NCBI GenBank assembly: GCA_903905455.1 | Contig: CAIVGN010000029.1 | Coordinates: forward strand, 62,001 to 126,000 | Length of the DNA stretch: 64,000 nt | Direction: 5' to 3' | Source: an uncultured Archangium sp. | GTDB lineage: Bacteria > Myxococcota > Myxococcia > Myxococcales > Myxococcaceae | Shown here: piece after piece, positions 1 through 64,000 of the stretch | How positions within the stretch are numbered: the stretch's first letter is position 1 | Layout of the letters: each line of letters begins with the position of its first letter | The notes under the pieces: model-generated | The model's input: the letters and a program-made list of their open reading frames with translations, nothing else | Database searches by the model: none | Told to the model about the DNA's origin: nothing | Made by a program: the position numbers and the translations under genes

Positions 1-1
1 C

Positions 2-949
2 ACGCGCTTCGAGGTGGTGCGTGGACGCTTCCTCGAGTCGGTGCGCCGCAGGGAAGATCGCCCCGACGGCGTCGCGGCGCGCGCTCTGAACAAGGCGGTT
101 TTCGGCCCCCAGTCGCTGCTGGGCCGCGAGCCCACCGAGGCCACGATGAAGGCGGTGACGCTGGCCGACGTGAAGGCCGCCTGGGCCGCGAACTGGGGCG
201 CGAAGGGCGCGCGCCTGGTGATCACCGGTGACTTCGACCGCGCGGCGATGCTGCGGCTGCTCGAGGCGGGCTTCGGCACCTGGAAGGGCGGGGCGGCTCC
301 ACCGCGCGCGTGGGCAGCGCCGGTGCCGCTGGTGCGCCGGGTGTTGATCGTGCCCCGAAAGATCGCCCAGGCGAAGGTGCGCATCGGCACCTTCGGCTTC
401 GCCCGCAACACCCCGCAGGAGTTCCCCCTGCGCCTGCTCAACACGGCGCTCGGGACCTTCGGCGTGGGGCGGCTGTACCGCGAGATCCGCGACGAGCGAG
501 GCCTCGCCTACTCGGCTTACGCGACGGTGAACCCCGGGCCGACGACGGGACTGTTCACCGCCGGCTTCGACACCAGGCCCCAGCAGGTGGGCGAGGCGCT
601 CGAGGTGGCGACGCGCATCTTGACCGAGTTGGGCACGACGGCCCCGGTCACCGACGCCGAGCTGCGCATCGCCAGCGACATGGCCACCAACGCCTTCGCC
701 TTTCGCTTCGACAGCGCCGCGAAGATCGCCATGGAGCGCGCCACCTTCGATCTCGTCGGCTACCCCGTGGACTACCTCGCGAACTGGCGCGCGAAGATCT
801 CCGCCGTCGACGTGGCGCACGCCGCCGAAGCGTCACGCCAGCTCGCGCAGGGGCTGCAGATCATCGTCGTGGGCCCGCCGGAAAAAATGGGAGACCTCTC
901 GCGCTTCGGGCCGGTCAGCACGATCACCGACGTCGAGCAATTTCGCTGA
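2..949 (+). CDS. M16-family (pitrilysin/insulinase-like) protein, C-terminal part
   Basis: The reading frame is already open at base 2, so this is the 3' part of a longer gene. The visible 315 residues match the second half of an M16 zinc-peptidase-like subunit: a middle region ending in an ATGDF-like strand (LVITGDFDR), then an M16-C domain with the family hallmark GRLYREIRDERGLAYSAYA near residues 158-176, which corresponds to the substrate-binding R/Y segment. The catalytic HxxEH would lie upstream of the window, so I cannot say whether this chain is active or is the inactive partner of a pair. The gene ends about 100 bases before the PilZ gene. The family role is proteolysis of peptides, often periplasmic in Gram-negative bacteria. 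Confidence 0.85.
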   Translation, partial: TRFEVVRGRFLESVRRREDRPDGVAARALNKAVFGPQSLLGREPTEATMKAVTLADVKAAWAANWGAKGARLVITGDFDRAAMLRLLEAGFGTWKGGAAPPRAWAAPVPLVRRVLIVPRKIAQAKVRIGTFGFARNTPQEFPLRLLNTALGTFGVGRLYREIRDERGLAYSAYATVNPGPTTGLFTAGFDTRPQQVGEALEVATRILTELGTTAPVTDAELRIASDMATNAFAFRFDSAAKIAMERATFDLVGYPVDYLANWRAKISAVDVAHAAEASRQLAQGLQIIVVGPPEKMGDLSRFGPVSTITDVEQFR

Positions 950-994
950 CGCGCGCGCGCCTTTTTTTGACGGTTCGAAACACGCCCGTAGGCT
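948..994 (+). promoter_or_regulatory. Possible terminator remnant and sigma70-like promoter before the PilZ gene
   Basis: A GC-only alternating run followed by seven T residues (951-968) directly follows the M16 stop and could end transcription. It runs into TTGACG (967-972), followed after 16 bases by TAGGCT (989-994), a loose sigma70-type pair. Seen by eye only; high-GC genomes give many such matches. Confidence 0.3.
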
Positions 995-1046
995 TCGCAA
1001 CATCTCGCTGCATCGCTGCAGCGGGTTCCCACAAGGAGCGAAGCGC

Positions 1047-1379
1047 ATGAGCAACAAGCGAAAGCAGTCCCGGGTGAACCTCGACATCTACCTGAACAAG
1101 TACGTCGCCGGCGTGCCGTACATGGCGCGGACGTCGGACATTTCGCGCGAAGGTGTGGGCTTGGCGCACCTCATCGAGCCGGACATGGCGGGCAGCCGCG
1201 TCGGTCTCCAGTTCCAACTCCCCGGATCTGAAGAGGTCATCTACGCCGAGGGCGAGGTCGTTCGAGAGTGGTGCGACCTCGATCACAAGGAAGAGGGCTC
1301 GGGCGTGCGCTTTACGTTGCTGACGGAACGCCACCGTCGCCTGATCGATCAGTTCTGCACCCGCAACGATGTTCAGTAA
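1047..1379 (+). CDS. PilZ domain protein
   Basis: A stand-alone PilZ domain of 110 residues. The two c-di-GMP binding signatures are present: RxxxR at residues 5-9 (RKQSR) and DxSxxG at residues 31-36 (DISREG), followed by the expected beta-barrel strands up to about residue 95. From family knowledge it is a cytoplasmic c-di-GMP receptor or adaptor; its partner cannot be read from the sequence. AAGGAGCGAAGCGC precedes the ATG, giving a good ribosome-binding site (AAGGAG, about 8 bases away). It is monocistronic: about 75 bases separate it from the next operon. PilZ proteins of this size are common in myxobacteria as motility or envelope regulators, which fits the nearby gltDE-like genes, but that link is inference. 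Confidence 0.88.
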   Translation: MSNKRKQSRVNLDIYLNKYVAGVPYMARTSDISREGVGLAHLIEPDMAGSRVGLQFQLPGSEEVIYAEGEVVREWCDLDHKEEGSGVRFTLLTERHRRLIDQFCTRNDVQ

Positions 1380-1455
1380 TCAGTATTGAAGGTCGGGGAC
1401 CCTCGACCGTAAGTTCGGCGCCGTCATTCCTTCTCCACCTTTGGGGGCGTCGAAC

Positions 1456-2244
1456 ATGAAGCGCATTCTGTGGGCCGTGGTGTTGGCTGTTCCTCTTGGA
1501 GTCTTCGCGCAGGGCAAGGACTCGAAGGCCGCCGAACCCAAGCCCCAGCCGGGCGTGAACTGGTCGGGGCAGGTCGTGCGCGCCACGGGGCAGGGTGCTC
1601 CTGATCTCAAGGCACAGAACCCCGCGCAGGCCCGCCTCGGTGCGGAGCGCGCGGCGCTCGCCGATGCGCTGCGAAACCTGCTGGCCCAGGTCAAGGGCAT
1701 CTCCGTAGATGGTTCGCGCAAGATGGGCGACCTCATGGAGAAGGACGAAGTTCGCACGCGCGTCGAGGGCCTGGTGCGCGGCTACAAGATCACGAACAAG
1801 CGCTACTTCTCGGACAGCGGCGTCGAGGTGGAGATCGAGGTGCCCCTCGCGCTGCTCACCGACGTCGTCGACCCCGACACCACGCAGATGTTCGCCGTCG
1901 GCAAGCCCGAGGGCGACAAGAGCAACACCGGCCTGGTGATCGACGCGCGCGGCCTCAAGGTCACCCCCTCGCTGGCGCCCCGGGTGCTCGACGACGGCGG
2001 CAAGGCCGTCTATTCGATCGACTCGCTGTCCTCTGACGCGCGCAAGCAGTCGGGCGTCGCGGCCTACGTGCAGAGCATCGAAGACGCGCAGAAGTCGTTG
2101 AAGGCCGGCGAGAAGCCGCTGGTGCTCAAGGCGACCAAGGCCACGGGCTCCGACCTGCAGCTGACGCCTGAAGACGCGAAGAAGCTGGCGTCGCTCAACA
2201 CGAGCTTCCTGGCCGACGGCAAAGTCGTCATCGTCCTCAACTGA
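1456..2244 (+). CDS. LPP20-like secreted protein, first gene of envelope operon
   Basis: A 262-residue exported protein. Start chosen at ATG 1456 because it begins a clean signal peptide (MKRILWAVVLAVPLGVFAQG); an in-frame TTG 15 bases earlier would spoil it. Residues about 38-140 resemble the LPP20 domain of secreted lipoproteins: ATGQGAPD, then NPAQARLGAERAALADALRNL and a GLVRGYKI strand. No lipobox is seen, so it is probably periplasmic and soluble. The C-terminal half is unrecognised. It lies 20 bases before the FlgT-N-like gene, with which it shares a similar duplicated Ala/Asp helix plus beta architecture. Function unknown; the LPP20 and FlgT families are linked in other bacteria to flagellar or outer-membrane assembly, and whether that holds here is open. 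Confidence 0.75.
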   Translation: MKRILWAVVLAVPLGVFAQGKDSKAAEPKPQPGVNWSGQVVRATGQGAPDLKAQNPAQARLGAERAALADALRNLLAQVKGISVDGSRKMGDLMEKDEVRTRVEGLVRGYKITNKRYFSDSGVEVEIEVPLALLTDVVDPDTTQMFAVGKPEGDKSNTGLVIDARGLKVTPSLAPRVLDDGGKAVYSIDSLSSDARKQSGVAAYVQSIEDAQKSLKAGEKPLVLKATKATGSDLQLTPEDAKKLASLNTSFLADGKVVIVLN

Positions 2245-2264
2245 CGCGCGAGAACCCACACTCC

Positions 2265-3455
2265 ATGAAAACCCTCAAGCTCACGCTCGTCTCCCTCGCG
2301 CTCTCCCTGCTGGCCTTCGCGCAGGCCACCGTCGTCACCAAGGAAGGCACCGGTGAGTCGGCCGTGGTGAAGGGCGACGACGTCAAGGCCTACGAAGACG
2401 CGAAGGAGAAGGCCCTCCGTGCGGCCGTCGAGCAGGCCGCTGGCGTTCGCATCGACGCCGACACGGTCGTGGTCAACAACCAGCTGGTGCGCGACCAGGT
2501 CTTCGCCAACACCTCGGGCTACGTGAAGAAGTACGACGTGCTCGAGAAGAAGATCGAGAAGGGCGTGGCCATCGTCAAGGTGAAGGCCGACGTCATCACC
2601 GACAACCTCGACAAGGACATCACCGCGGCGCGCGATCTCGTCAAGCGCATGGGGCGTCCCAGCATCGTGATCGTGGTGCAGGAGCAGACGGTGCCGCTGG
2701 ATCAGAAGGCCATCATCAGCTCCGAGTCGATCGCCACGGTGCTCACCGAGGCCATGAAGGCGGATGGCTGGGACATCAAGGACGCCCAGGCGATGAACCG
2801 CAAGCTGAAGCTCGAGGGCGCGGCCACCATGGGGGCCACGGAACTCAAGGAGATCGGTGACCTCTCGAAGGCCAACTACGTGCTGTACGGCAAGGCCGTC
2901 ATGCGCCACCAGGACATGGGGAGCGGCGGGTTGATCCAGGCCCGGGACGCCAAGGGCGTGCAGCAGTTCTTCCCGCTCTCGGGTGAGTACGACCTCGCCG
3001 TCGCTGCCACCGACAGTGAAGAGCAGATCATCAAGCTCAACGGCAAGCTCGTCTCCGAACTCTCGTCGCCCAAGGTCTCGCTGAGCGTCTCCTACGAGCG
3101 CACGGCCTTTGACCTCATCAAGGCGCGCCGCGAAGACATCGTCGCCCCGGTTCGCAAGGCGATCCTCGATCACTTCCGCGACCAGGCCGTCAACGGCAAG
3201 AAGATCACCGTCAGCGTGAAGGGCCTCGAGAGCTTCACTGCCGCCAAGGACTTCAAGAAGGCCATGGAGTCGATGAAGGGCCTCAAGGAAGCCACCCAGG
3301 ACGGCTTCGCCGACGGCAAGGCCGCGTACCGCGTCACCTTCCTCGGCTCGACGCAGGACTTCGCGGAGCTCGTCGAGGCCGCCACGTTCAAGAAGCGGAA
3401 GATCAACGTGGTCTCGGTCAGCGGCAACGTGCTCGAGGTCCAGGTCACGAAGTGA
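2265..3455 (+). CDS. FlgT N-terminal-like envelope protein
   Basis: A 396-residue exported protein with signal peptide MKTLKLTLVSLALSLLAFAQ. After the signal, residues about 25-115 resemble the FlgT N-terminal domain: a GTGESAVVKGDDVKAYEDA segment, then an AL-rich helix (KEKALRAAVEQAAGV), then a YVKKYDVLEKK strand and an EKGVAIVKVKADV strand. The middle (about 130-270) looks like the alpha/beta FlgT-M/TolB-N-like fold (PSIVIVVQEQ, YVLYGKAVM), and the C-terminal 90 residues form another alpha/beta unit. FlgT in Vibrio is a flagellar H-ring protein; no flagellar genes are visible here, so the domain has probably been reused for another envelope assembly. Its stop overlaps the GTG of the next gene (GTGA), suggesting translational coupling. 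Confidence 0.75.
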   Translation: MKTLKLTLVSLALSLLAFAQATVVTKEGTGESAVVKGDDVKAYEDAKEKALRAAVEQAAGVRIDADTVVVNNQLVRDQVFANTSGYVKKYDVLEKKIEKGVAIVKVKADVITDNLDKDITAARDLVKRMGRPSIVIVVQEQTVPLDQKAIISSESIATVLTEAMKADGWDIKDAQAMNRKLKLEGAATMGATELKEIGDLSKANYVLYGKAVMRHQDMGSGGLIQARDAKGVQQFFPLSGEYDLAVAATDSEEQIIKLNGKLVSELSSPKVSLSVSYERTAFDLIKARREDIVAPVRKAILDHFRDQAVNGKKITVSVKGLESFTAAKDFKKAMESMKGLKEATQDGFADGKAAYRVTFLGSTQDFAELVEAATFKKRKINVVSVSGNVLEVQVTK

Positions 3456-3796
3456 CGAAGTGCTGGGCGCTGGCCCTGGTGTTCGCAGGGTGTGCGCCGA
3501 AGCCGGGGGGGGCGCTGTTCCCCGAAGGGAAGCTCCCGCCGGCCCGGGTCACGACGAAGAGTGAGCTGGTGCTGGCCTGCGTGCCCGCCGACTCGGACGT
3601 CGTGCTCGACAGCGTGCCGCAAGGGACCTGCGAAGATTTCCGCGGGGCACCGAAGGGGTTGTCGCTCAAGAAGGGTGCGCACCGCGTGCAGGTCAAGAAG
3701 CCTGGGTACCTGCCGTGGGACACCATCGTGGAAACAGACGGAACCCGCGTGATGATGAACGTCACGCTCATTTCAACCGGAGGAGGTACGCCATGA
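3452..3796 (+). CDS. PEGA-domain lipoprotein
   Basis: A 114-residue predicted lipoprotein. The GTG start at 3452 overlaps the previous stop (GTGA). The N-terminus has a short hydrophobic stretch and a lipobox-like FAGC with Cys14. Residues about 40-108 form one PEGA domain: LACVPADSDVVLDSVPQGTC, then LSLKKGAHRVQVKKPGYLPW and a final MMNVTL strand. PEGA domains are small surface-layer or envelope beta-modules of unknown ligand. The gene ends in ATGA overlapping the FecR-domain gene, so the cluster is almost certainly co-transcribed and co-translated. The extra cysteines at about residues 43 and 60 could form a disulfide outside the cytoplasm. Confidence 0.78.
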   Translation: MTKCWALALVFAGCAPKPGGALFPEGKLPPARVTTKSELVLACVPADSDVVLDSVPQGTCEDFRGAPKGLSLKKGAHRVQVKKPGYLPWDTIVETDGTRVMMNVTLISTGGGTP

Positions 3797-4509
3797 ACCG
3801 GCTCCTCGTCGTCGTCGTCTCGCTGCTCTCGTCATGGTCCTTCGCCGAAGTGGGGAAGGTCGCCGCCCTCGAAGGGGAAGCGTCTCGCGCGCCGAAGGGC
3901 GGGGCAGCCGAGGCCCTCAAGGTGGGCTCGCCCATCGAGCTGGGGGACACCCTCACGGTGAAGACCGGGAACCTCAAGTTCGAGCTCACCGACGGCAGCG
4001 TGATCATGCTCGCCCCGGCCAGCACCCTGGAGATCACCGAGGCCGAGTTCGAGGGCCAGGAGCGCAAGGGCTTCTCGGGCCTGCTCAAGGCCGGCTCCCT
4101 GTGGACCAAGGTCAAGAAGGCGCTGGGCGGCGGCAAGTTCGAGGTCTCGACCGAGCGCGCCGTCGCCGGCGTGCGCGGCACCATCTTCCGCATCGACGCC
4201 GATGCGTTGGTCAAGGCGGCCAAGGCCAAGCAGGGCCGCAAGGCGTCCATCGTGCGCGTCGTCGAGGGCGCCGTGGCCGTCAAGCCGTCGGTGCTCATCG
4301 CCAAGTCGATCAAGAAGGCGGTCCCCAAGGGCCCGCGCGTCGAAGTGCCCGGCCCGAAGGAAGTGAACGTCGACGAGTGGGAGAAGATCTTCGTCACCCT
4401 CGCCGCCAACCAGCAGATCGTGGTGGGCGTGGATCTCTGGGAGCAGGCCGAGATCGACCAGGCCTCCAAGACCGATGCCTTCTCGAAGTGGATTGAGAAG
4501 AACCAGTAG
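3793..4509 (+). CDS. FecR-domain exported protein
   Basis: A 238-residue exported protein, start ATG 3793 with an excellent ribosome-binding site (GGAGGTACGCC) located inside the 3' end of the PEGA gene. Signal peptide: MNRLLVVVVSLLSSWSFAEV. The FecR domain spans residues about 22-165: VGKVAALEGEA, LGDTLTVKTGNLKFEL, DGSVIMLAPASTLEI, then the family hallmark VAGVRGTIFRID and VRVVEGAVAV. In iron-regulated systems FecR is an inner-membrane sigma regulator, but here there is no transmembrane segment other than the signal peptide and no ECF sigma gene nearby, so this belongs to the stand-alone periplasmic FecR group of unknown function. The C-terminal 60 residues are Lys-rich and then helical. Confidence 0.82.
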   Translation: MNRLLVVVVSLLSSWSFAEVGKVAALEGEASRAPKGGAAEALKVGSPIELGDTLTVKTGNLKFELTDGSVIMLAPASTLEITEAEFEGQERKGFSGLLKAGSLWTKVKKALGGGKFEVSTERAVAGVRGTIFRIDADALVKAAKAKQGRKASIVRVVEGAVAVKPSVLIAKSIKKAVPKGPRVEVPGPKEVNVDEWEKIFVTLAANQQIVVGVDLWEQAEIDQASKTDAFSKWIEKNQ

Positions 4510-4513
4510 GCCG

Positions 4514-5320
4514 GTGACGGTCCTCTGTGCGCTGGCGGCCCTGGTCGCTGGCGCCCAGGACCAGCGACCGTTGCCCCGCGGGGCGCCGGAGGCCTTCGTG
4601 GCCACCGCGCCTCGCGTGCACGTGCGGGCGCACGAGGATCTCGACCCCGATCGCCTGCGCGATCTCGCCCGGCCCGGTGTCACCGTCTGGCTCACCACGC
4701 GCAGCAACACCCTGCGGGCGTCGACCCTGGAGAACCTGGCGCGCTTCGACACCGCGTGGGTACAGCTGCGCGGGCCGCTCAAGCCCGTCGACGCCACCGT
4801 CTTCTCCAAGCTGCCCCACGCCGGGGCCTGGGTCGACGTCGCCGGCCTGGAGCTCACGCTGCGCCTGCCGGGCGCTCGGCGTACCGCGGTGACCCTGGAA
4901 GGCCCGCTCGACGAGGCCACCATCGCCCACGTCACCCGGGCCCGGCCCGCCGAGGTGCGGTGGACGCCCAGCGGGGAAGTCGATCTCCTGAGTTGGGGCC
5001 AGTTTCGGCAGCTGCCGGGCCGGCGGGTGATCGTCGCCACGCCCCAGACCCTGCTCCCGGTGAAGTGCGGGGAGCGCAAGAGCGCGGACCCTTCGGTCGA
5101 GTTGCACGTGGCCAGCCTGCTCGCGCTCTCCAGCGACGCCTTCCCCTGCGGCGCGGGGACCCGCGTGGTGGTGCAGCCGGCCGTCGAGCCCTGGCTGCTG
5201 CAGTCGCTGCTGGTGCGGGACCCCTCGGTCGAGCTGATCGTCGAGGTGGGCGCCGATTCGGCCCGGGCGCTGGCAGCCCGGGGTCTGCTCGAACGGCTGC
5301 AGCTCGGGCCTGCCCGGTGA
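4514..5320 (+). CDS. Secreted protein of unknown function, last gene of envelope operon
   Basis: A 268-residue protein I do not recognise. I prefer the GTG at 4514, four bases after the FecR stop, because codons between the upstream ATG (4475) and 4514 lack the GC-rich third positions of real genes here; the alternative would overlap FecR by 35 bases. The N-terminus from 4514 is a short hydrophobic signal-like segment ending in VAGAQ. The rest has regularly spaced Leu/Val strands (LRDLARPGVTVWLTTRSN, LENLARFDTAWVQLRGPL) reminiscent of a leucine-rich, solenoid-like alternation, but no standard repeat is clear. Two cysteines (in VKCGERK and FPCGAG) could pair. It closes the five-gene operon; 158 bases follow before the gltD-like gene. 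Confidence 0.65.
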   Translation: MTVLCALAALVAGAQDQRPLPRGAPEAFVATAPRVHVRAHEDLDPDRLRDLARPGVTVWLTTRSNTLRASTLENLARFDTAWVQLRGPLKPVDATVFSKLPHAGAWVDVAGLELTLRLPGARRTAVTLEGPLDEATIAHVTRARPAEVRWTPSGEVDLLSWGQFRQLPGRRVIVATPQTLLPVKCGERKSADPSVELHVASLLALSSDAFPCGAGTRVVVQPAVEPWLLQSLLVRDPSVELIVEVGADSARALAARGLLERLQLGPAR

Positions 5321-5478
5321 GCCCAGTCGGTGCTTGACCTCCCCTCACGCCGGGGGGGATGATTCGGCGTTTTCAAAGGGATTTTTCCAAGGAGTCCTGA
5401 CCACTTGCTCCCCAGCAAAGGGTCATCGCGCAGGACGTTCTTCGCGCCCGCAACACCGGACTTCTGACCAGGACATAC

Positions 5479-8400
5479 ATGCGCCGATCCGTCTTCGTTT
5501 CTCTCGTCGCGCTCTCCGCGGTGGCCTTTGCCCAGGCCCCGGCAGATCGCAAAGCTGCCAAGGAAGTCGAGCTCAAGAAGAAGGAGACGAGCCTCGTCCC
5601 CGACAAGTCGCTGGCCGGCGACATCACGCGCAAGAAGGAGAAGCACGATGACGCGCCGGCGCTGAAGTACGACCAGTTCCGGCTCGGCGTCGAGCTGCAG
5701 GTCGCCGCCAAGCGCCGCGAGCAGATCGTCGATCTCCAGAAGATCATCGAACTGTCGCAGGACAAGAAGGAGAAGCCGGGCCTGCTGTTCCGCCTGGGCG
5801 AGCTCTACTGGGAAGAGTCGAAGTACTTCTCGTTCGAGGGCAACCGGAAGGACGACGACAAGATCCGCGCCATGAACACCGACGACAAGGCGGGCATCGC
5901 GGCGGCCGAGGCCGAGAAGGCCCAGCTGCTCGACCAGGCCAAGGCCTACGCGCAGAAGGCCATCGACAGCTATTCGCGCATCGTCCAGGAGTTCAAGGAC
6001 TTCGAGCGCACCGACGAGGTGCTCTACTTCCTCGGCCTCAACCTCATGGAAATGGGCGACGAGAAGCGCGGCCTGGTCGCCTACAACCGGCTCATCGGCA
6101 AGTACCCCAAGTCGCGGTACCTGCCTGACTCGTACCTGGCCGTGGGCGAGTACTGGTTCAACGGCAGCAAGGGCAAGCGCGAGTCGCTCGAGAAGGCCCT
6201 CGACGCCTACAAGAACGCCACCAAGTTTCCCGACAACCAGGTCTACGGCTACGCCCTGTACAAGCAGGGCTGGTGCTACTTCAACATGTCGGACTTCGAG
6301 AAGGCCCAAGACCAATGGAAGGCCGTGGTGCTGTACGCGAAGTTCGCCGGCCAGGAAGAGGTCGAGGGCAAGAAGGGCGCGAAGGGCTCCCGTTCCGGTC
6401 TCGCGAAGGAAGCCCGCACCGACTACGTGCGCGCCTACTCGCGCGGCGGTGGTGGCCCCGGGGAAGCGAAGGAGAAGTTCAACAAGCTCTGCGACACCCC
6501 TGACGAGCTGCGGCTGATGCTCAAGCAGCTCGCCGGCCTCTTCTACGAAGACGGCAAGGACAAGGAAGCCGCGCTCGCCTACGACATGTTGATCAAGGAG
6601 CGCCCGACCTCGCCCGAGGCCCCGGGCTTCCAGTCCCGCATCGTCGACTGCGTCATGCGCGCGGGCAACAAGCAGATGACGGTGCAGCAGGTGCGCCGGC
6701 TCGTGAAGATCATGGACGACGTCCTCAAGGGCAACCCCAAGCTCGAGGACAAGGACAAGAAGGCCCTCGACGAGGCGCGCGAGCTCTCGGAGCGCACCAT
6801 CTCCAAGCTGGCCGTCGACTGGCACAACGAAGGCCGCAAGACGCGCGACGAGCAGACCTTCGAGTTCGCCAACGCCGTCTACGCTGACTACCTCACGCTC
6901 TTCCCCCAGAGCCCCAAGGCCTACGACCTGCGCTTCTTCTGGGCCGAGCTCCTCAACGACAACCTCAACAAGTACGAGAAGGCCGCCGGTGAGTACACGA
7001 CGGTGTTCGGGGTGGACGTCGAGAAGGTGAAGAAGGGCGGCGACGCCAAGCCGGGCAAGTACATGACCAACGCGTCGTACAACGCGATCCTGGCGTGGAC
7101 CGAGGTCGTCAAGAAGGACGAGGCCGACGGGAAGATCAAGCCCGAGCCGGTCACCGACCCGAACAAGAAGCTGACCATTCCCGCCTCGAAGCAGAACCTG
7201 CTCGACGCCTGCAACAACTACCTGAAGTACATCGAGAAGGGCGAGAAAAAGGTCGAGATCGCCTACAAGGCCGCCCGCATCTATTACGACTACAACCACC
7301 TCGACGAGGCGGTCGCGCGGCTCTCGGACATCGCCCTCAAGTACCCCGACTACAAGTTCGAGGACGGCTCCAAGGCCGGCGAAGTCGCCGCCAACCTGGT
7401 GCTCGACTCGTACAACCTCATCGGTGACTGGTCGAAGGTCAACGAGTGGGCGCGGAAGTTCTACGCCGAGGAGAAGCTCGCCACCGGCCAGTTCAAGGCC
7501 GACCTCGCCAAGCTGATCGAGCAGTCGAGCTTCAAGCTCATCAACCAGCTCGAGGCGAAGAAGGACTACGCGAAGGCCGCCGAGGCCTACATGACCTTCG
7601 TCACCGAGTGGCCCAAGTCGGAGCTCGCGGACAAGGCGCTGCACAACGCGGCCATCGACTTCTTCAACGCGAAGATGCTCAACCGCGCGATCGAGGTGCG
7701 CAAGCAGCTCATCGTGAAGCACCCCCGGTCGGGCTACGTGCCGCAAGACGTGTACGCGCTCGCCGAGGGCTACGAGGCCATCGCCGACTTCGACCCCGCG
7801 GCCGGCTATTACGAGCTCTACGCGACCAACTACGAGAAGGGCCGTGGCGGCGCGAAGAAGGGCAAGGCGCCGGCCCCCAAGAAGGGCGCCGACACCAAGC
7901 GGCCCGACGCGGAGCAGGTCTGGGAAGAGCAGAAGGCGCAGGACGCGCTGTTCAATGCCGGCGTCTTCCGCGAAGGCCTGGGCACCTACACCAAGGCGCT
8001 CAAGAACCGCGAGAAGTACCTCGAGCTGTGGCCGACCTCCAAGGACGCCGAGGCCGTGGAGAAGTCGATCCTCGACCTCTACGAGAAGATGGCGGCCTGG
8101 GGCAAGGCGACCAAGGGCCTCGAGGACTACGAGCGCAAGTACATCAAGGACCCCAACAAGGTGCTCACCGCCGAGGGGCGCATCGCCACCATCTACGAGG
8201 AGAAGCTGAAGAACACGAAGCTGGCCCACGGGGTGTTCCTGCGCATCACCGACTTCTACGAGAAGCTCGGCAAGAAGCAGCGCGAGGCCCTGGAGATCAC
8301 CGCGCTCGACGCCGTGGCCCGCGCCTCCTTCGTGGCCAACGAAGACGACTGGAAGAAGTACAACGCGATGAAGCTGCGCTGGTCGAAGCTCCAGAACATC

Positions 8401-9105
8401 GGCGAGCTCAAGGGCTCCATCACCAGCAAGAGCAACGCGCTCCAGGAGATCCAGAAGACCTACACCAAGACGGTGGCCTTCAAGTCGGCCGACCCGGCCA
8501 TCTGCGCGCTGCACAAGATCGGGCTCGCCTACGATCAGCTGGCCGAGCAGCTCATCAACTTCCCCGTGCCCAAGGGCCTGCCCGAGGAACTGCTCATCGA
8601 GCTGCGGCCGCAGTTCGAGCAGCAGGCCGACCCGGTGAAGAAGAACGCCGCCGAGGCCTTCACTGCCGTGGTGCAGAAGAGCCAGGAACTCGACGTGTTC
8701 AACCCGTGCACCGTCGCGGCCCTCGAGATGCTGCGCAACAAGTACCGCCCCGACGCGTTCCCCAAGATGCGCGAAGACGTGATGGAGCTGAAGATGGCGT
8801 CGGAGAAGGTGACGGCCATCGGTGGCGACGTGCTGACCTCCATCCAGTCGGTGCCCACGATCTCGCCCGAGCGCTCGCAGGAGATGCGCAACAACGCGCG
8901 CGAGGTCGGTTCCCGTGACGTGGCCGACACCATGCCGGAGATGGACCTCACGGGCCCCCCGGTGGCGAAGAACAACCCGCCCCCGACGAACACCCCCCAG
9001 CCCAAGCAGCCCCCGCCCGAGCCGAAGAAGAAGCAGGCCGACCCCGCGCCCGCTCCGACGCCGAAGGGCAAAGACGCGAACGATGAGCCGGAGGACAGCC
9101 TGTGA
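5479..9105 (+). CDS. gltD: Large exported TPR protein, GltD-like (adventurous gliding)
   Basis: A 1208-residue protein with signal peptide (MRRSVFVSLVALSAVAFAQA) and tetratricopeptide-like helical pairs through most of its length, for example LLFRLGELYWEESKYF, VLYFLGLNLMEMGDEKRG, YALYKQGWCYFNMSDFEKAQ and ALAEGYEAIADFDPAAGYYE. It ends with a Pro/Lys-rich tail of about 70 residues. Size, signal peptide, TPR content and the immediately following TPR lipoprotein match the GltD-GltE pair of the Myxococcus gliding machinery (GltD recalled as about 1,200 residues), where GltD is a periplasmic component linking the motor to the outer membrane. The symbol is by this similarity and synteny. The gltA/gltB barrel genes that I would expect to follow are not here. 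A ribosome-binding AGGA lies 6 bases before the ATG; the next gene starts overlapping the end. Confidence 0.7.
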   Translation: MRRSVFVSLVALSAVAFAQAPADRKAAKEVELKKKETSLVPDKSLAGDITRKKEKHDDAPALKYDQFRLGVELQVAAKRREQIVDLQKIIELSQDKKEKPGLLFRLGELYWEESKYFSFEGNRKDDDKIRAMNTDDKAGIAAAEAEKAQLLDQAKAYAQKAIDSYSRIVQEFKDFERTDEVLYFLGLNLMEMGDEKRGLVAYNRLIGKYPKSRYLPDSYLAVGEYWFNGSKGKRESLEKALDAYKNATKFPDNQVYGYALYKQGWCYFNMSDFEKAQDQWKAVVLYAKFAGQEEVEGKKGAKGSRSGLAKEARTDYVRAYSRGGGGPGEAKEKFNKLCDTPDELRLMLKQLAGLFYEDGKDKEAALAYDMLIKERPTSPEAPGFQSRIVDCVMRAGNKQMTVQQVRRLVKIMDDVLKGNPKLEDKDKKALDEARELSERTISKLAVDWHNEGRKTRDEQTFEFANAVYADYLTLFPQSPKAYDLRFFWAELLNDNLNKYEKAAGEYTTVFGVDVEKVKKGGDAKPGKYMTNASYNAILAWTEVVKKDEADGKIKPEPVTDPNKKLTIPASKQNLLDACNNYLKYIEKGEKKVEIAYKAARIYYDYNHLDEAVARLSDIALKYPDYKFEDGSKAGEVAANLVLDSYNLIGDWSKVNEWARKFYAEEKLATGQFKADLAKLIEQSSFKLINQLEAKKDYAKAAEAYMTFVTEWPKSELADKALHNAAIDFFNAKMLNRAIEVRKQLIVKHPRSGYVPQDVYALAEGYEAIADFDPAAGYYELYATNYEKGRGGAKKGKAPAPKKGADTKRPDAEQVWEEQKAQDALFNAGVFREGLGTYTKALKNREKYLELWPTSKDAEAVEKSILDLYEKMAAWGKATKGLEDYERKYIKDPNKVLTAEGRIATIYEEKLKNTKLAHGVFLRITDFYEKLGKKQREALEITALDAVARASFVANEDDWKKYNAMKLRWSKLQNIGELKGSITSKSNALQEIQKTYTKTVAFKSADPAICALHKIGLAYDQLAEQLINFPVPKGLPEELLIELRPQFEQQADPVKKNAAEAFTAVVQKSQELDVFNPCTVAALEMLRNKYRPDAFPKMREDVMELKMASEKVTAIGGDVLTSIQSVPTISPERSQEMRNNAREVGSRDVADTMPEMDLTGPPVAKNNPPPTNTPQPKQPPPEPKKKQADPAPAPTPKGKDANDEPEDSL

Positions 9106-9131
9106 GCCGCGCCGGACTCGAAGGACACACG

Positions 9132-10649
9132 ATGCGAAAGCTCATTCTCAGTGCGGCCGTGGGTACCAGCCTGGCGCTCACCGGCTGCGTCACCACCGGC
9201 ACGTCGGGCGGCCGGGACACCGTGCAGGGCCCCCGCGTCGTCGCCAACAAGGACGGCACCGCGCAGACCGAGGTCGTCCCGCAGATCTCCAACAAGGCGA
9301 AGTTGATCTTCGACGACGCCCTGAAGCTCTACGAGACGCAGAAGAAGGCAAAGACGGTCGACTACGCCACGCTCGAGAAGCGCTTCCGCGCGGCCGTCGA
9401 CGCCGACTCGAACCTCGCCGAGGCCACCTTCAACCTGGGCGTGTTGGCCGACCGCCAGGGCAAGACCAAGGAAGCGGTCTCGCTCTACAAGGAGGCGCTC
9501 TCCAAGAAGCCCACGCTGCGCCAGGCTGCCGAGAACCTCGCGGTCATCGCCCAGAACAACGGCGACGAAGCGGGCGCGGTGCGCATCTACACCGACATCC
9601 TCAACAACTACCCCGACGACGCCGGCAGCCGCGCGCGCCTGGCCGAGATCAGCCGCCGCAAGGGCGACCTCGACAAGGCCGTCGAGCTGTCGCGCGAGGC
9701 CCTGTTCCGCGACCCCAAGACGCTGCAGGCCTACAAGACGATGATGCAGGTCTACTACGAGCAGAAGCAGTACTCGCTGGCGCGGCTCATCGCGCTGCGC
9801 GCGAGCAAGCTCGACGACTCGGACCCCGAAGTCTCGTACACGCTGGGCCTCATCAACCTCGCCGAGAAGGAACCGGCCAAGGCCCGCAGCCAGTTCAAGA
9901 AGGCCGTCGAGTCGCGGCCTGACTTCCTCCCCGCCCACTACCAGCTGTGCCGCATGGCCTTCGCGCAGGAGGACTACCAGGGCGCCGAGGAGCACCTGCG
10001 TCGCATTCTCCAGGCGAACGGCAAGAACGCCGACGCGCTGCTCAACCTGGGCGTCGCCTACAAGGGCATGGGCCAGCTCGACAAGGCCATGGCCACCTAC
10101 GACGAGGTGCAGAAGCTCAACGGCGACATGCCCGAGCTGTACCTGAACCGCGGCATCATCATCGGCCTCAAGGGCGACCCCGAGAAGGCGATCACCCTGT
10201 TCAAGACCTACCTCGCGCGCAAGGGCGAGGCCGGCGTGGGCATGGACCACCCGGTGCACACCCTCATCTCCGAGCAGGAGGCGGTGATCGCCAAGCGCGA
10301 GGAGGACAAGCGCATCGCCGAGGAGGCCGCGAAGATGGAGGCGGAGATGAAGAAGATGGAGGCCGCCGCCGCCGAGGAAGAGCGCAAGCTGAAGGAAGCG
10401 GAGTTCCAGAAGAACAAGACCGACGCCAAGGGCAACGGTCCGCCGGCCCCCGCTCCCGACGCCAAGGGCGGCAGCACCAAGGCCCCGCCGCCGGCCGCGA
10501 CTCCGGCCCCGGTGGCCGCGCCGGCTCCCGAGAAGAAGGAAGAGCCGAAGCCCGAGGCGAAGAAGCCCCCGGCCCCTGCTCCGGCGCCCGCGGCGGCGCC
10601 TGCTGCAGCGCCGGCCAAGAAGGGCGAGGAGCCCGACGACGGGCTCTGA
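9132..10649 (+). CDS. gltE: TPR-repeat lipoprotein, GltE (AglT)-like
   Basis: A 505-residue predicted outer-membrane lipoprotein. ATG 9132 is chosen over the GTG at 9102 because it opens the signal MRKLILSAAVGTSLALTGC with lipobox LTGC (Cys19) and has AAGGA upstream. Residues about 70-400 contain roughly eight TPRs (for example ATFNLGVLADRQGKTKEAV, VSYTLGLINLAEKEPAKA, ALLNLGVAYKGMGQLDKA). A charged coiled-coil (KREEDKRIAEEAAKMEAEMK) follows, then a Pro/Ala/Lys-rich tail of about 90 residues. This matches the myxobacterial gliding lipoprotein GltE/AglT, which partners with GltD, encoded directly upstream. The last residues (EEPDDGL) echo the end of the GltD-like protein (DEPEDSL). It converges with a minus-strand gene three bases after its stop. 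Confidence 0.75.
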   Translation: MRKLILSAAVGTSLALTGCVTTGTSGGRDTVQGPRVVANKDGTAQTEVVPQISNKAKLIFDDALKLYETQKKAKTVDYATLEKRFRAAVDADSNLAEATFNLGVLADRQGKTKEAVSLYKEALSKKPTLRQAAENLAVIAQNNGDEAGAVRIYTDILNNYPDDAGSRARLAEISRRKGDLDKAVELSREALFRDPKTLQAYKTMMQVYYEQKQYSLARLIALRASKLDDSDPEVSYTLGLINLAEKEPAKARSQFKKAVESRPDFLPAHYQLCRMAFAQEDYQGAEEHLRRILQANGKNADALLNLGVAYKGMGQLDKAMATYDEVQKLNGDMPELYLNRGIIIGLKGDPEKAITLFKTYLARKGEAGVGMDHPVHTLISEQEAVIAKREEDKRIAEEAAKMEAEMKKMEAAAAEEERKLKEAEFQKNKTDAKGNGPPAPAPDAKGGSTKAPPPAATPAPVAAPAPEKKEEPKPEAKKPPAPAPAPAAAPAAAPAKKGEEPDDGL

Positions 10650-10652
10650 GGC

Positions 10653-11231
10653 TCAGTCCTTGCCGCGGCTGATGATCATCTTCATCCAGCGCACGGCGAT
10701 CTTCCGGCGGCTCCCTTCGACCATGAAGGCGGGGATGGAGCCGGCCGGATCGCTGAACACGACGTAGGTGATCTTCGTGCGGCCGTCGGGGCCGCGCTCG
10801 AAGCGCCACTCGCCCTTGAGCTTGGTGATGCGCACCCAGCCGTCAGGGCGGGGCGGCGCCACCTCGTTGGCTCCCTCGAAGGTCATCACGCACAGGTCGT
10901 CGCTGGTGCGAAGGCGCTTGGCGCGCACCGCGTAGTCCCTGTTGGCGACGACCGGCGGCGAGATCTGATCGTAGGTCACGCGCTCGTCGGCCGACTCCGA
11001 GAGGATCTTCCGCGACTTGAGGTCGGGCTCCTCGGCGTCGAACTTGCCTTCCCCGAAGGCCGCGTCGCACAGCGAGCCCGGGGTCTTCGTGGTGGTGGTG
11101 GTGAGCTTCAACTCGACGACATTCGAGCCCGTGACGGGGCGCGACTCGATGAGTACCCCGTCGGTCTCTTCCACCTTCGTGTAGTCGGTGCCAGCCGAGA
11201 GGATCAGCGCGGCGAGGGTTTCTCGAATCAT
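10653..11231 (-). CDS. START/SRPBCC-like lipid-binding protein
   Basis: A 192-residue protein with a short hydrophobic N-terminus (MIRETLAALILSAGTD) that may be a signal peptide. The body fits a START-like helix-grip fold: alternating strands (GVLIESRPVTGSNVVELKL, ESADERVTYDQISPPVVANR, GWVRITKLKGEWRFERG, TKITYVVFSDPAGSIP) and a long C-terminal helix (RKIAVRWMKMIISR). The SPPVVANRDY and FSDPAGSIPAF segments are typical of START-domain proteins. From the family it would bind a hydrophobic ligand. Its ATG overlaps the stop of the SDR gene (ATGA), so both are coupled. It ends convergently, three bases from gltE. Confidence 0.75.
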   Translation of the reverse strand: MIRETLAALILSAGTDYTKVEETDGVLIESRPVTGSNVVELKLTTTTTKTPGSLCDAAFGEGKFDAEEPDLKSRKILSESADERVTYDQISPPVVANRDYAVRAKRLRTSDDLCVMTFEGANEVAPPRPDGWVRITKLKGEWRFERGPDGRTKITYVVFSDPAGSIPAFMVEGSRRKIAVRWMKMIISRGKD

Positions 11232-12001
11232 GATGGGAGCTGCAACTTTCGGGTCTGGTCGCCCATGATCTGGATGGTGGTACGGCGGCTGAGCACGCGC
11301 CGCATGAAGAACGACGCGAAGCGGTTGAACGCGCCCGGAATGAGCACCGGCCCCCGCGCCAGGCCGTCGAGCGCCTCGCGCACCACCTCGGCCGGTTGCT
11401 GCATGCCGGGAGGCGGCTTGGTGATGGCCTTGAGCAGGTTGGGGGTGGCCGTCGCGCCCGCGCACACCGAGAGCACGTCGACCCCCGTGCCGCGCAGTTC
11501 GGCCCACAGGCCCTCGGCCAGCGCGAGGTTGTACGACTTGGTCGCGCCGTAGGTGGCCACGAAGGGCGAGCCCTGGAACGCGGTGAGCGACGAGAGCAAC
11601 ACCAGTCCTCCGCGGCCGCGCTTGATCAGCCGGGGCACGAAGTGGTGCGCGAGCGCGGTGGGGGTCCGCACGTTCACGTCGAGCGCCCGCAGGTTCTCCT
11701 CGAGGCTCTGCTCGGCGAAGGGCCCGATGGGCGAGAGGGCCGCGTTGTAGACGAGGAGGCCCACGTCGAGTTCGGCGGTGGCGGCGGCGATCTGCGCGGC
11801 CGCGTCGGGTTGGGCGAGATCGAGGGCCAGGCAGCGGGTCTCGCCGGGCAGCGTGCGGGCGAGCTCGGTCAAGACCTGCTCGCGCCGGGCGATGAGCACG
11901 ACCTTGAGCCCGCGGGCAGAGAGTTGGCGGGCAAACTCGGCGCCCATGCCCTCGGACGCACCGGCGACGACGGCCCAGGGGCCATAACGGGAGGCGAACA
12001 T
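11228..12001 (-). CDS. Short-chain dehydrogenase/reductase (SDR)
   Basis: A 257-residue classical SDR, start ATG 12001 (MFASRYGPWAVVAGASEG); the longer frame lacks GC3 bias and overlaps the CAP gene. Features: NAD(P)-binding GASEGMG at residues about 14-20, the ARR segment at the end of strand 2 suggesting NADP preference, NAA in place of NNAG (about 85-87), catalytic Ser in LLSSLTAF, and YxxxK as YGATK. It should reduce or oxidise a small hydrophobic substrate in the cytoplasm; the substrate is unknown. It is the middle gene between the CAP lipoprotein and the START-like protein. A lipid or ketone substrate carried by the START neighbour is a reasonable guess but no more. Confidence 0.9.
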   Translation of the reverse strand: MFASRYGPWAVVAGASEGMGAEFARQLSARGLKVVLIARREQVLTELARTLPGETRCLALDLAQPDAAAQIAAATAELDVGLLVYNAALSPIGPFAEQSLEENLRALDVNVRTPTALAHHFVPRLIKRGRGGLVLLSSLTAFQGSPFVATYGATKSYNLALAEGLWAELRGTGVDVLSVCAGATATPNLLKAITKPPPGMQQPAEVVREALDGLARGPVLIPGAFNRFASFFMRRVLSRRTTIQIMGDQTRKLQLPS

Positions 12002-12002
12002 G

Positions 12003-12530
12003 TCAGTAGGGGCTCTGGCCGGTGTAGTTGCCGGCGGGATCGTAGTCACAGACGGTGAAGAACCAACCACCGCCACCGAAGGGACTGTTGGTGGTGCAGG
12101 GCTGGGTGACGCAGCCGATGCCGACGCTCTGGCGCCAGACGAGCTGCGTGTAGTGTCCGCAGACCTTGCCCGCGGCGCAGGTGTTGGTCAGGTAGGTGTA
12201 GTTCGCCTGCTCGGCGGCCCAGCCCTCGACGAGCACGCGCGGGGTCTTGGCGCTCGTCGAGGCGAACAGGTTCTCGCCCAGGGAGTTCGGGTCGCGATGG
12301 GTGAAGTCGCACCGGGCGGCCCAGTCGGCGGCGAGCGAGGCGGCGCTGTCGCTCCAATGCACCTCGGGAAGCGCGGGGCTGGGGGCAGGCATCGCCGCGG
12401 CCCGGACCGCGTGGTGCGCGGCGACCCATTCTTGCTGGGCCGTCGGCGTGAGGCCGCCGTCAGCGGCGGGCGTGGGGGTTCCTGCGCAGGCGCAGAGCGC
12501 GAGGAGGAGGAGGAGGGCAGGGCGCTTCAT
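12003..12530 (-). CDS. CAP/SCP-domain lipoprotein
   Basis: A 175-residue predicted lipoprotein (MKRPALLLLLALCACAG; Cys15 the likely acylated residue) with a CAP superfamily domain over nearly its whole length. Both signatures are visible: CAP1 as GHYTQLVWRQS and CAP2 as FFTVCDYDPAGNY. The conserved cavity residues H (AHHAVR region), E (LGENLFAS) and H (GHYTQ) are present. At least six cysteines suggest disulfides, as in secreted family members. Bacterial CAP proteins are extracellular or outer-membrane proteins of poorly known function (lipid binding or proteolysis has been proposed). Its ATG overlaps the stop of the metallophosphoesterase upstream, and one base separates it from the SDR gene. 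Confidence 0.9.
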   Translation of the reverse strand: MKRPALLLLLALCACAGTPTPAADGGLTPTAQQEWVAAHHAVRAAAMPAPSPALPEVHWSDSAASLAADWAARCDFTHRDPNSLGENLFASTSAKTPRVLVEGWAAEQANYTYLTNTCAAGKVCGHYTQLVWRQSVGIGCVTQPCTTNSPFGGGGWFFTVCDYDPAGNYTGQSPY

Positions 12531-13531
12531 GGGTTCTGCGGTTTGGCACCCCGGAGCACTTCGTACGAGGCCTTCTTGCCGTCGACGGTGAGGAGCGCCG
12601 CGAGGCCGTAGGCGGTGGTTCCGTCGTTGAGCTTCCACGGCAGCGGGTTGGCGGTGCCCTGGTCCACGAAGAGCGCGGGGTGCAGCTTCTTCGGCGGCAG
12701 CGGCTTGCCACCGACGTCGGTACCCCGCGCCCCGGCCTCGAGGATGTGGCCGTGAATGCCGAAGGAGATCTTCGCCTTCTGAAGCAGGGCGGCGAGCCGG
12801 GGATCGCCCACGTTGTCGGCGCCGGGCACGTAGTCGAGCGCCTGCTGGCCCTTCTGGCGCGGCGGGCCGTGCGAGAGCAGCACCACCGCGTCGTCGGCTG
12901 CCGCGGCCGCGCGCTCGAGGGCGTCCACGTCCTTGTCCTTGTAGATGCAGCCGCCGGCGAGGTGCAGGTAGGCCTTGTCGTGGTAGCCGCCGAGGCCGAT
13001 CAAGTCGACCCCATCGCCGTCGTAGCGGCGGATCACGTCGAGGTTGAGGAGGTGCAGGGCACCGGCCTTGCGCTGCTTGAGGATCGCGTAGTTGAGCGCC
13101 GCGCCGCGCTCCATGTTCCCGGCGATGATCAGCAGCGGGCGGTTGGTCGCCTTGCCGAGGTACTCGAGGATCTGGTCGAGGCCCTCGGGCTCGGAGCTGG
13201 TGTCGCCGCCGATGACGATCGCGTCGACGTCGGCCTTCTCGAAGGCGGCGAGGAAAGTGTCGACCATGGCCTTCGTCTCGGGCTCGAGGTCCTTGATGCC
13301 CGAGAGGAGCCCGAGGGTCGGCTTCTTCGCGGCCCGGGGCGTGCTGCGGCGGACCTTCACCGTGCCTCCGGTGTGCTCGAAGCGCCAACCAGCGCGCTCC
13401 TTCACGTCGGCGGGCGAGAAGTGCTCGAAGGGGCCGTTGCAGTCGAACTGGTAGCGCTCCTCCCAGGCCGCGAAGTCTTCGGCGTGGGCCAGCGCAGACA
13501 GGAGCAGGGTGGTGGTGAGGATCAGGCGCAA
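12527..13531 (-). CDS. Calcineurin-like metallophosphoesterase, exported
   Basis: A 334-residue exported protein (signal MRLILTTTLLLSALAHAEDF). The phosphoesterase core starts at about residue 95 with GGDTSSEPEG (GDxx), then IIAGNMERG (in place of GNHE: the His is Met), VVLLSHGPP and FGIHGHILEAG (GHxH variant). The first DxH motif is not evident, and together with GNME this makes full two-metal catalysis doubtful; it may be a single-metal or degenerate enzyme. Substrate unknown. It heads the minus-strand chain metallophosphoesterase, CAP, SDR, START, all joined by 1-4 base overlaps or a one-base gap. One base separates it from the coiled-coil gene upstream, which may belong to the same transcript. 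Confidence 0.82.
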   Translation of the reverse strand: MRLILTTTLLLSALAHAEDFAAWEERYQFDCNGPFEHFSPADVKERAGWRFEHTGGTVKVRRSTPRAAKKPTLGLLSGIKDLEPETKAMVDTFLAAFEKADVDAIVIGGDTSSEPEGLDQILEYLGKATNRPLLIIAGNMERGAALNYAILKQRKAGALHLLNLDVIRRYDGDGVDLIGLGGYHDKAYLHLAGGCIYKDKDVDALERAAAAADDAVVLLSHGPPRQKGQQALDYVPGADNVGDPRLAALLQKAKISFGIHGHILEAGARGTDVGGKPLPPKKLHPALFVDQGTANPLPWKLNDGTTAYGLAALLTVDGKKASYEVLRGAKPQNP

Positions 13532-13532
13532 G

Positions 13533-15098
13533 TCAGGGTCCCTTCGTCTTGGGGGTCATGGGGTCGGTGAGCGCTTCGCCGCTCCTGGTGCCGGCCATCT
13601 TCTGGTGGAGCTGGCGGGCGACGGCACGGGCCTCGTCACGCTCGAGGAGGAGCTTGTCGGACTGGGTCTTCAGCTTGAGGGCGATCTCGCGGGCCTCGCG
13701 GGTGGCAACGGCCTCTGCGTTCAGGCGCTCCTCGGATGCCGCGAGCTCGGCCTGCAGGGCATCACCGCGGGCGACGGCCATGCTGACGGACTCCTCGCGG
13801 CTGGCGAGCTCGGCCTGGAGCGACGTGAGTCGCGCGCGCGCGGCGTCGGCCTCGCCCGGTGCGCCCGCGGCGGCGAGGGCCGCCTCGAGGCTGGCGATGG
13901 TGCCCTGGGCGGTCTCGAACTCGGACGCGGGGACGGACGCGGCGAGCTGGGCCTCCAGCGCGGCGGCGTGAGCGCGGATCGCCTCGAAGGTCTCAGCAGA
14001 CACCGCGGCGTTGAGCGCCTCGCGCGCGGTCGCCAGCTCTGCCTCCAGCGTGGCCGTGGCGGCCATGGCGGCCGAGAGCTGCGCCTGGGCCGCGTCGAGC
14101 TCCGTCGCGGGCGCCGCCGAGGCGAGCGCCGCCTCGAGCGCGGCGATGGCCTGCTGCGCGGCCTCCAGCTCCGTCGCCGGCACGGAGGCAGCGAGCTGGG
14201 CCCGGGCCGCATCGAGCTCCGTCGCGGGCACCGCCGACGCGAGCGCCTCGCGGGCCGTCGTGAGCTCCGCCTCGAGCGCCCCGACGGTCGCCCGGGCGGC
14301 CTCGAGGTCGGCGGCCGGTGCAGACGCCCCGAGTTCGGCGCGGACCGACGCCAGCGCGGTCTCGAGGCGCTGCCGCTCGTCCCGCTCGGTCCCCAGCGCC
14401 AGGTCCCGGGTCTCGGTCTCCTCCTTCGCTTCGGCCACCTGGGCCTCGAGGTCGGCGAGCCGGGCCCGCATCACTTCGAGGGCCTGCGCGGCCGCGTCAC
14501 GGGCGACGCGGGACTCGGCGAGCTCGCGGGCGAGGGTGGCGCTGCCGCCTTCGAGTTCTTCCCGGAAGCGGTCGAGCTCCGCGCGGGCCTTCTCGCGCTC
14601 GGCGAGCGTGGCGAGGCGCGCGTCTCTTTCTACCTGGAGCGCAGCGCTCGCCGAGCTCAGCCCCTGCTCGGCTTCCCGGGCGACGAGGGCAAGCTCCTTG
14701 CCTTCCTCCGAGAGGATGGCCGCGCGATCGCGGGCCTCGTCGCGCTCGGTGGTCAGGTGGCCGACCTGCGCATCGAGCTGGGACTGGACCGCGGTGGAGG
14801 TGCGGCGGAGCCGGTCGAGCTCGCCCTCGAGCTGGAGCACCCTGGCCTCGTCGACCGCGATGACCGTCGCGTTCCGGGTGGCCCGCGAGAGGCGGGTGGT
14901 GCCGTCGGCGCTGACGTCGAAGGCCACCTTGAGCCGGCCGATGCCGGGGGCGTCGATCATCAGGCCCACGGCGCGCGGCTCGACGCAGAGGCCCACGTCG
15001 ATGGGGCCGGCCTCGCTCTCGGCGTGGAGCCCTGCGTCCCAGGCATCGGGGGCCGTGATGCGGCTCGAGACTTCGGCGCGGTTTCGGGAATCCAACAT
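13533..15098 (-). CDS. Alanine-rich coiled-coil repeat protein
   Basis: A 521-residue protein. Start ATG 15098 (MLDSRNRAEV) is chosen because the longer frame runs into tgt. An N-terminal globular part (residues about 1-85, beta-rich, IDVGLCVEPRAVGLMI) is followed by an almost continuous coiled coil rich in Ala, Glu and Leu. The region about residues 215-440 contains around seven degenerate copies of a unit of the type SxPATELDAAxAQLA followed by ALEAELATAREAL. No signal peptide or membrane segment, so cytoplasmic. Long Ala-rich coiled coils of this type in myxobacteria act as scaffolds at cell poles or in motility clusters, but no specific homology is recognised. It is transcribed divergently from tgt across 66 bases. 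Confidence 0.75.
   Translation of the reverse strand: MLDSRNRAEVSSRITAPDAWDAGLHAESEAGPIDVGLCVEPRAVGLMIDAPGIGRLKVAFDVSADGTTRLSRATRNATVIAVDEARVLQLEGELDRLRRTSTAVQSQLDAQVGHLTTERDEARDRAAILSEEGKELALVAREAEQGLSSASAALQVERDARLATLAEREKARAELDRFREELEGGSATLARELAESRVARDAAAQALEVMRARLADLEAQVAEAKEETETRDLALGTERDERQRLETALASVRAELGASAPAADLEAARATVGALEAELTTAREALASAVPATELDAARAQLAASVPATELEAAQQAIAALEAALASAAPATELDAAQAQLSAAMAATATLEAELATAREALNAAVSAETFEAIRAHAAALEAQLAASVPASEFETAQGTIASLEAALAAAGAPGEADAARARLTSLQAELASREESVSMAVARGDALQAELAASEERLNAEAVATREAREIALKLKTQSDKLLLERDEARAVARQLHQKMAGTRSGEALTDPMTPKTKGP
13810..14460 (-). repeat. Degenerate coding repeats in the coiled-coil gene
   Basis: Around seven imperfect repeats encode segments such as SAVPATELDAARAQL, ASVPATELEAAQQAI, SAAPATELDAAQAQL and ASVPASEFETAQGTI. 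Spacing is irregular because ALEAxLA heptads are inserted between copies. Boundaries are approximate. Confidence 0.6.
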
Positions 15099-15164
15099 GG
15101 GGTGCAGCGTACCTCCGAACGACCGGGCCCTCCCGTTTGTGGCCTGTAGTAGAGGCGCGCCACG

Positions 15165-17135
15165 ATGCGTTCGCCGATCCGCTACGAGTTGCTGGCCACC
15201 GCCCCCTCCGGGGCGCGTGCCGGCGTGCTGCACACCCGCCGGGGCCAGACGTTGCTGCCCACCTTCATGCCCGTGGCGACCCACGCCCACGTGCGCGGCC
15301 TGACGATGGACGAGGTGCGCGACTCCGGGGCGACGATCTGCCTCTCGAACACCTACCACCTGCTGCTGCGCCCGGGCGTCGAGGTCTTCAAGCACTTCGG
15401 CGACGTGCACCGCTACATGGAGTGGGGCGGCGGCGTGCTCACGGATTCGGGCGGCTTCCAGATCTTCAGCCTGCCCGGCGCGCGCGAGATCACCGAGAAG
15501 GGCGCCCAGTTCCGCAGTCCCTACGACAACCACGCGCACATGCTCTCACCCGAGACGAGCATCGAGACGCAGCAGGCCATCGGCTCGGACATCATGATGG
15601 TGCTCGACGTGTGTCTCCCGTCGACCTCGCCCGAGAAGGAGACCCGCGAGGCCATGGAGCGCACCCACCGCTGGGCGCTGCGTTCGCTGGCGGCGCGCGA
15701 CGCGAAGGACACGGGGCAGGCGGTCTTCGCCATCGTGCAGGGCGGCGTCTTCCCCGAACTGCGCACGGCGAGCGCGGGCTTCCTCACCCAGCACCCCTTC
15801 GACGGCTTCGCCATCGGCGGCCTGGCGGTCGGCGAGTCGCGCGAGCTCCTGTACTCGATGACCGAGCACACCGCGAAGCTGCTGCCGAGCGATCGGCCGC
15901 GCTACCTGATGGGTGTCGGCACGCCGATCGACCTCGTCGAGGCGGTCAACGCGGGCGTCGACATGTTCGACTGCATCGTGCCGCCGAAGATGGCGCAGCA
16001 GGGCTACGCGTACACGTTCGAGGGGCAGATCCGCATCAGCCGCAACGAGTACCGGCTGGCTGACGAGCCGCTCGACGCGACCTGCGAGTGCCCGGTGTGC
16101 AAGCGCTACACGCGCAGCTACCTGCGGCACCTCGCGCACGGCAACCACCACCTCTCGTCGCGGCTCATCTCGATCCACAACCTGTGGCACTACCAGGCGC
16201 TCATGCGCCGCATGCGCAACGCGATCCTCGAGGGGCGCTGGGCGGCGGAATACGCGACCCTGCGCGAGCTGCTCGCCCCGAAGAAGGGGCTCTACCGCTC
16301 GACCGGCGCGAAGGAAGGCGTCTTCGAGTTGGTCACCACCCGCGGCGGGTTCCGCGCGGTGCGGCACACGGGGCACGGCGAGATCATGCACCCCGTCGGC
16401 CCCTGGGAGGAGGCCAACCGCCTCTACGTCGACCAGCTCGAGCTCGAGAAGAAGCTGACGGTGGCCTCCGAAGACCCGCTGCGCGTGCTCGACGTGGGCC
16501 TGGGCGCGGCGACCAACGCCGTGGCCGCCCTGACGCGCGCCGAGAAGATGGGTGACGCGCGCCGCCGACCGCTGGAGATCGTCAGCCTGGAGATCGACCT
16601 CGCCCCGCTGCGGCTGGCCATCGCCGACCCGGAGGGCTTCCCCTTCCTCCAGCCGTGGAAGCATGCCGTGGAAGCGGTGCTCTCCGAGGGCCGCTGGGAC
16701 TCGCCGAGCCTCTCGTGGCGCGTGCTCGAAGGCGACGCGGTGAAGCTGGTCAACGAGCTCGACGGTCAGTTCGACATCGTGTTCTTCGACCCCTTCAGCC
16801 CCGACTCGAACCCCACCATGTGGACGGTCGATTTCCTCCGCGAGATCCGCTCGCGGACGCCCCGCGAGGGTGGGCTGCTGGCGACCTACAGCGCCGCCAC
16901 GCCGACGCGCGTCTCGCTGCTGCTCGCCGGCTTCTACGTCGGTCACGGCCTGTCGACGGGCACCAAGGGCGAGACCACGGTCGCCGCGAGCGCTTCGGGC
17001 CTGGTGCAGCAGCCGCTGGGGCAGCGCTGGCTCGATCGCTGGCAGCGCTCTTCCGCGCCGGGGCCCCACGGCGGGCCGCTCACCAGCGAGCTCGAGCTGA
17101 CGGTGCGCGCGCACCCCCAGTTCAAGGTCAGTTGA
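15165..17135 (+). CDS. tgt: tRNA-guanine transglycosylase fused to MnmC-type methyltransferase
   Basis: A 656-residue two-domain protein; bacterial Tgt is usually about 375. Residues 1-375 are Tgt: base Asp94 in LTDSGGFQ, Asp148 in LDVC, QGG at 192-194, GGLAVGE at 218-224, nucleophile Asp269 in FDC, zinc ligands Cys307, Cys309, Cys312 and His338 at the family spacing. It swaps queuine precursor into G34 of tRNAs. The tRNA-contact loop after FDC reads IVPPKMAQQG rather than the usual MPTRNARNG type. Residues about 400-640 are an S-adenosylmethionine-dependent methyltransferase of the MnmC/Methyltransf_30 kind: VLDVGLGAATNA at 441-452 and DPFSPDSNPTMW at 542-553, the MnmC signature, then GGLLATYSAA. 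The FAD-oxidase half of MnmC is absent. Its 3' end overlaps the permease gene by 8 bases, convergently. Confidence 0.92.
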   Translation: MRSPIRYELLATAPSGARAGVLHTRRGQTLLPTFMPVATHAHVRGLTMDEVRDSGATICLSNTYHLLLRPGVEVFKHFGDVHRYMEWGGGVLTDSGGFQIFSLPGAREITEKGAQFRSPYDNHAHMLSPETSIETQQAIGSDIMMVLDVCLPSTSPEKETREAMERTHRWALRSLAARDAKDTGQAVFAIVQGGVFPELRTASAGFLTQHPFDGFAIGGLAVGESRELLYSMTEHTAKLLPSDRPRYLMGVGTPIDLVEAVNAGVDMFDCIVPPKMAQQGYAYTFEGQIRISRNEYRLADEPLDATCECPVCKRYTRSYLRHLAHGNHHLSSRLISIHNLWHYQALMRRMRNAILEGRWAAEYATLRELLAPKKGLYRSTGAKEGVFELVTTRGGFRAVRHTGHGEIMHPVGPWEEANRLYVDQLELEKKLTVASEDPLRVLDVGLGAATNAVAALTRAEKMGDARRRPLEIVSLEIDLAPLRLAIADPEGFPFLQPWKHAVEAVLSEGRWDSPSLSWRVLEGDAVKLVNELDGQFDIVFFDPFSPDSNPTMWTVDFLREIRSRTPREGGLLATYSAATPTRVSLLLAGFYVGHGLSTGTKGETTVAASASGLVQQPLGQRWLDRWQRSSAPGPHGGPLTSELELTVRAHPQFKVS

Positions 17136-18354
17136 AGAGGGCCCGCTCGGCGAGCAGCACGCCGAGCCCGGCCACCAACGAGAGCAGCGTCGCGGGCAAT
17201 CCGACGCGCAGGTACTGCCAGAAGGTCACCTTGACGGTGTCCTTCGCGCCTTCGAAGACGATGAGGTTCGCCACCGAGCCGATGAGCGTGAGGTTCCCCG
17301 CGAGGGTCGAGGCCAGCGCGAGCACCTGCCAGCCCAGCTGCGGGTCGTGCATGGCCGGCACCCAGGTGCGCGCGAGCATCACGAAGGGCACGTTGGAGAA
17401 CACGTTCGAGGCCACCAGGGTGAGCGTGGTGAAGCCGAACGTCTCCTGGAGCGCGCTGCCGTGCATCAGCGGCGCGAAGAGTTCGCGCATGGCCACGGCC
17501 CAGCCCTCCTTGTTCACCCCGTGCACCACGATGAAGAGACAGGCGAAGAAGAGCAGCAGCCCGTAGTCGACCTTGCGGTACTGCTCCTCGGGGTCGACGC
17601 CGGCGACGAGCATCACCACCGCGGCGCCCACCAGCGCGCTCCAGGCCATGGAGAGGCCGGTGAAGAAGGCGATCAACACCCCCGCAAGGGCGATCACGCA
17701 CAGGGTGAGCAACCGGCGATCGACCTGCGGAGGCGCGCCCTCGGGATGGATCGAGCGCCGTGGCAATTCCTTCCTGAAGGCGAAGAGCAGGACCCCGTAG
17801 ACGATGGCCATCGAGACCAGCGCCGGCAGGGCCATGAACCCGAGGAACTGCCCGTACGGCAGCTTCGAGGCCACGCCGATGATCATGTTCTGCGGGTTGC
17901 CGGTGAAGGTCGCGGCCGAGCCCGCATTCGAGGCCATGCACAGGCCCAGCAGATAGGGCAGGGGCGGGAGATCGGCGCTCTTCACCAGCATCACCACCAG
18001 CGGGGTGAGCATCAGGCAGACGGTGTCGTTGACGAGGAACGCCGAGAGCCCGCCGCTGATCAACACGATCGCCAGCAACAGCCCGCGCGGGGTCTTCGAG
18101 TGGCGCAGCACGTAGAACGCGGTGGCGTGGAAGAATGACGCGCGCGTCAGGTAGGCCGACATCAGCATCATGCCCAGCAGCAGCACGAGGGTGTCGAGGT
18201 CGATCGACTCGGCGATCTCGGTGGGGCGAATGATGCCCAGGGCCACCATCGCCGCCGCGCCGACCAGGGCCGCGCCGGTGCGATCGAGCTTGATGCCGGG
18301 GATCTTGAAGCCCGCCAGGAAGACGTAGGTGAGGAGAAAGACCGCGAGCGCCAC
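17128..18354 (-). CDS. ArsB/NhaD/SLC13-type anion permease
   Basis: A polytopic membrane protein of 408 residues with about eleven transmembrane segments. Start taken as GTG 18354 (LVALAVFLLTYVFLAG is then the first segment); no ATG lies upstream in a coding-looking context, so the start is uncertain. Family marks: the first cytoplasmic pass KIPGIKLDRTGAAL, LLLGMMLMSAYL, the conserved half-loop FLVNDTVCLMLTPL, and GNPQNMIIG, all typical of the ArsB/citrate-Mg/SLC13 ion transporter superfamily; the second half repeats the pattern (FSNVPFVML, GSVANLIV). It would export arsenite or exchange an anion or dicarboxylate. No arsR, arsC or arsA lies next to it, so arsenic is not supported by context. 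Divergent from the unknown gene at 18436. Confidence 0.85.
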   Translation of the reverse strand: MALAVFLLTYVFLAGFKIPGIKLDRTGAALVGAAAMVALGIIRPTEIAESIDLDTLVLLLGMMLMSAYLTRASFFHATAFYVLRHSKTPRGLLLAIVLISGGLSAFLVNDTVCLMLTPLVVMLVKSADLPPLPYLLGLCMASNAGSAATFTGNPQNMIIGVASKLPYGQFLGFMALPALVSMAIVYGVLLFAFRKELPRRSIHPEGAPPQVDRRLLTLCVIALAGVLIAFFTGLSMAWSALVGAAVVMLVAGVDPEEQYRKVDYGLLLFFACLFIVVHGVNKEGWAVAMRELFAPLMHGSALQETFGFTTLTLVASNVFSNVPFVMLARTWVPAMHDPQLGWQVLALASTLAGNLTLIGSVANLIVFEGAKDTVKVTFWQYLRVGLPATLLSLVAGLGVLLAERALFN

Positions 18355-18435
18355 GAGGCGGGCACCGTAGCCGCAACCCCCTCGTTCCCGAAGATGAACG
18401 CTGACGGGGAAGGTCGAGCGCGGGAGACTCGGGGC

Positions 18436-19086
18436 GTGATCGACGTCCTTCCCCCGCGAGGGCAGCTGCGAGTGCTCGCTGGCTCGCCCAGCGCAGAGAC
18501 CGTCTCGGTCCCCCACGTCGCGTGCGCCGTCCCGAGCGCTCGACTGGCGAGGTACAGCCGGCCCCTGAAGCAGATCGCCACGAGGTGGGGCATCAACGCC
18601 GCCTCCAGCCTCATGGCGCACCTCGGCGACGTGCTCGAGGCCCCGAACTACGTGCTGGTGGTGCAGGACTTCGGCCCCGTGGCCTGGGTCGAGCACGGCC
18701 ACGGCATGATGCGCCCGCTGATCCTCACGCCGCTCTTCGTGCAAGGTGACGCGTGGGTGGCCTGCGAGACCTCGAGCGGCCTGGAGGCGTCGATCATCGC
18801 CGCCGCCGACGCGTGTCTCGAGGCCCCGAAACGAACGCTCGAGGCCCTCTGCCAGGTGACGCACGCGCGCCTCTACGACACGCCGGAGTTGGTGAAGACC
18901 TGGAACCCCGAGGCCCCGGAGCCCGTCCTCGCGCTGGCCCGCCCCGCGGTCGCCGTAGGCCGCGAGGTGCACGCGCTCGTCGAGTTCGCGGGCTCGGTGG
19001 GGCCGCTGGTCCTCGAGGTCGACACCGGGACGGCCACCTTGCGTGCGCTGATGCAAAAGCCGTGGGCCCCGCAGGCGCTCAAGTGA
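18436..19086 (+). CDS. Protein of unknown function
   Basis: A 216-residue protein with no domain I recognise. GTG 18436 is preferred to ATG 18394 because the codons between them are AT-rich at third positions and GGGAG lies 9-10 bases before the GTG. The sequence is a mixed alpha/beta protein without signal peptide or membrane segment: a basic stretch (RLARYSRPLKQIATRWGI), a strand-rich middle (NYVLVVQDFGPVAWVEHGHG), a helix with several cysteines (CETSSGLEASIIAAADACL) and a C-terminal beta portion. It sits between the divergent permease and the convergent tcdA operon, so it is probably monocistronic. Function cannot be suggested. Confidence 0.7.
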   Translation: MIDVLPPRGQLRVLAGSPSAETVSVPHVACAVPSARLARYSRPLKQIATRWGINAASSLMAHLGDVLEAPNYVLVVQDFGPVAWVEHGHGMMRPLILTPLFVQGDAWVACETSSGLEASIIAAADACLEAPKRTLEALCQVTHARLYDTPELVKTWNPEAPEPVLALARPAVAVGREVHALVEFAGSVGPLVLEVDTGTATLRALMQKPWAPQALK

Positions 19087-19101
19087 GACGCCTGCTCCGC
19101 C

Positions 19102-19959
19102 TCAGCGCCCCTGGGCGATGCGGCGCACGACCACCCCGGCGATCTGCATGCCGAAGATCGACGTCACGAAGGCCACCGAGCCGTCGATCTGGGTTCGGTG
19201 CTCACACGAGTGGAACTCGTTCTCTCCGTGCGGGCACACGCACATGAAGCCGCCGTGGGCCTCGTCGTACACGAGGTCGAAGGGCTGGCGCCGGGGCTCG
19301 ATGGAGAAGACCGCGGTGATGCCCGTGGGCTTGTTGGTGTCGATGCCGTACTTGCGCTTGAGCAGCTTGCGGACGTCCTTGGCGAAGGGGTCCATGTGCG
19401 TCTCGCACAGGTCGTCCACGCGCAGGTACGTGGGGTCGAGGCGGCCGGCCGCGCCCATGGAGCTGACGACGGGGATGCCGCGCTGCACGCACGCGTTGAG
19501 CAGGTGCAGCTTCGCCTTGATGTTGTCGATCGCGTCGACCACGTAGTCGTACTTCTCCGCGAACATCTGGTCCGACACCTCTTCCCGATAGAAGTCGATG
19601 ACCGGGGTGACCGAGACGTCGGGGTTGATGCTCTTGCAGCGCTGGGCCATCAGCTCGGCCTTGGCCTTGCCGACGGTGCTCACGGTGGCGTGCAGCTGGC
19701 GGTTGGAGTTGGTCACGCACACCACGTCGAAGTCGACGAGCGTGAGGTGGCCGATGCCGCTGCGCACCAGGCCTTCGACCGCGTAGCTGCCCACGCCACC
19801 GAGCCCGAAGACCGCCACCCGCGCGCCCTGGAGCCGCTTCATGCCGGCGTCGCCGATCAACCGCCCGGTGCGATCGAACCGCCGATGGAGCCGGAAGGGC
19901 TTCTCGGGTTCGCTGACGGGGGCGGGGGCATCGACCGGCGGGTTCTCGAGCTGCTCCAT
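19102..19959 (-). CDS. tcdA: tRNA threonylcarbamoyladenosine dehydratase (TcdA/CsdL-like)
   Basis: A 285-residue E1-like enzyme. After a Pro-rich extension of about 22 residues come RFDRTGRLIGDAGMKRL, the ATP-binding GLGGVGSYAVEGLVRSGIG, VDFDVVCVTNSNRQ, then VDAIDNIKAKLHLL and SMGAAGRLDP, all TcdA hallmarks, together with the DPFAKDVRKLLKR segment specific to this group. TcdA uses ATP to cyclise t6A at position 37 of ANN-decoding tRNAs to ct6A. A C-terminal C-x-C, C pattern (FMCVCPHGE and SCEHR) is unusual and could bind metal. It is the last gene of a minus-strand operon with tatD, the Trm112-like gene and a small basic protein. Confidence 0.9.
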   Translation of the reverse strand: MEQLENPPVDAPAPVSEPEKPFRLHRRFDRTGRLIGDAGMKRLQGARVAVFGLGGVGSYAVEGLVRSGIGHLTLVDFDVVCVTNSNRQLHATVSTVGKAKAELMAQRCKSINPDVSVTPVIDFYREEVSDQMFAEKYDYVVDAIDNIKAKLHLLNACVQRGIPVVSSMGAAGRLDPTYLRVDDLCETHMDPFAKDVRKLLKRKYGIDTNKPTGITAVFSIEPRRQPFDLVYDEAHGGFMCVCPHGENEFHSCEHRTQIDGSVAFVTSIFGMQIAGVVVRRIAQGR

Positions 19960-19968
19960 GCGGGACCT

Positions 19969-20751
19969 CTAGCGCAAGCCGAAGCCACACCGGAAGAAGC
20001 GCCGCGCATTCTCTGCCGTCCGTTCTCGCAGTTCCGCCCCCAGGGCCGTGGCCATGGCGTCGATCACCAGGGGCAGGTAGGCCGGCTCGTTGCGTTCGCC
20101 TCGGTGCGGGTGGGGCGGTTGGTCGGGCGCGTCGGTCTCGGCCATCAGGCGGTCGAGGGGCACCACCTTGAGGGCCTCGAGGGGCCGCCGGGCCTCCTTG
20201 AAGCTCACCGGGCCGGCGAAGGAAAAGTGACAGCCCGCCTTCGCGTAGAACGGCGTCAGGTCGGCCGAGCCCGAGTAGCTGTGCATCAGCAGCCCCGCGG
20301 GGGGAATGGGGTACTGCTTGAGGTAGCGCTGCAGGTGCGGCTGGGCGTGAAAGCAGTGCACCAGCAACGGCAGGCCGTGCTTCTTCGCCAGCTCGACGTG
20401 GGCGTGGAAGACGCGCAGCTGCCGCTCCATGGGCGCGCCGGCCTCGCTGGGCCCATCGAGCCCACATTCGCCCACGGCGATCGCGCCCCCCACAGAGAGC
20501 AGGGCGTCGAGGGTCGCGAGGTGTCGCTCGTCATCGGCCTCGGGTAACGAGGGCAGCGCCTGGGGGTGAATGCCCAGCCCCACCTGCACGCGGGCATCGC
20601 GGCCGGGCCACCCGAGCAGCGGCTCCCAGGCGTCGGGGCCGATGGCGGGAATGACGAGGCCGGTCACCCCGGCAGCCCACGCGCGCGAGAGCACCTCGGC
20701 GCGGTCGGGCTCGAAGCGCGCCACGTCGAGGTGGCAATGGGTGTCGATCAT
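19969..20751 (-). CDS. tatD: TatD-family metal-dependent hydrolase
   Basis: A 260-residue TIM-barrel hydrolase. Metal ligands are visible in order: MIDTHCHLD (residues 1-9), GIHPQAL, AVGECGLD (catalytic Glu), PLLVHCFHA (His), MHSYSG (His) and METDAPDQPP (Asp). TatD proteins are 3'-5' exonucleases or D-aminoacyl-tRNA deacylase-like enzymes acting in the cytoplasm. Length is normal for the family. Nine bases separate it from tcdA and one base from the upstream Trm112-like gene, so it belongs to that operon. Two tRNA-connected genes (tcdA, trm112-like) flank it, consistent with a nucleic-acid role. Confidence 0.93.
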   Translation of the reverse strand: MIDTHCHLDVARFEPDRAEVLSRAWAAGVTGLVIPAIGPDAWEPLLGWPGRDARVQVGLGIHPQALPSLPEADDERHLATLDALLSVGGAIAVGECGLDGPSEAGAPMERQLRVFHAHVELAKKHGLPLLVHCFHAQPHLQRYLKQYPIPPAGLLMHSYSGSADLTPFYAKAGCHFSFAGPVSFKEARRPLEALKVVPLDRLMAETDAPDQPPHPHRGERNEPAYLPLVIDAMATALGAELRERTAENARRFFRCGFGLR

Positions 20752-20752
20752 C

Positions 20753-20983
20753 TCAGAAGTTCGGCTTCAGGCCGTCGCGGAGCGCCTGGGCGAGGAGCAA
20801 CGCATGCTCCGCGGCGTCGACCGCCGTCGCTTCGTCGATGAGCATCTGGGGCACGTCGTCATCGATCCGGTACTTCCGCTTCAGGCGCGGGTTGTAGAGG
20901 AAATGACTCGACGCGAAGTACAGCAGCGGGCCCTTGTCTTCGGGGCACGCGAGAATCTCGAGCAGCTTCGGATCGAGCGCCAT
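20753..20983 (-). CDS. Trm112/YcaR-family small protein
   Basis: A 76-residue protein of the Trm112 (UPF0434, YcaR-like) family. The start MALDPKLLEILACPEDKGPL carries the family hallmark LLEILACPxxKGPL, and the middle has the typical YNPRLKRKYRIDDDVPQML. Of the zinc-binding cysteines only the first CP is present; the second pair is replaced, as in many bacterial members. Trm112 proteins stabilise partner methyltransferases in eukaryotes and archaea; the bacterial role is not settled. It is followed after one base by tatD. Confidence 0.9.
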   Translation of the reverse strand: MALDPKLLEILACPEDKGPLLYFASSHFLYNPRLKRKYRIDDDVPQMLIDEATAVDAAEHALLLAQALRDGLKPNF

Positions 20984-21006
20984 GCGCCCGACCTACCACA
21001 GCCCGC

Positions 21007-21213
21007 TTAGATGAAGACCAGCTTGCGCCCGACGCGCTCGCCCAGCCGCTGCGAGCCCAACACGCGCATCACCGCCGCCTGATCGTTTCCCAGCGCCTCG
21101 AAGGCCGCGGCGATCAAGTCGCCTACCGTCATCGTGTGGGGCTCGATCGCCACCTTCATCTTCGTCCTCATCTTGGGCATCGGACGACGACCCTGCATTT
21201 TGCTGTTCTTCAT
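21007..21213 (-). CDS. Small basic protein of unknown function
   Basis: A 68-residue protein with a strong ribosome-binding site (GGGAGGGAGCACC before ATG 21213), good evidence that it is real. The first 25 residues are strongly basic and Met-rich (MKNSKMQGRRPMPKMRTKMK); the rest is a predicted helical unit (TVGDLIAAAFEALGNDQAA) ending in VGRKLVFI. No known domain. It is the first gene of the minus-strand operon with the Trm112-like gene, tatD and tcdA, 23 bases before the next start. The basic N-terminus would suit nucleic-acid or ribosome binding, which is inference. Confidence 0.65.
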   Translation of the reverse strand: MKNSKMQGRRPMPKMRTKMKVAIEPHTMTVGDLIAAAFEALGNDQAAVMRVLGSQRLGERVGRKLVFI

Positions 21214-21342
21214 GGTGCTCCCTCCCGTGTGCCGGGTTACAGAGCAGCGAGCGTGCCACCGCATGGCGCGTCAGCTTCTCGACACTTAGGCGCGCGCCAC
21301 ATGGTTTGGTTTCGACTCACCCCTGGATACTTTCGAGCCCAC

Positions 21343-23997
21343 GTGAGTCGCGTTGGCTTCGTTGCGTTGCTTGGCGCACTCGTCGCCGCGCCCGCGTTTG
21401 CCTTCGAAGAGACGGTTCGCAGGCAGCTCGTCGACGCCGGCATCCACGTGCCGGTGCTCACCAGGGCGCCCGCGCTGCTGACCTTCGTCGAAGCGCAATA
21501 CCCCGCAGATGCTCAGAAAAGGGGCCTCGCCGCCTCGGTGAAGCTGATGATCACCATCGGCGCTGACGGCCTGGTGAGCGAGGCCGTGGTGACGGGGCCG
21601 GCAGGTGAGGGGTTCGATGAGGCCGCCTCGGCCGCGGTGAAGCAGTTTGTTTTTACCCCCGCGGAGGTCGACTTTACCCCGGCCCCTGTCCAGGTTGAGT
21701 ACGTCTACAACTTCGTCCTGAAGGTGCCGGAGGACGCGGGTGTGGAAGGCGCGCCGTTGCTCTCACCCGACGCCGGCGCGACTGCGAAGCTCGAAGGCAC
21801 GCTCTACGCCCGTGGCAGCCGTGGCTTCGTGCCCGGCGCCATCGTCCGCTGCGACAACGCCCCCGAAAAGGAGGCCTATTCGAGCGAGGCCGGCCACTTC
21901 GAGATCGAGGTGCCCGCCGGCGTGTGCGAGGTGCGTATCGTCGCGGCCGACTTCGAGGTCTTCAAGACCCGGGAGCCGCTGGAGGCCAACGAGACCAAAG
22001 AGGTGAAGTACTACGTGATGCCCAAGGTCAGCGGGTACCAGACGGTCGTCCGCGACACGAAGGAGAAGAAAGAAGTCGTACGCCGCACGCTCTCGCGGGC
22101 CGAGGTGCAGAAGATCCCCGGCACCTTCGGCGACCCGATCCGCGTCATCCAGAACTTCCCCGGCGTGGCGCGCGCGCCCTTCGGCCTGGGCCAGTTGATC
22201 GTTCGTGGCGCGAACCCCAACCAGACGCTCACGTTCTTCGACGGCGTGGAGATCCCGCTCCTCTTCCATCTCGGCGGCGGCCCCTCGATCGTCAACGGCG
22301 AGTTCCTCGACCGCATCGACTTCTTCCCCGGCGGCTTCGGCGCCCGCTACGGCCGCGCGGTCGGTGGCGTGGTCGACGTGGCGAGCCGGCGCGGCGCGGC
22401 AGACACCTGGCATGGCGTGGCCAAGGTCGACCTGCTCGACGCCAGCCTCTTCGTCGAGGTGCCGATCACCGACACCATCTCCGTCGCCGCGGCGGCCCGG
22501 CGCAGCTACATCGACGCGCTGCTGCCGCTGGTGCTGCCCAAGGATCCCCAGGGTGGCTCGCTGCTCGTGCTGCCCGCGTACTGGGACTACCAGGTGCGCA
22601 TCGACATCGGCGGCAAGAAGGGTGAGAAGCTGCGCGACGGGCAGTCGTCGTATTCGCTCTTCGCCTTCGGCTCCGACGACACGCTCAAGCTGGTGGCCAC
22701 CGGCGGCGGGCGCAACCGCGACGTCACCGTCGACTCGCAGACCACCTTCCACCGGCTGATCGGCGGCTGGAACTACCGCACCGGCAACACCACCTTCAAG
22801 CTGACGCCCTACGGCGGCATCGATCTCGCCAAGGTCTCCTTCGGACCCGCCACGCTGCGCGCCGACGCCTACACCGTGGGCGTGCGCGCGGACCTCGGGG
22901 TCGACGTCACCGACTACTTCACGCTGCGCGCGGGCATCGACGTCTTCAGCAAGACGCTGGTGGGCAAGGCCGAACTGCCGATCCTCTCGGGCGTGCAGTA
23001 CGTGAGCTTCCCCGGCGCAGACCCGAAGGTCGGCACGCAGCAGATCGACGCGCTGGTGAACACCTTCGACGGCGCGCTCTACACCGAGGCCGACTTCACC
23101 TTTGGCCGCTTCTCGGCGACCCCCGGCGTGCGCGTGAGCCACGCGTACATCGCGGGGCAGGTGCGCGACGCCATCGACCCGCGCCTCTACGCGAGGGTGC
23201 AGTTGTTCGACTCCACGGCGATCAAGGGCTCGGTGGGCCTCTTCACCCAGCCGCCCGCGGGCACCGACATGCAGCCGCCCCCGTTCGGCACGCCCAGCCT
23301 CACCCACGAGCGCGCCTTCCAGACCTCCCTGGGCGTGGCCCAGAAGATCACCGAGTTCATCAACATCGACGTCACCGGCTTCTACAACCGGCGCTTCGAG
23401 AACGTGGTGGGCGTAGGCACGACGATCACCAACCCCGACGGAACGATCACCACCACGCGCTCCTCGAACCGGGGCCTGGGCCGCGCCTACGGCATGGAGG
23501 TCATGCTCCGCCACGAGGTGTCGAAGAACTTCTTCGGCTGGGTGGCCTACACGCTCAACCGCTCCGAGGAGCGGGTCGTCGACTCGGGCGTCGACTACGT
23601 GGTCAGCACCTTCGACCAGACGCACATCCTCACCATCGTCGGCAGCTACAAGCTGCCCTTCGGCTTCGAGATCGGCGCGCGGTTCCGCTACGTGACCGGC
23701 CGGCCCAAGTCGGCGCTGATGCACGACTACGACATCTACCAGGCCGACTCGAACGGCTACTCGGGTCAGTTCGGGCCGGCGAGGGCGTCGCGCATCAAGG
23801 ACTTCCACCAGCTCGACATCCGCCTCGACAAGAACTTCCTCTTCAAGACGTGGACGCTGACGGCCTACCTGGACGTGCAGAACGTCTACAACCAGGCCAA
23901 CGTCGAGGCCTCGTTCTTCGACTACCGCTTCCGGCAGGAGTTCGAAGTGCCGGGCATTCCCATTCTCCCGGTGATCGGCCTGAAGGCGAGCCTGTGA
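21343..23997 (+). CDS. TonB-dependent receptor with N-terminal TonB-C-like domain
   Basis: An 884-residue outer-membrane receptor. GTG 21343 starts an ideal signal peptide (MSRVGFVALLGALVAAPAFA); the ATG at 21301 adds 14 codons with non-coding base composition. Residues about 45-127 resemble the C-terminal domain of TonB (YPADAQKRGLAASVKLMI, IGADGLVSEAVVTGP, FDEAASAAVKQFVFTPA). Residues about 140-225 are a carboxypeptidase-regulatory-like beta domain, 240-360 the plug (IPGTFGDPIRVIQNFPGVAR, LIVRGANPNQTLTFFDG, GFGARYGRAVGGVVDV), then a 22-strand-type barrel ending in GLKASL. The ligand is unknown. The stop overlaps the start of the following lipoprotein-like gene (TGATG), which is probably its partner. 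Confidence 0.88.
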   Translation: MSRVGFVALLGALVAAPAFAFEETVRRQLVDAGIHVPVLTRAPALLTFVEAQYPADAQKRGLAASVKLMITIGADGLVSEAVVTGPAGEGFDEAASAAVKQFVFTPAEVDFTPAPVQVEYVYNFVLKVPEDAGVEGAPLLSPDAGATAKLEGTLYARGSRGFVPGAIVRCDNAPEKEAYSSEAGHFEIEVPAGVCEVRIVAADFEVFKTREPLEANETKEVKYYVMPKVSGYQTVVRDTKEKKEVVRRTLSRAEVQKIPGTFGDPIRVIQNFPGVARAPFGLGQLIVRGANPNQTLTFFDGVEIPLLFHLGGGPSIVNGEFLDRIDFFPGGFGARYGRAVGGVVDVASRRGAADTWHGVAKVDLLDASLFVEVPITDTISVAAAARRSYIDALLPLVLPKDPQGGSLLVLPAYWDYQVRIDIGGKKGEKLRDGQSSYSLFAFGSDDTLKLVATGGGRNRDVTVDSQTTFHRLIGGWNYRTGNTTFKLTPYGGIDLAKVSFGPATLRADAYTVGVRADLGVDVTDYFTLRAGIDVFSKTLVGKAELPILSGVQYVSFPGADPKVGTQQIDALVNTFDGALYTEADFTFGRFSATPGVRVSHAYIAGQVRDAIDPRLYARVQLFDSTAIKGSVGLFTQPPAGTDMQPPPFGTPSLTHERAFQTSLGVAQKITEFINIDVTGFYNRRFENVVGVGTTITNPDGTITTTRSSNRGLGRAYGMEVMLRHEVSKNFFGWVAYTLNRSEERVVDSGVDYVVSTFDQTHILTIVGSYKLPFGFEIGARFRYVTGRPKSALMHDYDIYQADSNGYSGQFGPARASRIKDFHQLDIRLDKNFLFKTWTLTAYLDVQNVYNQANVEASFFDYRFRQEFEVPGIPILPVIGLKASL

Positions 23998-24998
23998 TGC
24001 GCGCTCAACCTCTTTTCCTCGCAGTGCTGGTGCTCGGGGCCTCGGCCGCGTGCGTGACCGGCCAGGACGACCCCACGTTGGTGAAGGACCTCCGCGTGCT
24101 GGGCATGCGCTTCGAGCCGCCCGAGGTCTTGATGCGCGGGTGTGACGCCCGGCTGCTGATCGGCGCGGCCGCGGGGGCGGTCGACGGAGGCTCGATCAGC
24201 CTGCCTCCCCAGTTCCAGCTGTTGCTCGCCCAGTACGCCTCGACGCCGCTGGAGTTCACCGCGCTGGTGGCCGACCCCCAGGGCAACGGCCGGTCCATCG
24301 ACTACCGCCTGCTGGGCTGCGCGAGCCGCGGCGACCGCGACTGCAACAACGAGGGCGACTTCGTCGAGCTCTCCAAGGGCACCACCACCGCCGGCGAGCT
24401 CAAGCTGCGCGTGACGCCGGGCATCCAGTTCCTCGACGACGGCCTGGCCACGCCGCTGCTGCTCGAGGTGATCAACCAGGACACCTTCAAGGGCCTGGGC
24501 GGCATCCGCGTGCCCGTGGTGCTCGAGCTGTCGGCCTCCGACACCGGCGAGAAGATCTACGCCCAGAAGCTCATGGTCTACAGCTGCCAGTTCTTCCCCA
24601 CCATGAAGCAGAACGTGACCCCGGTGCTGCCGGGCCTGCTCTTCAAGGGCGACCCGTGGCCGGCCGACGAGGTCAAGGAGGTCTCGGGCAAGGACGAGGT
24701 GGCCCTGCTGCCCGAAGACTTCAGCGCTCTCGAGGAGCCCTACCTGGTCTCCAGCCTGGCGCTCCAGCCCATCGAACTGGTGGAGAGCTGGAAGGTCACC
24801 TGGATGACCACCAGCGGCACCATGAGCCCCTACAACACGGGGGGCACCGACTTCGTGGGCGTGCCCGGGCGGCACAACGCCAAGTGGAAGCCCGACCCCG
24901 CGGCCACCGAGGCCAGGGACGTCGACTTTACCTTCGTGGTGCGCGACGGCCGGGGCGGCAACTCGTGGACGACCCGCAAGGTGCGCTGGACGCCCTGA
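23997..24998 (+). CDS. Envelope protein of unknown function, partner of TonB-dependent receptor
   Basis: A 333-residue exported protein whose ATG overlaps the receptor stop (TGATG). The N-terminus MRAQPLFLAVLVLGASAAC may be a lipoprotein signal with Cys19, although the lipobox SAAC is not canonical. Further cysteines occur in RGCDARLL, LLGCASRGDRDCNN and VYSCQFF. The C-terminal part (about 260-333) is beta-rich and looks like an immunoglobulin-type fold (SWKVTWMTTSGTMS, DVDFTFVVRDGRGGNSW). Similar receptor-plus-lipoprotein pairs are common in myxobacteria and probably make up substrate uptake units, with the lipoprotein as a surface or periplasmic binding subunit. Ligand unknown. Confidence 0.75.
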   Translation: MRAQPLFLAVLVLGASAACVTGQDDPTLVKDLRVLGMRFEPPEVLMRGCDARLLIGAAAGAVDGGSISLPPQFQLLLAQYASTPLEFTALVADPQGNGRSIDYRLLGCASRGDRDCNNEGDFVELSKGTTTAGELKLRVTPGIQFLDDGLATPLLLEVINQDTFKGLGGIRVPVVLELSASDTGEKIYAQKLMVYSCQFFPTMKQNVTPVLPGLLFKGDPWPADEVKEVSGKDEVALLPEDFSALEEPYLVSSLALQPIELVESWKVTWMTTSGTMSPYNTGGTDFVGVPGRHNAKWKPDPAATEARDVDFTFVVRDGRGGNSWTTRKVRWTP

Positions 24999-25001
24999 GC
25001 T

Positions 25002-26537
25002 TCAGCTCTGGGTGACGCGCACCGTGGTCTTCATGTCCTTGCCGGTGTCGGCGTCCCGGGCGGTCATGGTGAGGATGCCCTCGATGCTCACGTCGAAGGT
25101 GATCTCCACCTTCACGCTGCCCGCCGGGCCGGCCCGAATGCCCGAGAAGGTGAACTCGCCGAGCTGCTCGTTCTCGTTCGCCTTCTCGTGATCGCCCTGC
25201 CAGATGCGCATGATCAACTCGGTCTGGTTGTTCACGCTGGTGGTGCCGGTGATCTGCTTGGCGTTGGGGATCGGTGAGTTGCGCGGGAAGACGACGTGGG
25301 TGTTTGCGTCGGCCTTCTCGATGCCGATGCTCATGGGGATGACGTCGAGCAACTGCAGCTTGAGGTTCGTGTTGTCGGTCAGCGAGAAGGCGTAGAGCGC
25401 CGCGCCGATGGCCACCGCCTCGTCGGGGTGCACGCCCTTGCTGGGCGGCTTGCCGAAGAACTTCGTCAGCCGGTCCTGCACCGCCGGCATGCGGGTCTGG
25501 CCACCGACCAGCATCACCTCGTCGAGATCGCGCGTCGACAGGCCGGAGTCGACCAGGACCCTGGCGACGATCTTCAGCGTGCGATCCACGTGCTCGGAGG
25601 TCAGCTTCTCGAGCAGCTTGCGGCTGAACTTCATCTCGATGTTCAGCGGCTGACCCTGCGGGGTCATGGTGATGAAGGGGATGTTGAAGGGCGCCTCTTC
25701 ACGCGACGAGAGATCGATCTTCGTGCGCTCGGCGAGATCCTTGATGCGCTGCATGGCGACCGGGTCGGTCGACAGGTCGATGCCCGTCTTCGCCTGGAAC
25801 TCGGTCAACACGTAGTGGATCATCGCGTTGTCGAAGTCGATGCCGCCCAGGAAGATGTCGCCGCCGGTGGCCTTCACCTCGAAAACCTGGTTGCGGATCT
25901 CGATGATCGAGACGTCGAAGGTGCCACCGCCCAGGTCGTAGATGCAGACCTTCTGGTGGAGCGACTTGCCCACGCCGTAGGCCAGGGCCGCCGAGGTGGG
26001 CTCGTTGATGATGCGCACCACCTCGAGGCCGATCAGCTTGCCGGCGTCCTTCACCGACTGCCGCTGCCGATCGCTGAAGTAGGCGGGCACCGTCACCACC
26101 GCCTTGTTCACCGCCATCTTCAGGTGGTTCGAGGCGACGTCGCGGATCTTGTTGAGGATGCGCGCCGCGACTTCCTGCAGCGTCATCTCCTTCTTGGCCA
26201 CCTCGATGGTGACCTCTTTGTTGTCCGCCGAGGCCTTCACCCCGTACTGCACGACCTTCTTCATCGTCTCGACGATGTCGGAGGTGGCGGTGCGGCCCAC
26301 GAGGCGCTTGCTGCCGTAGATGGTGTTCTTGGGGTTCAACTGCCACTGGCGCTTGGCCTCGTAGCCGATCAGCTCATTGCCCTTGTCGTCGACCGCGAAG
26401 ATCGAGGGAATCGTGTACTCACCGCCCTTGTAGGGGATGAGCTTCACGTTCGGAACACCGTCTTTGTACCCGTCGACGTAGGCAGCGCAGCTGTTCGTCG
26501 TGCCGAGGTCGATACCGATGATCGGTTCTGAGCTCAC
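25002..26537 (-). CDS. Lidless Hsp70/DnaK-like chaperone
   Basis: A 511-residue Hsp70-family protein with GTG start at 26537. The actin-like ATPase is complete: [18 protein letters not shown] (phosphate 1), VYDLGGGTF-type motif [14 protein letters not shown] (phosphate 2), [11 protein letters not shown] (adenosine) and the linker-proximal [14 protein letters not shown]. The beta substrate-binding domain follows ([32 protein letters not shown]), but the protein ends at VRVTQS, so the alpha-helical lid of DnaK (about 100 residues) is missing. No dnaJ or grpE gene is nearby. Myxobacteria carry many DnaK paralogues with specialised roles in motility and development; this one sits 25 bases downstream of a large Cys-rich secreted lipoprotein gene on the same strand. 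Confidence 0.92.
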
Positions 26538-26562
26538 GGCGCGGGAGTGTAGGCCAAAGCGC

Positions 26563-29328
26563 TCACCTGTCGAGGCGCGAGTAGCCGTCGATCACCTGCG
26601 ACCACGAAGCGAGCGTCACCCCCGAGGCCTCGAAGACCTGATCGATGTTGACGCCAGCCACCAGATCGACCGCGACCACCTCGAGCTTGGTCATGGCCTG
26701 CGCGGCGGGATCCTGCCCGGGGGAGGTGGGGGAAGTGGGCCAGACGATGGAGTTCTGCCCCGTGGTCATCGCGAAATAGATCACGTGACGAGTGTCAGTG
26801 CCGGTGAGGCTCACCCGCCCCAGCTCGCCGCCCGTCGCGTACACCGAGGCCCAGGCGGGCTGCCCGGGGCTGAAGGTGCGATTGCCCGGGGTGAAGGTCG
26901 ACATGGCCGGTGAGGGGAGGAAGGGTGTGACCAGCACCCGCGAGCCGAGCACCGGCGAACGCAGCAGGCGCCCGGTGAAATTGGTGCCCGCGGTGTTGAC
27001 CGCTAGCGCCCAGATGCCCGGGGTGGCGATCTCCAGGCCGTTGTAGGCCGGCCCGCCGCGCACGGTCATCGGGTCGACCTGCTTGAGGCCGTCGTTGCCC
27101 GGCTGGCCGGCGGTCTTGGAGGCGAAGCCGGTGGGCAACATGCCCGCGCGCTCGTCGAAGAGCGCCGAGGCCACCAGGACCGTGTCGAAGTTCGAGGGCA
27201 CCCCGGGCACCACCACCTCGGTGCGCAGGCGCTGCGGCCGGCCGGGCTGGAAGGCGAGCTGGGTGAAGCGCGCGTAGTCGGGCACGTCTTCGGAGCCCAT
27301 CGGGCACTTCGACATGTTGCTGCACAGGCCATCGCCGTCGACGTCGGTGCTGTCGGGCACGTTGGGGCGGGGGCTGAAGGCGACCGCCCGCTCCTGCGCG
27401 TAGTCGAAGGCCCCGAGGTACGAGAGCACGTCGATCGAGCGCAGCGAGAGGGCCGAGTCGAGGTACGCGCGGCCGGCCCAGGACTGCACGAAGCGCGAGC
27501 TGCCCGGCTGGGCGAACGAGAGCGAGCGCGCCTTGACCTCCTGGGGGAAGCCGAGGCCCGGCGAGGTGTAGAGCACCAGCGCGCCGGGAATGGGCACCTG
27601 CTGGTTGAGCCCGGGCACCTCGGTCATGAAGTTCTCGCCCAGCAGGCCCTGCGCGGTGAGCGACGGCACGTCGGAGGCCGAGGCAGTGACGAAGCCCGCC
27701 CAGTAGGTGCCCACGGTGCTCACGTCGGAGAAGCTGATCGACGCGCTGAAGCCAGCCGCGCTGCGCACCGGGTTGTCGCGCAGGGGCAGGGCGACGTCGG
27801 CCACGGTGGTGGTGAGGATCGACGCGCGCTCGTACAGCGGCAGCCCGTCGATGCGCAGCTCCGAGGCGGCCGCAGTGAAGGTCGTGGCGCTGCCGTCGAG
27901 CAGGGGGAACACGGCGGTGCCGTCCACGCTGGTCATCACGTCGACGGGCGCGCTGCAGTCGCCCCCGGGGCAGGCCCGCACGGCGACGTTGGCCAGCGGT
28001 GCACCCGTCGCGGCGTCGGTCACCACCACCCGCCGCCCCATCATCACCCGGGGAATGATCTTCACCCGGGCCTCATTGGACATCACCAGGCTGCCCGTCA
28101 CGCCGGCGCGAATGCGCACCTCGCCGGCCAGGGCCGCGCTCACCACGCCCGCCGCGCTCACGGTGGCCGACGTCGAGGGCTGGCCCGCGGCGTCTTTCAC
28201 CTCGAAGGTCGCCGCCTCCATCGGGTAGCTGGTGCCGTCGATGCGGTACGCGAGCACGTGCAGCTGCATCGAGTCGCCCTCGATGAGGAACCCGGTGGTG
28301 GGCGTCAGGCGCAGCTGGTCGACGTCGGCCGCCAGCGGTGCGCTGACGCAGGCGCCGTCGATGCAGGCGTGGCCGGCCCCACACTCGAGGTGCCCGCGGC
28401 ACACGCTGGGCACGCACACCCCGGCGATGCAGGTCGTCCCGCCGGTGCACTGCTGGTTCACCACGCAGGTGGGGCTCGGCTGGCAGTGCCCCTCTTCGCA
28501 GTAGCCGTTGATCGTCGCGCCCATGGTGCCGGGCACGCCCGTGATGCAGTCGGCGTCGGCGAGGCAGCGCTGCAGCTCCTGGCAGGTCTTCTGCGTGCAA
28601 TCGAAGCCCGGCGGACACTGGGCGTCGGGGTAGCGGCGGCACTCGAAGTTGCGCGCGCACTCGGAGGTCTGGGCGCACGTGGTGTACGCCTCGCAGCGCC
28701 CGAACGTCGCCGAGGTGCACAGCTGGCCGCGCGGGCAATCGGTCGCCTGGGCGCAGTCGGCCTTGGCGCACAACCCGTTGCGGCAGATGAGCCCCTGCCC
28801 ACCGCACTGGAGATCGGCGGTGCAGCGCCGGGTGCAGGTGCCCTGGGTGCAGGTGTAGAGCGCGAAGGCGACGCGCGGATCGAGCGTGGGCGCGCAGTCT
28901 TGCGGCATGGTGCACACCGGCAAGCAGATGCCCTGGGTCACCTCGCAGCGGGCCCCCGTGCCCAGGCACTCGGCGTCGGCGGTGCAGCGCGGGCGGGCCT
29001 GGCAGGTGCCGGTGATGCAGCGCTGGTTCGCCGCGCAGGCGCTGTCGTCTTCGCACTGGCAGCGGCCCTGGCTGCAGGTGAAGCCGTTGGCGCACTCGGT
29101 GTCCTTCGTGCACTCGGGACGGGCGCCGCAGGTCCCGGCCGGCAGGCAGACCTGCGTGTCTCCGCACTCGGTGTCGTCGAGGCAGATGGGCCCGCACGCG
29201 CCGCGGCGGCAGCGCTGGTCGGCGGTGCACTGCGTGTCGTCACTGCATGGCGTGGCGTTGACCGGCGGGCACGCGCTCAGGCCCCACAGCAGGAAGATCA
29301 ACAGCCCTCGGTTGCCCATGGTCGCCAT
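26563..29328 (-). CDS. Large Cys-rich lipoprotein with dickkopf/EGF-like repeats
   Basis: A 921-residue predicted lipoprotein (GLLIFLLWGLSAC; Cys20). The first ATG (29328) is preferred over 29319 because GAGG lies four bases before it. Residues about 25-320 hold roughly eleven cysteine-rich modules of the type CxxDxxCxxxQxCxxGxC (for example CSDDTQCTADQRCRRGAC, CLDDTECGDTQVC, CVVNQQCTGGTTC), the repeat seen in many myxobacterial surface proteins. Then come a bacterial Ig-like region (about 330-420, DQLRLTPTTGFLIEGDS), a carboxypeptidase-regulatory-like domain (425-505) and a C-terminal beta-rich part with a short Ca-binding-like DVDGDGLCSN. Likely exposed on the cell surface. It may share a transcript with the Hsp70 gene 25 bases downstream. 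Confidence 0.85.
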   Translation of the reverse strand: MATMGNRGLLIFLLWGLSACPPVNATPCSDDTQCTADQRCRRGACGPICLDDTECGDTQVCLPAGTCGARPECTKDTECANGFTCSQGRCQCEDDSACAANQRCITGTCQARPRCTADAECLGTGARCEVTQGICLPVCTMPQDCAPTLDPRVAFALYTCTQGTCTRRCTADLQCGGQGLICRNGLCAKADCAQATDCPRGQLCTSATFGRCEAYTTCAQTSECARNFECRRYPDAQCPPGFDCTQKTCQELQRCLADADCITGVPGTMGATINGYCEEGHCQPSPTCVVNQQCTGGTTCIAGVCVPSVCRGHLECGAGHACIDGACVSAPLAADVDQLRLTPTTGFLIEGDSMQLHVLAYRIDGTSYPMEAATFEVKDAAGQPSTSATVSAAGVVSAALAGEVRIRAGVTGSLVMSNEARVKIIPRVMMGRRVVVTDAATGAPLANVAVRACPGGDCSAPVDVMTSVDGTAVFPLLDGSATTFTAAASELRIDGLPLYERASILTTTVADVALPLRDNPVRSAAGFSASISFSDVSTVGTYWAGFVTASASDVPSLTAQGLLGENFMTEVPGLNQQVPIPGALVLYTSPGLGFPQEVKARSLSFAQPGSSRFVQSWAGRAYLDSALSLRSIDVLSYLGAFDYAQERAVAFSPRPNVPDSTDVDGDGLCSNMSKCPMGSEDVPDYARFTQLAFQPGRPQRLRTEVVVPGVPSNFDTVLVASALFDERAGMLPTGFASKTAGQPGNDGLKQVDPMTVRGGPAYNGLEIATPGIWALAVNTAGTNFTGRLLRSPVLGSRVLVTPFLPSPAMSTFTPGNRTFSPGQPAWASVYATGGELGRVSLTGTDTRHVIYFAMTTGQNSIVWPTSPTSPGQDPAAQAMTKLEVVAVDLVAGVNIDQVFEASGVTLASWSQVIDGYSRLDR

Positions 29329-29428
29329 ATAGCCTCACTCTCGCCTCCGCGGATTTCTCAGCGGCCGAGAGCGATTCAGGAATGGCCACGCCCACTTGAA
29401 GCCGTGTCGGTGCCTGTGGTCTACGCCC

Positions 29429-29452
29429 GAAACCTTCACCGCCAGAGGTTTC
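29429..29452 (+). promoter_or_regulatory. Hairpin covering the ribosome-binding site of the metalloprotease gene
   Basis: GAAACCT (29429-29435) and AGGTTTC (29446-29452) are perfect complements separated by 10 bases. The right arm contains most of the Shine-Dalgarno AGAGG and ends at the base before ATG 29453. In the mRNA this would hide the ribosome-binding site. Function is inferred. Confidence 0.45.
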
Positions 29453-30871
29453 ATGGTTCGCCTCGTCTCCGCCTTCGTGTTGTCGCTCTCAGTCGCTGCC
29501 CTCGCGCAGTCGGTGTCGTTCAACGGCGACGTGGTGCTGGTGCAAGACCCCACGGGCGCGCTCACCGGCCTGGTCGGCACGGACAACATGACGATCTTCC
29601 CCAGCCACCAGGAGCAGTTCTGCCGGGCGGCCTTCAACGCGGCGCGCGCGGGCGGGCTCGCCGACGAGTTCGACGGGGTGATCACCTTCTCCGCGGCCGA
29701 GACGCTCACCGATCTGGACAACGTCTGGCAGGGCTCGCCGGTGCGCGCCGACGGCACGGGCTACGGCCGCGCCAACTCGCCCTCCATGACCTCGTACACC
29801 TCGAGCAAGCTGGGCCAGTGCGTCTTCATGGGCACGCTGGGCCGCACCACGAGCCTCTTCGGAGGGCAGGGCCCGGAGGCGCTCCCCTCTGACCCCGACG
29901 CCGCCTGGGCGCCTTCGCTGGGCATCCAACTCCCGGGCATCACCAGCCTCACCGGCATCGAGATGCTCGGCCACGAGTACGGGCACCACTGGCTGCTGGG
30001 CGTGGAGTTCGATCAGAACGATGGGCGCGGGCGGCAGCACTTCCTGCGCGGCTACTCAGGCGACGGCGACAACGGGCAGATGGGCTCGCCCAACCAGCAC
30101 TACAGCCATAACGCCGACTCGCGCTCGGTGATGTACGGCGAGTGCATCACCGACCTGGGCGGCGGCTCGTTCCGCTTCGAAGGCTGCGCGCGCAAGTACA
30201 GCCAGATCGACCAGTACCTGATGGGGCTCCGCGGGGTGAACGAGGTCGCCCCGATGATGGTGCTCGAAGACCCGACCAACCCCGGCAAGGGCGTCGACTC
30301 GGTGGCCATGGGCCGCACCTCCAGCGGGATGACCGTCAATGGCCTCACGCGGCACGACATCGCGGCCGACGAGATCGTCCGCGCCATGGGCGCCCGCATC
30401 CCCGGCTACCCGAACGCGCGCAACTGCTGGCGCGTGGCCTTCGTGGTGGTGCTCGCGCCGGGTCAGACCACGGTGCCGCAGGCCATGCTCGACAAGGTCA
30501 ACCGCTACCGCGCCCGCTGGAGCCCGTGGTTCTACGCCGCCACCGACGGCCGCGGCACCATGGACTCGCGCCTGACCGGCAACGGCTGCCTCGTCATGCC
30601 GGGCTTCGACGCGGGCGTGAGCGAGGCTGACGCCGGGCTCTCCGAGCCGGAACTCGATGCAGGCCTCGCCGAGGCCGACGCGGGGCTCGATGCGGGCGAA
30701 CCGGTCACCGTGCCCTCCGACGCCGACGCGGGCACGCCGCCTTCGAAGTGGGACACCTACGTCGCCAACGAGACCGGGAAGATCCGCCCCGGGTGTGGGT
30801 GTGGCGCCGGCGGGGGCGAGTTCCTCGCGCTGCTGGGCCTCGCGGTGTGGTTCGCGCGCCGCCGAAGCTGA
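29453..30871 (+). CDS. Secreted zinc metalloprotease with MYXO-CTERM-type tail
   Basis: A 472-residue exported protein: signal MVRLVSAFVLSLSVAALAQS, start ATG 29453 with AGAGG upstream. The catalytic motif HEYGHHW lies at residues 174-180 (HExxH). Conserved surroundings: SLTGIEMLGHEYGH, a Cys-containing segment YGECITDLGGGSFRFEGCARKYS and LDQYLMGL-like DQYLMGLRGVNEV. Residues about 385-430 are an Asp-Ala-Gly-rich linker (DAGVSEADAGLSEPELDAG). The C-terminus GCGCGAGGGEFLALLGLAVW followed by FARRRS is the Cys-hydrophobic-Arg tripartite MYXO-CTERM signal, which directs anchoring at the outer surface and possible cleavage by a myxosortase. The third zinc ligand was not identified. Confidence 0.88.
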   Translation: MVRLVSAFVLSLSVAALAQSVSFNGDVVLVQDPTGALTGLVGTDNMTIFPSHQEQFCRAAFNAARAGGLADEFDGVITFSAAETLTDLDNVWQGSPVRADGTGYGRANSPSMTSYTSSKLGQCVFMGTLGRTTSLFGGQGPEALPSDPDAAWAPSLGIQLPGITSLTGIEMLGHEYGHHWLLGVEFDQNDGRGRQHFLRGYSGDGDNGQMGSPNQHYSHNADSRSVMYGECITDLGGGSFRFEGCARKYSQIDQYLMGLRGVNEVAPMMVLEDPTNPGKGVDSVAMGRTSSGMTVNGLTRHDIAADEIVRAMGARIPGYPNARNCWRVAFVVVLAPGQTTVPQAMLDKVNRYRARWSPWFYAATDGRGTMDSRLTGNGCLVMPGFDAGVSEADAGLSEPELDAGLAEADAGLDAGEPVTVPSDADAGTPPSKWDTYVANETGKIRPGCGCGAGGGEFLALLGLAVWFARRRS

Positions 30872-31016
30872 CGCATTGGTTAGTGAGTGTCGCGGGGGTG
30901 GAGCGCGTAGAGTCGCGCCACCATGGACGCGCGACGCTTTCTGCAGGACGTGGGCAGCTCCGTCTCGAGTGACTTCGCGAAGAACCGCACGCTGCTCCGC
31001 TTCGAGGAGTACCTGC
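30857..31016 (+). repeat. Direct repeat copy 1 (metalloprotease end plus prkA start)
   Basis: About 160 bases that recur at 31743-31902 with about six differences (for example 30918 C to T, 30952 G to A, and a cluster at 30998-31006). It covers the last codons of the metalloprotease, the leader, and the first 31 codons of prkA. A further 13-base match (30830-30842 with 31725-31737) lies just upstream, separated by a 9-base length difference. Confidence 0.85.
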
Positions 31017-31150
31017 TCGGCATTGCCGAAAACGCTTCTGGAGTCGACCTCGCCCGTCGCCTCGCCGCGTCTGAGGTCTGGATGGTCGTCACGCAGCCGA
31101 ACACAGTCCGCGTGAACCCCATCGGGTCCGACTTCGGCATCGTGGCATGA
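30923..31150 (+). pseudogene. Truncated prkA 5' fragment with chimeric tail
   Basis: A 75-codon frame whose first 31 residues (MDARRFLQDVGSSVSSDFAK and onward to FEEYL) are nearly identical to the start of the full-length PrkA at 31809. After residue 31 the sequence is unrelated (IAENASGVDLARRLAASEVW) and contains no kinase domain. It is best read as a broken copy created by a partial duplication. It has the same leader as prkA and so may still be transcribed and translated; its TGA overlaps the ATG of the next gene (ATGA), so translation could feed into it. Confidence 0.7.
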
Positions 31151-31686
31151 GGCGCTTGGCCCTCATTTTCTCGATCACCCTGCTCGCGTCTGTGTGCGCC
31201 GCAGGGTGTTCACTCCCGAACTCGATCGACGCGGGAGTTGCCGCTGGCGCGGACCCTGGACTTCGCGATTCAGGAGCGTTTGTGGACGGAGGAGAGATGG
31301 CCGCCGAAGGCGGCTGTTGGGGCGCTGGAGGGAGGAAGTTCATCACCCAACTGAAGGCTGGCGGCCTCTGTTACTTCGTCAGTTTTCGGCGACCCGACGC
31401 GGGCATCCCTCCCATGTTTGCGACAGTCATCGCACCCGATGACTTCCTCGTCGACGATGCGAGAGTTGGTCTCTGCGTTTCCGAGCTCGAGCGTCTCGAT
31501 GGCAAGTTGGACCAACAAGCGCCAGCGGTCGGCGGGTTCAATGCCGACATCTCGTGGAACGTCTTCCTGAGTGGAGTTCCTTACACATACAATGCAGTTG
31601 GAACTTTGGACTTCAGCGGCTACCGCTACTGGTTTCAGACTCCGCCCGAGGGCGCGGGGATCACTGATCCCTGCAGGGGACCGTGA
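31147..31686 (+). CDS. Lipoprotein of unknown function in the inserted segment
   Basis: A 179-residue predicted lipoprotein (MRRLALIFSITLLASVCAAG then Cys21; lipobox AAGC) followed by an Asp/Gly/Ala-rich linker (DAGVAAGADPGLRDSGAF) and a compact domain with cysteines in GGCWGAGG, GGLCYFVSF, VGLCVSE and DPCRGP, probably forming two disulfides. No domain is recognised. Base composition and codon use are clearly less GC-rich than the neighbours (for example runs such as TTACACATACAATGCAG), which suggests recent acquisition. It starts inside the stop of the truncated prkA fragment (ATGA) and lies between the two copies of the 160-base repeat. Confidence 0.65.
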   Translation: MRRLALIFSITLLASVCAAGCSLPNSIDAGVAAGADPGLRDSGAFVDGGEMAAEGGCWGAGGRKFITQLKAGGLCYFVSFRRPDAGIPPMFATVIAPDDFLVDDARVGLCVSELERLDGKLDQQAPAVGGFNADISWNVFLSGVPYTYNAVGTLDFSGYRYWFQTPPEGAGITDPCRGP

Positions 31687-31742
31687 CCTGAACCAAGAGT
31701 GACTAGGTTTGCTGTCGGCCGCGACTGCTGGGCCTCGTGGCC

Positions 31743-31902
31743 CGCCGCCGAAGCTGACGCATTGGTTAGTGAGTGTCGCGGGGGTGGAGCGCGTAGAGTC
31801 GCGTCACCATGGACGCGCGACGCTTTCTGCAGGACGTAGGCAGCTCCGTCTCGAGTGACTTCGCGAAGAACCGCACGCTGCTCTCTTTCGAAGAGTACCT
31901 GC
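31743..31902 (+). repeat. Direct repeat copy 2 (leader and start of intact prkA)
   Basis: Second copy of the 160-base segment at 30857-31016. Its left end encodes, without a start, the tail LLGLVARRRS and a stop, i.e. the end of a MYXO-CTERM protein like the metalloprotease. The right end runs into the intact prkA. Confidence 0.85.
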
Positions 31903-34031
31903 AGCTCTTCAACGGCACGGCCCGGCACCAGGCCCGCAACGCGGCGCAGTACCTCAAGGACGCCATCGACTCGTTCGGCACCGAGCAGGTGGCCCACCCC
32001 AGCGGCCCGGTGCGGCGCTTCAAGATCTTCGACGCCCCTCAAGACGGTCACGACGTGCGCGTCGCCGGCCAGGAAGAGGTGCAGAACGCGATCTACCGGC
32101 TGCTGGGCAACTTCGTCAGGGCAGGGCGGATCAACAAACTCATCCTGCTCCACGGGCCCAACGGCTCGGCCAAGTCGTCGCTCGTCGAGTCGCTCAAGCG
32201 CGGCCTCGAGCTCTACAGCCAGACGCCCGACGGCGCGCTGTACACCTTCAACTGGGTCTTCCCCAGCGACAAGCTGGTCAAGGGCAACATCGGCTTCGGC
32301 GAGAAGGCGGCCAGCGCGGGCCCAATGAGTTCGTTCGCGCACCTCGAGGCTGAAGACATCGAGATGCGCATCACCAACCCGCTGCGGGAGCACCCGCTCT
32401 TCCTCATTCCCCGGGCTGAGCGCCGCAAGCTGCTCGACGAGGCCTTCGGCTCGAAAGACACCGACGCCGCCGTGCCCAGCTACCTCGTGGACGGCGAGCT
32501 CTCGGCGACCAACCGGAAGATCTTCGACGCGCTGCTGGCCAGCTACTCGGGTGACTGGCTCAAGGTGCTGCGCCACGTGCAGGTCGAGCGCTTCTACGTC
32601 TCGCGCCGCTATCAGGTGGGCACCTTCACCGTCGAGCCGCAGATGAGCGTGGACGCCGCGTACCACCAGGTCACCGCCGATCGCACCCAGGCCAACCTCC
32701 CCAGCGCGCTGCACAGCGTGGTGCTCTTCCAGCCCGCGGGCCCGCTCGTCAGCGCCAACCGCGGCCTCATCGAGTACGCGGATCTCCTCAAGCGCCCGCT
32801 GGAGGCCTTCAAGTACCTGCTGGGCTTCTCCGAGACCCAGGAGGTGCCGCTGGAGCACATGGTGCTGCAACTCGACGAGGTGTTGATCGCCTCGTCGAAC
32901 GAGAAGCACCTCGCCGCCTTCAAGGAGCTGCCGGACTTCCCGTCGTTCAAGGGCCGCATCGAGCTGGTGCGCGTGCCCTACCTGCGGCGGTGGAAGATCG
33001 AGCGCGAGGTCTACGACGCCCAGGTCACCCCGCGCACCGTCGGCCGCCACGTCGCCCCGCACGCCACCCGCATCGCCGCCATGTGGTCGGTGCTCACGCG
33101 CCTCAAGAAGCCGCTGGCCGAGCGCTACCCCGCCGAGGTGCGCGCCCTCATCGAGCGCCTGACGCCCATCGAGAAGCTGCGCCTGTACCAGGATGGCGAA
33201 GCCCCCGACCGGCTCACCGTGCAGCAGCAGCGCGAGCTCAAGAAGCTGGTGCCGCAGCTCTACGAGGAGTCCGACGCGTACCCCAACTACGAGGGCCGCT
33301 CCGGTGCCTCGGCCCGGGAGATCAAGACCGCGCTCTTCAACGCCGCCCAGTCCTCCGAGCACGACTCGCTGCACCCGCTGGCCGTGCTCAAGGAGCTGCT
33401 CGCGCTGACCCGCGACAAGAGCGTCTACGAGTACCTGCAGCAGGAGATCGTCGACGGGTACCACGATCACTCCGAGTTCGTGCGCGCGGTGGAGAACGAC
33501 TACCTCGACGTCGTCGATCGCGAGGTGCGCGACTCCATGGGCCTGGTCACCGACAGCCAGTACCTCGATCTCTTCGAGCGCTACGTGCAGACCGTCTCCG
33601 CATGGATCAAGGGCGAGCGGGTGCAGAACAAGATGACCCTGGCCCAGGAGAAGCCCGACGAGGCGCGCATGGTCGAGTTCGAGGGCTACGTCATGCCCCG
33701 GGGCAACGACGCCACCGAGTTCCGCCGCGCGCTCATCTCCACCGTCGGCGCCTGGCGCATCGACAACCCGGACGCCCCGGTCGACTACGGCCGAATCTTC
33801 CCCGACCTCTTCAAGCGCCTGTCCGACCACTTCTTCGACGAGCGCAAGCGGGTGCTCAAGCGCAACGTCGAGAACATCTTGAAGGTGTTCTCCGACGAGA
33901 AGGGCACGCTTTCGCCCAAGGAACAGGCCCAGGTGCAGGCCACCATGGCGCAGATGGTCTCGCGCTTCGGCTACACCGAGGCCTCGGCGAAAGACTCCAT
34001 CGTGTTCCTCGTTCGCAAGCGGTACGCCTGA
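31809..34031 (+). CDS. prkA: PrkA-family serine protein kinase
   Basis: A 740-residue cytoplasmic protein of the PrkA (YeaG) family, about 100 residues longer than the E. coli and Bacillus proteins. The N-terminal AAA+ part carries the P-loop GPNGSAKSS (Lys122) and the PrkA-typical segments SFEEYLQL, NWVFPSDKLVKGNIGFGEKA, ITNPLREHPLFLIP and VERFYVSRRYQVGTFTVEPQ. The C-terminal PrkA domain has EYLQQEIVDGYHDHSEF and the long helical tail. PrkA proteins act in stress, nitrogen and sporulation responses; in Bacillus the protein is now thought to work largely as an AAA protease-like factor, so kinase activity should not be assumed. A repeated leader and broken copy of its 5' end lie upstream. Its stop overlaps speD (TGATG). 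Confidence 0.93.
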   Translation: MDARRFLQDVGSSVSSDFAKNRTLLSFEEYLQLFNGTARHQARNAAQYLKDAIDSFGTEQVAHPSGPVRRFKIFDAPQDGHDVRVAGQEEVQNAIYRLLGNFVRAGRINKLILLHGPNGSAKSSLVESLKRGLELYSQTPDGALYTFNWVFPSDKLVKGNIGFGEKAASAGPMSSFAHLEAEDIEMRITNPLREHPLFLIPRAERRKLLDEAFGSKDTDAAVPSYLVDGELSATNRKIFDALLASYSGDWLKVLRHVQVERFYVSRRYQVGTFTVEPQMSVDAAYHQVTADRTQANLPSALHSVVLFQPAGPLVSANRGLIEYADLLKRPLEAFKYLLGFSETQEVPLEHMVLQLDEVLIASSNEKHLAAFKELPDFPSFKGRIELVRVPYLRRWKIEREVYDAQVTPRTVGRHVAPHATRIAAMWSVLTRLKKPLAERYPAEVRALIERLTPIEKLRLYQDGEAPDRLTVQQQRELKKLVPQLYEESDAYPNYEGRSGASAREIKTALFNAAQSSEHDSLHPLAVLKELLALTRDKSVYEYLQQEIVDGYHDHSEFVRAVENDYLDVVDREVRDSMGLVTDSQYLDLFERYVQTVSAWIKGERVQNKMTLAQEKPDEARMVEFEGYVMPRGNDATEFRRALISTVGAWRIDNPDAPVDYGRIFPDLFKRLSDHFFDERKRVLKRNVENILKVFSDEKGTLSPKEQAQVQATMAQMVSRFGYTEASAKDSIVFLVRKRYA

Positions 34032-34387
34032 TGCGCGAGAGCCTCGCGACGCACGTGCACCTCGAGCTGTGGGACGTCGACCCGAAGTTGCTCGACGATC
34101 CCCTCCGCCTCGAGGCCGCGCTGCTCGAAGCCGCCCGCGCCGCCGGGTGCACCGTGCTCGGCTCGGTGAAGCACCAATTCCAGCCGCACGGTGCGAGTGT
34201 GGTGGTGCTGGTGGCCGAGAGCCACCTCTCCATCCACACCTGGCCCGAGCACGGGTACGCCGCCGCAGACATCCTCACGTGCGGCAAAACGCTGCCCGAG
34301 GAAGGGGTCAAGTCGTTGATCGGCCTGATGAAACCGGCACGACACGAAGTGCGCCGCTACGACCGGGGGAACGTGCGAACCCCCTGA
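34031..34387 (+). CDS. speD: S-adenosylmethionine decarboxylase proenzyme
   Basis: A 118-residue class 1B (SpeH-type) AdoMet decarboxylase. Self-cleavage to the pyruvoyl form is expected between Glu63 and Ser64 in VAESHLSIHTWPEHG; His69 and Cys84 (ILTCG) are in the positions of the processing and catalytic residues of this family. It makes decarboxylated AdoMet, the aminopropyl donor for spermidine. The ATG overlaps the prkA stop by one base, so the two are co-translated. No spermidine synthase (speE) gene follows, which is unusual, and the partner enzyme must be elsewhere. Confidence 0.93.
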   Translation: MRESLATHVHLELWDVDPKLLDDPLRLEAALLEAARAAGCTVLGSVKHQFQPHGASVVVLVAESHLSIHTWPEHGYAAADILTCGKTLPEEGVKSLIGLMKPARHEVRRYDRGNVRTP

Positions 34388-34511
34388 AAAGTGAGGCATC
34401 CGTCTTGACCCGTGGGCCGTAAGTAGAGGAAACTCCGGCCCCCAAACGAACCGGGCAGTCGCGTCGCATCCACCAACACCCGGTTGGCCACTACTTCAGG
34501 AAGGCGTCTCG

Positions 34512-36440
34512 ATGAGTCACGGACCCGTGATCCACTTCTTTGCCGGAAAGGGCGGCGCTGGCAAGTCCACCCTCGCCACCGCGTTTGCCCTCAACCTCCT
34601 CGAGGGGAGCGGCAAAGAGAAGATCCTGCTCCTCTCGCTCGAGACTCCGGGAGGCCTGGCCGATCTTCTGAAGAAGAAGCTCTCGAGCAAGCCCACCAAG
34701 CTCGCAGCGGGCAAGGGCACCGGTGGGCTGTTCGCCGCCGAAGTCGACTTCGCCGAGCACGGCGAGAACTTCGTGAAGTTCGCGAAGCCCCAGCTCCACG
34801 CGGCCGTCACCAAGGGCCAGGTGCTCTCGGAAGACGACCTGAAGAAGGTCATCGACGCCAGCCTCACCAACCAGGGCGAGGTGGGCTTCCTCTTCAGCCT
34901 GCTCGAGCTGGCCGAAGGCAAGGAATACGATCACGTGGTCATCGACGGCTGGTCGTCGACGCACACGCTGCGCCTGCTCGATCACGCCACCCAGGTGCGC
35001 AAGCTCGTCGGCCTCGTTCGCGCCGAGCGCACCCAGCGCCCCTCGAAGACCACCGTGCGCGCCCCGACGGCGGTCGACGAACTGGCCGCCAGGGCCGACG
35101 CGGTCAACGCCATGCTCAAGGACGTCAAGCGCTTCGCCGTGCACGTGTGCGCGGTCGCGGAGCCCGTCGGCGAGGCGCAGATCAAGAACCTGATGAAGGC
35201 GCTCACCGAGCGCGCCATCCCCGTGGCCGAGATCATCACGGACATGATCGAAGACGGGAAGGGCAGCCGCGAGGTCGAGAACCGCCGCGGGCTCCAGGCG
35301 CCCCACGTGCGCAAGTACCAGACGATGATCTCCAAGGTCGAGCTGGTGCAGCGCCGCATCGTCGGCCCGCGCGGCTTCGAGGAGATCAAGAAGTTCGCCA
35401 AGGAGTGGACGGGCAAGGAGACCAAGGCGCTTCAGTTCTCGCCTGCCGAGTCGCCCCCCGCGCTGGTCCGCGCACCCTCCATGCCGCCCATGGCGGCGCC
35501 GCCCATTCCCCCCACGCGCTTCATCTTCTTCGTGGGTTCCGGTGGCGTAGGCAAGAGCTCCTGCGCGGCCGCCGCCGCCGTGACGCTGACCGAGAAGGAG
35601 GGCCCGGTGCTGCTCCTTTCGATCGACCCGTCGCACTCGCTCTCCGACGTGCTGCAGAGCCGGCTGACCGACACCGAGACCCAGGTGAAGGGCACCAAGG
35701 GCCTCTACGCGCGCGAGATCGACTTCGCGAACTGGTTCGGCAACCTGCGCAAGAAGCTCAAGGAAGTCGTCGAGCCGATGTTCGGACCCGAGGCAAAGGG
35801 CGAGACCTTCTCGATCGACAAGGAGCTCTTCCGCAACCTGCTGGACCTTGCCCCGGTAGGCATGGACGAGCTGGCCGCGCTCAGCTCGCTGACCGACGCC
35901 CTGGTGCAGGAGCGCTTCAAGCGCATCGTCATCGACCCGGCGCCCTCGTCGAACTCGCTGCGCATTCTCGAGCTGCCGGCCATCGCGCGCCCGTGGCTCG
36001 CGGCGCTGCACGTGGTGGCCACCAAGTACAAGGCCAGGGGCGGCCAGGCGCTGCTCACCTGGGTCGAGGCGCTGCAGGCGCACATCGCCCGCTTCGAGAA
36101 GGCGATCCTCAACCCCAACGAGTGCCGCTTCATCGTGGTCACCCGCGGCGAAGAGCTGTCGGTGCCCGCCGCCGAGCGCCTCGTCGAGAGCCTCAAGGCG
36201 CGCCAGTTGCCCGTGGAGCGGGTGCTGGTGAACCGGGTGCTGCCCAAGACGACGTGCCCGGTCACCGAGGAGCGCCGCAAGAACGAGCTCGAGGTGGCCA
36301 AGCTGGTCGAGAAGAAGATCGGCCTGCCCGTCACCATGGCGCCTGCCCTGGGTCGTCACCCGGCCGGCCTGCGCGAGCTCAAGGGCTTCCGCACCAGCTG
36401 GTACGCCGCAGCCGCGGTGCTCAAGTCGAAGGCCGCGTAA
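34512..36440 (+). CDS. Tandem ArsA/GET3-type ATPase
   Basis: A 642-residue protein built of two ArsA-like halves joined by a Pro-rich linker (about residues 315-335, PSMPPMAAPPIPP). First P-loop GKGGAGKST at residues 12-20 (deviant Walker A with the intersubunit lysine). The second, GSGGVGKSS at 342-350, lacks the signature lysine after the first Gly. The second half keeps LLSIDPSHSLSDV, IVIDPAPSSNSLR (switch II type) and the TTCPVTEERR segment typical of ArsA-family switch/A-loops. No arsenic genes adjoin, and the Cys triad for arsenite is not evident, so it is better called an ArsA-like ATPase, perhaps for a membrane-protein targeting or motility/polar-protein role. An AGGAAGG precedes the start; a REP-like hairpin follows. 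Confidence 0.85.
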   Translation: MSHGPVIHFFAGKGGAGKSTLATAFALNLLEGSGKEKILLLSLETPGGLADLLKKKLSSKPTKLAAGKGTGGLFAAEVDFAEHGENFVKFAKPQLHAAVTKGQVLSEDDLKKVIDASLTNQGEVGFLFSLLELAEGKEYDHVVIDGWSSTHTLRLLDHATQVRKLVGLVRAERTQRPSKTTVRAPTAVDELAARADAVNAMLKDVKRFAVHVCAVAEPVGEAQIKNLMKALTERAIPVAEIITDMIEDGKGSREVENRRGLQAPHVRKYQTMISKVELVQRRIVGPRGFEEIKKFAKEWTGKETKALQFSPAESPPALVRAPSMPPMAAPPIPPTRFIFFVGSGGVGKSSCAAAAAVTLTEKEGPVLLLSIDPSHSLSDVLQSRLTDTETQVKGTKGLYAREIDFANWFGNLRKKLKEVVEPMFGPEAKGETFSIDKELFRNLLDLAPVGMDELAALSSLTDALVQERFKRIVIDPAPSSNSLRILELPAIARPWLAALHVVATKYKARGGQALLTWVEALQAHIARFEKAILNPNECRFIVVTRGEELSVPAAERLVESLKARQLPVERVLVNRVLPKTTCPVTEERRKNELEVAKLVEKKIGLPVTMAPALGRHPAGLRELKGFRTSWYAAAAVLKSKAA

Positions 36441-36452
36441 CGCGCTGGAATT

Positions 36453-36500
36453 CCCTCTCTCGCAACGGAGAGAGGGCGGGGGAGGGCGTCACGCGCCCCC
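36453..36500 (+). repeat. REP-like palindrome, possible terminator
   Basis: CCCTCTCT (36453-36460) pairs perfectly with AGAGAGGG (36469-36476) over an 8-base loop, followed by a G-rich GGGGGAGGG stretch. This is the form of the short REP-like elements common in high-GC genomes and would also fold as a terminator hairpin between the ArsA-like gene and accA. It has no T-run. Confidence 0.5.
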
Positions 36501-36566
36501 TTCAACGCCCCGCGTCGTCTTTCCCTTCTTGACGACGCGCCGTAGCTCGACGACACCACGCGCGAC

Positions 36567-37535
<969 letters not shown>

Positions 37536-38213
37536 TTGAAACGGCCGCTCATCGTCGCCATTGATGGTCCCGCCGGCGCCGGGAAGTCGAGCGTCTCCAA
37601 GACCCTCGCGTTGCGCCTGGGCTTCACCCTCGTCGACACCGGCGCCATCTACCGGTGCGTGGCCCTCAAGGCGAAGCGGAGCGGCGTGGCCTTCGAGGAC
37701 CACGCCGGCCTGCAGGCGCTCCTCGACACCATCACCGTCACCTTCCGCATGGACGAGGACAAGAACCACGTCCTCCTCGACGGCGAAGACGTGTCGGAGG
37801 CCATCCGGTCGCCCGAGAACTCCCTTGCCGCGAGCCGGTTCTCCGGGCTCCCGGTGGTGCGCAACGCGCTGCTCGACCTGCAGCGGCGCCTCGCCCTGGC
37901 GGCCGAGAAGGGCGCCATTCTCGAGGGCCGCGACATCGGCACCGTGGTCTTCCCCGACGCCGACCTGAAGATCTTCCTCTTCGCCGACCCGGCCATTCGC
38001 GCCCGGCGCCGCTTCGAGGAGCTCTTCCAGAAGGGCCACGAGAAGCCCGTGGCGCAGGTGCTGGCCGACCAGAACCAGCGCGACAAGGAAGACTCCGAGC
38101 GCGAGGTCGCACCCCTCAAGCCGGCCGACGACGCGGTCAAGATTGACTCCACCGAGCTGGCGTTGTCCGACGTGGTGCACCAGATCGAAAGCCTGGTGGC
38201 GGCCCGTCGCTGA
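37536..38213 (+). CDS. cmk: Cytidylate kinase
   Basis: A 225-residue CMP/dCMP kinase. P-loop DGPAGAGKSSVSK near residues 10-22, DTGAIYRCVAL (CMP binding), LEGRDIGTVVFPDAD and FADPAIRARRR (LID) are all family marks. The start is TTG at 37536, immediately after the accA TAA; no other start allows the P-loop strand (RPLIVAIDGP). Its weak start codon right behind accA suggests reinitiation-dependent translation. Makes CDP for nucleic-acid and lipid synthesis in the cytoplasm. Confidence 0.95.
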   Translation: MKRPLIVAIDGPAGAGKSSVSKTLALRLGFTLVDTGAIYRCVALKAKRSGVAFEDHAGLQALLDTITVTFRMDEDKNHVLLDGEDVSEAIRSPENSLAASRFSGLPVVRNALLDLQRRLALAAEKGAILEGRDIGTVVFPDADLKIFLFADPAIRARRRFEELFQKGHEKPVAQVLADQNQRDKEDSEREVAPLKPADDAVKIDSTELALSDVVHQIESLVAARR

Positions 38214-38261
38214 CCGGATTCTTCCGGTGAGCGCCCGCGGGCCGTACACTGCAGACCCCAC

Positions 38262-40019
38262 ATGAAGTGGACCACTGACGAATTCACCGGGAGGCGCTTC
38301 GGAAAGTACGAAGTGCTTTGCCGGTTGGCGATCGGCGGCATGGCTGAGATCTTTCTCGGCTTTGCCCGGTCGGGTCCGTTCGTCGGTCGGCCGGTGGTGA
38401 TCAAGCGCATCCTCCACGAGCAGCGCGAAGATCCCAACGCCATGCAGATGCTGCTCGACGAGGCCAAGATGACGGCCACGCTGAGCCACCCCAACGTCGC
38501 CCAGGTCATCGACCTCGAGACGGCCGACGACGAGGTGCTGCTGGTCATCGAGTTCATCACCGGCGCGAACATCGAGGAGATCGTCGAGGCCTATACCGCC
38601 CGGGGCGAGCCCGTGCCCCTGGGCTTCGCGATCACCGTCATCCGCGAGGCGGCGCAGGGACTGGGCCACGCGCACGGCCACAAGAACGGCAAGGGCGAGC
38701 TGATGCCCATCATCCACCGCGACGTGACGCCGCGGAACGTGATGATCGACTTCGAGGGCTCGATCAAGGTGCTCGACTTCGGCATCGCGCGCGCCAAGGG
38801 CAGCGAGCGGCGCACCGTGGCCGGCATGGTGCGCGGGACCACGGCCTACATGTCGCCCGAGCAGGCCATCGCCAAGGAGCTCGACCCGCGCACCGATCTC
38901 TTCTCGCTGGGCACCATCTTCCACGAGCTGCTGACCGGCCAGCGCCTGTTCTACAAGGGCAACCCGGGGCAGGAGATGGCCGCGGTGTACGAGGGGGAGA
39001 TCCCGCTCCCCTCGAAGGTGAACCGGCGGGTGCCCAAGGCCCTGGACACCGTGGTGATGCGGGTGCTCGAGCGCAAGCTCGACAAGCGCTACCAGACGGC
39101 CGTGGAGCTGATTCGCGACCTCTCGTTGGCGGCCAGCTCGACCGCGTGGTCGAAGGAGCGCTGCGCGGAGCTGGTGCGGGAGCGCTTCAGCGCCCGCCAG
39201 AAGGACATCGAGAAGCTGCTGATCCGCATCCCCAACAAGTCGTCGCCTTCGCCGGCACCCCAGCCGCCCGCGCCGCAGCCCTCCGCGCCGGCGTACCCCG
39301 AGGGGCGCACCATCATCGGCCGGGGTCCGGTGGGCCCGCCGCCCGACGACAGCGGCGCGCGCACCATGATGAGCGTGGGGCCGCTGGGTGACCGCCGCCC
39401 GACGCTGGTCACCGAGCCGGGCACCGGCGCCTCCACCGAGCCCAGCCGCCCGATGCCCCCGCCGCAGAAGCTGGCGACGCCGCCCCCCCAGCCGCCGACC
39501 AACCCCATGGCCACCGGCCAGGGCCTGAGCGCGGCGCAGCTCTTCGACGACGACGACAGCCACGAAGACGCGCGCACGCACATCATCCCCAACGGGTCGG
39601 TCCGCGCGCAGCAGAGCGTCTCCGACCTGCCCACCGACCCGCGCCGCGCCGCGATCCCCCGCAGCCCGCCCCCGGCCGAAGGCGCGTCGAAGGCGCTGCT
39701 GGTGATCGCCGCCCTCGGAGTGCTGCTGGTCGGCGCCCTGGGTGGCGCCTTCCTCTTCCGCAGCATGCAGCCGCCGGCGCCCGCCCAGGGATCCACGCTG
39801 GTACGACTGGCCCTGTCGGCCGATCGCCCGGCGAACGTGTGGCTGGGCAAGCAGGAGCTGGGGCCGACGCCGATCTCGGTCTTCATCCCCACCGGCCGGC
39901 ACCTCCTCGAGCTGCGCGAAGAAGACGGCGCCCGGCGCTCCCTCGACGTGAACCTGCCCGCCGACCAGGCCGAGGCAAAGATGGTGGTAACGCTCGACTC
40001 ACTGCCGCTGCTGCCGTAA
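38262..40019 (+). CDS. Ser/Thr protein kinase with transmembrane segment and C-terminal PEGA domain
   Basis: A 585-residue Hanks-type kinase. Kinase domain residues about 12-285: glycine loop LAIGGMAEIFLG, ATP Lys48 in VIKRI, catalytic HRDVTPRN with Asp154 and Asn159, DFG at 172-174, and TAYMSPEQ. Catalytic residues are intact. A Pro-rich, low-complexity stretch (about 325-475) with two-fold ARTMMS/ARTHII sequences links to a single transmembrane helix (about 479-500, LLVIAALGVLLVGALGG) and an outer PEGA-like domain (RPANVWLGKQELGPTPISVF, TGRHLLELRE). The topology is therefore inside kinase, outside PEGA sensor. Substrate unknown. Lies between cmk and the ACE-like peptidase, 48 and 10 bases away, likely the same transcript. 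Confidence 0.92.
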   Translation: MKWTTDEFTGRRFGKYEVLCRLAIGGMAEIFLGFARSGPFVGRPVVIKRILHEQREDPNAMQMLLDEAKMTATLSHPNVAQVIDLETADDEVLLVIEFITGANIEEIVEAYTARGEPVPLGFAITVIREAAQGLGHAHGHKNGKGELMPIIHRDVTPRNVMIDFEGSIKVLDFGIARAKGSERRTVAGMVRGTTAYMSPEQAIAKELDPRTDLFSLGTIFHELLTGQRLFYKGNPGQEMAAVYEGEIPLPSKVNRRVPKALDTVVMRVLERKLDKRYQTAVELIRDLSLAASSTAWSKERCAELVRERFSARQKDIEKLLIRIPNKSSPSPAPQPPAPQPSAPAYPEGRTIIGRGPVGPPPDDSGARTMMSVGPLGDRRPTLVTEPGTGASTEPSRPMPPPQKLATPPPQPPTNPMATGQGLSAAQLFDDDDSHEDARTHIIPNGSVRAQQSVSDLPTDPRRAAIPRSPPPAEGASKALLVIAALGVLLVGALGGAFLFRSMQPPAPAQGSTLVRLALSADRPANVWLGKQELGPTPISVFIPTGRHLLELREEDGARRSLDVNLPADQAEAKMVVTLDSLPLLP

Positions 40020-40029
40020 TCGGCGGCGT

Positions 40030-41868
40030 ATGCACGCTCTCCTCAGTGTCGTTGCAGCGATCGCTCTCGCGCAGGCGCCGGCCCCGAAGCCCGCCACGCC
40101 CGACGAAGCGAAGGCCTTCGTGAAGAAGCTCGACGCCGATCTCCGCAAGCTCTGGGTGCGGCAGTCGACGGCCGAGTGGGTCAAGTCCACGTACATCACC
40201 GACGACACCGAGCGGAACGCGGCGGCGATGAACGAAGACGTCATGGCCTACGTGACCCAGGCCACCAAGGACGCCCAGCGCTTCAAGGGCCTCAAGCTCG
40301 ACCCCGAGACCGAGCGCATGCTGTACCTCCTGCGCATGTCGACCGCGCTGCCCGCGCCGTCCGACGCCGCCAAGCGCACCGAGCTGGCGAACACCGCCGC
40401 GAAGCTCGAGGGCCTCTACGGCAAGGGCAAGTCGTGCAAGCCCGGCAAGCCGGGGAAGGACGGCAAGGCCACCGAGGAGTGCCGCGATCTCCAGCAACTC
40501 TCGAAGGTGATGACCCGCATCTCCGACAAGAAGCAGCCCGCCAGCTACGACGAGCTGCTCGAGGCCTGGTCGAGCTGGCACGCGACCTCGAAGGAGATGC
40601 GCCCCCTCTACGAGCGACTGGTCTCGCTCTCCAACGAGGGCGCGAAGGAGTTCGGCGCCCCGGACTTGGGCGAGCTCTGGCGCTCGGCCTACGACATGCC
40701 CCCGGCCGAGTTCGAGAAGGAGACCGACCGCCTGTGGAGCCAGGTCAAGCCGCTCTACGACGACCTCCACTGCTACGTGCGCGGCAAGTTGAGCAAGAAG
40801 TTCGGCGCGGACAAGGTGGGCGCCACCGGCCCCATCCCCGCGCACCTGCTCGGCAACATGTGGGCGCAGGAGTGGGCCAACGTCTATCCGCTGGTCGAGC
40901 CCTACGCCGGCCAGTCGAGCCTCGACGTGACCAAGAAGCTCGAGGCCCAGAAGTACGACCCGCAGAAGCTGGTGCGCCTGGGCGAGAGCTTCTTCACCTC
41001 GCTGGGCATGGACCCGCTGCCGTCGACCTTCTGGGAGCGCAGCCAGTTCGTCAAGCCGCCGGGCCGCGACGTGGTCTGCCACGCCAGCGCGTGGGACGTG
41101 ACCTTCGCCAACGATCTGCGCATCAAGATGTGCATCAAGATCGACGAGGAGGACCTGATCACCGTCCACCACGAGCTCGGTCACGACTACTACTTCCAGA
41201 ACTACTACACGAAGCCGGTGCTCTTTCAGCAGGGCGCCAACGACGGCTTCCACGAGGCCATCGGTGACGCGCTCACCCTGTCGATCACCCCCGAGTACCT
41301 GAAGTCACTCAAGCTCATCGACGCGCTGCCCAGGGACGAGAAGGGCCTCATCAACGTGCAGATGAAGGACGCCCTCGAGAAGATCGCCTTCCTCCCGTTC
41401 GGTCGCATGATCGACCAGTGGCGGTGGGACGTCTTCAGCGGGAAGGTGAAGCCTGGCGAGTACAACAAGCACTGGTGGGAGCTGCGCCTCAAGTACCAGG
41501 GCATCGCCCCGGCGGGCGGCGCGCGCAGCGAAGACTTCTTCGACCCGGGCGCGAAGTACCACATCCCCGCGAACGTCCCGTACATGCGCTACTTCCTGGC
41601 GCGCATCCTCCAGTTCCAGTTCCACCGGGCCATGTGCCAGGCCGCGGGTCATACCGGACCGCTGCACACCTGCAGCATCTACGGGAACAAGGCCGCCGGG
41701 GCGAAGCTCAAGGCGATGCTCGCCATGGGCGCCAGCAAGCCGTGGCCGGACGCGCTCGAGGCCCTCACCGGCCAGCGCCAGATGGATGCCACCGCGATCC
41801 TCGACTACTTCGCCCCCCTCCAGGCCTGGCTGAAAGAGCAGAACAAGGGCCAGCAGTGCGGGTGGTGA
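40030..41868 (+). CDS. M2-family peptidase, angiotensin-converting-enzyme-like
   Basis: A 612-residue exported (signal [16 protein letters not shown]) zinc dipeptidyl carboxypeptidase. The HExxH motif is H381-E382-L-G-H385 in [10 protein letters not shown], and the third ligand Glu409 lies in HEAIGD, exactly 24 residues after the second His, as in human ACE. Other M2 marks: [67 protein letters not shown] and TGQRQMDA. It removes C-terminal dipeptides from peptides in the periplasm or outside the cell. It ends the accA-cmk-kinase run, and a strong terminator begins at the next base. Confidence 0.93.
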
Positions 41869-41904
41869 CCTTTCACTTCTGAATATTTTTTCAGAAATGA
41901 AAGG
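41869..41904 (+). terminator. Strong hairpin terminator after the ACE-like gene
   Basis: CCTTTCACTTCTGA and TCAGAAATGAAAGG pair over 14 positions (13 matched, one mismatch), with an A/T-rich loop containing six T residues. Unusually AT-rich for this genome, so it stands out. It probably ends the accA-to-peptidase transcript and insulates the cold-shock gene. Confidence 0.72.
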
Positions 41905-41911
41905 TCGGCCG

Positions 41912-41941
41912 TGGACATTGCACACACCGGTCTCCTAAAAA
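41912..41941 (+). promoter_or_regulatory. Sigma70-type promoter for the cold-shock gene
   Basis: TGGACA (41912-41917) matches 5 of 6 of the -35 consensus, and TAAAAA (41936-41941) 4 of 6 of the -10, with an 18-base spacer. This would give a leader of about 45 bases, T- and C-rich (CTCCTCCCTCCTGC), before ATG 41994. By eye only. Confidence 0.45.
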
Positions 41942-41993
41942 GTGCTCCTCCCTCCTGCTTGTGGGTGGGGCAACTGAAGGACATCAGACGCAT

Positions 41994-42197
41994 ATGGCTA
42001 CTGGTACCGTGAAGTGGTTCAACGACGCGAAGGGCTTTGGGTTCATCACGCAGGACGGCGGGGGCGAAGACGTGTTTTGCCACCACACTGCGATCACGAT
42101 GGACGGGTTCCGCACCCTCCAGGAGGGTCAGAAGGTTGAGTTCGACGTGACCCGTGGCCCGAAGGGCCTCCAGGCGCAGAACGTTCGCGCCGTCTGA
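41994..42197 (+). CDS. Cold-shock domain protein (CspA family)
   Basis: A 67-residue single cold-shock domain. [20 protein letters not shown] includes RNP1 (KGFGFI) and DVFCHHTAI is the RNP2 variant (the usual DVFVH reads DVFCH). Start ATG 41994 gives the standard family N-terminus; an upstream GTG would add 11 foreign residues. Acts as a single-stranded nucleic-acid chaperone in the cytoplasm. It is insulated by a terminator upstream and a GC hairpin downstream (42236-42261), so it is a single gene. Confidence 0.95.
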
Positions 42198-42235
42198 ATC
42201 ACGCTCCACCGTTTCACCGAAGGACATCTACTCGG

Positions 42236-42261
42236 CCCGGCGGGGGGGATAACTCGCCGGG
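42236..42261 (+). terminator. GC hairpin after the cold-shock gene
   Basis: CCCGGCG (42236-42242) pairs perfectly with CGCCGGG (42255-42261) over a 12-base loop. No T-run follows, so it is only a possible terminator. The following gene starts at 42306. Confidence 0.4.
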
Positions 42262-42305
42262 TCGCTGTATGTCTGGGGCCCCAAGGTCCGCTAGGAAGCG
42301 CCGTC

Positions 42306-44306
42306 ATGTTCCTCCTGACGTTGGTGCTCGCGGCCTCCCCCATGAACACGAAAAGCATTGAAGCAGAGCTCCTCAAGACCCACGGGGAGGCCCAGCGCGC
42401 GCGCATCGAACGCGGCGTGCGGCAAGTCGCCACGCTGTGGCGCAAGGAGGACGGCGATCTCGGCGCGTTCGCCCGGGAGCACTTCCTCGTCGACCCGAAG
42501 GATCTCGACGCCACCTTCAACCGCTTCGAGGCGAACTTCGAGCAGCTCGACGGCCACTTCCTGGAGATCGGTCGCGAGCTGCGCAAGTCCACCGAGCTCG
42601 ACGTGGGGCCGATGCTCAAGGTCGACCCGTTCTTCGCCGAGTACGACGCGTCGGCGCACCTCACCGAGGACCTCTTCAACAACAAGCTGGGCTTCATGGT
42701 GCTGCTCAACTTCCCGCTCACCACGCTCGAGCAGCGGCTCGCGGCGAAGGACTGGTCGCGGCAGCAGTGGGCCGAGGCCAGGCTCGCCGCGCGCTTCGGT
42801 CGTCGCGTGCCCGCCGCCGTGCAGCAGGAGATCACCTCCGCCCAGTCGGCCGCCGACCTCTACATCGCCGAATACAACCTGTGGATGCACCACGTGCTGG
42901 CCGAGAAGGGCGAGCGGCTCTTCCCGAAGGGCAAGCGCCTCATCAGCCACTGGAACCTCCGCGACGAGCTCAAGGCGAACTACGCCGACAAGGACGGGCT
43001 CGAGAAGCAGCGCACGATCATCAAGGTGATGGAGCGCATCGTCACCCAGGCCATCCCCGCCTCGGTGATCAACAACCCGGGCGTCGACTGGAACCCCTTC
43101 ACCAACACCGTGGTCACCGCCGCGGCCGGCACCCTCGAAGACGACGCCCCGAAGAAGGGGGCCGCGCCCTCGACGAAGCCCGAGCCCGACGTGCGCTACG
43201 GGAAGCTGCAGGCCAACTACAAGGCGCAGGCGAAGGCCGACCCGTTCTCGCCCACCGCGCCCACGGCCATCGACCGCTCGTTCTCGCTGGGCGCGGAGAT
43301 GCCCGAGGCGCGGGTCAAGGAGCTGCTCGAGTCGGTCCTCAAGAGCCCGCTGGTGCCCCGGGTGGCCGCTCAGATCGAGAAGAAGGTCGGCCGCAAGCTC
43401 GAGCCCACGGATCTCTGGTTCAACGGCTTCCTGCCGCGCGGGTCGATCCCCGAGACGGAGTTGGACGCGAAGGTGCGCGCGAAGTACCCGAACGCGCCGG
43501 CCTTCGCGAAGGACATCCCGCGCATCCTCCAGGGCCTGGGCTTCAACGCCGAGCGCGCCCGGTACCTCTCGGAGCGCATCCTCGTCGACCCGTCACGCGG
43601 CGCTGGCCACGCGATGCAGTCGGCCCGCCGGGGTGACTTCCCCCACCTGCGCACCCGCGTGGAGAAGGAGGGCATGAACTACAAGGGCTACAACATCGCC
43701 GTCCACGAGCTGGGTCACAACGTCGAGCAGGTGTTCTCGCTCTACGACGTGGACCACACGCTGCTCGCCGGCGTGCCCAACACCGCCTTCACCGAGGCCA
43801 TCGCCTTCGTGTTCCAGGCGAAGGATCTCGAGCTGCTCGGCCTGGGCAAGCCCGACGCCGAGGCCGACCGCCTGCGCGTGCTCAACGACTTCTGGATGAC
43901 CTGGGAGATCGCCGGCGTGGCCCTGGTGGACATCGCGGTCTGGCACTGGATGTACGATCACCCGAAGGCGACGCCGGCCCAGCTGCGCGACGCGACGGTC
44001 GAGATCTCGAAGAAGACCTGGGACCAGTATTACGCCCCGGTCCTGGGCGGGAAGGGCACGCCGCTGCTCGGCATCTACTCCCACATGATCAGCTACCCGA
44101 TGTACCTCTTCAATTACCCGCTGGGTCACCTCATCGCGTTCCAGATCGAGGAGCAGGTGAAGAAGACCGGGAAGATCGGGCCGGAGATCGAGCGCATGTC
44201 GAAGGTCGGCGCGATCACCCCCGACGCGTGGATGGTCAACGCCAGCGGTGAACCGGTGTCCTCGGGGCCGCTGCTGCGCGCCACCGAGGCCGCCCTCGGG
44301 AAGTAA
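42306..44306 (+). CDS. Zinc metallopeptidase-like protein, gluzincin type (M2/M3-like)
   Basis: A 666-residue protein with a short hydrophobic N-terminus (MFLLTLVLAASPM). HExxH is at residues 467-471 (AVHELGHNVEQVF) and a likely third ligand Glu497 in FTEAIAFVF, 26 residues later, the gluzincin spacing. The C-terminal half is helical and aromatic-rich as in M2/M3 thimet-type peptidases, but the usual family signatures beyond HELGH were not found, so the family is left open. It is a different protein from the ACE-like gene 2.3 kb upstream; the two share only the general metal-site plan. Substrate unknown. Convergent with the lipoprotein gene at 44310, three bases apart. Confidence 0.8.
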   Translation: MFLLTLVLAASPMNTKSIEAELLKTHGEAQRARIERGVRQVATLWRKEDGDLGAFAREHFLVDPKDLDATFNRFEANFEQLDGHFLEIGRELRKSTELDVGPMLKVDPFFAEYDASAHLTEDLFNNKLGFMVLLNFPLTTLEQRLAAKDWSRQQWAEARLAARFGRRVPAAVQQEITSAQSAADLYIAEYNLWMHHVLAEKGERLFPKGKRLISHWNLRDELKANYADKDGLEKQRTIIKVMERIVTQAIPASVINNPGVDWNPFTNTVVTAAAGTLEDDAPKKGAAPSTKPEPDVRYGKLQANYKAQAKADPFSPTAPTAIDRSFSLGAEMPEARVKELLESVLKSPLVPRVAAQIEKKVGRKLEPTDLWFNGFLPRGSIPETELDAKVRAKYPNAPAFAKDIPRILQGLGFNAERARYLSERILVDPSRGAGHAMQSARRGDFPHLRTRVEKEGMNYKGYNIAVHELGHNVEQVFSLYDVDHTLLAGVPNTAFTEAIAFVFQAKDLELLGLGKPDAEADRLRVLNDFWMTWEIAGVALVDIAVWHWMYDHPKATPAQLRDATVEISKKTWDQYYAPVLGGKGTPLLGIYSHMISYPMYLFNYPLGHLIAFQIEEQVKKTGKIGPEIERMSKVGAITPDAWMVNASGEPVSSGPLLRATEAALGK

Positions 44307-44309
44307 GGG

Positions 44310-45206
44310 TCAGAAGCCGTCGACCGTCGCGCACGCGGCTTCGGTCCCGCTCGTCACGCCGCCCGGCCACGACTGGGCGGAATAGACGAGCGTGAAGCCC
44401 GTGCCCCAGCACTCGGTGACGGTGAACGCCTGCTGCGTGCCCGCGCGCACCAGGCCCACGCTGCGGCCTTCGCCGGTGGGCTTCCAGCGCGACTCCAGCT
44501 CGAGTTCGGTCACTTCGGGCCCGGGGCTGGCGACCGAGAAACGCAGCAGGCCTGAGCCGTCTGGCTGCACGAAGCTCGAATAGCCGAGCCGCGAGAGGGT
44601 GCTGCTGCCGCCGGCCTTGAAGGCGAAGCCCATGCTCGCGAACTTCGGGAACGCCGCGGTGCCGTAGTCGAGGCTGATCTCGTCGAGCTGCTTGAAGGTG
44701 TCGTCCACCGCCAGCACGTCACGGAAGTCCTTCACCGCCACCACGATCCGGCCCACGCCGGCCCGCGCGCTGTCCGTCACGTCGTAGGTGCCGGTGAACA
44801 TGCGCAGGAAGGCCCCGTTGCTCGGCTTCGAGTCGATGTGCCACTCGAAGTGCGTCTCGTCGCTGCGGGTGATCACCAACTGCACCTGGCGCCCCGGGTT
44901 GTTGGCGTCGTCGAAGGGACCCCAGGTGCGCGAGTCCGCGGTGCGCGTGGTCGGCGCGAGCAGGCGCAGTTGGTCGACCAGGGTCAGCACCGCGTCGAGA
45001 ATGCCGTTGTAGGCCGTCGCCGCCGCGCGGGTCTGTGCCCAGGAGCCCGCCGGCTCGCCTTCCGTGGCGGTGGTGCCGACGGGCAGGTGCACCTTGAACT
45101 CTTCGCGCCGGGGCAGGGCGCTGGCGAAGGTGAGATCGGTGGTCGACCAGTTGCCGCCGCAACCGGCGAAAAGCCCGCACACCACGCTGAAGAGGAGGGC
45201 GCGCAT
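44310..45206 (-). CDS. Lipoprotein of unknown function
   Basis: A 298-residue predicted lipoprotein (MRALLFSVVCGLFAGC; Cys16 lipobox FAGC). The body is beta-rich with repeated LxVxI-type strands (VQLVITRSDETHFEWHI, GRIVVAVKDFRDVLAV, FTVTECWGTGFTLVYS), perhaps a single beta-sandwich or barrel; two or three cysteines (TECWG, EAACATV) could form a disulfide. No domain recognised. Three bases after the stop of the caspase-like gene, so the two form an operon, and it may be its outer-membrane partner. Confidence 0.7.
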   Translation of the reverse strand: MRALLFSVVCGLFAGCGGNWSTTDLTFASALPRREEFKVHLPVGTTATEGEPAGSWAQTRAAATAYNGILDAVLTLVDQLRLLAPTTRTADSRTWGPFDDANNPGRQVQLVITRSDETHFEWHIDSKPSNGAFLRMFTGTYDVTDSARAGVGRIVVAVKDFRDVLAVDDTFKQLDEISLDYGTAAFPKFASMGFAFKAGGSSTLSRLGYSSFVQPDGSGLLRFSVASPGPEVTELELESRWKPTGEGRSVGLVRAGTQQAFTVTECWGTGFTLVYSAQSWPGGVTSGTEAACATVDGF

Positions 45207-45209
45207 CGG

Positions 45210-46790
45210 TCAGTCCTTGAACTCGTAGTCGAGCAGGGCCCCGAAGTCGGCGTTGCCCAGGCTCCGCGTCTCGTCGACGTTGAAGAGCAGGTAGTGCACC
45301 CGGGCTCGGGCGATCACCGAGATGCTCTTCGAGATCCGCACCTTGAGGCCGCCGACCACGCCGGGGGTGAAGGTCGAGAAGCCCTGCTGCGCGATCGCGC
45401 TGTCGGTGAAGGTGCGGGTGAAGATGTCGAAGCCCACGTGCACGCCGACGAAGGGCACAAAGCGCCCGTCCTGGAACCACTCGTGCCACAGCGAGCCGCC
45501 GAAGGTGACCAGCGTGTAGTTGTAGGCGGCCGCGCCGACGAGGGGGGCCTGGAGCGAGCCCGACATCCACCCGTAGCTGCCGTCGATCGACAGCGAGAAG
45601 CCCCTGAAGAACACGTTGTGCAGCGTCGCCTCGCCGCCCAGCAGCGGCGCGGAGGGGAAGGCGTCACCGAAGGCCACCTGGTACTGGCCGGACACGGCGA
45701 GGCTCCAGTGCCGAGAGAAGCTCGAGCTCACGCCGGTGCCCCGCACCGGGTCGTCGGTGAACTTCGCGTTCTGGAAGCTCCCCTCGTCGAGGGTGAGGAA
45801 CTGGCCGTCGGCGATCTCCACGCGGCCCAGGCGCAAGTGATCGGCGAGGCGTCGCTTGAGGACGTAGGCGCCGGGCGGGAGCGCGAGGAGTCGATCTCCC
45901 TCGCCCTTCACCGTCTCGGCGACCACGACGCCGCGCGGGTCGATGACGAAGTAGGGCCCCGTCGGCGCGCTGGAAGGAATGCGCAGCCCTTCGCCACGCG
46001 CGGCGAGATCGGTCAGCGGCACGTCGGCGTTGGCCTGGAGATCGAACAGCGGCGGCGGCTCGAGGGGCGCCACGGCCGCGCTGGCCAGGGTGCGCTCGTA
46101 GGCCCACGCGAAGGCCTCGCCGAGGGTGACGCGGCCGTCCCCCTGCGCGTCGGCGCTCCCGAGGAGCCCGGTGGCCAGGTAGTACGAGAAGTAGCTCCCC
46201 GCGATGAGGTCTGATTCCTGCGCGCCCTCGTCGGTGGCCGCGGCGGTGACGATCACCAGCCCCTTCGCCTGCCGGGTCGCGTCGGTCTCGACCTCGAACA
46301 CCGGCGCGCGACGTACGCCCTTGTCCTTCAGGAAGTCGCCCGAGCGGCAGGTGTCGAGGAAGGCGAGGCGCGTGTCGGCGAGGCCCGTCGCCAGGCGCGT
46401 CTTGAGCGCCTCGAGGGGCAGCTTCGTCGTGCCCAGGCGCAGCGAGCCGTCCCTGGCGTGGCCAGAGAAGTAGACCAGCAGGCTGGTGACCTCGCCCCGG
46501 GCCTTGGCGTCGCGAACCCGGCGCTCGAGCTCGCCCAGCGCGGTGGTCACGTCCTCGGCCGGCTCGTCGAGGAGCAGCATCGCGTCTTCGGGCTTCACGC
46601 CGCCGAGCCGCACGAAGACCTCGTGCAGGCGCCTGGCGTCCTCGCGCGCGTAGAGCAGCGGGCGGGTGCCCTCGCCCCCTTCGTTCTGGCCCAGGAACAG
46701 GCCGAAGCGGTGCACCGGGCCTTCCGCGAACGTGAACGTGCTCCAGAGCAGGGTCAGCAGGACGGCGCGGTGGCAGCAGGAGGTGATCAC
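45210..46790 (-). CDS. Exported caspase-like protease with C-terminal beta-barrel
   Basis: A 526-residue exported protein. GTG 46790 is chosen because it starts a signal peptide (CCHRAVLLTLLWSTFTFAEG); an earlier GTG at 46838 runs into the promoter of the divergent M48 gene. Residues about 27-260 are a caspase/metacaspase (C14) domain: LFLGQNEGG, YAREDARRLHEVFVRLGG, SLLVYFSGHARDG with catalytic His111, and LAFLDTCRSGDF with catalytic Cys148, then a VTAAATDEGAQES segment. Residues 265-345 form a beta-sandwich-like linker. Residues about 350-526 look like an outer-membrane barrel: alternating strands with aromatic ends (WSLAVSGQYQVAF, FSLSIDGSYGW, NYTLVTFGGSLWHEWF, ADFGALLDYEFKD). This would put the protease on one face of the outer membrane. 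Confidence 0.85.
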   Translation of the reverse strand: MITSCCHRAVLLTLLWSTFTFAEGPVHRFGLFLGQNEGGEGTRPLLYAREDARRLHEVFVRLGGVKPEDAMLLLDEPAEDVTTALGELERRVRDAKARGEVTSLLVYFSGHARDGSLRLGTTKLPLEALKTRLATGLADTRLAFLDTCRSGDFLKDKGVRRAPVFEVETDATRQAKGLVIVTAAATDEGAQESDLIAGSYFSYYLATGLLGSADAQGDGRVTLGEAFAWAYERTLASAAVAPLEPPPLFDLQANADVPLTDLAARGEGLRIPSSAPTGPYFVIDPRGVVVAETVKGEGDRLLALPPGAYVLKRRLADHLRLGRVEIADGQFLTLDEGSFQNAKFTDDPVRGTGVSSSFSRHWSLAVSGQYQVAFGDAFPSAPLLGGEATLHNVFFRGFSLSIDGSYGWMSGSLQAPLVGAAAYNYTLVTFGGSLWHEWFQDGRFVPFVGVHVGFDIFTRTFTDSAIAQQGFSTFTPGVVGGLKVRISKSISVIARARVHYLLFNVDETRSLGNADFGALLDYEFKD

Positions 46791-46882
46791 GGCGAGACGG
46801 GCGCCCCGTGTACCTGAACTCGGGGCCCGGGGAAGCACACGATTTCCCCAGCAGTCGCGGGGCGTTGGGGTATGCGCGCCGC

Positions 46883-47689
46883 ATGAACCGTTCGGCCCTG
46901 CTCGCCCTTTGTATCTTTGCCTCTGCCTGCACGCTCACCCAGCGCCGCGACACCGAGAAGGTGATCGCCCAATCGCTGATCTCCGACGACCAGGAGTTCC
47001 AGCTCGGCCTGCAGGTTCACGAGCAGCTCAAGAAGGACAACACCAAGTTCCTCGAGAACCCCACCGTCGAGCTCTACGTCGAGTCGCTGGCGCGCAAGAT
47101 GATCGCCGAGGCCAACAAGGAGCGGAAGCTCGACTGGAAGTGGTTCGTGATCGACGACCCGGCGACCGTCAACGCCTTCGCCACCCCCGGCGGGCGCATC
47201 TACGTCTACACCGGCCTGCTCCTGGCCGCGGAGAACGAGGCCGAGGTGATCGGCGTGCTGGGCCACGAGATCGGCCACGTCGTCGGTCGCCACTCGGCGC
47301 GGCAGTTGGTCGCGTCCAACGGGCTCCAGGTGGTGGTCGACATGGCCCTGGGCAAGAACGGCGGCGAGGTCGCGAAGCTCGCGGCTGGCCTGGCGGGCAA
47401 GGGCGCGCAGCTCGCCTATGGCCGGGACATGGAGCTCGAGGCCGACCAGTACGGCGCGCGCTACGCCTCGGGTGCCGGCTACGACCCCCGCGGGCTGGCC
47501 ACCTTCTTCGAGAAGCTCAAGGCGAAGTACGGCGACACGGGCCCGGTCATGACCTTCTTCTCCACGCACCCGGCGAACAGCGACCGCATCACCAAGGTGA
47601 CCGAGCTCATCGCCGCCGAGAACCTCCAGGGCACGGAGCTCGGGGTGACGTCGCTCAAGGCCGCCCAGGCAGCGCTCGGGAAGAAGTGA
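46883..47689 (+). CDS. M48-family lipoprotein metalloprotease (BepA/LoiP-like)
   Basis: A 268-residue predicted lipoprotein (SALLALCIFASAC; Cys16) with an M48 peptidase domain. The zinc site HEIGH is at residues 128-132 (LGHEIGHVVGRHSARQ), preceded by the M48 marks NAFATPGGRIYVYTGLL and followed by the third ligand in MELEADQYGARYAS. The C-terminal helix FSTHPANSDRITKV is also typical. M48 lipoproteins of this size degrade misassembled outer-membrane proteins in the periplasm. Divergent from the caspase-like gene across 92 bases. The start ATG 46883 is favoured by the signal peptide. Confidence 0.92.
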   Translation: MNRSALLALCIFASACTLTQRRDTEKVIAQSLISDDQEFQLGLQVHEQLKKDNTKFLENPTVELYVESLARKMIAEANKERKLDWKWFVIDDPATVNAFATPGGRIYVYTGLLLAAENEAEVIGVLGHEIGHVVGRHSARQLVASNGLQVVVDMALGKNGGEVAKLAAGLAGKGAQLAYGRDMELEADQYGARYASGAGYDPRGLATFFEKLKAKYGDTGPVMTFFSTHPANSDRITKVTELIAAENLQGTELGVTSLKAAQAALGKK

Positions 47690-47738
47690 CTTGGCCCGTC
47701 GGCCGGCCTAAAACCGCGAACCTTTTTCTGGGGAGCTC

Positions 47739-48671
47739 ATGAAGCGATATTTCGGGATCATCGTAGCCGTCATCGGCGTGTGCGCCGGCATCGTCTGGAC
47801 GATGCGCAAGTGGGACGCGAAGACGGCAGAGGCCGCGCGCGAGCTGAACATGCAGCGCATCCGGGGCGACTACCTCGAGCGCGCGGCGTGGCTGCGCAAC
47901 GTGCCCGACCAGAAGCTCTACATCGACGAGAACCAGAACTTCCTGCGCTGGTACTTCAAGGAGGTCACCGAGCACCTCAACAAGCACGGCGGCAACCGTG
48001 ACTTCGACGACTACTTGAAGGAACTCGACGCCCGCTCGGCCAAGTCCTCCAAGGACGACGAGGGTGGCAAGACCGAGCAGAAGAAGGCCCGCTACGAGTA
48101 CGCGCGCAAGGTCTTCGACTCGTTCAAGAAGGCCGACTACGCCCCGTGGTGGACGGCGACCGACAAGGGCATCCGCTTCGACATCGTCAGCGCCGACACC
48201 ATTCGCGTCGGTCCGGACGACAAGATTCACATGCCGGTGGTCGTCTGGGGCCTGCCCCGCGACTCGCGCACCGACGACAAGGGCTTCACCCGTGTCACGG
48301 TCAACGCCAGCTTCCGCTTCAACTGGAAGCTCTACGACGAGAAGCAGAAGCTGATCGCCGAGATCCCCGGCGAAGGTGGCCCCGACAGCCGCGATGACGT
48401 GCCTGATCGCGTGGTGAAGTTCTTCCCGCCCATGGTGGTGATCGGCCAGTACGACATCGACAAGCTCCCGGCCGAGACCAAGACCGCGGAGATTGAGTGG
48501 AGCATCGCGGCGCGCACCCCGACGGGTGGCGACATCAACGCCACGTTCCAGTGGAAGGGCGAAGTGCCCGCCGCCTGGAAGCTCGGCGCCGGCGAAGGCT
48601 GGAAGGGCGCGACCGACTCCATCCGCCCCGAAGAAGAGATCGACCCGAACGCCGGCAAGAAGAAGAAGTAA
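47739..48671 (+). CDS. Membrane-anchored protein of unknown function
   Basis: A 310-residue protein with one N-terminal transmembrane helix (MKRYFGIIVAVIGVCAGIVW) and a large extracytoplasmic or periplasmic part. GGGGAGCTC precedes the ATG. The body has a charged helical section (residues about 30-125, rich in Lys, Asp and Glu) and a beta-rich part (IRFDIVSADTIRVGPDDKI, VTVNASFRFNWKLYDEKQ, AEIEWSIAARTPTGGDINA) and ends in a Lys tail. No domain recognised. Follows M48 by 49 bases on the same strand; co-transcription is possible. Confidence 0.72.
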   Translation: MKRYFGIIVAVIGVCAGIVWTMRKWDAKTAEAARELNMQRIRGDYLERAAWLRNVPDQKLYIDENQNFLRWYFKEVTEHLNKHGGNRDFDDYLKELDARSAKSSKDDEGGKTEQKKARYEYARKVFDSFKKADYAPWWTATDKGIRFDIVSADTIRVGPDDKIHMPVVVWGLPRDSRTDDKGFTRVTVNASFRFNWKLYDEKQKLIAEIPGEGGPDSRDDVPDRVVKFFPPMVVIGQYDIDKLPAETKTAEIEWSIAARTPTGGDINATFQWKGEVPAAWKLGAGEGWKGATDSIRPEEEIDPNAGKKKK

Positions 48672-48682
48672 GCGGCTCGTCG

Positions 48683-49354
48683 TCAGTCGTGGAAACCCAC
48701 CACCTGCCACGCAGCGCCGGCCTGGCGCAGCAGCAGGATGGTGGGGTGTCCCGAGAGGTTGCCCACCGCGAGATAGGTGTTCGGTGCGCGCCAGTTCCAC
48801 GAGTTGAGTCGCTGGGGCGGCTTGCCGAACTTCTTCTCCATGTCGGCAGGCAGCAACACCTCGACCGAGTACAGCTTGAGCACGTCAGCGCGGCGCGACC
48901 TCAGGCTCTTGCCCCACTGCGCGCGCAGTTCCTCCGGCCGGTCGATGCGCCGGGCCTCCATGAAGAACGGGTAGCCCGACCGCGCCACGATGCGGTTGGT
49001 GTCGCCGCCGATGAGATCGGCGAAGAAGCCGCGCGCCACCACTTCGACCTGCTGGGCCGGTCCCAGGGCCAGGTACTTGTCGAGATCGATGTCGTTGGTG
49101 GGGAGCACGGGGTTCGAGTCCACCGTGCCGAACTGCTTTTGCAGCGCCTCGAGCACCACCGCGCGCTCCGCCGGGCTGAGCGTCTGCGCCTTCTGGATCT
49201 GGCGCGTCACGTCGTCGGCGCCCTTGGGCCGGGGCGGACCCACCGGCGTCGCGGGCGAGGTGGCGGCGTCACCACCCGCAGCGGCAGCGGCGGGGACGGG
49301 CTCGGGGTCCTGCGAGAGGGCGAGACACAGCGCGTAGGCGGCGACGTTGATCAC
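48683..49354 (-). CDS. Exported protein of unknown function
   Basis: A 223-residue protein starting at GTG 49354. The N-terminus (INVAAYALCLALSQDPEPV) could be a signal peptide; it is followed by an Ala/Pro-rich low-complexity linker to residue 45, a helical part (SPAERAVVLEALQKQFG) and a C-terminal alpha/beta unit ending in a strand-rich segment (TYLAVGNLSGHPTILLLR, AWQVVGFHD). This C-terminal pattern resembles an SnoaL/NTF2-like or lumazine-type fold, but only by shape. Lies nine bases after the MFS transporter stop on the same strand, so likely its operon partner. Confidence 0.65.
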   Translation of the reverse strand: MINVAAYALCLALSQDPEPVPAAAAAGGDAATSPATPVGPPRPKGADDVTRQIQKAQTLSPAERAVVLEALQKQFGTVDSNPVLPTNDIDLDKYLALGPAQQVEVVARGFFADLIGGDTNRIVARSGYPFFMEARRIDRPEELRAQWGKSLRSRRADVLKLYSVEVLLPADMEKKFGKPPQRLNSWNWRAPNTYLAVGNLSGHPTILLLRQAGAAWQVVGFHD

Positions 49355-49363
49355 CCGGGCCTT

Positions 49364-50578
49364 CTAGCCCGTCGCCACGTCTTTCGGCAGCGTCCGCGCG
49401 CTGTGCGTCAGGTGACCGACCGCCACCCCGGCGCCGATCACGAAGCACGAGAGCCACAGCGCCCGGTGGCCGATCACCGGGATCAGCGCGGTGCTCAGCA
49501 GCGGAGAGGCCATGGCCGCCAGGCTCCAGGTGATGGTGAAGGCCCCCTGGTAGCGCCCGCGCAGGTGCTCGGGCGACACCGCAGCGACGATGCTCGCGTT
49601 GACCGGCGCGAAGACGATCTCCCCCAGGGTCCACACGGCCACGGTGAGGATGTAGGTGGGCAGGGTGGTGGCGAAGGTCGTCAGCCCGAAGCCCAGGCCC
49701 GTGAGCGCCGCGGCCACCGCGAGCAGCCGCGCGGGCTCGATGCCGGCGGACCAGCGCGTCGCCAGCGGCTGCAGCAGTACGATCAACAGGCCGTTGGTGG
49801 CCAGGCTCCAGCCGAAGGCCTCGGTGGTCAGCCCCTTGAGCCGCATGTCGTCGGGCAGGGCCGAGAGGTGCAGGAAGAAGAGGATGGCGATCAGGAAGTT
49901 GAGGAACAGGAACGTCGCGTAGCGCGGGTCCGTGAAGGGCGTGAGCAGGTGCCCCTCGCGCGGGGTGCTGACGTCGGGCGGCCGACTCTCGGGGACGGCC
50001 TTCCACACGATGAACGCCAGCACCAGGGTGGTGGCGGCGTCGCCGAGGAAGAGGGCGCCGAAGTTCCGCGTGGCCATGTACCCGCCCACGACGCTGGCGA
50101 AGGCGAAGCCGAGGTTGATGGCCCAGTACTGCATGCCGAAGGCCTTCATGCGGTGACGCGGCGGCACGATGTCCGCGGCCAGCGCCATGCTCGCGGGCCG
50201 GTAGGCGTCGGAGGCGAGCGCGGTGAGGAAGGTCCCCAGCGCGAGCTGCCACAGCTCCGTGGCCACCCCGAGCACCAACAGGAACGCCGCGCCCACCAGC
50301 AACGAGGTCAACATGGTGACCCGGCGCCCGAAGCGGTCGGCCATCGAGCCGCCGATCATGCTCCCGCCGAGCGCCCCCAGTCCGTACAGCGAGGTGATGG
50401 CGCCCGCGACGGGCAGGGTCAGCCCGCGCGCCTGGGTGAGGTACACGAAGAGCAACGGCATGACGAACGAGCCGGCCTTGGTGATGAAGGTGCCCAGCAG
50501 CAGCGCCCAGAACGCGCGGGGGATGCCCTCGGCCAGCTGCGCGAAGCGACTCGGGGCGGGCACGGTGGCGGTGCTCAT
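49364..50578 (-). CDS. MFS transporter
   Basis: A 404-residue membrane protein with 11-12 transmembrane helices. Start ATG 50578 gives a normal N-terminus. The MFS motif A between helices 2 and 3 is clear: GGSMADRFGRRVTML, and a second, weaker copy is found in the middle. Other segments such as WALLLGTFITKAGSFVMPLL (helix 1) and ALASDAYRPASMALAADIVP are typical of drug/sugar efflux MFS proteins. Substrate unknown. Divergent from the ClpX-zinc-finger gene, 54 bases away. Confidence 0.92.
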   Translation of the reverse strand: MSTATVPAPSRFAQLAEGIPRAFWALLLGTFITKAGSFVMPLLFVYLTQARGLTLPVAGAITSLYGLGALGGSMIGGSMADRFGRRVTMLTSLLVGAAFLLVLGVATELWQLALGTFLTALASDAYRPASMALAADIVPPRHRMKAFGMQYWAINLGFAFASVVGGYMATRNFGALFLGDAATTLVLAFIVWKAVPESRPPDVSTPREGHLLTPFTDPRYATFLFLNFLIAILFFLHLSALPDDMRLKGLTTEAFGWSLATNGLLIVLLQPLATRWSAGIEPARLLAVAAALTGLGFGLTTFATTLPTYILTVAVWTLGEIVFAPVNASIVAAVSPEHLRGRYQGAFTITWSLAAMASPLLSTALIPVIGHRALWLSCFVIGAGVAVGHLTHSARTLPKDVATG

Positions 50579-50632
50579 GCCGTGGTGACGGCCTGCACAC
50601 AAGCCGACTGACGGGTAAGTTGCGGCCCAACG

Positions 50633-51655
50633 ATGTCGGAGATCCGAAATCTGCTCAGCAGCGCGCAGGAAGCCGAGATGCGCGGAGAGAAGGCCGAGGC
50701 GGTGCGCCTGTTGCGCAAGGCCGCCGAGTACTACCGCGACCGCCAGTTGCTCAAGAAGGCCGCCCAGATGCTGCGCCAGGCGCGAAGAGTCGAAGGCATC
50801 GCCGATGAGCCCACCGACGCGGTGTTCGGCTTTGGCTCGGAGTTCGAGGCCGACGCCGTGCCCGAGGTGGCCCGGCCCCGGCCCGATCGCGAGCTCGTCG
50901 AGCAACGGGGCCCCCAGCTCGCCGACCCGGCCCTCGAGGCGTGGTGCTCGTTCTGCTGCCAGCCGAAGGCGGTGGTGGGCCCCCTCGTCGCCGGGCCCGC
51001 GGGGGCCTACGCCTGCGCGGCGTGCCTGCGCCAATCGGCCCAGCTGATGCCCGGGGCAGAAGTCGTGGTGGCGGCGGCCCCGGAGGTCTGGTCGCTGACC
51101 GCGCTCGCGCATGAGCTGCCGGCCCAGCGCCGCGCGCGCGATCGCTTCATGCGCCTGCGCCCCCGCCTCGCGCTGGTGATCGGCCCCGAGGGCACCGGAA
51201 AGACGACCTGGCTCTCGTCGCTGCGGGGACCCGACGTCCGCGAGGTCGAGGTCACCTCCCGGCTCAGCGCTGACGACGAGCGCGCGCTCCTCGACTGGCT
51301 CGCCGTGCCTTCCCGCAGCGCGTTCCTCGTGGTGCGCGCCGCGGTGCCCACGCCGGCCCTGGTGCTCCAGGGCGAACACGGCGACGAGCCGGTGCACGAC
51401 ACCGCCACGCTCGCCGCGGCCGTTCCCCACGTGTCGCCGACATTGCTCGCCCGCGTCGACGCGGTGCACGCCTTCGAGCCTCCCAGTGAGCTGGCCCTCT
51501 TCGACCTGGCCACGGCCCTGGCGCGGACCCGCCGGGTCTCGCTCCCCGAGGCGGCGTTGATCCAGCTGGTTTCGCTGGCCCTGCGCGCCCAGCGGGGGGC
51601 CCATGAGCTGGCGACGTTGATCGCGCGCATCCCGCCGGGTACCTACAACCCGTGA
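50633..51655 (+). CDS. TPR-like, ClpX-type zinc finger and P-loop protein
   Basis: A 340-residue cytoplasmic protein. Residues 1-52 look like a helical TPR-type pair (AQEAEMRGEKAEAVRLLRKA). Residues 105-131 form a ClpX-like C4 zinc finger: Cys105, Cys108, Cys128 and Cys131 (WCSFCCQ ... YACAACL), with the ClpX-like middle VVGPLVAGPAG. A P-loop GPEGTGKTT (Lys190) follows, in an AAA-like small domain with LRGPDVREVEV and the conserved Arg-rich end, but the full AAA+ arginine finger was not identified. ClpX zinc domains bind substrates and adaptors, so this may be an adaptor or a stand-alone ATPase. It is translationally coupled (GTGA) to lipB. Confidence 0.72.
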   Translation: MSEIRNLLSSAQEAEMRGEKAEAVRLLRKAAEYYRDRQLLKKAAQMLRQARRVEGIADEPTDAVFGFGSEFEADAVPEVARPRPDRELVEQRGPQLADPALEAWCSFCCQPKAVVGPLVAGPAGAYACAACLRQSAQLMPGAEVVVAAAPEVWSLTALAHELPAQRRARDRFMRLRPRLALVIGPEGTGKTTWLSSLRGPDVREVEVTSRLSADDERALLDWLAVPSRSAFLVVRAAVPTPALVLQGEHGDEPVHDTATLAAAVPHVSPTLLARVDAVHAFEPPSELALFDLATALARTRRVSLPEAALIQLVSLALRAQRGAHELATLIARIPPGTYNP

Positions 51656-52719
51656 ATCCTCCCGTTCAGTGGCATCGCCTGGGGCGCGTCGAGTACGGCG
51701 ATGGGCTCGAGTTGCAGCGCCAGTTCCAGGAAGCGCGGCGCGCCTCGCTGGTGCCCGACACGTTGTTGCTGCTCGAGCACCCGCCGGTGTTGACGCTGGG
51801 GCGGGGCGCTCACGAGACGAACATCATCACCCCGAAGGCCCAGCTCGACGCGCTGGGGGTCGAGACCTTCGAGACCGATCGCGGAGGCGACGTCACGTAC
51901 CATGGGCCCGGGCAGATCGTCGGCTACCCGCTGCTGCACCTCGAGCCGGGTCGGCAGGACGTGCGCAAGTACGTGCGGGCCATCGAAGAGCTGATGATCC
52001 GCACCGTCGCCGACTGGGGCATCACTGCGACGCGCTTCGAGAAGTGGCCCGGGGTGTGGGTCGCCGAGAGCCGCCGCGGCGGCCCGCGGAAGTTGGCCGC
52101 CCTCGGGGTGCACCTCTCGCGCTGGTACACCAAGCACGGCTTCGCGCTGAACGTCTCGACCAACCTCGCCCACTTCGAGCTGATCGTGCCCTGCGGCATT
52201 CGCGAGGCCGGCGTCACCTCGATGCGCGATGAACTGCAGGCCGACGTCCCGGTGGCCGACGTCGAGGCGCGCATCGCCCACCACTTCCGCGACGTGTTCG
52301 AGTGCGAGGTGAGCCCGGCCCCCGAGCCGCGGCGCACCATCTCCGTGACGGTTCGACGTGGGGACGGGCGGGTGCTCCTGCTGCAGCGCACCGACGCGCG
52401 GGGCGGCTTCTGGCAGCCGATCACCGGCCAGGTCGAGGCAGGCGAATCACCCCTCGACGCGGCCCAGCGCGAGCTGCGCGAGGAGACGTGCCTTCCATCC
52501 CCGGTGCGGCCGCTGGGCTATGAGCATGTCTTCGCCCTGGGTGACGCCCGGCCCCCCGACGTGGTGCGCGAGACGGCCTTCGGAGCGACGCTGCCCGAGG
52601 GGAGCCTCGTGAAGCTCGACCCCGCGGAGCACCAGTCCTTCGAGTGGTGCAGCACCGAAGAGGCCCGGGTGAAGGTGCCGCACGCGGGCCTCGCGCGGGC
52701 GATCCAGCTCACAGCTTGA
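51652..52719 (+). CDS. lipB: Octanoyltransferase (LipB) fused to a Nudix hydrolase domain
   Basis: A 355-residue fusion; normal LipB is about 210-230. Residues 1-220 are LipB: GRGAHETNII, DRGGDVTYHGPGQIVGYPL, catalytic Lys147 (RKLAALGVH) and Cys181 (IVPCGI). It moves octanoyl from ACP to lipoyl domains such as GcvH. Residues about 226-355 are a Nudix domain: ISVTVRRGDGRVLLLQR and the Nudix box beginning at Gly259, with Glu265, Arg273, Glu274, Glu277 and Glu278; the last conserved Gly is Cys280. GTG start overlaps the preceding stop (GTGA). The Nudix half most resembles dNTP/dihydroneopterin-triphosphate type hydrolases, substrate unknown. Confidence 0.92.
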   Translation: MNPPVQWHRLGRVEYGDGLELQRQFQEARRASLVPDTLLLLEHPPVLTLGRGAHETNIITPKAQLDALGVETFETDRGGDVTYHGPGQIVGYPLLHLEPGRQDVRKYVRAIEELMIRTVADWGITATRFEKWPGVWVAESRRGGPRKLAALGVHLSRWYTKHGFALNVSTNLAHFELIVPCGIREAGVTSMRDELQADVPVADVEARIAHHFRDVFECEVSPAPEPRRTISVTVRRGDGRVLLLQRTDARGGFWQPITGQVEAGESPLDAAQRELREETCLPSPVRPLGYEHVFALGDARPPDVVRETAFGATLPEGSLVKLDPAEHQSFEWCSTEEARVKVPHAGLARAIQLTA

Positions 52720-53561
52720 TGACGAGGCCTTCCTTCGCCGCCAGGCTCGCCTTGCGCTGCTTCTTGACCAGCTTCACCAGGGCGTCGAGGGCGTCGTCGG
52801 TGCGCACCGGGTCGTGGTGGAACAACACCAGCGTGCCGACCTTCGCCTCGTCGGCCATGTGCACCGCGTTCTGCCAGGTGGAGTGACCCCAGCCCGTCTT
52901 CGGGCTCCCGTTGCGGCCGAGGTATTCGTCCTCGGTGTACATGGCGTCGTAGATCAACACGTCGACGCCGCGGCTGAACTCGATCAACTGCGCGTCGCGA
53001 TCGTTCCCGTGTTCGGTGTCGGTGGCGTAGACGATGCTGCGGCCCTTGTAGTCGATGCGGTAGGCGAGGTTGCCGCCCGGGTGGTTCGCTTCGATCGCGC
53101 TGACCGTGACGCCGTTGACCTTGAGCCGGTCTCCGGCCTCGAAGCCGTGGTACTCGCACCGCGCGCGGAAGACCATTTCAGCGGTCACCGGGAAGAAGGG
53201 CTGCTGCATGTGCCCCGACAACACGTCCTTCACCGAGCGGCCGTTGCGCGTCGGGCCGCGAATGGTGAAGCGGCTGCGCGGGTCGAAGATGGGCCCGAAG
53301 AAGGGCAGGCCCTGCAGGTGATCGTAGTGGTAGTGCGAGACGAAGATGTGCGCGTCGAGCGGCCCCTGCGCGGCGGCGCCGAGCTCACGAACCCCGGTGC
53401 CGAGGTCGAAGATGAACGTCTCGTCCCCGGCCCGCACTTCGATGCACGGGGTGTTGCCGCCATACCGGGCCGTCTCGGGCCCGGGGGAGGGGATCGAGCC
53501 CCGCACGCCCCAGAAACGAACCGACAGGCCGACAGCACCCGAAGTGCCGCGCCGCCCGCCT

Positions 53562-54230
<669 letters not shown>

Positions 54231-54360
54231 CGTTCCCTCATCGCCTCGCAGGGTGAAAGGAGTCGCACCATGCGGTCTCCTGCGATTTTCCGTCAAGCTG
54301 CTCGTTGCTCTGCGCATGCCCCGTCTGATGCAGTCCCTGAACAAAGGTTGCACAGAAGAT

Positions 54361-55554
54361 CTACCCGCCCCACGACACCGGGAAGATGCTGATTTCACTA
54401 CCAGACTTCACGTCGCTTGAGGTCGCTGGCAAGTCGATCAGGCAGGTGGCCCCCGAGGCCGAGGACAAGGCCCCCGACGATTGGGAGCCCAACGGTCGGG
54501 CCCACAGGGCGCCGTCGCGCACCTCGGTGGTGGCGCGGACGAAGAGGCGCAGGCCCGGCTGCTTGGGGACGTCGACGGCCAGCCGGCCCGGCAACGAGAC
54601 CGGCAGCGGCGCGAGGCCCTGCAAGGCCCGGAGGGCAGGGCGCACGAAGAGCTCGAAGGTGACCATGGCCGAGACCGGGTTGCCGGGCAGCCCGAAAACC
54701 AGTGTCGAGCCCTTGCGGCCGAAGGCGAGCGGCTTGCCCGGCTTCATGGCCACCTTCCAGAAGTCGATGTCCACCCCCAGCTCGATGAGCGCCTGGCGCG
54801 TGAAGTCCCGTTCCCCCACGGAGGCGCCAGCCAGGGTGATCAACACGTCGGCGTCCAGGCCCCGGGCGAAGTGCTGCTTGAGCGACTCGAGCGTGTCGGC
54901 GGCGCGACCCAGCCGCAGGGGGATGCCGCCCGCGCGCTTCACCGCCGCGGCGATCACCGGCGTGTTGGTGTCGACGATCTTCCCGGCCTCCACCGCGCCC
55001 ACGTCGCACAACTCGTCACCACTGGAGACCACCGCCACCCGCGGCCTCCGCCCCACTGACACGCGGGACAGCCCCTGGCCCCACAGCGCCCCGGCGTCGG
55101 ACAGGCTGAGCTCACGACCGGCGGCGAAGAGCAGCTCGCCCTCGCGGACGTCTTCGCCACGCCTGCGCACGTTGGCCCCGCGCTTCACCGGCTCCTGCAG
55201 CTCGATCGACCCGCCCTCGAGCACCTTCACTTTCTCCTGCATCACCACCGCGTCCGCGCCCGGAGGCAGGGGGGCTCCCGTCATGATGCGCGCGCACGTG
55301 CCCCCGGTGACTTCCTGCGTGGGCTGATCGCCGGCGAAGATCTTCTGGGTCACCGCGAGGCGCAGCGCATCCGCTGCGCGTACCGCGTACCCGTCCATCG
55401 CGGAGTTGTCCCACGGCGGCAACGTGCGCTGCACGGTGATCGGCGCGACGATCGCGCGACCCAGGGCCTCGTCGATCTCGACCTCTTCGGCTTCGAGCGG
55501 GCGCACGAGATCGAGAATCCGCGATCGGGCTTCGTCCACGGGGAGCAGGGTCAT
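54361..55554 (-). CDS. moeA: Molybdopterin molybdotransferase
   Basis: A 397-residue MoeA of normal length. Marks: PPWDNSAMDGYAVRA, TGAPLPPGADAVVMQE, GEDVREGELL, VVSSGDELCDVG with DTNTPVIAA, TLAGASVGERDFT, WKVAMKPGKPLAFGR and FGLPGNPVSAMVTFELFVRPA. It inserts molybdenum into molybdopterin. No moaA, moaC or mobA genes adjoin; ribA follows on the same strand after 130 bases. Confidence 0.95.
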   Translation of the reverse strand: MTLLPVDEARSRILDLVRPLEAEEVEIDEALGRAIVAPITVQRTLPPWDNSAMDGYAVRAADALRLAVTQKIFAGDQPTQEVTGGTCARIMTGAPLPPGADAVVMQEKVKVLEGGSIELQEPVKRGANVRRRGEDVREGELLFAAGRELSLSDAGALWGQGLSRVSVGRRPRVAVVSSGDELCDVGAVEAGKIVDTNTPVIAAAVKRAGGIPLRLGRAADTLESLKQHFARGLDADVLITLAGASVGERDFTRQALIELGVDIDFWKVAMKPGKPLAFGRKGSTLVFGLPGNPVSAMVTFELFVRPALRALQGLAPLPVSLPGRLAVDVPKQPGLRLFVRATTEVRDGALWARPLGSQSSGALSSASGATCLIDLPATSSDVKSGSEISIFPVSWGG

Positions 55555-55670
55555 GACGGCTCCTTGCCGATTTCAGTCGTGAAAACCAATAGGAATTGCA
55601 GGGATTTGGGTTGACGAAACGCCAGCATCTCCGCTATGGCCCAGCCTTCCCAAGCATCAAGGAGACAGCG

Positions 55671-56936
55671 TTGGCCAAGAAGAAGGCGAAACCCGCTGCC
55701 GCGAAGAAGATCGTGAAGTCGGCCCCGAAGAAGGTGACCAAGCCGGCCGTCGCGAAGAAGGTCAAAGCTCCCAAGATTGCGAAAGCAAAGGGGAAAGAGG
55801 CCAAGCCGCCCAAGGTGGTGAGCCCTGTCGAGGCCGCCCCTGCGAAGGCCGGCAAGGCCCCGATTCCGCCTCCGGCCGTGAGCGTGCCCCGGCGCGCCGA
55901 CGGCTGGGTGGGACCCATGCCTGACAAGCCCATGCCGCGCTCGACCAAGCTGCCGAGCGACGTGAACCTCCTGACCAAGCGCGAGATGGAGCAGGCGCTG
56001 AGCGTCGGCGAGCGTGGCGTCATCGGCGAGGGTTCGATGAAGGGCAAGCTCGTGCTGTACCAGGGCTTCCCCTACCTCGAGGTCATCGGCCGCGATAAGC
56101 GCGAGCTGTGGTTCCTCCTCCAGGGCCCCGATCAGGAAGTGCTGCCGGCCTACGCCGACCACAAGGTCTCGGTGTCCGGCCTCATCAAGCGCTTCCACAA
56201 CTACGGCGGCTCGATCGACGTTCGGAAGTACTCGGCGAAGAAGCCCGAGGCCGAAGTCGTGGCCACCCCCGAGGTGCCTGAGTCCGCGAAGCTGCGGCTC
56301 CTGTCGCCCGGCGAGGTCGCCACCATCGCCAACCCCGGCATGTCCGTGGGCGTGAAGGGCTTCGCCACGCTGCGCGGCCGCCTGGAGATGAACGCCGAGG
56401 AGTACTACCTCGTCGTCTCGAACCCCGGCACGCGCCAGCAGGTCGCCTTCACCCTCGAGGGCAAGACCGTCAAGGGTCTGAAGAAGTTCATCGGCGAAGT
56501 CGTGGTCGCCACCGGCGTGGTGGACAAGGCCACCGGCTGGGGCGGGCGCATCGACTGCGAGAGCTGCGAGCCCCGCGCTCCCGAGTACCCGCCCGTCGCG
56601 CGCACCAGCATCGAGGTCGTGCAGGTCGAGGCCTCGGGCACCGGCGCCACCCGCGAGGTCGAGGTGAAGCTCAACAACGGCCTCTCGGTGAAGCTGTCCG
56701 AGAAACAGGGCCACGTGTGGGCCATCGAGCCGCAGACGGCCAAGCGCGTCAGCCTGCGCGAGGTCAACGTCGGCCATCCCAACTCGGGCTCGCCGGTTCG
56801 CGAGTTCTTCTTCACCCCCCGGAACCCGGGCGTGCAGGAGATCGAGTTCTTCCTGGGCAAGGTGCACAACCCCAACCAGGTGGCGCGCACCTTCAAGGTG
56901 ATCGCCACCGTGAAGGCCCCGGAGGGGACGCCGTGA
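55671..56936 (+). CDS. Lys/Ala-rich protein with chagasin-like C-terminus, envelope operon
   Basis: A 421-residue protein. TTG 55671 is taken as start because AAGGAG lies 7 bases before it. The first 55 residues are Lys/Ala/Pro-rich (KKKAKPAAAKK, KKVTKPAVAKKVK), histone-like, then globular beta-rich (LVLYQGFPYLEVIG, LWFLLQGPD), and the last 110 residues have an I42/chagasin-type pattern (VEVKLNNGLSVKLSEKQGHVWA, then EFFFTPRNPGVQEIEFFL). Chagasin proteins inhibit cysteine proteases; the key NPTTGY loop is not present, so this is only a resemblance. No signal peptide is evident. It ends in GTGA overlapping the next gene (beta-barrel). Confidence 0.65.
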   Translation: MAKKKAKPAAAKKIVKSAPKKVTKPAVAKKVKAPKIAKAKGKEAKPPKVVSPVEAAPAKAGKAPIPPPAVSVPRRADGWVGPMPDKPMPRSTKLPSDVNLLTKREMEQALSVGERGVIGEGSMKGKLVLYQGFPYLEVIGRDKRELWFLLQGPDQEVLPAYADHKVSVSGLIKRFHNYGGSIDVRKYSAKKPEAEVVATPEVPESAKLRLLSPGEVATIANPGMSVGVKGFATLRGRLEMNAEEYYLVVSNPGTRQQVAFTLEGKTVKGLKKFIGEVVVATGVVDKATGWGGRIDCESCEPRAPEYPPVARTSIEVVQVEASGTGATREVEVKLNNGLSVKLSEKQGHVWAIEPQTAKRVSLREVNVGHPNSGSPVREFFFTPRNPGVQEIEFFLGKVHNPNQVARTFKVIATVKAPEGTP

Positions 56937-57646
56937 AGAAGCTCGCCCTTCTCGCCGCGCTGGTCAGCAGCCTCTCGTTCGCCCAGGAAATCGGCACCGA
57001 GATCTCGCCCACCACGCCGACGTCGGGCGCGGGTACCCAGCCGCAGCAGACCCAGCAGCCGCAGCAGACGCCCCCGCCCGAGAACAAGGGCGGGTACGTC
57101 TACAAGCCCAAGGGCGCGAAGGAGAAGGAAGAGGCCGCGGCGGCCTCGGCGCCCACGTTCACCGGCACCAAGGTCTCCGCCGCGAGCGGTGACTTCGGCA
57201 TTCGCGCCGGGTTCGGCACGACGGCGTCGTTCGACCCCACGGCGCCGGCCACCTCGGCGGCCCCGTTGATCGGCATCTCGTACATGGGCAGCGATGGGTT
57301 CAAGCTGCTGCTCGACGTCGGCTTCGGGCTGGGCATTGCCGGCAGCGCGATGTCCTACTCGGTCGGTGCCAACGTCGGCTTCGACTACCTGTTCCGTACG
57401 CCGGGCGAGGCGCTGCGGCCGTTCTTCCACTTCTCGGGCCAGTTCGGCATGTCGGCCCGCGGGAGCAACGACCCCGACTTCACCTTCGGTGCGCAGTTGG
57501 GCTTCGGGGCGGAGTACTTCCTCAACCCGGGGTTCTCGATCAACGGACGGCTGATCCTCGCGGTGCCCATGAAGCTCGCGCAGGGTTCGTTCACGATGCA
57601 GCTCTTCACGCTGACGCCCGGGGTCGGCGCTACCTGGTATTTCTGA
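56933..57646 (+). CDS. Outer-membrane beta-barrel protein, GltA/GltB-like in size
   Basis: A 237-residue exported protein (MKKLALLAALVSSLSFAQE; GTG start coupled by GTGA overlap). After a Gln/Pro-rich linker (residues 35-60) it is an 8-strand-type barrel: GDFGIRAGFGTTASFDP, FKLLLDVGFGLGIAG, VGANVGFDYLFR, FFHFSGQFGMSARG, FTFGAQLGFGAEYFL and a final aromatic WYF, the BAM signal. Small barrels of this kind are found in gliding (GltA/GltB) and many other envelope systems; identity cannot be decided. A strong terminator follows. Confidence 0.8.
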   Translation: MKKLALLAALVSSLSFAQEIGTEISPTTPTSGAGTQPQQTQQPQQTPPPENKGGYVYKPKGAKEKEEAAAASAPTFTGTKVSAASGDFGIRAGFGTTASFDPTAPATSAAPLIGISYMGSDGFKLLLDVGFGLGIAGSAMSYSVGANVGFDYLFRTPGEALRPFFHFSGQFGMSARGSNDPDFTFGAQLGFGAEYFLNPGFSINGRLILAVPMKLAQGSFTMQLFTLTPGVGATWYF

Positions 57647-57688
57647 TCTCGTCAGACAAGCAACACCGGTCGCGTCAAGGCGATCAGG

Positions 57689-57738
57689 CGGGCCAGACGA
57701 CCTCGCACTTCGCGAGGACGCTGGCCCGTCTTCATTTT
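57689..57738 (+). terminator. Strong rho-independent terminator
   Basis: Nested stems: outer CGGGCCAG (57689-57696) with CTGGCCCG (57721-57728), inner CCTCGC (57701-57706) with GCGAGG (57712-57717), then TCTTCATTTT. Ends the two-gene envelope operon and lies before rnr. One of the clearest terminators in the window. Confidence 0.8.
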
Positions 57739-57790
57739 GGCCGTCAGCGCGCCCCACGGGGGCCCGGCGGCGACAAGGACACAACTCAAC

Positions 57791-60700
57791 GTGGCAATTG
57801 ATTCAGAACAAGTTCTTCGGCTCGTGACTTCCGCGGGCCGCGTCGTCGGCATCCAGGAGCTCATCAAGGCCGGCGGCTTCAACCCCGGCGAGCAGACCGC
57901 GCTCAAGCGGGTGCTCCGCGAGCTGGTGCGGGACGGCAAGCTGGTGCGTGACGGCAAGCGCTTCGGCCCGGCCGATGAGAAGTCGAAGCAGAAGTCAGGG
58001 CCCGCCTGGGGCGGCAAGAAGCCCGCGGCCGTGCGCGCCGAGGTCGCCGTGAAGGCGAAGGCGGCCCCCCCGGCCAAGAGCACCTTCAAGAAGCGCGAGC
58101 CGGTGACGGCCGTGGAAGAGGCGCCCAAGAAGGCCGCCCCGCGCACCCGCCCCGCGGCCAACACCGTGGTGGGCATCATCCATCACCACCGCGATGGCTT
58201 TGCCTTCGTGAAGCCCATCGTCGGCCAGGTCTCGGAAGATCTCTTCATTCCCCCCGACGAGGCCCGCAAGGCCCTCGACCACGACCAGGTGCTGGTCGAG
58301 GTGTTGCCCGGGCGCGACGGCCGCACCATGGGCCGCGTCATCGAGGTCACCTCGCGCACGCGCCAGCAGGTGATCGGCGTCTATTGCGAGAACCCGAAGC
58401 AGGCCTGGGTCGAGCCGCGCGAGCAGGAACTGGGCAACATCCGCGTGCCCAAGACGCAGATCGCCCGCCCCGGAGACACCGTGAAGGTGCGCCTGGGCGT
58501 CGGCGACTCGATGTTCGCCGGCCCCGCCCAGCTGACCGGCGAAGTGTCCGGTTCGCTCGGCTCCGACGCCGACCAGTCGGTCGAGGTGCTGTCCATCGCC
58601 TTCTCGAAGGGCTTTAGCGACGAGTTCCCCCCCGAGGTGATGGACGAGGCCGACCAGATCGCCCTCGAGGTGAGCGAGGCCGAGGCCCGCGGCGAGAAGC
58701 GGCGCGACCTGCGCTCGCTGGGGCTGATCACCATCGACGGTGAAGACGCACGTGACTTCGACGACGCGGTCTTCTGCGAGGAGCACCCCCGGGGCTGGCG
58801 CCTGGTGGTGGCCATCGCCGACGTCTCGCACTACGTGCAGGATGGCTCGGCCCTGGACACCGAGGCGCTGCGTCGCGCGACCTCCGTGTACCTGCCCAGC
58901 CGCGTGCTGCCGATGCTCCCGGAGCGGTTGTCCAACGGTACCTGCTCGCTCAAGCCCGACGTCGACCGCCTGTGCATGGTCGCCGACATGGTGATCGATC
59001 GCACCGGCCTGACGCTGGAGTCGGAGATCTACCCCGGCGTGATGCGCAGCGTGGCCCGCTGTACCTATACCGAGGTGCACGACGTGCTCCGAGGCGCGCA
59101 GGTGGCCGGTCGCACCGAGCTCAAGGAGCACTTCGAGCGCCTGATGACGCTCTCCACGTCGCTGACCGCGATGCGCGTGGCGCGCGGCGCCATCGAGTTC
59201 GATCTCCCCGAGCAGAAGGTGGAACTGGGTGAAGACGGGCTGCCGGTGCGCCTGGTGCGCCGCGAGCGCTGGGACAGCCACCGCCTCGTCGAGGAGTGCA
59301 TGCTGGCCGCCAACGAGACGGTCGCCCGCTTCTTCCGCGAGCAGGGGCTGCCGACCGTCAACCGGTACCACGGCGACCCCGACGAGGATCGCCTCGACAT
59401 GTTCCTCACGTTGCTCGGGGCCTACGGCGTGACCGTGCCCCCGGGCGACTTCACCTCGAAGTCGCTCAACGAGATCCTCAAGCAGCTCGAGGGACACCCC
59501 GAGCAGCGCGCGCTCAACCAGCTGGCGCTGCGCTCGATGATGCAGGCCGTGTACTCGTCGCAGCACACCGGCCACTACGGCCTGGGCGCCGAGGACTACC
59601 TCCACTTCACCTCGCCCATCCGCCGCTACCCCGATCTCCTCGTGCACCGGCTCCTCAAGGAGCTGTGGAAGCGGGGCAAGAAGAAGCTCTCCGACGAGCA
59701 GATCGACGCCGAGACCGAGCGCCTCGAGGCCCTCTCGGTGCAGTGCTCGGAGCGGGAGCGCGCGGCCATGCAGGTCGAGCGGGAGGTCAACCAGCTCTAC
59801 TCGTGCCTGCTGCTCAAGGACCACGTCGGCGAGGAGTTCCCAGCCACCGTCGCCGGCCTCTCGGACAACGGCTTCTACGTGCAGCTCGACGAACTGTGGG
59901 TGGAGGGCTTCGTCAAGGGCGAGTCGGTCTACCCGGACTTCGAGTTCGACCAGTCGACCTACCGCATGACCTTCGGCAACGGCCTGGTGGTGAAGGTCGG
60001 GCAGAAGTGCCGCGTGCTGCTGCTGTCCGTCAACATGGAGCGCAAGCAGATCGACTTCCAGGTGGAGAGCCTCGACGGCGAGGCGGTCGAAGCCCAGGAG
60101 GTCGTCGAGCGGCCCCGGCGCGAGCGCTTTGGCGGCGGTGGTGGCGCCAAGCGTGGCGGCGGGCGTCAAGAGCAGTCGGCGCGCGGAGGGGATCGCTCGT
60201 CGCGCTCCAAGCCGGCCGCCGGCGGCGGTGGATCACGCTTCGACGCGAAGAAGGGGCGGGGTGACCGGCCCTACCGCTCGCAGGACAAGGGCGGTCGCTT
60301 CGGTCCGACGATCAAGGAAGTGCCGCGCGGTCGCCCGCAGGACAAGGGCGGTCGTTTCGGCGCAGGCGCAGCGGAGGCCCCACGCGGCCGCTTCGGCGCG
60401 GGCGCCAAGGATGTCCCTCGCGGTCGCTTCGGCGCAGGCGCAGGGGAAGCCCCGCGCGGTCGTTTCGGCGCGGACGCAAAGGAAGCACCGAGGGGTCGCC
60501 CCGGCTCCGCGCCCGCGGCGGGACCGGCAGGTCGCACGCAGCGTCGCTTCGGCGGCGCCGAGACCGCTGATGCCGGTTCGACGCGCCGCTTCGGGCGCGA
60601 GGAGCCGCGCGCCACCGCCCCGGACCGGCCTAGCCGGAAGTTCGACTCGAGCACCGCGAAGCCCTCGCGATTCGCCAGCGGGGCGCGCCCGTCGCGCTTC

Positions 60701-60883
60701 GGCAAGCAGCCGCCGGCGCAGGCCGACGATCGCCGTCGCGAGCCGCCGCCCCCTCAGCCCTGGGAAAAGAAGCCGGACACCGCCGAGAAGGAAGAGCGCG
60801 TCGCCCCCAGGGAGGGGTTCGACGCGCGGGCCACGCTCGACCGCCTCTGGCGCGAGCGCGGTGGTGGCGGCACCAAGCGCTGA
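57791..60883 (+). CDS. rnr: Ribonuclease R with long RG-rich repeat tail
   Basis: A 1030-residue RNase R (usual 760-820). GTG 57791 is the start (AAGGA upstream). An N-terminal winged-helix (residues 1-60) and a Lys/Ala-rich linker precede the cold-shock domains; the RNB catalytic core carries TIDGEDARDFDDAVF, with the metal-binding Asp cluster, and YLPSRVLPMLPERLSNGTCSL, HFTSPIRRYPDLLVHR. An S1 domain follows (EFPATVAGLSDNGFYVQLDE). From about residue 770 the tail is Gly/Arg-rich and disordered, containing four tandem 12-residue copies of RFGAGAxEAPRG. It degrades structured RNA 3' to 5'. Confidence 0.95.
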   Translation: MAIDSEQVLRLVTSAGRVVGIQELIKAGGFNPGEQTALKRVLRELVRDGKLVRDGKRFGPADEKSKQKSGPAWGGKKPAAVRAEVAVKAKAAPPAKSTFKKREPVTAVEEAPKKAAPRTRPAANTVVGIIHHHRDGFAFVKPIVGQVSEDLFIPPDEARKALDHDQVLVEVLPGRDGRTMGRVIEVTSRTRQQVIGVYCENPKQAWVEPREQELGNIRVPKTQIARPGDTVKVRLGVGDSMFAGPAQLTGEVSGSLGSDADQSVEVLSIAFSKGFSDEFPPEVMDEADQIALEVSEAEARGEKRRDLRSLGLITIDGEDARDFDDAVFCEEHPRGWRLVVAIADVSHYVQDGSALDTEALRRATSVYLPSRVLPMLPERLSNGTCSLKPDVDRLCMVADMVIDRTGLTLESEIYPGVMRSVARCTYTEVHDVLRGAQVAGRTELKEHFERLMTLSTSLTAMRVARGAIEFDLPEQKVELGEDGLPVRLVRRERWDSHRLVEECMLAANETVARFFREQGLPTVNRYHGDPDEDRLDMFLTLLGAYGVTVPPGDFTSKSLNEILKQLEGHPEQRALNQLALRSMMQAVYSSQHTGHYGLGAEDYLHFTSPIRRYPDLLVHRLLKELWKRGKKKLSDEQIDAETERLEALSVQCSERERAAMQVEREVNQLYSCLLLKDHVGEEFPATVAGLSDNGFYVQLDELWVEGFVKGESVYPDFEFDQSTYRMTFGNGLVVKVGQKCRVLLLSVNMERKQIDFQVESLDGEAVEAQEVVERPRRERFGGGGGAKRGGGRQEQSARGGDRSSRSKPAAGGGGSRFDAKKGRGDRPYRSQDKGGRFGPTIKEVPRGRPQDKGGRFGAGAAEAPRGRFGAGAKDVPRGRFGAGAGEAPRGRFGADAKEAPRGRPGSAPAAGPAGRTQRRFGGAETADAGSTRRFGREEPRATAPDRPSRKFDSSTAKPSRFASGARPSRFGKQPPAQADDRRREPPPPQPWEKKPDTAEKEERVAPREGFDARATLDRLWRERGGGGTKR
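60353..60496 (+). repeat. Four tandem 36-base repeats in the rnr tail
   Basis: Four adjacent 36-base units (60353-60388, 60389-60424, 60425-60460, 60461-60496) coding RFGAGAAEAPRG, RFGAGAKDVPRG, RFGAGAGEAPRG and RFGADAKEAPRG. Partial copies flank them. Confidence 0.9.
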
Positions 60884-60892
60884 ACCGGCGTT

Positions 60893-61762
60893 TCAGCCTC
60901 GCGCGCGCAGGGCGCTGACGATCATGCGCGACGCGGGGCTGCGGTTGAGCGTGTAGAAGTGAATGCCCGGCACGCCGCGCGCGAGCAACTCCGAGCACTG
61001 GAGCGTCGCGTGCGCCACGCCCAGCTGCATCACCGCCTGCGGGTCGTCCTTCACCTTCTCGAGCTCGAGCTGCAGGCGCATGGGCACCGTCGCGCCGCAC
61101 ATGCGCACGAAGCGCTGCACCTGCTCGTAGTTGGTGATGGGCATGATGCCGGGGACGATGGGCGCGTTGATGCCCGAGCGGCGCGCGCGCTCGACGAAGT
61201 CGAAATAGAACGCGTTGTCGAAGAAGAGCTGGGTGATGACGAAGTCGCCGCCCTCGTCGACCTTGGTCTTGAGGTGCTTCAGGTCGGCCTCGCGAGACGA
61301 CTCGAGGTGCCCCTCGGGGTTCCCCGCCACGCCCACCGAGAAGCCCAGGTCCCGCTCGCGGATGTAGGCCACCAGCTCGCTGGCGTAGGTGAACCCGCCC
61401 TCGGGCTTCACGTAGGCGGTCTCGCCCTTCGGGGGGTCGCCGCGCAGCGCGAGGATGTTCTCGATGCGCGCCGCGGCGAGCCGGTCGAGCACCGCGCCGA
61501 TCTCTTCCTTGGTGTGCCCCACGCAGGTCAGGTGCGCCATGGCCTCGATGCCGGTGCGCTCCTTGATGTGCGTGACCAGGTCGATGGTGCGGTCGCGCGT
61601 GCTGCCGCCAGCGCCGTAGGTCACCGACACGAAGCCCGGCTCGAGCGAGCGCAGATCTTCTAGCGTCTCCCAGAGCTGCTTCTCTCCCTCGGGCGTCTTG
61701 GGTGGAAAGAACTCGAACGAGAAGCACGGCTTCGAAGGGTTCAGTCGCGTCCTGATCTTCAC
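60893..61762 (-). CDS. metF: Methylenetetrahydrofolate reductase
   Basis: A 289-residue MetF with a GTG start at 61762. Marks: FSFEFFPPKTPEGEKQLWET, FVSVTYGAGGSTRDRT, EAMAHLTCVGHTKEEI, ILALRGDPP, ITQLFFDNAFYFDFVERAR and PGIMPITNYEQV. FAD enzyme that makes 5-methyl-THF for methionine synthesis. Convergent with rnr (9 bases) and divergent from gcvT. Confidence 0.96.
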   Translation of the reverse strand: MKIRTRLNPSKPCFSFEFFPPKTPEGEKQLWETLEDLRSLEPGFVSVTYGAGGSTRDRTIDLVTHIKERTGIEAMAHLTCVGHTKEEIGAVLDRLAAARIENILALRGDPPKGETAYVKPEGGFTYASELVAYIRERDLGFSVGVAGNPEGHLESSREADLKHLKTKVDEGGDFVITQLFFDNAFYFDFVERARRSGINAPIVPGIMPITNYEQVQRFVRMCGATVPMRLQLELEKVKDDPQAVMQLGVAHATLQCSELLARGVPGIHFYTLNRSPASRMIVSALRARG

Positions 61763-61763
61763 G

Positions 61764-61792
61764 GCGCTTTCTTCTCACGTTGAAGAAAGTGC
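61764..61792. promoter_or_regulatory. Inverted repeat between metF and gcvT
   Basis: GCGCTTTCTT (61764-61773) and AAGAAAGTGC (61783-61792) are complementary at 9 of 10 positions around a 9-base centre, immediately upstream of metF and between the divergent genes. Could be a shared operator or a leader hairpin. No known site identified. Confidence 0.4.
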
Positions 61793-61840
61793 GTCACTGG
61801 GTATGGTGCCCGCGGTTCTTTGCCTTCGAGGAAACACGAA

Positions 61841-62923
61841 ATGACGCGCTCCACTCCGCTCAACGCCGCCCACCGCAAGCTGGGGGGTCGCATGGTCGAC
61901 TTCGCCGGGTGGGACATGCCCGTGCAATACGTAGGTGTCCTCCAGGAACACGAGCTGGTGCGCACCAGCGTCGGCCTGTTCGACGTCAGCCACATGGGCG
62001 AGATCGAGTTCAAGGGCCCGGGCGCGCTCGAAGAGGCCAACCGCCTCATCACCAACGATCTCTCGAAGGCCGTCGACGGCCAGGCGCTCTACGCGGGCCT
62101 GCTCAACGAGAAGGGCACCTTCGTGGACGACGTGGTCGCCTACCGCTTTTCTCCCGAGCACATCTTCATCTGCGTCAACGCGTCGAACGCCGACAAGGAC
62201 TTCGCGTGGATGCACGAGAACGCGAAGAAGGTGAAGCCGGTCAACCGCAGCAACGACTACGCGCAGATCGCCGTGCAGGGCCCCAGGGGCTTCGCGCTGG
62301 TGCAGAAGCTGTGCGGCAAGTCGCTCGAGGGCGTGGGCACCTACCGCTTCACCACCGGTGAAGTGGCCGGCATTCCCTGCATCATCTCGCGCACCGGCTA
62401 CACCGGCGAAGACGGCTTCGAGCTGTACTGCCCGCCCGACAAGGCCGAGGCGCTCTGGTACGCGCTGCTCGAGGCCGGCAAGGACGTCGGCGCGGCCCCC
62501 GCGGGCCTCGGCGCGCGTGACTCGCTGCGCACCGAGATGAAGTACGCGCTCTACGGCAACGACATCGACGACGCGCACACGCCCCTCGAGGCGGGCCTGG
62601 GCTGGATCGTCAAGTTGGACAAGCCGGACTTCATCGGCAAGTCGGTGCTGGTGGCGCAGAAGGCCGCGGGCGTGCCCCGCAAGCTGGTCGGCTTCGAGCT
62701 CACCCAGCCGGGCATTCCCCGCTCGCACTACCCGATTCTCAAGGACGGCGAGAAGGTCGGCGAGGTCACCAGCGGCACCATGGGACCGTCGATCAAGAAG
62801 GCCGTCGGCATCGGCTATGTGCCCACCGCGCTGTCGGCGGAAGGCAGCACGTTCGACGTCGAGATTCGCGGGCGCCCCGTCGCGGCGCGCGTGGTGAAGA
62901 CCCCGTTCTACAAGAAGGCCTGA
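61841..62923 (+). CDS. gcvT: Glycine cleavage system T protein (aminomethyltransferase)
   Basis: A 360-residue GcvT. Start ATG 61841 with GAGGA upstream. Marks: GRMVDFAGWDMPVQY, VSHMGEIEFKGPGA, IDDLVAYR-like VDDVVAYRFS, IAVQGPRGFALVQKL, ISRTGYTGEDGFELYC, GLGARDSLRTEMKYALYG and the C-terminal barrel with VTSGTMGPSIKKAVGIGYV. Takes the aminomethyl group from H-protein to tetrahydrofolate. gcvH follows after 15 bases. Confidence 0.96.
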   Translation: MTRSTPLNAAHRKLGGRMVDFAGWDMPVQYVGVLQEHELVRTSVGLFDVSHMGEIEFKGPGALEEANRLITNDLSKAVDGQALYAGLLNEKGTFVDDVVAYRFSPEHIFICVNASNADKDFAWMHENAKKVKPVNRSNDYAQIAVQGPRGFALVQKLCGKSLEGVGTYRFTTGEVAGIPCIISRTGYTGEDGFELYCPPDKAEALWYALLEAGKDVGAAPAGLGARDSLRTEMKYALYGNDIDDAHTPLEAGLGWIVKLDKPDFIGKSVLVAQKAAGVPRKLVGFELTQPGIPRSHYPILKDGEKVGEVTSGTMGPSIKKAVGIGYVPTALSAEGSTFDVEIRGRPVAARVVKTPFYKKA

Positions 62924-62938
62924 AGAGGAACTCCGCAC

Positions 62939-63325
62939 ATGAGCAACTACCCGACCGATCTGAAGTACACGAAGGACCACGAGTGGGCGAAGAAGGCCGG
63001 CTCCAACGTGGTGGTGGGCGTGACCTTTCACGCGCAGGACGCGCTGGGCGCGGTGGTCTACGTCGAGTTGCCCAAGGTGGGGACCGTCGTGAAGGCCCAC
63101 GCCTCGTTCGGCGTCATCGAGTCGACCAAGGCCGTCTCGGAACTCTTCGCCCCCATCTCGGGCAAGGTCGTCAAGGTGAACGACTCGGTGACGGCGAACC
63201 CCGGCGCGGTGAACGACGACCCGTACGCGGCGTGGCTGATCGAGGTCGAGCCGTCGGCCGCGGCCGAGTTCGACGCGCTGCTCGATCACCCGACCTACGT
63301 GAAGTCGCTCGAAGCGGCGCACTGA
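62939..63325 (+). CDS. gcvH: Glycine cleavage system H protein
   Basis: A 128-residue H protein. The lipoyl lysine is Lys64 in ESTKAVSEL; KDHEWAKK and GVTFHAQDALGAVVYVELP are family marks. It carries the aminomethyl intermediate and is a natural substrate of LipB, whose gene lies 10 kb upstream. gcvP is not next: coaD follows after four bases. Confidence 0.97.
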   Translation: MSNYPTDLKYTKDHEWAKKAGSNVVVGVTFHAQDALGAVVYVELPKVGTVVKAHASFGVIESTKAVSELFAPISGKVVKVNDSVTANPGAVNDDPYAAWLIEVEPSAAAEFDALLDHPTYVKSLEAAH

Positions 63326-63329
63326 AGGC

Positions 63330-63812
63330 ATGCGCCGCGCCCTCTACGCTGGCTCGTTCGATCCAACGACGAACGGCCACATGTGGGTGGTGGAGCAGGG
63401 GGCCCGGCTCTTCGACGAGCTGATCGTCGTGGTCGGGCAGAACCCGCAGAAGAAGGGCGCGTGGTCGGTCGAGGAGCGGCTGTCGATCCTCGCCGAGTGC
63501 TGCGCGCACCTGCCCAACGTGCAGGTGCGGCACTTCAATGGGCGGTACCTGGTGCGCGTCGCCGCCGAACTGGGCGCGCGCTACCTGCTGCGCGGCCTGC
63601 GCAATGCGACGGACTTCGCGTACGAGCAGACCGTGCGCAACGTGAACGGCGACCTCGAGCCTTCGGTGGAGACGGTGTTCCTCGTCACGCCGCGCGAGTT
63701 GGCCGAGGTCAGCTCGTCGACCGTGCGGGGCATGGTGGGCTTCGAGGGTTGGCAGGAAGTGGTGAAGGGCTACGTGCCCCCGCCGGTGTACGCGCGGATG
63801 CTCAAGGGGTGA
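63330..63812 (+). CDS. coaD: Phosphopantetheine adenylyltransferase
   Basis: A 160-residue CoaD of normal length. The nucleotidyltransferase motif TxGH is TTNGH at residues 13-17 (AGSFDPTTNGH), and the second motif is visible as RELAEVSSSTVRGM. RGLRNATDFAYE is also typical. Converts 4'-phosphopantetheine to dephospho-CoA. Starts four bases after gcvH, so in the gcv operon. Confidence 0.97.
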   Translation: MRRALYAGSFDPTTNGHMWVVEQGARLFDELIVVVGQNPQKKGAWSVEERLSILAECCAHLPNVQVRHFNGRYLVRVAAELGARYLLRGLRNATDFAYEQTVRNVNGDLEPSVETVFLVTPRELAEVSSSTVRGMVGFEGWQEVVKGYVPPPVYARMLKG

Positions 63813-63967
63813 TCGTCGCGGCCGGGGCCCCGGGGTCACCGGCCCCACCCGGACGTTCGGCGGGCGTACCTGCGTTCTGGACCCAATGAAGGCCGCTCAT
63901 TCGGGTTCGCGCGGGGGGTGCGGACAGCTCTGGCGGGCGCTCGCGCCGGGCCTTAAAAGCGCGCGCC

Positions 63968-64000
63968 ATGCTCGAGTTCATCGACACCTTCCTTCGTCGT
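63968..64000 (+). CDS. Start of a further gene (partial)
   Basis: ATG 63968 opens a frame (MLEFIDTFLRR) that runs off the window. Only eleven codons are visible, all GC-rich at third positions except near the end. Nothing can be said about function. Confidence 0.35.
   Translation, partial: MLEFIDTFLRR

Follow-up and report, generated by a model that had tools for sequence, protein, structure and literature searches.

In the DegS/RseA/sigma-E system, as in the operons described here, a membrane anti-sigma factor keeps an ECF sigma factor in check, and the first cut that we propose would likewise be periplasmic; DegS, however, is an inner-membrane PDZ serine protease, whereas the protein considered here has a caspase fold predicted to sit on the outer membrane. 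FecA/FecR/FecI cell-surface signalling resembles these operons in bringing together an outer-membrane protein, a membrane anti-sigma and an ECF sigma factor in one locus, but its outer-membrane protein is a large TonB-dependent receptor that bears a signalling domain, in place of which we find a small, predicted eight-stranded barrel carrying a protease. In the Craspase system (Csx29-Csx30-CASP-sigma), a caspase-like (CHAT) protease cuts an inhibitor and so relieves an ECF-like sigma factor; this system differs in that it belongs to a CRISPR complex and is activated by RNA, and the sections of the paper drawn on here describe neither an outer-membrane part nor a membrane anti-sigma (PMC10028731). 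ECF54 loci also have an ECF sigma gene beside genes for caspase-like (CHAT) and subtilase proteases, but were described without an anti-sigma factor (PMC8999054), which is present in the operons below.

Predicted operons that combine metacaspase and sigma-factor genes have been reported, in the sections of the source used here, from M. xanthus, Anaeromyxobacter, Haliangium, Sorangium and others (Asplund-Samuelsson et al. 2012, PMC3501461). Going by those sections, the M. xanthus metacaspase-sigma-70 operons very likely belong to the same family as the gene analysed here; the same sections mention no membrane anti-sigma, flanking lipoproteins, outer-membrane barrel or mechanism. A search of titles and abstracts, which left most subscription journals uncovered and is weak evidence of novelty, returned no outer-membrane-barrel caspase and no anti-sigma partner of one.

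A caspase domain joined to a predicted outer-membrane barrel

The gene lies in a 64,000-nucleotide stretch of an uncultured Archangium sp. contig (CAIVGN010000029.1), hereafter the window. An earlier note, made from the sequence, had read in its product a signal peptide, a caspase-like domain and, fused to the latter, a predicted outer-membrane barrel, and Pfam, AlphaFold and structure matches all support that architecture (Table 1). Codon usage of the reading frame is typical of a real gene. The protein matched Peptidase_C14 (PF00656) with an E-value of 1.8e-6 and 28.3 bits, above the gathering cut-off of 21.4; the NCBIfam model for caspases of the EACC1-associated type gave 47.8 bits, below its curated cut-off of 140. 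In VIA structure comparison, residues 26-262 of the predicted model matched metacaspase-4, caspase-8 and legumain at a Z of about 15, which corresponds to the caspase/haemoglobinase fold. The intact His-Cys dyad, on whose retention in homologues the earlier reading had been made to depend, is borne out by an alignment of 54 homologues in which H111 and C148 are invariant; His and Cys are also kept in the aligned paralogues inspected. D51 and D146, candidate S1-pocket acids, are invariant in the same alignment. The described S1 candidates of TbMCA2 are Asp95 and Asp211, and metacaspases cleave after Arg or Lys at P1 (PMC4357240). Our own mapping of D51 and D146 onto these residues was made by motif, and taken by itself suggests Arg/Lys-P1 proteolysis as a candidate activity of the window protein.

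The AlphaFold model, built from a 54-sequence alignment, had a mean pLDDT of 82.7, with segments of low confidence in the signal peptide and at residues 150-176 and 240-248. Its C-terminal part consists of eight long antiparallel strands, from residue 361 to 524 (pLDDT about 90), and structure comparison of the predicted model aligned residues 357-526 with the OmpW, OprF, NspA and OmpA barrels at a Z of about 18. The barrel part of the window protein, scanned alone, gave no Pfam match; when the 54 homologues were scanned singly, 15 matched Opacity (best 1.6e-5) and seven matched OMP_b-brl (best 1.2e-4). Alternation of outward hydrophobic residues is visible in several barrel strands, no single strand being significant in a per-strand test of amphipathicity. 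Modelling of the C-terminal part, which the earlier note had put forward as a check, thus yielded a barrel and not a soluble beta domain. Its estimate of some 175 residues of barrel-like strands holds in that eight strands match outer-membrane barrels, but the barrel proper covers about 357-526 and a separate small beta domain (258-342) stands before it; similarly, the aromatic C-terminus that it described is present as F524, which is third from the end (..YEFKD) and not the last residue.

Table 1. Features of the caspase-barrel locus (window coordinates).
Feature	Position	Strand	Basis or remark
Caspase-barrel protein, 526 aa, GTG start	45210..46790	-	Intact ORF; Pfam; predicted structure
Predicted signal peptide, residues 1-22, MITSCCHRAVLLTLLWSTFTFA	46725..46790	-	Read from sequence; N-terminus hydrophobic in orthologues too
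Caspase (Peptidase_C14) domain, residues 26-257	46020..46715	-	Pfam, AlphaFold, structure comparison
Predicted catalytic His111 codon	46458..46460	-	Invariant, 54 homologues
Predicted catalytic Cys148 codon (D146-x-C148)	46347..46349	-	Invariant, 54 homologues
Caspase region, residues 181-255, holding the majority of the 21 near-invariant residues that are lost (the QHP motif and a small deletion among them)	46026..46250	-	Homologue alignment
Small beta domain, residues 258-342	45765..46019	-	AlphaFold; no Pfam name
Predicted 8-stranded outer-membrane barrel, residues 357-526	45213..45722	-	AlphaFold, structure comparison, homologue Pfam matches
Partner lipoprotein, lipobox Cys16	44310..45206	-	3 bases downstream of caspase-barrel gene; family in 61/61 testable loci
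92-bp gap, caspase-barrel start to divergent M48 start	46791..46882	.	ECF sigma and anti-sigma genes here in relatives
Divergent M48 lipoprotein peptidase, BepA/LoiP-like	46883..47689	+	Adjoins the same operon in five of the loci compared

Outer-membrane barrels have both their N- and C-termini in the periplasm, and twelve-stranded autotransporters are the exception to the periplasmic placing of a domain before the barrel. Eight strands are predicted in the window protein, not the 12-stranded C-terminal barrel of a classical (type Va) autotransporter. A caspase domain N-terminal to a closed eight-stranded barrel would be expected to face the periplasm, which disfavours surface or contact-dependent action; we infer from the model that it would be tethered at the inner face of the outer membrane, on the periplasmic side. 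The cell-cell killing or surface processing suggested previously finds no support, as a periplasmic topology is expected and the operon context points to ECF sigma control.

ECF sigma and membrane anti-sigma genes accompany the family at nearly all loci

The fusion had been called unusual, and a search for it in other genomes had been advised; that search recovered full-length orthologues across the Myxococcaceae and Anaeromyxobacter, and the family turned out to be present in most Myxococcaceae genomes examined, often in several copies. A match to the window protein at an E-value of 1e-10 or better was found in 118 of 144 related genomes, the best matches mostly spanning the whole protein, and named records with relatives include Archangium, Corallococcus, Myxococcus, Pyxidicoccus, Hyalangium and Anaeromyxobacter. 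Sixty-four untruncated loci had enough upstream sequence, and in 63 of these an ECF sigma gene and the gene of a membrane anti-sigma lie just upstream of the caspase-barrel gene; at the remaining locus (L089) the sigma gene is present and the anti-sigma match is oddly placed. A lipoprotein gene is found upstream in 58 of the 64 loci, and one of the same family downstream in all 61 loci that were testable on that side. The sigma gene of relatives gave Sigma70_r2 and region-4 matches, and their anti-sigma protein combines an HxxxCxxC motif with one transmembrane or hydrophobic segment and a periplasmic part; one anti-sigma paralogue matched zf-HC2 and DUF4384 weakly. The linkage recurs among paralogues: both of those in the window's genome (C56 and C72) sit with a sigma/anti-sigma pair, and a caspase gene is adjacent in 38 of the 40 paralogous anti-sigma loci read. 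More distant Myxococcota records keep the linkage in a different order, with the caspase gene before the pair. In our best explanation the ancestral order would be lipoprotein, ECF sigma, membrane anti-sigma, caspase-barrel, lipoprotein.

Some loci depart from this pattern or carry other features. At L192 (2491-6264) a same-family ECF/anti-sigma pair is followed by two secreted matrixin-like metallopeptidases (HESGHxxGLxH), with no caspase, and at L207 (3011-3781) an anti-sigma gene of the same family, its K-G site kept, has no caspase gene detected in the 6.8 kb of sequence examined. A complete five-gene operon of myxobacterial type occurs in a record titled Comamonas sp. (L094, BNCN01000006.1), which is probably mislabelled or contaminated. 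In a Myxococcales MAG (L110, 3224-4607) a frameshift appears to interrupt the barrel-coding part of the caspase-barrel gene.

In the window, the lipoprotein operon partner and the divergent M48 lipoprotease are both present as the earlier note had described. The lipoprotein was modelled by AF2 at a pLDDT of 93, and its fold found no convincing match among solved structures (best Foldseek E-value, 0.04). VIA gave a Z of 8.8 to porins, with an rmsd near 9, and also a match to OspA, none of them convincing. In most relatives a member of this lipoprotein family flanks the operon at each end. The caspase-barrel and M48 genes are part of a cluster of peptidase-like genes (40030-48671) which also includes an M2 peptidase of the ACE family (40030-41868) and a 666-residue protein (42306-44306) that carries a HELGH zinc motif and matches nothing in Pfam.

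Loss of the sigma/anti-sigma pair and a rate shift in the window copy

Genes for the ZAS anti-sigma and cognate ECF sigma are absent upstream of the caspase-barrel gene in the window, and a search elsewhere in its genome found no close homologues of the pair, only paralogous genes of about 35% identity. The pair is retained at the closest relative locus (L033), with the same genes on either side, so that a deletion in the window's lineage would be the simplest reading; an assembly error in the window's contig may instead explain the missing genes. Loci L036 and L064 (genome G002) were left out of this comparison, their contig beginning within the caspase gene. The window copy looks like a decoupled caspase-barrel with an intact dyad.

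Window-specific changes in the caspase domain outnumbered those of the congener by 45 to 3 (against L061, outgroup L064; p ~1e-9) and by 41 to 10 (against L063, outgroup L071; p ~1e-5), and outgroups L065 and L069 gave similar results. The shift was modest in the barrel (28:10), weak and outgroup-dependent in the partner lipoprotein, and absent from the small beta domain and from the flanking genes (M48, 18:29; the gene at 47739, 22:18; the gene at 42306, 20:16; and likewise the gene at 48683). Compared with Myxococcaceae-type homologues, the window protein differs at 21 of the 100 caspase positions that are nearly invariant, and these changes cluster at 181-190 and 235-255; the next worst of the homologues departs at nine and the median is 0. 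Counted per site, window-specific changes are similar in the caspase domain (45/232) and the barrel (28/170); we therefore read the pattern as a relaxation of the whole protein that is clearest where constraint is strongest, the contrast between the two domains arising partly from the strong constraint on the caspase domain elsewhere. Pairwise dN/dS is below 1 in every domain. We take selection on the caspase domain of the window copy to be relaxed or altered, with the dyad still in place; the relaxation also fits a loss of expression.

Proposed mechanism and alternatives

Because of the linkage, the predicted shared compartment and the shift in constraint, the anti-sigma is the best candidate substrate, and linkage to a sigma/anti-sigma pair suggests a new kind of envelope sensor. 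Location, activity, substrate and sensing, which we infer beyond the computed architecture, operon, loss and rate shift, would fit together as follows. A caspase-type (C14) protease would sit in the periplasm, anchored to the outer membrane's inner face by the eight-stranded barrel that it carries. Some change at that membrane, probably perceived by way of the barrel and the lipoproteins, would let the caspase act on the anti-sigma, whose periplasmic part it would cleave close to the membrane, behind a basic residue; this would lead to release of the ECF sigma factor. The cognate pair would have been deleted from the window's genome, leaving the caspase-barrel copy decoupled. To this account as a whole, with the first cut on the anti-sigma and decoupling in the window, we assign a probability of about 0.45. 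A putative cut site is available in the anti-sigma proteins, where K108 is invariant (49/49) within an R-x-K-G directly after the transmembrane segment. This motif was dropped as proof of cleavage, since the caspase-less loci L192 and L207 also keep K-G; it is thus a candidate only, and may be structural.

The linkage would fit equally well if the caspase were an output of the sigma factor instead of its activator, that is, an envelope-stress periplasmic protease that clears or processes envelope proteins and takes no part in sigma activation. ECF operons commonly autoregulate and include effectors, an adjoining divergent M48 peptidase of the BepA/LoiP-like, quality-control type is found in several genera, and the two metallopeptidases of L192 occupy the caspase's place after the pair. 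Tighter coupling is nevertheless suggested by the order sigma, anti-sigma, protease, which holds in nearly all loci and is repeated in paralogues, and by the strong relaxation of the caspase domain once the pair was lost, though loss of expression would account for the latter too; we consider a role as sigma output quite possible, though somewhat less likely than the activating role. Decay of the window copy into a gene with no present function would be compatible with the best explanation of the family, and the lost operon partners, the 21 altered near-invariant positions and the fast barrel (less clearly the lipoprotein) are in line with it. Since the 526-codon frame is intact, the dyad and the lipoprotein are kept and dN/dS stays below 1 throughout, we regard such decay as rather unlikely.

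A protease of development or cell death, active in periplasmic lysis during fruiting-body formation or predation, would accord with the abundance of metacaspases in developmentally complex Deltaproteobacteria and with the lysis role suggested for Myxococcus, as given in the sections of the 2012 study used here (PMC3501461). The operon has no toxin or lysis gene, however, and this makes such a role improbable. Its distribution points the same way, the caspase-barrel being found also in Anaeromyxobacter, which to our knowledge does not fruit. Least probable is passage of the caspase domain through the barrel to the surface, where it would act on neighbours as autotransporters do: N-terminal passenger and C-terminal barrel are in the classical order, but the strands number eight against twelve and the matches are to closed barrels of the OmpA/OmpW/NspA type.

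Should the anti-sigma be cut as we propose, myxobacterial outer-membrane-anchored proteases of caspase fold might make the first cut on membrane anti-sigmas more generally, in a many-paralogue form of envelope sensing distinct from DegS-type and TonB-receptor-type signalling; we offer this extension tentatively, at less than even odds. The retention of many caspase homologues in multicellular and predatory bacteria has long called for a reason, and the one usually given is cell death. A conserved caspase, predicted to lie at the outer membrane and linked to an ECF sigma factor with its membrane anti-sigma, would provide a concrete and testable role other than death, with a candidate substrate and a candidate cut site, and the window's genome, in which the sigma pair and the constraint on the protease domain have both been lost, constitutes a natural experiment.
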